Shown one piece after another: positions 1 through 26,977 of a DNA stretch of 26,977 nucleotides; within the stretch, counting starts at the first letter, position 1, and each line of letters opens with the position of its first letter. The notes beneath the pieces were generated by a model that was not told where the DNA came from, did not search any database, and saw nothing but the letters and a program-made list of their open reading frames with translations. The DNA lies in the IMG/VR virus record IMGVR_UViG_3300024520_000417, positions 1 to 26,977 of that record; one strand, given 5' to 3'. The position numbers and the translations under genes are program-made. Source of the DNA: a virus.

Positions 1-182
1 TAAACATGCAAAGCCCCGTTTCTTTGATTTTTGACACAGATTTCGGACCTTGTGACCTTATGTGTACCGTTTTTAAAAAATTTTATTTATTTTTGGGTCA
101 CAGATTATCTCAAAAGGTCATTTTTATTGCGTGACCAATGGGATTTTTTTTACAGGTCACATTTTGAACAGGGAAAAGAAAA
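1..182 (+). promoter_or_regulatory. Non-coding leader of terS with GGTCAC hexamer cluster
   Basis: No convincing gene is seen here. The first three bases (TAA) may be the stop codon of a gene lying outside the window. The stretch contains GTGACC at 52-57, GGTCAC at 96-101, the near match GGTCAT at 116-121, GTGACC at 131-136 and GGTCAC at 155-160, so four exact copies and one near copy in mixed orientation within about 110 bases. Two copies extend to GGTCACA. In lambda, cos and the TerS-binding R sites lie immediately before the small terminase gene. By position these hexamers are candidate TerS binding sites, or operators for a regulator such as the HTH protein encoded at 3894. The function is inferred. 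Confidence 0.5.
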
Positions 183-872
183 ATGGCAAAATTTAAGGCG
201 AAAGAATTTTATGAGCTTTGTGGAATAAGCAAAGGAAATTTCTACACGTATAAAAAACGAGGAAACATACACGTTTCAGAGGATGGTTTGGTTGATTCAG
301 CCCATCCAGTTAATGCAGCGTTTATGAATAAAAGGGTGATGAATAAAAAAACTATCCCTACTCCTGTTGCTCCATCACCGGCTGCCCCTGTTGTAAGTGC
401 TCAAAAGCCGAAACCGATTAAAAGGACCAAAGCAGAACTGAAAGCAGCTAAAGATGCAGAGGAGAGGGATCAAAAGAGGCAGGATGATTCAGATGCTCAG
501 GCAACCCACAGATACAACTTGGACCGTCAAATAAAGGAAGCTGAGTTAACATCTAAAGAGCAAACTATTGAGTTGAACAAACTTAAAATTTCTAAGTTGT
601 CTGGAGAGGTGATACCGACCCAGCTTGTGAAAGAGATATTCGCTCAACATTTTAAGAGTGTTACTGTGTCAATGCATCAGGGGTGTGATAATTTCATTAT
701 GACTATTGCAAAGACCACCGGAATGAAGAAGCAAGACATGGCCAGAATGCGTGGTGAATTGATTGAGATTGTGAACGAGGCTGTGAGGGATGGTGTTGAA
801 GACAGTAAAGAGAGTATTAAAAATATTGTAAATGAGTATAAAGATAAGCGGGGTGTTGGTGAAAGGAAATAA
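183..872 (+). CDS. terS: Terminase small subunit, Nu1-like
   Basis: Probable DNA-recognition subunit of the packaging motor, 229 aa. Residues 1-45 look like a small winged-helix/HTH domain (FYELCGISKGNFYTYKKRG). A Pro/Ala/Lys-rich linker follows at about 55-80. A long charged helix (about 80-125) then ends in the stretch LNKLKISKLSGEVIPTQLV, which resembles the dimerisation helix and 'LSGE-hP' turn of lambda Nu1 and its relatives. The C-terminal helical part (125-229) would contact TerL. The ATG at 183 follows a purine-rich stretch, and the gene lies 470 bp upstream of terL. The 5' flank holds the GGTCAC cluster, a plausible binding target. The family call rests on the helix motif, the HTH-like N-terminus and the position; no search was run. 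Confidence 0.75.
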   Translation: MAKFKAKEFYELCGISKGNFYTYKKRGNIHVSEDGLVDSAHPVNAAFMNKRVMNKKTIPTPVAPSPAAPVVSAQKPKPIKRTKAELKAAKDAEERDQKRQDDSDAQATHRYNLDRQIKEAELTSKEQTIELNKLKISKLSGEVIPTQLVKEIFAQHFKSVTVSMHQGCDNFIMTIAKTTGMKKQDMARMRGELIEIVNEAVRDGVEDSKESIKNIVNEYKDKRGVGERK

Positions 873-887
873 TTTAAATCAGGGAAT

Positions 888-1043
888 ATGGGAGAGGTAA
901 AAAGTAAAGAAGATCATATGTGGGATATTGTTTTTTCATATAATAAGGAATACAAACTAACTAGTTGGTGGCGTTTTAAACGAAGGGCTGAATTGCGAAA
1001 AAAACGGCGTGATGTATTAGAATTTATTATTAATTATTGTTAA
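888..1043 (+). CDS. Small hypothetical protein, 51 aa, basic
   Basis: A 51-codon frame opens 15 bases after the terS stop, preceded by AGGGAAT. The product begins MGEVKSKEDHMW, has an aromatic middle (KLTSWWRFKRR) and a strongly basic stretch (RRAELRKKRRD), and ends EFIINYC. I do not recognise it. Its tight placement between terS and the next small frame, with the same strand and base composition, supports a real gene. The basic middle could suit nucleic-acid binding, but nothing specific is visible. A non-coding spacer is the alternative. Confidence 0.5.
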   Translation: MGEVKSKEDHMWDIVFSYNKEYKLTSWWRFKRRAELRKKRRDVLEFIINYC

Positions 1044-1053
1044 AACAGTTAAT

Positions 1054-1137
1054 ATGGAGAACGTATATATAACCGCGATCATTTGTATAACATTGCTTTG
1101 TGGTTTAGTTATTTATTTTTTATTAAAAGACGAATAG
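1054..1137 (+). CDS. Putative 27-aa single-pass membrane peptide
   Basis: This short frame starts at ATG 1054, after the sequence AGTTAAT, and stops at 1135-1137, two bases before the next start. The product starts MENVYITA. Nearly the whole of it is one hydrophobic segment (about residues 5-23, including ITLLCGLVIYFLL), ending in the charged tail KDE. This is the size and layout of a phage membrane micropeptide. A holin-like or host-interaction role would be speculation. The coding case rests on the clean hydrophobic-then-charged pattern and tight spacing. A chance frame cannot be excluded at this length. Confidence 0.4.
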   Translation: MENVYITAIICITLLCGLVIYFLLKDE

Positions 1138-1139
1138 AA

Positions 1140-1352
1140 ATGAGGTTATCACGCAAGAAAAAGAAACAAATAAAAAAAGAATTGAAGACAGTTTATGGAA
1201 TTCTTCCTTATAGGATTTTTAATCATTTCGGATGGAAAAAGGGGTTGTCAATACTAAAAGGAGCAACACCGGGGATGACGGAATCACTCTATTTTAATAA
1301 TTTGTTTTTAAAAAAATGGAATATTAAATTACCTTCTCTAAAATGGACATAG
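1140..1352 (+). CDS. Small hypothetical basic protein, 70 aa
   Basis: The frame is open further upstream from a TTG at 1083, but that part overlaps the 27-aa membrane peptide. The ATG at 1140, two bases after that peptide's stop, is the better start and gives 70 aa. The N-terminus is very basic (MRLSRKKKKQIKKELK). The remainder has aromatic and glycine positions (YGILPYRIFNHFGWKKG) and ends LPSLKWT. It overlaps the terL start by 10 bases, which suggests coupled translation. I do not recognise the family. The basic character and position suggest an accessory to packaging, which is inference only. Confidence 0.6.
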   Translation: MRLSRKKKKQIKKELKTVYGILPYRIFNHFGWKKGLSILKGATPGMTESLYFNNLFLKKWNIKLPSLKWT

Positions 1353-3355
1353 ACTTCACAGATCAAATATCAGATTTAATTGACAGTGCTGGTTTCCAGT
1401 TGTCCAATATGTTACCATCAGAGTGGGCAGAAAAGAACCGGGTTATGACTACGGATGTTAGTCCGTTCCCTGGAAAGTTTTCATTTAAAAGAACTCCATA
1501 CTTGAAAGAGGTGTTGGATACATTAAGTCCAAACCATCCTGCACATACCGTTGCTACTATGAAAGGTGCTCAGATTGGTTTTTCAACTGGGGTAATAGAG
1601 AACGCGATTGGCTTTATAATTGCGGAGAATCCATCTAATATTTTGTTCTTGACGGGGCATGCTGATTTGGCAGGGGAGGCAATGAGTGGGAAGATTGACC
1701 AGATGATTGACAGTTGTGGATTACGTCCAATGATCCGCCCAAACGTGTTGAGGAAAAAAAATCAAAGAACAGGAGACACTAATAAGTCAAAAGAGTTCCC
1801 CGGAGGGAGTATAGTTGCGGGCAGTGCTGGTAATCATAAGTTGTTGAGACAAAGATCAGTACGTTTTGGGTTTATCGATGATTTTGATGCTGCAAAGAAA
1901 AGTACAAAGGAGTCTGGATCGACAACAGAAATGATTGAGCAGCGTTTTGCGGCGTATGCTGATAAAAAGAAGTTGTATTACATTTCCACACCGGAGGTAA
2001 AGCAGACAAGTAATATTGAACCAGTGTATGAGTTGGGGGATCAGCGAAAGTATCATGTTCCGTGTCCTTGTTGTGGGAGTATGATTATATTGCATTGGCA
2101 TATTGAGATTGACGGTAAATCAGCAGGAATAACATATCAGAGGGATGAAAACGGTGGTTTAGTAGAGGGCAGTGTTGGTTATACTTGTCAAGACTGTTTT
2201 GGTTTTTTTAAGGATCAACATAAATACGAAATGTTATTGGATGGTGAATGGAAACCCACAGCGATTCCATCGGAGGTTGGTTATTATTCATATCACATAA
2301 GTTCATTGTATGCACCTCCTGGGATGTATGATTGGGAACATTATGTAAGGCAGTATATAAATGCAAACCCGATCAACGAACCTCAGAGGGCTAAAAAAAT
2401 GCAAACGTTTGTGAATCTTGTGTTGGGAGAAACTTTTGAGGAAAAGGGTGAAGCTCCAAAAGCGAATGCATTACAGAGGAATATTAGGGATTACGATGTA
2501 ATGACATTACCTGAAAATATGAGTGTTAAGGATGGTAATGGTCAGATTGTTTTATTGACTCTTGCATCGGATTTAAATGGGAAAATGGATGATGCACGAT
2601 TGGATTACGAGTTAGTTGCATGGACAGAATCGGGCGCTAACTATAGTATTGATCATGGATCTATTGGTACGTTCATTCCGAATCAAAGTCAGAGGCAAAA
2701 AGATAAAGATGACAGGGAGCATTGGACATATCATAGTGGAGAGGAGCGAAGTGTTTGGCCGGAGTTTCAGAAAGTGATTGACCGTATTTATGAGACTGAT
2801 ACAGGTCGAAGAATGCAGGCTTTTATCACTGGTGTTGATACTGGTCAGACTTTTATGGGTTCTGCGTATCATTTTGTTGAGAATAATAACTCGTTTGTGA
2901 TTGGAGTAAAGGGAAAAGATCATGATAAGTACAGGAAGTTTGGAATTGACACCCCGTCATTTAGGCCGGCAAAGGAGCGTTCAGATTTATTTTTGATTGA
3001 GGTAAATCAGGTTAAGGATGATTTAGCCGAGTTTATGAAGTTGAAATGGAATCAGGAGGTTGAGCAACCTTCAGAGTTCATGAATTTCCCGACTCCAACG
3101 AATAAAAAATACAATTACAACACATTTTTCTCACATTTCGAGGGAGAACATCGTGTTATTGATAAAAATAAGGATGGAACGGGTGTAAGTGCTCGTTGGG
3201 TGAAAAGAAACTCCGCAGCACAGAACCACTTGTGGGATTGTCGTGTTTATAACATGGCATTACGGGATATTGTAGTCTCAATGGCGTGTAAGGAAAACGG
3301 GATAAAAGGTGGTAAGTGGAAGGATTATGTTGATATTATTTTTGGTAGGATATAA
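1343..3355 (+). CDS. terL: Terminase large subunit, GpA family
   Basis: ATP-driven DNA translocase and nuclease of the packaging motor, 670 aa (lambda gpA is 641). Residues 74-82, KGAQIGFST, align with the deviant Walker A of lambda gpA (KSARVGYSK), in which the lysine stands at the start of the loop. Residues 174-183 (RFGFIDDFDA) are the Walker B region. A zinc-ribbon-like part has CPCC at 241-244 and CQDC at 282-285, common in this family. SLYAPPGMYDW (321-331) and FVNLVLGETFEE (356-367) match conserved GpA positions. The nuclease domain starts at LASDLNG (408-413, acidic Asp410) and continues through FITGVDTG. It overlaps the upstream 70-aa frame by 10 bases. The next gene follows only after a 66-base gap. 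Confidence 0.95.
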   Translation: MDIDFTDQISDLIDSAGFQLSNMLPSEWAEKNRVMTTDVSPFPGKFSFKRTPYLKEVLDTLSPNHPAHTVATMKGAQIGFSTGVIENAIGFIIAENPSNILFLTGHADLAGEAMSGKIDQMIDSCGLRPMIRPNVLRKKNQRTGDTNKSKEFPGGSIVAGSAGNHKLLRQRSVRFGFIDDFDAAKKSTKESGSTTEMIEQRFAAYADKKKLYYISTPEVKQTSNIEPVYELGDQRKYHVPCPCCGSMIILHWHIEIDGKSAGITYQRDENGGLVEGSVGYTCQDCFGFFKDQHKYEMLLDGEWKPTAIPSEVGYYSYHISSLYAPPGMYDWEHYVRQYINANPINEPQRAKKMQTFVNLVLGETFEEKGEAPKANALQRNIRDYDVMTLPENMSVKDGNGQIVLLTLASDLNGKMDDARLDYELVAWTESGANYSIDHGSIGTFIPNQSQRQKDKDDREHWTYHSGEERSVWPEFQKVIDRIYETDTGRRMQAFITGVDTGQTFMGSAYHFVENNNSFVIGVKGKDHDKYRKFGIDTPSFRPAKERSDLFLIEVNQVKDDLAEFMKLKWNQEVEQPSEFMNFPTPTNKKYNYNTFFSHFEGEHRVIDKNKDGTGVSARWVKRNSAAQNHLWDCRVYNMALRDIVVSMACKENGIKGGKWKDYVDIIFGRI

Positions 3356-3372
3356 AACTTTTTCTTAAAATA

Positions 3373-3404
3373 TTTGTTTTTAATTACCTTATTGCGTAAT
3401 TTAG
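3373..3404 (+). promoter_or_regulatory. Candidate Bacteroidetes-type promoter
   Basis: In the 66-base gap after terL, TTTG at 3373-3376 and TAATTTAG at 3397-3404 are 20 bases apart. This fits the Bacteroidetes sigma pattern TTTG...TAnnTTTG with one mismatch in the -7 element. It would drive the 168-aa gene at 3422 and the recombination genes behind it. AT-rich spacers give such matches by chance fairly easily. Confidence 0.4.
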
Positions 3405-3421
3405 TCAAAAATAGATATTAA

Positions 3422-3928
3422 ATGAGCGATTCTCAAGTCAAAACAAGGAAAAAAGCACCTAAGCGGTCTAAAAAGATCGATAAAGAGGCAGAAAAGACTG
3501 ATGTACACATCGCGGACACTATAAATTTTCATGAATTATTCAGGGCTAAAGGCAGGAAAGGGCTTCACACGCTGAGGGCGGCACCGAGTGCATCCGGAAT
3601 GTGTGGGATGATTGAGTTCATGAATTATGACAATAGGTTTGTTGTTCATCAAAAGGATTTGGAGTCGTTGGGCCATCTTGTTTTTTACACTTATGCTGGA
3701 CACAAGGATCTGTCCTTTGGAGATGTTTTTCGTAATCTTTATGATGCGAAAGCGGATCAGGAGGGTTTTGCTAACAGGGCGGTAAAGGATCAGATGGAAA
3801 TTGCGGTTCCTTGTTTTGACGAGGATCAATTTAAGAGACACCACATGGTGTCTGTTTTAGGTTGGTTCAAAGAGATCATAAAAAAATTAGAAGATGGAGG
3901 AATTAATCAAAAAAAAGATACTAAATGA
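3422..3928 (+). CDS. Hypothetical protein, 168 aa
   Basis: Unrecognised. The N-terminus (about residues 1-30) is very rich in Lys and Arg (KTRKKAPKRSKKIDKEAEK) and probably disordered. The body (35-150) looks like a compact alpha/beta fold with RAAPSASGMCGMIEFMN, two aromatic-rich strands (HLVFYTYAGH) and a C-terminal helix (GWFKEIIKKLEDG). No catalytic motif or membrane segment is evident. It is the first gene after terL, behind a possible promoter. Its 3' end overlaps the HTH gene at 3894 in another frame, so it probably belongs to the recombination transcript. Confidence 0.75.
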   Translation: MSDSQVKTRKKAPKRSKKIDKEAEKTDVHIADTINFHELFRAKGRKGLHTLRAAPSASGMCGMIEFMNYDNRFVVHQKDLESLGHLVFYTYAGHKDLSFGDVFRNLYDAKADQEGFANRAVKDQMEIAVPCFDEDQFKRHHMVSVLGWFKEIIKKLEDGGINQKKDTK

Positions 3929-4070
3929 GACTACATTAGCACAATTTGCGGATAGCAACAATATTAGGAGGGCTACTTTGAGTGATTTTTTAAATGGAAA
4001 AAGAGATATCAGGGTGAGCACATTTTTAAGGATAATTAAGCCGCTGGGGATCGTGGTTGTAGAGAAGTAA
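3894..4070 (+). CDS. Small XRE/Cro-like HTH protein, 58 aa
   Basis: A short frame begins at ATG 3894, overlapping the last 35 bases of the 168-aa gene, and stops at 4068-4070. The product begins MEELIKKKILNET. It then shows a classic Cro/C1-type helix-turn-helix pattern: TLAQFADSNNIRRATLSDFL (residues 14-33), followed by NGKRDIRVSTFLRIIKPLGI. The turn and 'S-x-F-L-N-G-K' recognition helix end match XRE proteins, as does the final 'hxxIhxxLGh' helix. The product is only the HTH domain with no effector region. It could regulate the recombination or head genes, or bind the GGTCAC sites near position 100; both are inference. Confidence 0.7.
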   Translation: MEELIKKKILNETTLAQFADSNNIRRATLSDFLNGKRDIRVSTFLRIIKPLGIVVVEK

Positions 4071-4087
4071 CCAATAAACACACACAC

Positions 4088-5800
4088 ATGAATCAAAAGA
4101 AAGTAAAGATAATAGGATTGAGGATTAACTCACAGCAGGGCATATTGCATAGTTGTGCGTTGAAATTCGATGATAAAAACCATCTTATCGCTGTAAAAGG
4201 GGCTGTTGGGTCTGGTAAAACGACATTACAGAAAAGTTTACAGTTAGGGACTTTGGGCAGTGATACTTTAAAGGACGACAAGGGGTTGTATGGAGCGATT
4301 GACGAAGAAATCCAGTTGTTGGACGGGGAAAACAATATATTCGTCGGGTGTAAATCCTCAAAGGGTGGTACTCTTGATTTTGTTTTGTATCAAAAAGATG
4401 AGTCGGGTAAAATAATTAAAAACCCGGTTATTGATGGGGTGAAGTGTACTCCTGCATCTTATTTGAAGAATTTACAAACGGCTTTGACATGGAGAATGGA
4501 TGAGTTGATGAGTGAGAATGTTGTTGTTCAGAAAAAGATACTTTTAGAGCTTTATAAGTCGGAGTTGGCAGATCAGGGCGTTGTGTTTGATAAAAGTTCA
4601 GACGAATACAAGGATAGCATTTTGGGGCGTATTGAATTAGCTGAAAATGACAGATCACAAAAGGAGTTTGAAAGAAAATCGGTTGGTGGATTTGCAAATC
4701 AACTTGAAAGTGTAGGGGTTGATGTTAATGATCCTGGGACTTATCCAGAAATGATTGACGTTACTGATTTGGAGAAGAAGAAAAACGCTTTATCGTATGA
4801 AATTGAGAACATCGATAAGGTGAAGGATCAGAAGTTGGAGGGTTTAAAAAATGAAGCGGGTGCGGTTGTTAATTTGATTAAATCACAGAACAATGTGATT
4901 GAGAGTTCAAATAGTAAAAAAGAAACTGAGTTTGAGAAAAAGAAGGAGCAGTATTCGCAGAATGTTCATACTCTGAATGGTATTAAGACTGATTTAGGTA
5001 CGTTGGTTGAGCAAAAGTGTGTTTCAGAAGAGTTGAAAAACTCAACTTTGGAGCTTTTGGAAAGCGGGTTCAAAAACCCCGGGGCGATGTGTGAAACTTT
5101 GGATGCTCTTGTTGAGTTTTTAGAAAGTGGTCAGATTATTACTAAGTCCGCAGACTGGAAAGGATCTGATGATGTGTTGGAAAACTTAAAAAAGTATGAG
5201 GCCATAAAAAAACAATATTCACAACAATCAAAAACTCCACAGGGAGATACTTCATCACTTGAAAAGGATTTGGAGGGCGTTGTGGGGAAATTGTCACAAG
5301 CAAAAACAGTAAACAAGATTCACGCTCAGATTTCAGCATTTAAAGAGTGGAAAGATGCTAATGATCTTGTGTTTGAGTTGAGGGATGAGTATGCAGGAAT
5401 GTTAGCATCTATCAATACGGGTGTTGAGGGCTTGAGAATATCGGTTGATAAAGAGGAGTCAGGAAAGCTGGATATATATTTGACTTATGATGGTACATTT
5501 GATCCTTCGTATTTTAATAACGTTGGGAAGCAACAGAGGAAGTTATCAAGCTATTCAGGAACACAAAAACCAATGATTTGTTTGTTGTTACAGAACTATT
5601 TGTTGAACAAGTTACCAAAAGCAATGAGATATTTGTGGATTGATAATGTGCCTATTGACAATAAAACCAAGTTGTTGTTGGAAAAGATGGGTAATGATCT
5701 TGATATGACTGTTATTGTTAATATCACTGGTGATTTCACAAAAGACGGTTTAACAGATGGAGAGATATTGATTGAAGGGGGTGAGGTATTTTTTAATTAA
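4088..5800 (+). CDS. SMC/Rad50-like ATPase of phage recombination module
   Basis: A 570-aa P-loop ATPase with split head domains. Walker A is GAVGSGKT at residues 38-45 near the N-terminus. The middle (about 190-440) is Lys/Glu-rich with coiled-coil character. The C-terminal part carries a signature-like LSSYSGTQ (486-493) followed by MRYLWIDNVPID (513-524), the Walker B region. The usual acidic pair D-E is replaced by Asp519-Asn520. This layout matches the RecN/Rad50/SMC class. The gene sits directly before Rad52-like and YqaJ-like genes, so it probably assists end processing or annealing during phage recombination. TTG is preferred for leucine here, unlike the capsid genes. The start at ATG 4088 follows an AC-rich spacer. 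Confidence 0.75.
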   Translation: MNQKKVKIIGLRINSQQGILHSCALKFDDKNHLIAVKGAVGSGKTTLQKSLQLGTLGSDTLKDDKGLYGAIDEEIQLLDGENNIFVGCKSSKGGTLDFVLYQKDESGKIIKNPVIDGVKCTPASYLKNLQTALTWRMDELMSENVVVQKKILLELYKSELADQGVVFDKSSDEYKDSILGRIELAENDRSQKEFERKSVGGFANQLESVGVDVNDPGTYPEMIDVTDLEKKKNALSYEIENIDKVKDQKLEGLKNEAGAVVNLIKSQNNVIESSNSKKETEFEKKKEQYSQNVHTLNGIKTDLGTLVEQKCVSEELKNSTLELLESGFKNPGAMCETLDALVEFLESGQIITKSADWKGSDDVLENLKKYEAIKKQYSQQSKTPQGDTSSLEKDLEGVVGKLSQAKTVNKIHAQISAFKEWKDANDLVFELRDEYAGMLASINTGVEGLRISVDKEESGKLDIYLTYDGTFDPSYFNNVGKQQRKLSSYSGTQKPMICLLLQNYLLNKLPKAMRYLWIDNVPIDNKTKLLLEKMGNDLDMTVIVNITGDFTKDGLTDGEILIEGGEVFFN

Positions 5801-5815
5801 TTAAAACAAATCAAA

Positions 5816-6316
5816 ATGAGCGAAAAAATAGAGTTATACAGATACAAAGACATTGAGGGTTATAAATTGGCTTTATCAGCGACACCATCATCAAATTGGT
5901 TAAAGGAAAGGGCTTTAGGAGGTGGCAAAACGGCTGCTTATGAGCCGATTGAGATTAAGCAGGCTTTGGCAGATCGTATATTTAGATCCTGGGAGGTTTG
6001 TGAGGAAAAGTACATGAATGTGTTGAATGAGATTGTGTGTACTGTGAAAATTACGGCATTACCTGATTACCCCGAGGCAGAACATATATTATTTACTGGT
6101 TCCGCTTCAAAGCCGGTACAGTGTGATAAGGGTGCGGTTGTTCATGAGTTCCCAAAAGGTAAAAAAGCCAATGCGTTGGAATATTGCCTCCCTGCTGTTA
6201 GGAGTGAAGCGATTGGAAACGCTTTGGAGACTTTGGGGAATTTATTTGGTCGTAATGTTGCGCGGTCAGTTGGAAATGACTTTGGATTTGAATTGAAGTA
6301 TAAAAAGGGTGAATAG
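5816..6316 (+). CDS. Rad52/Erf-like single-strand annealing protein
   Basis: 166 aa. Residues 28-60 (NWLKERALGGGKTAAYEPIE and the following helix to RSWEV) have the pattern of Rad52-type phage recombinases: a Gly-rich basic loop, an aromatic, then a helix ending in Trp59. A beta-rich stretch follows (NEIVCTVKITALPDYPEAEH). The C-terminal helix (AIGNALETLGNLFGRNVAR) is reminiscent of the Rad52 'A..tALKrA...fG' helix. It lies 15 bases after the ATPase stop, and its 3' end overlaps the exonuclease gene start, giving the usual annealase-exonuclease pair. The family is inferred from motif and context; RecT or another annealase class is possible. Confidence 0.6.
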   Translation: MSEKIELYRYKDIEGYKLALSATPSSNWLKERALGGGKTAAYEPIEIKQALADRIFRSWEVCEEKYMNVLNEIVCTVKITALPDYPEAEHILFTGSASKPVQCDKGAVVHEFPKGKKANALEYCLPAVRSEAIGNALETLGNLFGRNVARSVGNDFGFELKYKKGE

Positions 6317-7076
6317 TTTTCAAGAAATAACGAGTGATTTTGTGATGATTGGGTCTTTGGATGGACCTGATTCATCCAGTGATTTACAGCGTACTGAGGA
6401 GTGGTTGGAAAAGAGGAAAGGTCGTTTTACGGGTTCAAAGATTAAGGATTTAATGTCGTGTGGGAGAAGCACTTCAAAGATGCCTTGGGGCCGTATTGAA
6501 AAGACGGTTGATTTTGGGTCCGCTGCTGAAAAGTACATTTATAACGTTGGTCAGGAGAGAAGGACAGGGATCAGGAGTATGAGTGCATCATCAAAAGCCA
6601 TGCAGCATGGTACAGATAGTGAGCCGTTGTTGATTGATCGGTTAATTAAAGATGGTGTAATAAAAGATTTTGAGGAGTTGGGTTTTGAACACTTTGGTGA
6701 GTATAAAAACGGGGGCGCATCAGTTGATGGTGTTTGTACATACAATGGTGAGCGTGTTACAATGGAATTGAAATGTTGCACCTCTTGGGATGGTCACTTC
6801 AAAAGAATGTATGAGGCCGTACATGAAAAGCATGATGATTTTTGGCAGTTTCAGGCAGAGATGAAATCTGTTGGTTTGAAAAAGTGTCTTTATGTAGTTG
6901 CTGCCCCGATGCAGGTTGAAAAGTATGATACTCAGATTGTAAAAGCGTCTGATATCCATCAGAAGTGCATGTTGGACCGGTGTAATATTGCAGACAGAGC
7001 AATTGAATTGTGGGATAAACATTCATATTCTGAAGCGTTACAAATTGCGTGTTCAGAGTTTAAAAGTAGTAATTAA
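6309..7076 (+). CDS. YqaJ-type phage exonuclease (PD-(D/E)XK)
   Basis: 255 aa, matching the lambda Exo/YqaJ nuclease fold. The N-terminal motif RTEEWLEKRKGRFTGSKI (28-45) is the typical 'W...R...h.aS.h' start of the family. HGTDSEPLLIDRL (100-112) gives the first acidic helix residue, Glu105. SVDG (138-141) supplies Asp140 and MELKCC (152-157) supplies the E-x-K pair Glu153/Lys155. FWQFQAEM (178-185) contains the late conserved Gln. The enzyme would resect duplex ends 5' to 3' for the annealing protein. GTG 6309 overlaps the upstream stop, suggesting coupling; ATG 6345 is a possible alternative that keeps all motifs. Confidence 0.85.
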   Translation: MNSFQEITSDFVMIGSLDGPDSSSDLQRTEEWLEKRKGRFTGSKIKDLMSCGRSTSKMPWGRIEKTVDFGSAAEKYIYNVGQERRTGIRSMSASSKAMQHGTDSEPLLIDRLIKDGVIKDFEELGFEHFGEYKNGGASVDGVCTYNGERVTMELKCCTSWDGHFKRMYEAVHEKHDDFWQFQAEMKSVGLKKCLYVVAAPMQVEKYDTQIVKASDIHQKCMLDRCNIADRAIELWDKHSYSEALQIACSEFKSSN

Positions 7077-7108
7077 TCAATTTTTATATAAATCAAAATC
7101 AAATCAAA

Positions 7109-7369
7109 ATGCAAGTTACGGAACAAACAAAAAAAGAGTCATTGGAAGTTTTAAGTATTTTCAAGAAAACATTGTTAAATCCTTTTAAGACGGACAAGTG
7201 GCAGTCAAAATTTCAGGAATCAATTGCGCAGCTTTTAAGCGATTACAAGCTAAGGGAACGCCTTAGTGTTGGGCAACAAGTAAAAGATCAATACAAAGGT
7301 TTTATCCCAATGCCTCAATCAACTATTGTCAACCGTTTGAGATTTTTGATTACCGGAAACTTTAAGTAA
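7109..7369 (+). CDS. Hypothetical protein, 86 aa
   Basis: Unrecognised and mostly helical. The N-terminal half is Lys/Glu/Gln-rich (MQVTEQTKKESLEVLSIFKK) with the region WQSKFQESIAQLLSDYKLRE. The C-terminus contains FIPMPQSTIVNRLRFLI. It begins 32 bases after the exonuclease stop, behind an AT-rich spacer with the direct repeat AAATCAAAATC. It ends 25 bases before the gpW-like gene. By position it is the last member of the recombination module. No domain or membrane segment is visible. Confidence 0.65.
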   Translation: MQVTEQTKKESLEVLSIFKKTLLNPFKTDKWQSKFQESIAQLLSDYKLRERLSVGQQVKDQYKGFIPMPQSTIVNRLRFLITGNFK

Positions 7370-7381
7370 TCATTTTTTTTG

Positions 7382-7389
7382 TACATTTG
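7382..7389 (+). promoter_or_regulatory. TAnnTTTG -7 promoter element before gpW-like gene
   Basis: TACATTTG is an exact match to the Bacteroidetes -7 consensus TAnnTTTG. No convincing -33 TTG/TTTG is found at the expected distance. The element ends only 5 bases before ATG 7395, so transcription would begin within a few bases of the start codon and give an almost leaderless mRNA. It marks the switch from recombination to head genes. Confidence 0.5.
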
Positions 7390-7394
7390 TTGTC

Positions 7395-7694
7395 ATGGTA
7401 GAATATGACAACGCAGCCATATATATCCAAAGTTCAACAGATCTTTGTGATAAGATTGAGAAAATTGATGCTATCATTGCGGCACTTGAGGACACGGCTC
7501 TTTCAAGTGCTGCAAAAGATAATATTGAGGAGTATTGGTTGGATGATGGCCAGAGTAAAATAAAAACAACATACAAAGGAACGGACGAAATTTTTAAATC
7601 CATTATCTCTTTTGAGAAAATGAGGCAAATATATGTCAACAGGTTAAATGGGCGCAGTGTGCGTCTCGTTGATTCACGTTCATTAAGGAGATAA
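7395..7694 (+). CDS. Putative head-tail joining protein, gpW-like
   Basis: 99 aa, directly before the portal gene, where lambda-type phages carry gene W. The product is helical: CDKIEKIDAIIAALEDTALS (18-37), then a turn with EEYWLDDGQSKIKTTYKG, then a helix (EKMRQIYVNRLNGRSVRLVD). The final part, with Tyr, Leu-Asn-Gly-Arg and a basic tail, resembles the gpW end. Lambda gpW is 68 aa, so this one is longer. It would sit in the connector under the portal. It stops two bases before the portal ATG. The call leans on position as much as sequence. Confidence 0.55.
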   Translation: MVEYDNAAIYIQSSTDLCDKIEKIDAIIAALEDTALSSAAKDNIEEYWLDDGQSKIKTTYKGTDEIFKSIISFEKMRQIYVNRLNGRSVRLVDSRSLRR

Positions 7695-7696
7695 AG

Positions 7697-9301
7697 ATGG
7701 GATTAAAAAATGTAAAAAGTGGCGTAATAGCCTCGTTACAATCTGAAATTGCAGTAGAAGTAAAAACGAATCCATCGGCGTTTACTGCTGCTTCATATCG
7801 ACCTTTGTTCAATATTTCTTATGATGGTGAGAAAAACACAGGTGAATTAGGTGCTCCGGTAAAATATCATTTAGATTATAGAGGTTTACGGGTTCGTAGT
7901 TGGCAGAGTTATTTGGATAATGAGATCACCCAGACTGTAATAAAAAAATATGTTTTGTGGGTTATGGGTGGGGGATTAAAGCTCCAGTCAGAACCTGTTG
8001 AAAGTGTTTTAAAATCAGAGGGAGTTTCTATTGATAAAGATAATTTTTCAAAAAACGTTGAAGATCGTTTCAAATTATTTTCAGAACAGAAATCAGTTGA
8101 TTTTAAAGGTTTAGATAATTTAAATGCAATTGCTAATACTTGTTATTTAAATAGCATTGTTGGCGGGGATGTGTTGGTGGTTTTACGGGTTGTTAACAGT
8201 CAGTTAAAACTTGAATTGATTGATGGGGCGCATATTAAGTCTCCCACTTTTAATGTTAAGATCACAAAGGGACATACTTTAAAAAATGGTATTGAAACAA
8301 ATGCCAGGGGTGAACAGGTTAAGTTCTGGGTACAGCAAGCTGATGGTACGTTTAAAACGATAAAGGTAAAAGGTGATCGAATGGGCCGCGAAATGGCGTT
8401 TATGGTTACTGGTTTAAAATATCGGTTAGATGACAACAGGGGGATTCCTTTGATTGCAACTACTCTTGAGACTTTACAAAAGTTAGACAGGTACAAAGAG
8501 GCGACTGTTGGGAGTGCTGAAGAGAGAGCGAAAATACCGTTTTTCATTGAGCATGGTGAAGCCTCAACAGGAGAAAACCCATTCAATAAAAACATGGCTA
8601 AAGCTTTTAATGTTGACGCTCAACAGGAGATTGCAACAGACATAAACGGGCAACAGTTAGCAGATAATATTGCGGTATCAATGAATAGACAGGTATATAA
8701 CATGCCTATTGCTTCAAAAATAGTAAGTACTGATACTAAATCAGATATTCATTTTAACGAATTTTACACACCTATGGTGCAGGGGATTTGTTCAGCAATG
8801 GGTATACCGCCTGATGTTGCTTTATCATTGTATAATGGTAGTTTTAGCGCGTCCAGAGCTGCGTTAAAAGATTGGGAACATACTTTAAACGTTGAGAGAA
8901 AAAGGTTTTCAGATCAATTTTATAAAAAGATTTATTCTTTTTGGTTGGAATTGGAAATACTTAAAAACAAAATTGAAGCTTCTGGATATATTAATTTAAT
9001 GACTTCAAAGAATGAGGTTGGGATTGCTGCGTATCAGCATGCAAGATTCACAGGGGCGAACGTTCCACATATTGATCCAGTTAAAGAAGTAGCAGCAGAA
9101 CGATTGAAATTAGGGAAAACAGGTGATAGTATTCCTCTTACAACCGCTGAGGCAGCAACTGAGGCTTTGAATGGTGGTGATTATGTTTCAAATGCTATAC
9201 AATATTCTCAAGAACTTGAAGAGTCAAAGGCTTTGAATATTAAAGTTGATGAACCTGTTCCTGAAGAGGGTGGAGGTGATGAACCAAAAGTAGAAGAATA
9301 A
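7697..9301 (+). CDS. Portal protein, lambda gpB family
   Basis: 534 aa, nearly the length of lambda gpB (533). The dodecameric portal forms the DNA channel at one head vertex. Family features include the N-terminal RVRSWQSYLDNEITQTVIKK region, WVMGGGLKLQSEP (the 'vG.Gi.lq..p' strand), and a glycine-rich acidic turn (NSIVGGDVLVVLRVVN). Others are LELIDGAHIKSP, the helix RLDDNRGIPLIATTLETLQK in the stem region, and the late FNEFYTPMVQGICSAMGIPP, a typical 'lG.p...l' portal motif before the crown. The C-terminus is Glu-rich and probably flexible. Placement after the gpW-like gene follows the lambda order W-B. Confidence 0.93.
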   Translation: MGLKNVKSGVIASLQSEIAVEVKTNPSAFTAASYRPLFNISYDGEKNTGELGAPVKYHLDYRGLRVRSWQSYLDNEITQTVIKKYVLWVMGGGLKLQSEPVESVLKSEGVSIDKDNFSKNVEDRFKLFSEQKSVDFKGLDNLNAIANTCYLNSIVGGDVLVVLRVVNSQLKLELIDGAHIKSPTFNVKITKGHTLKNGIETNARGEQVKFWVQQADGTFKTIKVKGDRMGREMAFMVTGLKYRLDDNRGIPLIATTLETLQKLDRYKEATVGSAEERAKIPFFIEHGEASTGENPFNKNMAKAFNVDAQQEIATDINGQQLADNIAVSMNRQVYNMPIASKIVSTDTKSDIHFNEFYTPMVQGICSAMGIPPDVALSLYNGSFSASRAALKDWEHTLNVERKRFSDQFYKKIYSFWLELEILKNKIEASGYINLMTSKNEVGIAAYQHARFTGANVPHIDPVKEVAAERLKLGKTGDSIPLTTAEAATEALNGGDYVSNAIQYSQELEESKALNIKVDEPVPEEGGGDEPKVEE

Positions 9302-9303
9302 TC

Positions 9304-9573
9304 ATGGCTGATTTAAAAACGGAGTTTACGGGTTTAGCAAAAACTATTGCGGCTATTGCTGCGTCTTTCGGTAGTGTATGGTATGTTGCAGAGCCGATAG
9401 TTGAGGATTATTTTCACGGGGTGATTGAGAAGTTTCATGAGGAAGATATCAAAGAAATTAAGAAATTGAGATTGGATCTTGATAATGATTACGATTATAA
9501 TAAAGAGAAAAGGAACAATATTATTAAAGAATTGAAATACTTACATCCACAAACTGTTTTGAATTATGAGTAA
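9304..9573 (+). CDS. Small membrane protein with charged tail, possible holin
   Basis: 89 aa. Residues about 10-33 form one hydrophobic segment (LAKTIAAIAASFGSVWYVAE). After it comes a charged helix (EEDIKEIKKLRLDLDNDYDY) that may form a coiled coil. It starts two bases after the portal stop and overlaps the DUF5675 gene by 8 bases. One transmembrane segment and the position directly before a probable cell-wall enzyme make a holin or other lysis membrane protein plausible. No holin family motif is recognised, so the role is inference. Confidence 0.6.
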   Translation: MADLKTEFTGLAKTIAAIAASFGSVWYVAEPIVEDYFHGVIEKFHEEDIKEIKKLRLDLDNDYDYNKEKRNNIIKELKYLHPQTVLNYE

Positions 9574-10015
9574 AGATTTGAATATATACATATATAGGCA
9601 TACAGCCAATACTGAGGGTGACAGGTGTTGTATTGGTGATTTATACGTTGAGAATGAGTTCTTTTGTTTTACGCTGGAGGATGAGTTGAGAGATAAAGAG
9701 GTAAAAGTGTATGGAGAAACATGCATACGGGCTGGACGCTACAAAGTTGAGTTAACAATGAGTAATAGGTTCAAACGGATCATGCCGTTATTAGTTGACG
9801 TTCCTATGTTTAAAGGCATCAGAATGCATGGGGGGAATACATCAAAAGACACTTTGGGATGTCCTCTTGTTGCTTTTAATACTGATTTTAAAAAGATATG
9901 GGGCACTGCTGAAAAGGCATTGACAAAAAGATTGAAAGATCATGACGGGGATATCTATATTAATATTGAGAATAGATTTTTGACTTACAATAAATATAAT
10001 CAAAGTGAAAATTGA
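9566..10015 (+). CDS. DUF5675 family protein, putative cell-wall enzyme
   Basis: 149 aa. The strands YRHTANTEGDRCCIGDLYVE and FCFTLEDELRD, then CIRAGRYKVELTMSNRF and IRMHGGNTSKDTLGCPLV, match the pattern I know for DUF5675. His88 followed by Gly98-Cys99 resembles the H...GC catalytic motif of YkuD L,D-transpeptidases, so a peptidoglycan-active role is likely but inferred. No signal peptide is present, as expected for a holin-released endolysin. It overlaps its upstream neighbour by 8 bases and the downstream membrane gene by 11, indicating translational coupling in a lysis cassette. Confidence 0.75.
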   Translation: MSKDLNIYIYRHTANTEGDRCCIGDLYVENEFFCFTLEDELRDKEVKVYGETCIRAGRYKVELTMSNRFKRIMPLLVDVPMFKGIRMHGGNTSKDTLGCPLVAFNTDFKKIWGTAEKALTKRLKDHDGDIYINIENRFLTYNKYNQSEN

Positions 10016-10553
10016 GAGAATAATAATGGTGGGGTTGTTTTTGTACATACTTTTTTTAAGTATGTGTAAAGATCCCAAAGTTATTACAGATATGGTTGTT
10101 GAGAGGTATTCAGACACGACTGTGGTCCATGATACGTTGGTGAGAGAGGTTGCAAAACATCATTGGCATGTACAGCCGTCAAATACTGACACTATTTATT
10201 TGACTCCGGAGTATATTGCATCACTTGACACATTTATTTTTAACATTAATGACAGTGTGTTGGATGCGAAAATCACGGCGTTGTCAAAGTTCCAGCCTGT
10301 GATTAATTTATCATACGAGGTGAAACAGTTTGAGATAAAGGAAAAAATAACAATTAAAGATTCAACAGTCGTTGAAAAGGTAAAGACACAGTTTTTTATT
10401 GGAGCTTACATCGGAGGAAATCAAACTTCTTTTATGTTTGCTCCCAGAATTGATGTATTGTCAAGACAAGGGTATTTATATTCAGGAGGTTATGATTTGC
10501 TAAGTAAATCAATTGTTATTGGTTTAAGTAAAAAAATATCATTAAAGAGATGA
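10005..10553 (+). CDS. Membrane-anchored periplasmic protein, spanin-like
   Basis: 182 aa. After MKIERII, residues about 7-20 are a hydrophobic anchor (MVGLFLYILFLSMC). The long exported part is beta and coil rich (TDMVVERYSDTTVVHDTLV). LSMC at 18-21 resembles a lipobox but has Met before the Cys, so lipoprotein processing is doubtful. Small anchored proteins beginning 'KDPKVITD...V' followed by Ser/Thr-rich repeats are familiar from Bacteroidetes phages near lysis genes (possibly DUF6808-like, not certain). The 11-base overlap with the DUF5675 gene supports a role in outer-membrane disruption, which is inference. Confidence 0.65.
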   Translation: MKIERIIMVGLFLYILFLSMCKDPKVITDMVVERYSDTTVVHDTLVREVAKHHWHVQPSNTDTIYLTPEYIASLDTFIFNINDSVLDAKITALSKFQPVINLSYEVKQFEIKEKITIKDSTVVEKVKTQFFIGAYIGGNQTSFMFAPRIDVLSRQGYLYSGGYDLLSKSIVIGLSKKISLKR

Positions 10554-10570
10554 TGTTTCATAATATTTTT

Positions 10571-10578
10571 TATATTTG
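10571..10578 (+). promoter_or_regulatory. TAnnTTTG -7 element before protease gene
   Basis: TATATTTG is an exact match to the Bacteroidetes -7 consensus, 9 bases before ATG 10588. A -33 TTG at standard distance is not evident. The predicted transcript leader is only a few bases. It would separate transcription of the protease-decoration-capsid block (closed by the terminator at 13090) from the genes upstream. Confidence 0.5.
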
Positions 10579-10587
10579 TGTTTAAGT

Positions 10588-11523
10588 ATGGCAAAAGAAA
10601 TTGTGATATATAGCCCCATTTTTGATTTCGTTGCAGAGAATTTTATCTCTCAACTTAATGATGCTGATGGTAAAGATGTGACTGTGAGGATTAATTCTCC
10701 AGGAGGATCTGTATTCGCCGGTTGGGGGATGGTTGCAAAATCTCAAGAACATAAAGGGAATGTAACAGTTAAAGTTGATGGCAACGCCTCTTCGATGGCT
10801 GCAATCTTTTTATTATTTCATAAAAATGTTGAGGCATTAAATGTATCAACATTTACATTACATAGGGCCTCTGTATTTATGCCTACTGATGAAGAGAAAA
10901 AGCAATTAAAAGGAATTAACGCAGACATTAGGAGAGCTTTTGAGGCTAGTTTAAATATTGCTGAGTTTGAAAATATTTCAGGCGTATTAATTGATGATTT
11001 CTTCAATTCTGAAGATGTTATTGATGTGAATTTAAACGCTTTACAAGCAAAACAAATAGGATTAATTGATACAATTAATGAATTAGATGCAACAGCATTT
11101 GATGATTTATCAATGAAAATTGCAGCAATTTCGACAAAAACTGTTGCGAGAACTAAACAAGTAAAAACAAAAACAAATAATAAGATGAATATTGAAGCAT
11201 TGAGAAGTGAGCATCCTGCATTATATGCTGAGGTTCTTGCATTAGGTAAAACATCAGGTATTACAGCGGAGAGAGACAGAGTCGGTGCATGGTTAGCATT
11301 TGGAGATGTTGATTTTACAGCAGTATCTGAAGGAATTAAAAAAGGTGATGAGTTGAGTTCAACTGCAACAGCGGAATTAAGTAGGAAATCTTTTTCTGCA
11401 ACAGCGGTGTCTGCGATTGCGAGCGATAGTGCTCCAGAAGTTGTTACAGCTCCAGAAGTTATTACTGAGCCAACGGCGACTGATAATTTCATGACTGCAT
11501 TTAACGAATCAAGAAAAAAATAA
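10588..11523 (+). CDS. Prohead protease, ClpP/S49-like (gpC type)
   Basis: 311 aa from ATG 10588; an in-frame TTG lies at 10576 but inside the promoter element. Residues 1-170 are a ClpP-fold serine protease: VRINSPGGSVFAGWGM (33-48) is the oxyanion strand and loop, DGNASSMAA (64-72) holds the catalytic Ser (68 or 69), TLHRAS (90-95) holds catalytic His92, and QAKQIGLID closes the fold. The C-terminal part (200-311), starting at an internal Met in NNKMNIEALRSEHP, is helical and Ala/Ser/Thr-rich. It resembles a scaffold domain like lambda Nu3, which is translated from inside gene C. It processes the prohead. Leucine is almost always TTA here. Confidence 0.9.
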   Translation: MAKEIVIYSPIFDFVAENFISQLNDADGKDVTVRINSPGGSVFAGWGMVAKSQEHKGNVTVKVDGNASSMAAIFLLFHKNVEALNVSTFTLHRASVFMPTDEEKKQLKGINADIRRAFEASLNIAEFENISGVLIDDFFNSEDVIDVNLNALQAKQIGLIDTINELDATAFDDLSMKIAAISTKTVARTKQVKTKTNNKMNIEALRSEHPALYAEVLALGKTSGITAERDRVGAWLAFGDVDFTAVSEGIKKGDELSSTATAELSRKSFSATAVSAIASDSAPEVVTAPEVITEPTATDNFMTAFNESRKK

Positions 11524-11529
11524 AAAGAC

Positions 11530-11976
11530 ATGAGCAAAGCAACGGAAATATCAAAAACAAGCAATACTCTACATACGGATTACGACACGTCAAAAATCTT
11601 TGTATGGTCAAATAGATATGAGGGAGGAACATTGTTGAATGCATCAGGTGGTGTGAAAACTTTTGAGTCAGGGACGTTGATGGGCAGGGTGACTGCTTCA
11701 TTGAAGTTGGTTCCTGTTGCATCAGGAGCAGTTGATGGAAGTCAGTACCCAGTGGGAATATTAAAAACTTTAGTTTCTGATTTGGCAGATGCCGGAGAGA
11801 AAACAGTAAATATCTGCATTGCAGGTGATGTTGTTGAATCTAAGGTTGTTCTTGACGGAGCAGACACAATGGATACAATCATTGATGGAAGATCAATAAG
11901 AGACAGAATCGCAGCAGACACAATGGGGATCAAATTGGTTGACTCCTTTGAATTAACTGGAGTAGACAACGCTTAA
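11530..11976 (+). CDS. Head decoration protein, gpD-like
   Basis: 148 aa, between protease and major capsid gene, where lambda has gene D (110 aa). LFVWS-like strands (KIFVWSNRYEGGTLLNAS) and FESGTLMGRV start the fold. The middle has SQYPVGILKTLVSD, which corresponds to the family's 'a.GIl...v' strand. KTVNICIAGDVVESKVVL and DGRSIRDRIAADTMGIKLVD match the closing 'G.V....L...G.....l...L...GI.l' region. It would form trimers that clamp expanded capsid lattice. The N-terminus is longer than in lambda. It starts 6 bases after the protease stop and ends 13 bases before the capsid ATG. Confidence 0.8.
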   Translation: MSKATEISKTSNTLHTDYDTSKIFVWSNRYEGGTLLNASGGVKTFESGTLMGRVTASLKLVPVASGAVDGSQYPVGILKTLVSDLADAGEKTVNICIAGDVVESKVVLDGADTMDTIIDGRSIRDRIAADTMGIKLVDSFELTGVDNA

Positions 11977-11989
11977 AAAATATAAAAAA

Positions 11990-13060
11990 ATGGCAACTAT
12001 AAGTACGCAAGACGCAAGAGCAGTTTTTACACAAGCTCTAATTTCAGTCTATAAAGAAAGAACAGCGCCAACCGCGTTTTTACGATCGTTTTTCGTAAAC
12101 AAAGAGGTTAACACTCTTCAGTTAAGAATTGAAGTTCAAAGAGGAACTGAAAAGATTGCAGTTGATGTTGAGCGAGGAACAGAAGGTAACAGAAATCAAT
12201 TCTCAAAATCAAGTGAGAAGATTTTTATTCCACCTTATTACAAAGAATATTTTGATGCAACTGATCTTGATTTTTATGATAGATTATTTACATCAACTGG
12301 AACTGTTGATTTAATTACTTTTAATCAATGGGTTGATACTGTTGTTGAAAAATTGGGAATGCTTCAGGATAAGATTGAAAGATCTTATGAATTACAAGCT
12401 TCTCAGGTTTTAGAAACTGGTATCGTAACTCTTACTAATGGAGACAACATTATTTATCCAAGAAAAGCACCATCATTAGTTGCTTTAGCTGGACCAGCCC
12501 TTTGGGATGCTGGAACATCTAATCCATATACTGATATGGAAAACTCTTGTAATTTTGCAAGAACAAAAGGTAAAGTGTCGGGTAATATTTTTAATTTTAT
12601 TTTTGGAACTGCTGCATTTAATGCGTTCTTAAATAACACTGTTGTTAAAGAAAGAGCAGATATCAGAAGGATTTCATTGGATGCAATTAGAATGCCACAA
12701 AAAGAAAGTTTTGGAGGTGTATTGCATGGTGAGGTATCTGTTGGTTCTTATGTTTGTAGATTATGGACATATCCTGAGTATTATGATACTGAGGCGGCAG
12801 AAAACATTCCATACATGAACCCAAAGAAATATGTTTGTCTTCCTGACAATCCTAAGTTTGTAGCTGGATTTGCTGGAGTTCCACAAATAATGGGAAAACA
12901 ACCTAATATAGGGGCTGGTGTTGCTGCAAAAAGAGGTGCGTATCTTGTTGAGGAGGTTTTGGATGAGTTGAATACAGCTCACATCATCAGAATCAAATCT
13001 GCTGGTTTGATGATTCCTGTTGGAATTGATCAATTTAGTACGACTCAAGTTTTAGCATAA
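11990..13060 (+). CDS. Major capsid protein, lambda gpE family
   Basis: 356 aa (lambda gpE 341). The order PTAFLRSFFVNKEVNTLQLR (27-46), VDVERGTEGNRNQFSKSS, KIFIPPYYKEYFDATDLDFY and a helix rich in Glu and Gln (LGMLQDKIERSYELQASQVL) is the signature of the Phage_cap_E fold. The late part, VCRLWTYPEYYD followed by CLPDNP and GVAAKRGAYLVEEVLDEL, matches the family C-terminus. It forms the HK97-fold shell with the decoration protein upstream. The message ends in the strong terminator 30 bases downstream, as expected for the most abundant product. Confidence 0.93.
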   Translation: MATISTQDARAVFTQALISVYKERTAPTAFLRSFFVNKEVNTLQLRIEVQRGTEKIAVDVERGTEGNRNQFSKSSEKIFIPPYYKEYFDATDLDFYDRLFTSTGTVDLITFNQWVDTVVEKLGMLQDKIERSYELQASQVLETGIVTLTNGDNIIYPRKAPSLVALAGPALWDAGTSNPYTDMENSCNFARTKGKVSGNIFNFIFGTAAFNAFLNNTVVKERADIRRISLDAIRMPQKESFGGVLHGEVSVGSYVCRLWTYPEYYDTEAAENIPYMNPKKYVCLPDNPKFVAGFAGVPQIMGKQPNIGAGVAAKRGAYLVEEVLDELNTAHIIRIKSAGLMIPVGIDQFSTTQVLA

Positions 13061-13084
13061 TAAATTAAATTTTAGATAATAATA

Positions 13085-13117
13085 AAAAAGCCTGTCAAAT
13101 ATTGGCAGGCTTTTTTT
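13085..13117 (+). terminator. Rho-independent terminator after major capsid gene
   Basis: A 9-bp stem formed by 13090-13098 (GCCTGTCAA) and 13102-13110 (TTGGCAGGC), with one G-T wobble and a 3-base loop, is followed by a run of seven T at 13111-13117. An A tract precedes it, so it may act from both sides. It is the only clear intrinsic terminator in the window. It closes the capsid transcript and would reduce expression of the genes from 13132 on. Confidence 0.9.
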
Positions 13118-13131
13118 ATAAACAAAATAAG

Positions 13132-13326
13132 ATGGCAAAGTATAAAGTAATATCATTATCAGTAGGAGGTAAAGGAAATAAAATCTTTAAAAACGGAGAC
13201 ATTGTTGTTTCGGATAATTTTATTGATGCTAAAGCATTAGTGAAAGGAGGTTTCTTAGAAGAGATTTTGGAGGTAAAAAAAGAAGCTTCCAAACAAGAAA
13301 ATAAAAAATCAGGAAAAAAGAAATAG
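13132..13326 (+). CDS. Small hypothetical head-region protein, 64 aa
   Basis: ATG 13132 is the first start clear of the terminator; an upstream in-frame TTG at 13102 lies inside the hairpin and is rejected. The product has two short strands (KYKVISLSVGGKGNKIFKNG), a DIVVSDNFIDAKALVKGGFL stretch and a Lys/Glu-rich tail (KKSGKKK). I do not recognise it firmly. A small protein with an SH3-like 'G..h..G..v' pattern behind the capsid gene often serves as a head-completion or capsid accessory protein, but that is inference. It stops six bases before the next ATG. Confidence 0.65.
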   Translation: MAKYKVISLSVGGKGNKIFKNGDIVVSDNFIDAKALVKGGFLEEILEVKKEASKQENKKSGKKK

Positions 13327-13332
13327 TCAATC

Positions 13333-13710
13333 ATGGGGGTGTATGAGTGGGCAAAAGAAGATTGGCAGCAAATTACTACTGACACTGTATCCGGTGCCGG
13401 TATCCCAATCACATTGATATCTCCAGGAGCCGATGTTGCGAATATTGTTGGAATAGCAACAAAACACCATATCGGTATTGACGATGAAGGTAATGTGGTT
13501 AATACAAAAAATGTTCACATTTCTTTTTCGGAAAAACAATTAACTGATGCATCATATCCAACAAGGGACAGTGATGGTGAGGTTAGTTTGTATGGACATA
13601 AAGCAACATGGATTGATTCAACAGGATCATCAATTACTTATGCCATTAGAGAGTTTTTCCCTGATGAAACAATGGGAGTAATCCTTTGTATTTTGGGTGA
13701 TTTAGAATAA
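13333..13710 (+). CDS. Putative head-tail connector/completion protein
   Basis: 125 aa, beginning MGVYEWAKEDWQQITTD. Beta-rich throughout: GIPITLISPGADVANIVGIA, HIGIDDEGNVVNTKNVHISF, GEVSLYGHKATWID and AIREFFPDETMGVILCIL. Head-tail joining proteins of the lambda gpFII type are found in this position and have a similar size and mostly beta content, including an early 'G..v.......G.v.dp' strand. I see no decisive motif. The position between capsid and tail-terminator genes is the main evidence. Alternatives are another head-completion ring protein or a minor capsid protein. Confidence 0.6.
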   Translation: MGVYEWAKEDWQQITTDTVSGAGIPITLISPGADVANIVGIATKHHIGIDDEGNVVNTKNVHISFSEKQLTDASYPTRDSDGEVSLYGHKATWIDSTGSSITYAIREFFPDETMGVILCILGDLE

Positions 13711-13717
13711 CAGGAAC

Positions 13718-14326
13718 ATGGCAATATTAAATCAGAAGATTCCAGAGCAAAACTTTGAATTAGTTCGTGATAGGATTGGGTTTATTTTAGCAGATGAAAT
13801 AGCTGCACAGGCTTTGATTGCTCCTTTAACTCCAGAACTTGACGCAACTGTACATTTGGAACGGTTTGTTCCTTTTGACAAAACAGATATGCCCTGTGTG
13901 AATGTTGTATTTGCATCTGGGAACTATGATAATCAAAATACTATTACATCAGACGGTGTTTATAAATACAACATTGATGTGTATGCAAAGTCCAAAACAA
14001 TTGGCACTGATGGAGGTGATAAACTTGCATCGATAAAACTACACCGTTTATTGGGCATTTGCAGGGCTATTTTAGAAAACCCGCAGTACAGAACATTAGG
14101 ATTTGCACTTCCATCATTGCAACGGGTTACTGTTGTGGATATTGTGGTTGAACAACCTCAAAACACACAAGATGGTTCCTCTGTAATTATGGGGAGATTG
14201 ACATTTGATGTTAGTGTTTGTGAATCTGTTCAGTTACAAACAGGAAATAATATTTCAGGATGGGAAACTTCTGTAAAAATGGATGAGACTGACACTGGTT
14301 ATCAATTTTCAAAAGTAACTGTATAA
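13718..14326 (+). CDS. Putative tail terminator/tail completion protein
   Basis: 202 aa. The helix VRDRIGFILADEIAAQALIA at the start, the strand DMPCVNVVFASGNYDN, then YKYNIDVYAKSK and the helix KLASIKLHRLLGICRAILEN match the usual pattern of tail terminator proteins, with a central beta sheet flanked by two helices. RLTFDVSVCE follows as the late strand. The protein would cap the tail tube at the head-proximal end. It is 7 bases after the preceding gene and abuts the next start at 14327. The C-terminal 40 residues look like an unrelated extension (SGWETSVKMDETDTGYQF). Confidence 0.6.
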   Translation: MAILNQKIPEQNFELVRDRIGFILADEIAAQALIAPLTPELDATVHLERFVPFDKTDMPCVNVVFASGNYDNQNTITSDGVYKYNIDVYAKSKTIGTDGGDKLASIKLHRLLGICRAILENPQYRTLGFALPSLQRVTVVDIVVEQPQNTQDGSSVIMGRLTFDVSVCESVQLQTGNNISGWETSVKMDETDTGYQFSKVTV

Positions 14327-15241
14327 ATGGCTGCTGATACAATCATAACGAAATTACAGAATGGTAATGTAATAATTACTAAAGGATCTCGTAGTATGTC
14401 ATATTACCCCGACATGCAAGTATTGGAGGACGAGGGTGATTCCTGCCATGTTAGGGACAAGTCCAGCAGCCAACAGCATGTTTTTCATGTTGAGGAAATC
14501 ATTAAGCTTGTTAGAAAAGACGGGACCGAGATTTTAAGCCCAGACAAAGCAACTCTATTTTCAGAGTTGAGCACTTTTTTTTTTTTTAAATTAGGAGGTG
14601 GATCATCAACGCATTTAGGTGTTTTTGATAATTACACTGATCTTATTACTCAATTCCCCACTGCGGGAACTGGTGATTTGGCTTATGTTGAAAATTCTCA
14701 GGGAACATTTTGGTTGCCTGGAGGAATGGGTGGTGATTTTTATTCAAAGGGTGTGTACATGTTTAATGGCACAAACTGGGATTCATCAGTTGATGAGATT
14801 GCGAAACAATTAGAGGAAAATGTAAATGATATTTTATCATTGCAATTAGCTTTAACAAATCATGTTAATGATTTAGCTAATCCACATGATACGAGTGATG
14901 CAAATTTGTTTGTGTCGGATATCACCACAAATAATGTAAGTACTACGGCTCATGGGTTCGCTCCTAAATTACCAGGAGATAATACAAAATATTTAGATGG
15001 AGATGGTAATTACACAGTGCCAGCTGGCGGTGGAGGCTCTTCAACAGGGGTTCAATATCATTTAAAATCAGGTGATAACGTTGTGATTCCTGATGGTTTT
15101 GAGTATCTTGTGTACCGGAAACTTATACTTGATAGTGGGGCATCAATTACTATTGATAGTGGCGGTGAGCTGGCAGCTCATAACGGTATAGTTACTAATA
15201 ATGGGACTATAATTAATAACGGAATTATTGAAATAGATTAA
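14327..15241 (+). CDS. Fibre-like protein with 13-T tract, 304 aa
   Basis: Residues 1-82 form a compact N-terminal module (ITKLQNGNVIITKGSRSMSY, CHVRDKSSSQQHVFHVEEI, KLVRKDGTEI). A run of 13 T at 14575-14587 then encodes most of STFFFFK. From about 90 the protein is fibre-like: QGTFWLPGGMGGDFYSKGVY, a coiled-coil stretch (QLEENVNDILSLQLALTNHV), the segment AHGFAPKLPGDNTKYLDGDG found in many phage fibres, and a Gly/Ser linker. A short beta-solenoid-like end repeats NNG (IVTNNGTIINNGIIEID). It is probably a virion fibre or neck appendage. Its position before the sheath gene is unusual. One- or two-base changes in the T tract bring an immediate stop. Confidence 0.75.
   Translation: MAADTIITKLQNGNVIITKGSRSMSYYPDMQVLEDEGDSCHVRDKSSSQQHVFHVEEIIKLVRKDGTEILSPDKATLFSELSTFFFFKLGGGSSTHLGVFDNYTDLITQFPTAGTGDLAYVENSQGTFWLPGGMGGDFYSKGVYMFNGTNWDSSVDEIAKQLEENVNDILSLQLALTNHVNDLANPHDTSDANLFVSDITTNNVSTTAHGFAPKLPGDNTKYLDGDGNYTVPAGGGGSSTGVQYHLKSGDNVVIPDGFEYLVYRKLILDSGASITIDSGGELAAHNGIVTNNGTIINNGIIEID
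14575..14587 (+). repeat. Homopolymer T13 inside coding sequence
   Basis: Thirteen T in a row, the longest homopolymer I noticed in the window, within the 304-aa fibre-like gene after codon 83. In the present length the frame continues to residue 304. With 14 T the next codon is TAA; with 12 T the frame meets TAG three codons on; with 11 T it meets TAA. It is a candidate slippage tract. Confidence 0.85.
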
Positions 15242-15242
15242 A

Positions 15243-16253
15243 ATGGGATTATTAGTAACAAAACAAGTTGCAGCGGCAAGTGTTCCGAATTCTCCAACAG
15301 GGACTTATACGATTTTTTTAGACGTAGATGGTATTGAAAAAAAGAAAGATGAGTTTGGGGTTGTTACGTTAACCTCTAGTTCTGGTCAAAATGATAAAGT
15401 AAAAGTATCAGCCGCAGACACAACAGAAGGGTATTTGGAGGGTAAAATATTAGGAACTTCAAATAAAATAGAAGTTATAAAAACAGGTGTAGGAAATGAG
15501 ACTTTTGTTATAAATATTGGGACAGATGTTTTTGATAAGTTGGTTGATGATTCTGACAGTGTTACGGAGGGTGTTGTCAATTTGCTTTTAACTGTAGGTG
15601 AACGTTCTGCAATTGCTACAAATTCAGGGAAAGTATCTAACGCAACTCATACTGGAGAGGTTACAGGGGCTACCGTTTTGACAATTGACCCCTCTTTTAT
15701 TTCAGGAAAAGGGTTAGTTACCGCAACAGGAACAATGGATTTAATCGTTAATGATGGGGGGACTTATCAACGAGTAAAAGCCTCTGATTTCTTATCTGGA
15801 GTTTCAGTGATTCAAAGTTATGCAGAGATGTATTTTAACACTAACAACACAACTGACACTGTTGTAGGAGCTACAAATACTCCCGTAAAAATAATAGGTG
15901 TTACGACTCAGGGGCAGCTTTCGTCTGGTTGGTCTATGCCTTCAGACAATAGATTACTATGGTCGGGTGTAGGAACGCTGAAGTTAAAAGTTGAAATGGC
16001 GATTTCAATTAATAAAGAGCAGGCAGGAGGTGCTGATAATTACAGAATGTATATAAATGTTAATGGCTCTGTTGTTAATAAAACAAAAATGAAGCTCAGA
16101 GGGAATAATAATGATAATGATTCTGCATCAGTTAGCGCCATAATTGATTTACCATCAGGGCAGTATATTGAGGGGTGGATTGAAAACACCGAAAACCCAA
16201 ATGATTTAGAGGTTAATGATTTTTTTATTAACGTTGTTCAAATACTTACATAA
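15243..16253 (+). CDS. Tail fibre / receptor-binding-like protein, 336 aa
   Basis: The N-terminal part (20-110) is beta-rich (TGTYTIFLDVDGIEKKKDEF; KIEVIKTGVGNETFVINIG). Residues 132-145 (SNATHTGEVTGATV) begin a block that recurs in the fibre gene at 24959. It is followed by the 'vNDGGtyqrVkAsdf' stretch. The C-terminal 150 residues (IQSYAEMYFNTNNTTDTVVG ... VEMAISINKEQAGGADNYRM ... GQYIEGWIENTENPNDLEV) look like a single jelly-roll domain, common in receptor-binding proteins. The start is one base after the preceding stop. Its job is probably host binding or particle decoration, by family style rather than a firm match. Confidence 0.75.
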   Translation: MGLLVTKQVAAASVPNSPTGTYTIFLDVDGIEKKKDEFGVVTLTSSSGQNDKVKVSAADTTEGYLEGKILGTSNKIEVIKTGVGNETFVINIGTDVFDKLVDDSDSVTEGVVNLLLTVGERSAIATNSGKVSNATHTGEVTGATVLTIDPSFISGKGLVTATGTMDLIVNDGGTYQRVKASDFLSGVSVIQSYAEMYFNTNNTTDTVVGATNTPVKIIGVTTQGQLSSGWSMPSDNRLLWSGVGTLKLKVEMAISINKEQAGGADNYRMYINVNGSVVNKTKMKLRGNNNDNDSASVSAIIDLPSGQYIEGWIENTENPNDLEVNDFFINVVQILT

Positions 16254-16978
16254 TGAAGCTTTGTAGATTAAATATACAGAAAGACAATAGTGGGTGGAGC
16301 ACTAGTGAACCAGATGATCATTTTGACGATAGGAGGACTATTTTAGTTGCTGATGATTATGATTTTAATAATAATGCTGATGAGGATGTAACTGAGGATG
16401 TTTTATCGTGGGAAAAGCATCATAAAAGATTAGGTGTTGAGTATTATCACTTTCTTAAAATTATTCAAGGAATATTAATACCAAAAGGGTCTTCTGTATC
16501 TAGTCCTTTACTTTTTGATTTAATTGATGATTTGACTGATAGTGAGAAAAAGATTGCTGTTAATCATTACGTTATGATAAATCCAGCAGAAAGGATTGGG
16601 GTTGCATCATGGCAGGTTTCTAATGATGAAGATGAGGTCTTGGTCGAGAATGTAATTGCATTAAGCAAAGAATCCAGAATTAGGATTGTTGAAAAAATAA
16701 GGCGTTTTATAGGAAAGCATTGCATGAGGCTTGGTTTAATTTCGTTAGATGAAACCCGTATATTTTTCAGGACTTCATGGTCCTATACAAGTTTTTATAT
16801 AGACACTTCAGATCCTATATTTAAGGCGTACATGACTAGTTTAGACATCACTGTTGCCGGAATTCAAACGGACTTTACTGATTCTGGTTTTATGCAAGAA
16901 GAGTTTTCTACTCCAGAAAATAGACAGATAATTATTGATGAGTCTATGAAGATATACAACGGTACGCACTACGTATAA
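16253..16978 (+). CDS. Hypothetical protein, 241 aa
   Basis: Unrecognised. It begins MKLCRLNIQKDNSGWSTSEP with an acidic stretch (DYDFNNNADEDVTEDV). A helical middle (HHKRLGVEYYHFLKIIQGIL; DDLTDSEKKIAVNHYVM) follows, then LSKESRIRIVEKIRRFIGKH and the aromatic-rich FFRTSWSYTSFYIDTSD. No membrane segment, zinc site or enzyme motif is visible. The start codon shares one base with the stop of the fibre-like gene upstream (TAATG), so translation is coupled. It could be an assembly chaperone or a structural partner of that fibre. This is inferred from coupling only. Confidence 0.75.
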   Translation: MKLCRLNIQKDNSGWSTSEPDDHFDDRRTILVADDYDFNNNADEDVTEDVLSWEKHHKRLGVEYYHFLKIIQGILIPKGSSVSSPLLFDLIDDLTDSEKKIAVNHYVMINPAERIGVASWQVSNDEDEVLVENVIALSKESRIRIVEKIRRFIGKHCMRLGLISLDETRIFFRTSWSYTSFYIDTSDPIFKAYMTSLDITVAGIQTDFTDSGFMQEEFSTPENRQIIIDESMKIYNGTHYV

Positions 16979-17092
16979 AACACTAATTTAAACGGCTTAT
17001 ATCGAGTAGGTTGAAACTCCTATAATTCAACAATACAAAGCGTCTCATGTGTTTCGGTGTTTTTATTTTCTTATATTTATAAGAAAAACATC
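16979..17092 (+). promoter_or_regulatory. Intergenic region with inverted repeats
   Basis: This 114-base spacer is one of the few non-coding gaps. It holds a GTTGAA/TTCAAC pair (17010-17015 and 17026-17031), a TAGG/CCTA pair (17007-17010 and 17019-17022) and a perfect 8-bp palindrome arm pair, TTCTTATA at 17068-17075 and TATAAGAA at 17078-17085. The last overlaps TATATTTA (17072-17079), one base off the -7 consensus, so a promoter with an overlapping operator is plausible. No gene was found here. Confidence 0.4.
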
Positions 17093-17485
17093 ATGAAACA
17101 AACATTAATCTATCTCATTCTTTCAATTGTAGCTAAAAAACTACAAGGCTTTTTTTCTCCCACCGCATGGGTGGGAACATCGTTTAGAATACTATTTTCA
17201 AAAGAATTAGGAATGAAAGATTTGAAAAAATACTTTGAGGGTATTGCGGTTTCTTATGATCAAACGGCAAACGCTGAAAACGGTATTTTATACAATGATA
17301 TCATGATTACAAAAATGAGTTTAAATGTGTTCGGGTTTCCTGATGAAACGCTTTCATCTGTTTTCGGGAAAAATAAACGCTCAAAAACATTGACTAAATT
17401 TGGTTCAATTTGGTCCACCTTGTTAAACAAGATTGAAAAAGATCATGTTGAAAAAGCTATTGAAGAAGATGAAGGGGTTGTGTAA
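17093..17485 (+). CDS. Hypothetical protein with N-terminal hydrophobic segment, 130 aa
   Basis: ATG 17093 is preferred; an in-frame GTG at 17057 would read through the palindrome before the gene. The product starts MKQTLIYLILSIVAKKL, a hydrophobic stretch possibly forming a membrane anchor or signal. The rest (GMKDLKKYFEGIAVSYDQTA; ENGILYNDIMITKM; KNKRSKTLTKFGSIW) is mixed alpha and beta and ends with an acidic helix (HVEKAIEEDEGVV). I do not recognise it. A small hairpin at 17158-17176 lies inside the gene. It stands alone between two spacers with candidate promoters. Confidence 0.65.
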   Translation: MKQTLIYLILSIVAKKLQGFFSPTAWVGTSFRILFSKELGMKDLKKYFEGIAVSYDQTANAENGILYNDIMITKMSLNVFGFPDETLSSVFGKNKRSKTLTKFGSIWSTLLNKIEKDHVEKAIEEDEGVV

Positions 17486-17492
17486 AAATTAC

Positions 17493-17500
17493 TATCTTTG
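17493..17500 (+). promoter_or_regulatory. TAnnTTTG -7 element
   Basis: TATCTTTG is an exact consensus match, 29 bases before the ATG at 17530. A standard -33 TTG is not evident. It would drive the membrane/coiled-coil gene. Confidence 0.45.
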
Positions 17501-17529
17501 ATCATGTTATTATTTACGACTATTCAATT

Positions 17530-17907
17530 ATGGAAATAGAGACTTTAGTGGTCATATTGTTAACGGCTGTAGTTGCAGTTGTTGGTTTTTTGTTAAAAGA
17601 CCTTTTGAAGGGGATTAAAACAAAATTAGACGGTCAAGATGTCAGCATGGATAAAATGCTTTCAAACTCTACAGATTTCAAGATTGATTTGGTAAAAATA
17701 AATGGTTCTTTGGACAATATTAAATCTGAGCAATCACAAGCAAGTGATAATATTAAGGAAACACGAAAGATAGTCTTTAGTAATACAGAGAGGATTACGA
17801 GTCACGGCCACGAAATAGCAGGTATCAAAAACAATTTTTTAGGCTACACTAAACTTATCGAAGAGTTTTCTGATAAATTAAAAAAAATAGAGGCGGAAAA
17901 GGATTAG
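17530..17907 (+). CDS. Membrane protein with coiled-coil domain, 125 aa
   Basis: Residues 4-23 are a strong transmembrane segment (ETLVVILLTAVVAVVGFLL), followed by basic KDLLKGIKTK. Residues 45-125 have heptad-like spacing (LVKINGSLDNIKSEQSQASD; HEIAGIKNNFLGYTKLIEEF) and a Lys/Glu-rich end, so they probably form a coiled coil on one side of the membrane. Phages carry similar proteins as holins, antiholins or inner-membrane spanin parts; Bhl/XhlA-type proteins have a comparable coil and anchor. The specific role is not recognised. It lies before the sheath gene, separate from the cassette at 9304-10553. Confidence 0.65.
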   Translation: MEIETLVVILLTAVVAVVGFLLKDLLKGIKTKLDGQDVSMDKMLSNSTDFKIDLVKINGSLDNIKSEQSQASDNIKETRKIVFSNTERITSHGHEIAGIKNNFLGYTKLIEEFSDKLKKIEAEKD

Positions 17908-17959
17908 TTTTTTAATTTGTTGAATAATTTAAAAAGAGCTTATTAATGATTTTTTTTAA

Positions 17960-17967
17960 TATATTTG
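17960..17967 (+). promoter_or_regulatory. TAnnTTTG -7 element before sheath gene
   Basis: TATATTTG matches the Bacteroidetes -7 consensus exactly, 22 bases before ATG 17990. No clear -33 element is seen. It is well placed to transcribe the tail operon starting with the sheath gene. Confidence 0.5.
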
Positions 17968-17989
17968 TTACAAATTAAAACATTATAAA

Positions 17990-19504
17990 ATGGCAATATC
18001 AAACGCAGTAGGCAGCGAGAGAATTTCAAGGGTTGTTGGTTATAAAATAACTAAAGGCAACTTTTCGAATGTAACTCCAAATCTGCCTCAAAGAATAGCA
18101 ATATTAGGTGAAGCAAATACGGCAAATCAGGGTGGTTTAAGTACTACACCTGTTGAGATTACAACATCACAACAAGCTGGTGAGTTGTATGGTTATGGAT
18201 CACCGATTTACAATATTTTAAGAATTTTACGCCCGGTTACTGGTGGTGGAATTGGGGGAATACCAACAATCGTATATCCTCAAGCTTCAGCAGGAGCAGT
18301 GGCAGCAGAAAGAGAAGTAACCCCAGTAGGGTCTGCAACAGCAAACGGAACTCACACATTGATTATTAATGGCCGAGGTTCTGTTGATGGTTCCAGATAT
18401 GATTTTACAGTTGCGGATGGTGATAATCCAGTTGCGATTGTGGCAAAGATGATCACAGCGGTAAACAATGTTCTAGGCGCTCCGGTTATTGGAACAGATG
18501 GAACAGGTAAAATTGTTTTAACTGCTAAATGGGAAGGGTTAACATCGGAGGAATTGCATGTTGCTGTTGATACCAACGGAGCATCATTGGGTGTTACGTA
18601 CGGTGTTGTTAGTTCGGCAGTAGGTGCTGGATCTCCATCAATTACAGCGTCATTAACAAGTTTTGCAGAAAACTGGAATACAGTCGTTGTTAATCCTTAT
18701 GGAGCCGCTGCATTTGATGATTTAGAAGCGTTTAATGGAATACCTGATCCAACAACCCCAACGGGAAGATATCAAGGTATTATAATGAAACCTTTCATCG
18801 CGTTGTATGGAGATAGAACGGATGATCCATCAGTATTAACTGATTCAAGAAAAATACAAGTAACTAATGCATCATGTCCAGCGCCTTTATCAAAAGGTTT
18901 TGATATGGAAGCTGCTGCAAACATGGCATTAAAACATGCTCGTATTGCTCAAGACAGTCCACATTCAGATGTTAATGGATTAACTTATGATGATATGCCA
19001 ACCCCAGAGGATGGTGATATTGGATCAATGGTTTCTTATGATTTCAGAGATTCAATTGTTAAAAAAGGTTCATCAACTGTTACATTGAGTGCTGGGAGAT
19101 ATAAAATAGAAGATTTCGTAACAACATATCATCCTGATGGGGAATTACCTCCGCAGTTTAGATATTGTAGAAACCTGATGTTGGATTTCAATGTTCGTTT
19201 CACTTATTATTTGTTAGAGCAAATTAATGTTGTTGACAAAACTATTGCTGCTGATGATGATGTCATCGGTGTAAGTGGAGTAATAAAGCCTAAAATGTGG
19301 AAGCAAATTGTTGATAACATGGCGGTTGATTTAGGAAAAAGAGCACTTGTTGCTGATGTAGCGTTTATGCAAGATTCGATTGAGGTAGGTATTAGTACTG
19401 TTAATCCTGATCGTTTAGAAACTTTCTTTAAATACAAAAGAACGGGCATTGCAAGAATTGCAAGCACAACAGCAGAGGCAGGATTTAACTTTGGAACAAT
19501 ATAA
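17990..19504 (+). CDS. Contractile tail sheath protein, Mu gpL-like
   Basis: 504 aa (Mu gpL 495). The N-terminus (RVVGYKITKGNFSNVTPNLP) carries the sheath-linking extension. NLPQRIAILGEANTANQG and EITTSQQAGELYGYGSPIYN match the first conserved block (P.rial.g.a). A variable beta domain (about 110-215) is inserted, with TANGTHTLIINGRGSVDGSR and AVDTNGASLGVTYGVV. The C-terminal half (NVVDKTIAADDDVIGVSGVI ... RLETFFKYKRTGIARI) is the polymerising sheath core, with the last strand supplying the inter-subunit link. It surrounds the tail tube and contracts on infection. It stands first in the tail operon, behind a TAnnTTTG element. Confidence 0.93.
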   Translation: MAISNAVGSERISRVVGYKITKGNFSNVTPNLPQRIAILGEANTANQGGLSTTPVEITTSQQAGELYGYGSPIYNILRILRPVTGGGIGGIPTIVYPQASAGAVAAEREVTPVGSATANGTHTLIINGRGSVDGSRYDFTVADGDNPVAIVAKMITAVNNVLGAPVIGTDGTGKIVLTAKWEGLTSEELHVAVDTNGASLGVTYGVVSSAVGAGSPSITASLTSFAENWNTVVVNPYGAAAFDDLEAFNGIPDPTTPTGRYQGIIMKPFIALYGDRTDDPSVLTDSRKIQVTNASCPAPLSKGFDMEAAANMALKHARIAQDSPHSDVNGLTYDDMPTPEDGDIGSMVSYDFRDSIVKKGSSTVTLSAGRYKIEDFVTTYHPDGELPPQFRYCRNLMLDFNVRFTYYLLEQINVVDKTIAADDDVIGVSGVIKPKMWKQIVDNMAVDLGKRALVADVAFMQDSIEVGISTVNPDRLETFFKYKRTGIARIASTTAEAGFNFGTI

Positions 19505-19523
19505 ACTTTAAAAATAATAAGAC

Positions 19524-19934
19524 ATGGCAACAGGCGGTGACATTATAGAAATAACGTACAATCACCCTACATTGGGTGATGGTACTATTTTCGCAAAAGC
19601 GAATGAAGATAGTACATTTGATTTAGGAGGTTTCCGGTCAAATGATGATAGTGATATGGTTGATGGAAGTGGAGCAATGATTGATCAGATAAACCGTAAA
19701 AGGTGGAAGTTTTCAGTTGTTGTTGCGTGGAACATGAATTCAGCAAATGAATTAGATAAAATTGTTGATTTATCAGGATCTCCAGAATTGGCAGATTGGA
19801 CTTTTTCATCAGTCAACGGGACTGTTTGGGGTGGTTTAGGAAAGCCGGTTGGTGATTACGAAGGTAATGGAAACAATCCAACTTTCACATTGGTGGTATC
19901 AGGTGGAGGTAAATTGAAAAAAATTAGTGGTTAA
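19524..19934 (+). CDS. Tail tube protein
   Basis: 136 aa, immediately after the sheath gene, as in Mu-like and P2-like operons. The protein is almost all beta: IEITYNHPTLGDGTIFAKAN, a STFDLGGFRSNDDSDMVDGS loop, KRWKFSVVVAWNMN, and ADWTFSSVNGTVWGGLGKPV. It ends in a strand rich in Gly (TFTLVVSGGGKLKKISG). Length and strand order fit a tube protein that stacks in hexameric rings inside the sheath. Sequence alone gives a moderate match; the sheath-tube-chaperone-tape measure order makes the call secure. Confidence 0.85.
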   Translation: MATGGDIIEITYNHPTLGDGTIFAKANEDSTFDLGGFRSNDDSDMVDGSGAMIDQINRKRWKFSVVVAWNMNSANELDKIVDLSGSPELADWTFSSVNGTVWGGLGKPVGDYEGNGNNPTFTLVVSGGGKLKKISG

Positions 19935-19954
19935 TAACAAATAACAGATTACGC

Positions 19955-20362
19955 ATGGAAAAGGTAAATTTGGAAACAGCAAGAAAGGAAGTCATGAAAT
20001 GGCTTGATTTCAAAAAAGTAGATCGTGAGAAGATTGAAGATAGTGAAGATAACATAGTTGCATTAGCAAAGGGGATCTGCTCAGGGTATTTAGTATTGGA
20101 TAAGGATTGTAATTTTATTCAAAAACTGAAGTTCCCTATTTTAGACGATGATGGCAATCCGTTCACAACGGAGTTAAAAATGAAGCCTCGTTTAAGAATG
20201 GGAGAAATTGAGGACAAATCTCAAAATCTTCCTGCTGGTAACACATTTGCCTTGATCAGGGCGTATGTCAGTGCATTAACAAACATTAACTCAGAAATCA
20301 TTAAAAAGATGGATTCTGAGGATCAAAAAATCGCTCAAAGCGTAGTGATCTTTTTCCTGTAA
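19955..20362 (+). CDS. Tail assembly chaperone, zero-frame product
   Basis: 135 aa, between tube and tape measure. The sequence is charged and helical, from MEKVNLETARKEVMKWLDFK through RLRMGEIEDKSQNLPAGNTF to LIRAYVSALTNINSEIIKKM, with the end VVIFFL at the TAA at 20360-20362. Contractile- and siphotail phages place two overlapping chaperone frames here, the second made by ribosomal frameshifting. The zero-frame stop follows a C TTT TTC site, and a second frame continues to 20520. The short and the long product would together hold the tape measure during tube polymerisation. Confidence 0.8.
   Translation: MEKVNLETARKEVMKWLDFKKVDREKIEDSEDNIVALAKGICSGYLVLDKDCNFIQKLKFPILDDDGNPFTTELKMKPRLRMGEIEDKSQNLPAGNTFALIRAYVSALTNINSEIIKKMDSEDQKIAQSVVIFFL
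20350..20356 (+). other. Candidate -1 frameshift site, C TTT TTC
   Basis: In the zero frame the codons TTT TTC follow a C. A one-base slip back gives CTT TTT and then CCT, entering the frame that runs to 20520. The zero-frame stop is four bases further on. A stem-loop starts 9-12 bases downstream. The heptamer is close to, but not identical with, the T TTT TTG site of P2, so slippage requires a first-position mismatch. Confidence 0.6.
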
Positions 20363-20520
20363 GTCTGGACTCCCTCAATAATATCGTTAAGTCGGTTGTG
20401 AGGGAGTTTAAGTGGGAACCTGGTGTGATATCCAACATGTATATTGATGATGTAGATCGTCATGGTTTGTTGTATTGGTATAATGATTGTGCTGATGTTG
20501 CTAAAGAATTGAAAGATTAA
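20356..20520 (+). CDS. Frameshift extension of tail assembly chaperone
   Basis: After the predicted slip this frame encodes about 54 residues: PVSLDSLNNIVKSVVREFKW, then EPGVISNMYIDDVDRHGLLY, then WYNDCADVAKELKD and a stop at 20518-20520. The pattern 'FKW-P-hI..h..dD..GL.YWY.d' is what I expect for the T-type extension of tail chaperones. The frame has no ATG or other plausible start before this stretch (a TGA lies at 20317-20319). It is therefore best read as a fused product of about 188 aa with the gene at 19955. It ends 2 bases before the tape measure start. Confidence 0.8.
   Translation, partial: PVSLDSLNNIVKSVVREFKWEPGVISNMYIDDVDRHGLLYWYNDCADVAKELKD
20366..20410 (+). other. Stem-loop downstream of frameshift site
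   Basis: Bases 20369-20377 (ACTCCCTCA) are perfectly complementary to 20399-20407 (TGAGGGAGT). Two wobble pairs and one further A-T pair extend the stem outward to 20366 and 20410, about 12 pairs in total. The loop has 21 bases. It lies inside coding sequence and is well placed to slow ribosomes at C TTT TTC. Confidence 0.8.
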
Positions 20521-20522
20521 TA

Positions 20523-22406
20523 ATGAGCGCTTTTACAATTCCATCGATTTTCATAGCAGTAGACAAAATGTCTGCTCCTGTAAAAAAAATGTCAAGGAAT
20601 ATGACCACCTTTGCTCAAAAAGCAGAGATTGGCGTTGCGCGTCTTGATAGACGAATGAGAAGGTTAACCCCTTCTATTGGCGGTGTAGGAAAACAAATGA
20701 TAGGGTTAGCAGCAACGGGGGCGTTAGTCGCCGGTGTTGGATCTGCAATCAGAACAATAAAAGATTTCGAGCAAGCAAATGCAGATTTGAATGCAAGACT
20801 AGGTAATGCGACATTACCTCAATTAAAACTGTTGAGTACTGACGCTTCTCGCTTGGGAGGTATAACAGCTAAAACAGCTACAGAAGTTGTCGGATTACAA
20901 GAAGCTTTTGCTTCATTAGGGTTCCAAACTCCTGACATTCTTAATATGACTGAATCAACCATTGCAGGGTCAATTGCAATGAATGCTGAGTTATCTGAAA
21001 CCGCTGAACTTGTCGGAGCTGTTATTAAAACATTTGGAGATTTAAAATCGACCGACACAACACAAGTGATTGACCAAATGACATTGGCAACACAAAAGTC
21101 CGCATTAAAATTTGAAAAACTTCAAACATCTTTACCAATAGTTGCGGGGGCTGCAAACGCAGCAGGTATTGGTTTCGAGGAATTATTGTCTTTATTGGGG
21201 AAATTATCAGATGCAGGTATTGACGCTTCAATGTCAGCAAATTCATTAAAAAATATTTTTATAGAAAGCAAGGCAAAAAGTCTGGATTATGGACAGATAC
21301 TTGATAAAATAAAGAATAGTCAAGATAAATTAACGTTTGCTAACACAGAATTTGGCAAACGAGCCGCGGTGTCAGGAACTATTTTGGCTGATAATATTGA
21401 CGAGTTAAAAATATTACAAACCACTCTTGAGTCAGCAAGAAAAGGACAGTTATTGTCAGGTGCAGCACAAGAGGCGGCAGATAAAAGATTAAATACATTA
21501 GCTGGATCATTGACTTTGTTATCTTCTAAATGGGACAGTATAGTATTAAAACAGAACGAAAACACTGGTGCGATTGGCATCATGAATAGAGCAGTTAAGT
21601 TTTTGACAGATAATTTAGAAACTATTGCAGGAACAATTTTAACCTTAGCTGGTGTATGGTTGGGGTTAAAAGTTATACTTTTCGCAACAAGAACAGCTTT
21701 AATTGCTTATAATATATGGTTGGGGGTGTCATCTGCATTAAGTACAACCGCAGCAATTGCAGTTGGTGGTAATGCAACCGCTTTGGCAGCTTATAGTGTT
21801 GCAACTAAAACAGCTACTTTTTTCGTGAAACTGTTTAGAGGAGCACAACTTTTATTAAACATAGCATTAAACGCCAATCCAATTGGTATTCTTATTATTT
21901 CTTTAATTGCATTAATAGGTTTTATTACTTTAGTCGTAAAAAAATATGACACATGGGGCGCTGCTATGACAACCGCAATGGGTCCATTAGGTGATTTAAT
22001 TAGTCTAGTAGTTGAATTCAAAAGAGCGTGGGGAGATATCCAAAAAGCATTTTCAACAGGCGGTATAAAGTCTGCTATTAAAGAAATTGGAAAAGTAATC
22101 TTAAAGTCAATCATAAACCCAATACAACAGGTTTTTGAATTGTGGGGTAAGCTTCCTGGGAAAATGGGAGAGATCGGAGATATGGGAGTTGCTTTAATGC
22201 AAGGAATAAAAGGTGGTTTAGGTATTGAGGCTATTCCAGCACTTAACCCTAAAAAAGCAGAACAAGAGGCGTTGTCTCAAAAAATTGAAGAAACCAAAAC
22301 GACAAATGCAGTGTTTACTGTAAATGCTCCAAAAGGTTTAGTTGATATTAAAAAAGATGATGATTTTCCGTATCTTTCAGGAACTTATAATGGTGTTTCA
22401 AATTAA
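20523..22406 (+). CDS. Tape measure protein
   Basis: 627 aa. The N-terminus (SIFIAVDKMSAPVKKMSRNM) has the usual 'D..sap.kk...n' pattern. Residues 80-340 carry the conserved TMP region with DFEQANADLNARLGNATLPQ, LGGITAKTATEVVGLQEAFA, LGFQTPDILNMTESTIAGSI, and GIGFEELLSLLGKLSDAGID. Hydrophobic segments follow at about 60-80, 360-410 and 445-475 (GTILTLAGVWLGLKVILFAT; NPIGILIISLIALIGFITLV). The protein sets tail length; at roughly 0.15 nm per residue it predicts a tail near 90-95 nm. It starts two bases after the frameshift-frame stop and is the last gene before the baseplate set. Confidence 0.93.
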   Translation: MSAFTIPSIFIAVDKMSAPVKKMSRNMTTFAQKAEIGVARLDRRMRRLTPSIGGVGKQMIGLAATGALVAGVGSAIRTIKDFEQANADLNARLGNATLPQLKLLSTDASRLGGITAKTATEVVGLQEAFASLGFQTPDILNMTESTIAGSIAMNAELSETAELVGAVIKTFGDLKSTDTTQVIDQMTLATQKSALKFEKLQTSLPIVAGAANAAGIGFEELLSLLGKLSDAGIDASMSANSLKNIFIESKAKSLDYGQILDKIKNSQDKLTFANTEFGKRAAVSGTILADNIDELKILQTTLESARKGQLLSGAAQEAADKRLNTLAGSLTLLSSKWDSIVLKQNENTGAIGIMNRAVKFLTDNLETIAGTILTLAGVWLGLKVILFATRTALIAYNIWLGVSSALSTTAAIAVGGNATALAAYSVATKTATFFVKLFRGAQLLLNIALNANPIGILIISLIALIGFITLVVKKYDTWGAAMTTAMGPLGDLISLVVEFKRAWGDIQKAFSTGGIKSAIKEIGKVILKSIINPIQQVFELWGKLPGKMGEIGDMGVALMQGIKGGLGIEAIPALNPKKAEQEALSQKIEETKTTNAVFTVNAPKGLVDIKKDDDFPYLSGTYNGVSN

Positions 22407-22415
22407 CTAAAAAAC

Positions 22416-22889
22416 ATGCAAGATATTGTAATATATGAAACTGGTTCTGGAGGCGACTTGCAGTTGTTAGGAAATGACATTGCATCAACTTCAGGACTTT
22501 TTAATATGGTTTACATGGCATGGTTTGGAGGTAATCCAGAAGCGTCAACAACCGGGAACGAGATTGTAAGTGAATTGAGAGATGATTGGTTTGGGAATGC
22601 TTTATTCTTTAATAATGAGGATCAAATTCAATTTAATTCAAATTTAGAAAAAGCATTAAATGAAACCGCGTTGGATTCAGCAGGGAGGATTACAATTGAG
22701 GATGCTGCCAAAAAAGATTTAGAATTTTTAAAAGAAATTGCAGAGGTTTCTGTTTCGGTTTCTATTTTAAGTGATAATAAAGTATCAATAACAGCTCGAT
22801 TGAAAGAGCCTGAAAATATTGAGGTTAAAGAATTTCAATTGATTTGGGATAATTTAAAAAATGAGGTAATAATTGAAAAAACTATATAG
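22416..22889 (+). CDS. Baseplate protein, Mu gp46-like
   Basis: 157 aa, between tape measure and baseplate J gene. It begins with a 'GGDL.L.gnDi' strand (YETGSGGDLQLLGNDIASTS). RDDWFGNALF (55-64) corresponds to the 'rrGWWgD' motif of Mu gp46, and FNSNLEKALNETALDSAGRI followed by the helix DLEFLKEIAEVSVSVSI to its 'W....a.....AL.wL..dg.a..v.v' end. The protein would be a small baseplate wedge component. A gp25-like wedge call is the main alternative. Placement before the baseplate J and gp48 genes strongly supports the role. Confidence 0.75.
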   Translation: MQDIVIYETGSGGDLQLLGNDIASTSGLFNMVYMAWFGGNPEASTTGNEIVSELRDDWFGNALFFNNEDQIQFNSNLEKALNETALDSAGRITIEDAAKKDLEFLKEIAEVSVSVSILSDNKVSITARLKEPENIEVKEFQLIWDNLKNEVIIEKTI

Positions 22890-22891
22890 AA

Positions 22892-24073
22892 ATGGCAGTA
22901 ACAATACCAACTTTAAATCAGTTATACACTGACATATTAGGACAGTTGGAATCAGAATTGGGGATAACTATTCCCCTTTTTGGGCGTAATTTTCTAAGGG
23001 CATTAGCTGCGGTTCAAGCTGCTAAACTGAAACTGATTTATTTAATGATCGGGGATGTTCAGAAAAACATTTTTGTTGACACCGCAGATCCTGAAGCAAT
23101 TGGGGGAACCCTTGAACGATTTGGAAGGGTTAAGCTTGGCAGAAGTCCATTCTCGGCACAAGCCGGAACCTATACTGTTGATGTTACTGGTGATATTGGG
23201 GCTATTATTAAAGCATCCACAACATTTAAATCAGATGACGATAGTTCTTCTCCATCAATGCTGTTTCAGCTTGACAATGAATATACATTGACAGGCTCAA
23301 GCGATACCATAGATTTAAGAGCGTTAGAGGGAGGGTTGGGCTCAAAGCTTAGTATCTTAGATACTTTGACTGCAACGGCTCCAATTGCAAACGTTGATTC
23401 ATTAGTCACCGTTAGTGCAGAATTAATTGCTCCGTTATCCGCTGAAACTATTGAAGATTACAGAGCAAAAGCAATTGAAGCGTATCAATTAGAGCCTCAA
23501 GGTGGAGCCGCTACTGATTATAGGTTGTGGAGTGCAGATGCTCAGGGGGTTGCAAAAGTTTATCCATATGTAAAACAAGGTTTTGCAGGAGAGATTGAAT
23601 TGTTTGTTGAAGCAACAGAAATTGATTCAACCGATGGGAAAGGAACTCCATCCGTAACTATTTTAAATGATGTTGAATCGGTTGTTGAATTTGATCCTGA
23701 CACAACAAAACCTTTAAATGAAAGAGGGAGAAGGCCAGTTGGTGTTTTTAATATTGATTTTAATCCAATTACTGTAAAAGAAATAAGTATTGAAGTAACT
23801 GGGTATCAAAATTTAACTCCAGAAATTCAAACAAGCATTGATAATGCGGTTGAGGCGTTTGTAAAGACTGTAAGGCCATTTGTTGACGCTGCTGATGTTT
23901 TGGCAAACAAAAACGATATATTGAGTATTAATAATTTGACATTTATAATATTACAAGCGGAACCAACTTCAATTTTTACATCAATTGATTTAAAAGTTGA
24001 CGCGGTGAGTGTTCCAACTTTTACTTTTGATAATGGGGACATTCCTCACTTTAACCCTGTAACATATGTTTAA
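22892..24073 (+). CDS. Baseplate J protein, Mu gp47-like
   Basis: 393 aa. Baseplate wedge protein that forms the iris around the central hub. Family markers include the N-terminal LNQLYTDILGQLESELGITI, NIFVDTADPEAIGGTLERFG (the 'aeg..Ld..a...gl.R' block), and FSAQAGTYTVDVTGDIGAII leading to the 'f...dg..f' strand. APLSAETIEDYRAKAIEAYQ matches 'EsDe.yR.Ri', and GAATDYRLWSADAQGVAKVY, the conserved block before the C-terminal domain. RPFVDAADVLANKNDI resembles the late 'pG..v..s.l..ai' region. The 3' end overlaps the next gene by 8 bases. Confidence 0.93.
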   Translation: MAVTIPTLNQLYTDILGQLESELGITIPLFGRNFLRALAAVQAAKLKLIYLMIGDVQKNIFVDTADPEAIGGTLERFGRVKLGRSPFSAQAGTYTVDVTGDIGAIIKASTTFKSDDDSSSPSMLFQLDNEYTLTGSSDTIDLRALEGGLGSKLSILDTLTATAPIANVDSLVTVSAELIAPLSAETIEDYRAKAIEAYQLEPQGGAATDYRLWSADAQGVAKVYPYVKQGFAGEIELFVEATEIDSTDGKGTPSVTILNDVESVVEFDPDTTKPLNERGRRPVGVFNIDFNPITVKEISIEVTGYQNLTPEIQTSIDNAVEAFVKTVRPFVDAADVLANKNDILSINNLTFIILQAEPTSIFTSIDLKVDAVSVPTFTFDNGDIPHFNPVTYV

Positions 24074-24956
24074 GCAGTTATTGTTAAAACTTACAAGGAA
24101 ACTATATCCAAAGGGTAGAGCGTTTACAATTGTATCAGGGAGTACAAAAGAGAAGTTACATTCTGCATTAGCTGAAAGTGAAAACCAAGTGTATGAAGAT
24201 GGATTGGCGGTATTGGATTCAATATTGCCAGATAATCCAAATTTCACTGAAGAGGACGCAACTGATTGGGAGCGTAGATTGGGATTAATTACAAATACTT
24301 TTGTCCCTTTGTCTGATCGTATGTTGGCAATAAAAAGGAAGATGAATCATCCTGGAACAATACCAGCTAGACAACATTACAAATACATTGAAGGTCAGTT
24401 ACAGGCAGCGGGGTTTAATGTTATTGTCACAGAGAATAGATTTCCATTATCCACAACCATACCAACACCAATGGGGATTGCTGAAATGGGAGTTGGTGAG
24501 ATGGGAGGTGAGATTGCAAACCCTGATCCATATGGTGTTATTGATCCGTATAGTTTAACAAGTGATGTTGAACAAATGGGACTCACAGAGATGGGGGTTG
24601 GTGAAATGGGCGGGTTTTATACGATAAATCCATTTGAGATTTGTGCAAACAATATAGATCCTGAATTAGATGCTGATTTTTTCACTGATGATGTTATTTC
24701 CGAAATGGGAGAGGGTGAAATGGGAGAGATGGAAATGGCTGCATCAGTTGATTATTTGGACAAATTAAGATTTACCTTCTTTGTAAGTGGTTCGGCTTTC
24801 CCATCAGATGCTTTAATTTCTTTTGACAGAAAAAAAGAATTTAGGCAATTAATATTAAAATTAAAACCTGCAAATACTGTTGCGTTTATTTTCGCAGAGT
24901 ATTCAATGGATGATTTTAATGATGATTTTAATAATGATTTTACTAATTTTGAGTAA
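24066..24956 (+). CDS. Baseplate protein, Mu gp48/DUF2313-like, with EMG repeats
   Basis: 296 aa. Residues 1-125 match the gp48 family: LLLKLTRKLYPKGRAFTIVS, LDSILPDNPNFTEEDATDWE ('l...DP.ta.e.L..WEr'), RRLGLI and the helix LAIKRKMNHPG with YKYIEGQLQAAGFNVIV. The middle (about 136-225) carries three blocks rich in Glu-Met-Gly: MGIAEMGVGEMGG, MGLTEMGVGEMGG and EMGEGEMGEMEM. The C-terminal part (DYLDKLRFTFFVSGSAF) ends in an acidic Asp/Asn/Phe-rich tail (DDFNDDFNNDFTNFE). The family proteins are usually shorter, so the EMG and tail parts are extensions. It lies before the tail fibre gene, as in Mu. Confidence 0.85.
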   Translation: MFKQLLLKLTRKLYPKGRAFTIVSGSTKEKLHSALAESENQVYEDGLAVLDSILPDNPNFTEEDATDWERRLGLITNTFVPLSDRMLAIKRKMNHPGTIPARQHYKYIEGQLQAAGFNVIVTENRFPLSTTIPTPMGIAEMGVGEMGGEIANPDPYGVIDPYSLTSDVEQMGLTEMGVGEMGGFYTINPFEICANNIDPELDADFFTDDVISEMGEGEMGEMEMAASVDYLDKLRFTFFVSGSAFPSDALISFDRKKEFRQLILKLKPANTVAFIFAEYSMDDFNDDFNNDFTNFE

Positions 24957-24958
24957 CT

Positions 24959-26608
24959 ATGGCAATACAAAGTTTAACAGACCTTAGAATACAGGTCAAT
25001 AACGATATAAAAACCAACGGAGTCAGAGCGATTACGGGGAATATTATGAATGTCAATCTGATTGATATGATTGATTCCCTTGAGGAGGATTACGATAATC
25101 TGACAACCTCTTTGGATGTTAGATTGACAGCGATTGAGAATCTTGCATTGAAGATATTACAAGACCCTTTAACGGGTTGGGATGCTAGTTCAGGAACTTT
25201 CCCAGGAGGAGGAGCAACGAAGGTAGGTTATTACTGGAATGTAAGTGTTGCGGGAACGGTTGACGGTGTGTTTTTCGATATGGGGGATTCAATAGTTTCC
25301 CTTGTTGATAATGCATCAACAACGGTTTATTCTGGGAATTGGTTTAAAGAAGATAATATTGATCAGGTTTTATCAGTTGCGGGGAAAACAGGAGAGGTTA
25401 CATTGGTTGCAGCAGATATTACAGATTTTTCAACTGCTGTTGGTAGTAATGCTGCGGTTGCTGCAAACACTGCTAAAGTTTCAAATGTTGACACTAATTT
25501 AAGTGAAGGATCTTCAACGACAACAACAGTTAATGTAAATTCTAGTGATGGATTAAACGCAACTTTAACTTCTGCAACCACTGTAAGAGCTGGGTTAATG
25601 AGTAAAGCTAAATTTGATGAAGTCACAGTAAACACTTTGAAAACATCAAACGTAACTCATACAGGAGAGGTTACAGGAGCAACCGCGTTAACGGTTAGCA
25701 GTACAGCGATTAGTAATAAATCAGCTTTGGGCGCTTTGGTTGGAACTGAAGAATTTTTAATAAATGATGCTGGAACTTTAAAAAAGGTCTTAGCGGCAAA
25801 TGTTGGAGGTAACTTAGGTAATCAGGATTTAACGTTAACAGCTAACAGGACTGTTACAATGGGAACTTTTGGATTAGCTTTTCAAGGGAACCAAACATTG
25901 TTTAAGGGTGTTGGTACTATATTCACAACAGCTTCAATTGTTGCTCAAAACTCAGGAGGTAATCAAACTTTAAGGGTTGGTGATGATGGTACATCTCAAT
26001 TCAATTCTCAAGGATCTGTTTATGCAGTTGATATAAGAGCACAAAGTAATGGTTTTGCAAATACAAATAGAGGGTTAAGGGTTGGAGGATCAAGCCCCGC
26101 AATTACACATCTTGAAACTAACAATACGGGTGTTGGTATATTCACAACGGCGCAAACTGGGTGCTCTTTAACTGTACAAGGAAATTCAGGAGGCGCTGTA
26201 GCAAAAATATTCGAAGTAAAAAGCGCGGGTCTGGTTAATATATTCAGGGTGGGAAACTCTCAAAAAACAGCAATAGGGCCAACGGCTACTTTGAAGTTAG
26301 ATTTGGCTAATGTAACACTAGCTGCGTTTGTAAATATAGAGAAAAGTACAGCTACTGTTCCTGCGGTTAACTTCGGGACGGGAGCAACAACCGCGCTTAC
26401 TTTAGATGGCGACATGTACAAAGACGCTACAGCATTTACTTTTGCAAACGGATCAGACTTGATTAAGCTTTATGCACAAGATAATACAGTTGGTTCTGCC
26501 GCATTAGTTGGTGGTGGAGGAACAGCAATTACAGACACGGATACCTTTGGAGGGTTTACACTTCAAAAAATGGCGCAAGTGTTTTTAAATAATGGATTTT
26601 TAAAATAA
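24959..26608 (+). CDS. Tail fibre protein, 549 aa
   Basis: The N-terminal 60 residues (RIQVNNDIKTNGVRAITGNI; LIDMIDSLEEDYDN) form a helical baseplate-attachment segment. SVAGKTGEVTLVAADITDFS (about 139-158) is the common fibre repeat 'G..G.Vtl...DI'. The block SNVTHTGEVTGATALTVS is shared with the 336-aa protein at 15243. The distal shaft (330-500) is Gly/Asn/Thr-rich and beta-helical in style (NQDLTLTANRTVTMGTFGLA; TLRVGDDGTSQFNSQGSVYA). The tip ends in FGGFTLQKMAQVFLNNGFLK. No chaperone or peptidase domain is seen. Position behind gp48-like protein marks it as the main host-recognition fibre. Confidence 0.85.
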   Translation: MAIQSLTDLRIQVNNDIKTNGVRAITGNIMNVNLIDMIDSLEEDYDNLTTSLDVRLTAIENLALKILQDPLTGWDASSGTFPGGGATKVGYYWNVSVAGTVDGVFFDMGDSIVSLVDNASTTVYSGNWFKEDNIDQVLSVAGKTGEVTLVAADITDFSTAVGSNAAVAANTAKVSNVDTNLSEGSSTTTTVNVNSSDGLNATLTSATTVRAGLMSKAKFDEVTVNTLKTSNVTHTGEVTGATALTVSSTAISNKSALGALVGTEEFLINDAGTLKKVLAANVGGNLGNQDLTLTANRTVTMGTFGLAFQGNQTLFKGVGTIFTTASIVAQNSGGNQTLRVGDDGTSQFNSQGSVYAVDIRAQSNGFANTNRGLRVGGSSPAITHLETNNTGVGIFTTAQTGCSLTVQGNSGGAVAKIFEVKSAGLVNIFRVGNSQKTAIGPTATLKLDLANVTLAAFVNIEKSTATVPAVNFGTGATTALTLDGDMYKDATAFTFANGSDLIKLYAQDNTVGSAALVGGGGTAITDTDTFGGFTLQKMAQVFLNNGFLK

Positions 26609-26612
26609 TATT

Positions 26613-26954
26613 ATGATAACAATTACAACACCAAACACAGAAAAGCTTTATTTCGGAGGAACTGAAACGGAAATTTCTAGCGTATTAGCAAGGCTTGAAT
26701 TTGGAGCGCCACAGGATGGGAAAACGCTTCAGGTTTCAATGTATTTATATGGAAGTCAATCCGATTACGACAATGGAAATTCAACTATAAAAGTTGATGG
26801 GGTTGAAGGCTTTACGGCTGATGCTCAATCCTATGATTTATCAAATGGTGATGATCCAGAAACTTGGAAGGATAAAACATTAACAGTTGCTCATGATGAA
26901 GTAAAATCATGGCTTGATGGCTTAGGTTATTTAGCTACAATATCAGGAATTTAA
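26613..26954 (+). CDS. Small fibre-associated hypothetical protein, 113 aa
   Basis: Begins 4 bases after the fibre stop. It is mostly beta with an acidic middle: MITITTPNTEKLYFGGTETE, LARLEFGAPQDGKTLQVSMY, NSTIKVDGVEGFTADAQSYD and a last helix with KSWLDGLGYLATISGI. Its size, position and a beta-rich N-terminus suggest a fibre assembly or cap protein, but I do not recognise a family. No membrane segment is visible. Confidence 0.65.
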   Translation: MITITTPNTEKLYFGGTETEISSVLARLEFGAPQDGKTLQVSMYLYGSQSDYDNGNSTIKVDGVEGFTADAQSYDLSNGDDPETWKDKTLTVAHDEVKSWLDGLGYLATISGI

Positions 26955-26963
26955 TAATTAAAA

Positions 26964-26977
26964 ACAGGGAAAAGATG
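26964..26977 (+). other. Probable start region of next gene
   Basis: The window ends in AACAGGGAAAAGATG. A purine-rich stretch lies just before an ATG at 26975-26977, very like the AACAGGGAAAAG ahead of the terS start at 183. A further + strand gene probably begins here, but no coding sequence can be seen. Confidence 0.35.

Follow-up and report, generated by a model that had tools for sequence, protein, structure and literature searches.

A variant slip site for a probable programmed -1 frameshift in a predicted two-product viral tail chaperone locus

How do ribosomes reach a conserved tail-protein segment whose reading frame is offset by -1 from the gene that precedes it? This question is raised by the tail module of a viral record that we analyzed in its entirety (hereafter the window; 26,977 bases, 36.7% G+C). 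A first-pass annotation had proposed a programmed -1 shift at a C TTT TTC heptamer, a proposal supported by our comparison of 84 loci and by covariation in a downstream stem. We consider it highly probable, judging from sequence comparison, that the locus encodes a two-product tail chaperone through programmed -1 frameshifting, with a variant slip site that would rely on A-site re-pairing (T_TTC) and a hairpin. Recoding of this kind is well known in phages; what is unusual here is the relaxed slip site.

Tail module layout and predicted chaperone identity

The tail module is of contractile type, with all features on the forward strand: a tail sheath protein gene (17990-19504; phrog_165 tail sheath, E 4.9e-83), a tail tube protein gene (19524-19934; phrog_4699 tail tube, E 2.7e-35), a 135-codon gene for the putative zero-frame tail assembly chaperone (19955-20362; phrog_4648, E 9e-11), the -1 frame extension PVSLDSLNNIVKSVVREFKWEPG... 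(20356-20520; phrog_5697, E 4.9e-14), and a tape measure protein gene (20523-22406; phrog_28, E 2.5e-44; PF10145, E 7.6e-22). The zero frame ends in ...GTG ATC TTT TTC CTG TAA, with the heptamer (zero-frame codons ATC TTT TTC) at 20350-20356 and the TAA stop at 20360-20362; the two are separated by three bases (one codon, CTG), not by four as first described. The open stretch of the -1 frame runs from 20320 to 20520, and since it begins only at 20320, the shift must fall within the overlap of the two frames at 20320-20362. Reading after a -1 slip would start at CCT (20356).

Both the 135-aa protein family (phrog_4648) and the extension family (phrog_5697) are of unknown function in PHROGs. The 135-codon gene lies between the tube and tape measure genes, as expected of a tail chaperone. 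PF10109 (Phage_TAC_7), a family which covers P2 E and Mu 41 or 14, matched 12 of 61 relatives (best 1.3e-4) and was the top family over the set. The window's own 135-aa protein stayed under every Pfam cut-off, a PF10109 search of the records of five relatives returned none, and P2 gpE alone gave a negligible, non-significant direct profile match; PF06528 gave one weak match, in the extension set. The extension itself resembles P2 E' (E 3e-4, probability 39%; 'IFHWPP' vs. 'EHHWxP'), a likeness that agrees with the earlier description of it as a typical chaperone extension; it also matches phrog_5697 and is conserved among relatives. A structural model of the 135-aa protein (pLDDT 96) had no structure match in the PDB, and in BFVD it matched a Burkholderia phage Mica protein annotated as a tape measure chaperone (E 5.8e-3, prob 1.00, TM 0.49). 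On the basis of gene order, the PF10109 matches, and the extension's likeness to E', we assign the locus as the predicted counterpart of the P2 gpE / gpE+E' chaperone pair.

The parallel with P2 is close in layout, with the order FI sheath, FII tube, E/E+E', and T tape measure, an annotated -1 shift, a T-run site near the zero-frame end, and a short extension with an HWPP-like core. The two differ in that the P2 slip site is T TTT TTG, against which the window's C TTT TTC is mismatched at the first base, that several codons separate site and stop in P2 vs. one in the window, and that the window, unlike P2, carries a covarying hairpin nine bases downstream; sequence identity between the E parts is too low for them to match directly. 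Phage lambda shares with the window the two-product logic of gpG / gpGT between the major tail gene and the tape measure gene (PMC5009743), but is a siphophage with an unrelated slip site, G GGA AAG.

Conservation of the -1 relation and of the slip site

As the 135-aa protein alone retrieved no relatives in phage or viral collections, we gathered relatives through the tail sheath. Sheath searches yielded loci on viral contigs (L002-L029 and L035-L096) and on genome contigs (L097-L107), the latter nearly all from Bacteroidota according to record titles and including Allomuricauda, Pedobacter, Mucilaginibacter, Christiangramia, and Taibaiella; Flavobacterium phages FCL-2, VK58, and FL-1 and Cellulophaga phages were also in the sample. 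The comparison set comprises 84 distinct loci, with the window counted in and FL-1 left out.

The extension is conserved throughout this set, and in 84 of 84 loci it lies in the -1 frame relative to the zero frame, with a T-rich site 0-3 codons upstream of the zero-frame stop in every case. The overlap of the two frames is shortest in L013, where it spans 13 bases and contains the T-run alone, so that the shift in that locus has no other place to occur. This bears on the alternative that ribosomes shift elsewhere in the overlap, for instance at CAA AAA (20324-20329), which offers a weak A_AAA tetramer ten codons upstream of the window's stop. CAA AAA is not conserved, the L013 overlap leaves room for the T-run only, and the spacing of the downstream hairpin suits the T-run only; we give a shift elsewhere next to no chance.

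Homologs of the sheath, tube, chaperone, and -1 extension are present in Ficleduovirus FCL-2 / FCV-1 and Cellulophaga phiSM, which differ from the window in having G GTT TTT or A GTT TTT at the site. Some public records of Ficleduovirus and Cellulophaga phages, that of FCL-2 among them (L030:3980-4156), leave the -1 extension unannotated, and in the VK58 and phiSM records it is entered as a separate hypothetical ORF. FL-1 (L031:3977-3996) is the exception to the -1 relation: its site is A TTT TTT CA and its extension is in +1/-2, because the shift there is genuinely -2/+1 or because the record has the length of the T-run wrong.

These annotations raise the alternative that chaperone and extension are two separate genes, with the extension starting independently at GTG 20398 or by re-initiation after the TAA at 20360. 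In the VK58 and phiSM records the extension is indeed a separate CDS starting at TTG, and the window has an in-frame GTG (20398) as well as an in-frame ATG (20437), contrary to the first-pass claim that the frame has no start codon; what stands of that claim is that no start codon precedes the conserved part of the domain. Across the family, 18 of the 84 loci have no ATG, GTG, or TTG ahead of the conserved core, and the position of the start is not conserved. The window's GTG abuts the covarying stem, and its use would remove the start of the domain. Separate genes would also give no reason why the T-run sits so strictly just ahead of the stop, and this arrangement seems to us extremely improbable. 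The two frames of the window overlap, the second in -1, and the bases they share hold a slippery motif, as is usual for a programmed -1 shift.

The sites themselves are T TTT TTT in 36 loci, T TTT TTC in 27, T TTT TTG in 5, T TTT TTA in 3, G GTT TTT in 7, C TTT TTC in 3, and A TTT TTC, A GTT TTT, and G CTT TTT in 1 each. The heptamer thus aligns across relatives, with canonical T TTT TTN at the same spot in 71 of 84 loci and a T_TTN tetramer in the other 13. Where the site reads TTT TTY, the preceding base is T in 63 of 67 cases, whereas codon use predicts 32 (log10 P about -22, with related sequences counted as independent); the codons carrying this T specify Val, Ile, Leu, Ser, Gly, Ala, and Phe, and the first Phe codon is TTT, vs. 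a 70% background.

The four exceptions to the preceding T are C TTT TTC in the window, L036, and L037, and A TTT TTC in L035. All four fall among the five closest sheath sequences, a group that also includes L002, which has T. Within this small group TTTTTC CTG TAA/TGA is kept while the preceding base varies, and the first heptamer base has, as far as these five loci indicate, become free. A sequencing error behind the window's C was rejected, since L036 and L037 share C TTT TTC and L035 has A.

The site had been flagged at first pass as non-canonical, and it indeed differs by one base from the family consensus T TTT TTY. Neither C TTT TTC nor A TTT TTC has the canonical X_XXY_YYZ form, and T_TTC has the other accepted bacterial form, the Z_ZZN tetramer. 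Among the Z_ZZN / X_XXZ_ZZN motifs of Sharma et al. 2014 (PMC4066793), the window's heptamer contains T_TTC but falls outside the 64 heptamers tested, because it is not of X_XXZ_ZZN form. In E. coli, A-site re-pairing is the main rule for -1 shifting, the order of tetramers is A_AAG >> U_UUC > U_UUU, and T_TTC ranks second among 16 tetramers when a downstream stimulator is present (PMC4066793). C TTT TTC retains T_TTC, with imperfect (near-cognate) P-site re-pairing, and we class it, by its sequence, as a relaxed form of T TTT TTY, the family site, which falls in one class with P2's T TTT TTG. Our literature search found no precedent for CUUUUUC as a slip site, nor for frameshifts in Flavobacterium phage tails.

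Transcriptional slippage offers another route to the same product, with RNA polymerase slipping in the T-run and the -1 product made from edited mRNA. Bacterial polymerases can slip on runs of 7-9 T, and runs of this length occur in 65 of the 84 loci. In the window and its close relatives, however, the run is five T, which is too short for polymerases to slip on efficiently, yet the architecture is the same. Moreover, transcriptional slippage involves stem-loops that the nascent RNA forms 5' of the run, whereas the covarying hairpin sits downstream of it, where it would aid a ribosome. We regard polymerase slippage as very unlikely and favor a shift by the ribosome.

The slip-proximal hairpin and a proposed mechanism

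The window's stem pairs a 5' arm at 20366-20377 with a 3' arm at 20399-20410 and begins nine bases 3' of the heptamer, within the 4-10 bases expected of a downstream stimulatory structure. As first-pass annotation had it, the stem has 12 pairs; Watson-Crick pairing holds for the inner nine of them (20369-20377 with 20399-20407). It encloses a small inner helix (20383-20386 with 20393-20396) that is less conserved. The predicted energy is -20.8 kcal/mol (z -4.8), and none of 200 shuffles was as stable. All five members of the small group keep the stem (z -4.8, -4.9, -4.9, -3.2, and -5.8). In a gap-free alignment (A2), 6 of the 12 pairs show two-sided changes and 88% of cells pair; the covariation score was reached by 0 of 500 shuffles, and the signal was lost upon sliding the stem partner by 1-3 columns. 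An Rfam search returned nothing.

Across the wider family, the region just after the site has a mean z of -1.42, vs. about 0 to -0.5 upstream. Slip-proximal z is below -2 in 25 of 84 loci (30%) and -2 or weaker in the remaining 59, and we rejected the slip-proximal hairpin as a family constant on this count. Upstream Shine-Dalgarno stimulators are not expected in this group of Bacteroidota phages: just 1 of the window's 32 genes has an SD-like motif, and the slip site has none upstream.

From this arrangement we infer the following course of translation. The majority of ribosomes would terminate at TAA 20360, yielding the 135-residue chaperone. A minority would pause at the hairpin nine bases 3', with tRNA-Phe on TTT in the P site and tRNA-Phe on TTC in the A site, and slip one base backwards; the A-site tRNA would re-pair in full (TTC to TTT) and the P-site tRNA with one first-position mismatch (TTT to CTT). 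The likely path is a slip of both tRNAs that tolerates one P-site mismatch, or a slip led by the A site. Reading on in the -1 frame (...VVIFF-PVSLDSL...) would produce a fusion of about 189 residues with the junction VVIFFPVSLDSL. The architecture, the conserved -1 relation and site, and the covarying stem are observed, and the shifting itself, its rate, and the roles of the two products are inferred; for the roles we follow the lambda model (PMC5009743), by analogy with which the short form would coat the tape measure protein and the extension of the fusion would recruit tube subunits. C TTT TTC is probably tolerated owing to the strong hairpin, which all five group members retain. This group forms a natural series with T, A, or C before TTTTTC and a strong hairpin in each, and poses the question of whether a hairpin can replace P-site re-pairing. 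More broadly, the lambda/P2 chaperone frameshift appears to be kept in a large and poorly described group of Bacteroidota phages, in which the extension often goes unannotated.

Terminator-like hairpins within the extension

A family-wide fold scan revealed a second structure signal 60-120 bases past the slip site. A strict scan for terminator-like elements, defined as a stem with a minimum of 8 pairs and, immediately 3' of it, a 7-base stretch with 6 or more T, located a hairpin and T-run in the extensions of 28 of the 84 loci (L003, L006, L008, L010, L013, L017, L020, L021, L024, L026, L028, L029, L044, L051, L056, L057, L059, L065, L073, L075-L077, L083, L085, L092, L093, L096, and L107). 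Their density is 18.6 per 10 kb in the extension vs. 0.4 elsewhere on either strand, and synonymous-codon shuffles within extensions gave a mean of 2.2 loci and a maximum of 7 in 100 trials. The elements lie 63-208 bases past the slip site, mostly 60-110, and upstream of the tape measure gene.

They occupy several codon positions and registers, with examples including GGCCACC-N10-GGTGGCC TTTTTATT, encoding W-P-P...I-G-G-L-F; GTCTGTATC-N5-GATGCAGAC TTTTTT, encoding S-L-Y-L-D-D-A-D-F-F; and AGCCGATC...GATCGGCT TTTTTT. The pairs covary in both main sets, even across amino-acid changes. On a quick tree, presence of the element requires 14 changes, at least 7 of them forced by well-supported branches. 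Element and slip-proximal hairpin occur together in 2 of 28 loci, vs. a slip-proximal hairpin in 23 of the 56 loci lacking the element (p 0.001, kinship ignored). The window's extension has no terminator-like element, its branch having the slip-proximal hairpin instead, and inspection of T-runs in the P2 and lambda extensions revealed no such element.

These patterns suggest that the extension may also serve as a termination region ahead of the tape measure gene. The simplest hypothesis would be a terminator that trims tape measure expression, sited where few ribosomes go. A more elaborate idea, which we advance tentatively and consider rather doubtful, is that the extension doubles as a terminator such that the -1 frameshift would set the ratio of the chaperones and also how much tape measure mRNA is supplied: ribosomes ending at the zero-frame stop would leave the RNA bare and let the terminator form, and the few frame-shifting ribosomes would cover the terminator RNA and let the polymerase read on. 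If the extension hairpins work in this manner, they would provide a simple means by which translation gates tail gene dosage. We found no precedent in the literature searched for terminators gated by frameshifts, the nearest idea being frameshifting in the ermC leader, which unfolds downstream RNA (PMC5009743).

In four further loci (L032, L062, L103, and L106), a terminator-like hairpin lies between the tube and chaperone genes, some 430-480 bases 5' of the slip site, an alternative place for the terminator where the extension has none. Elsewhere in the window, a strong terminator-like hairpin (AAGCCTGTCAAATATTGGCAGGCTTTTTTT, about 13088-13117) follows the major capsid gene; because TTG 13102 falls inside this hairpin, the gene called from that codon probably starts later. 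Finally, the window proteins encoded at 15243-16253 and 24959-26608 have in common a similar short stretch, THTGEVTGAT.LT...IS.K, which suggests that they may carry repeated fibre-like modules.
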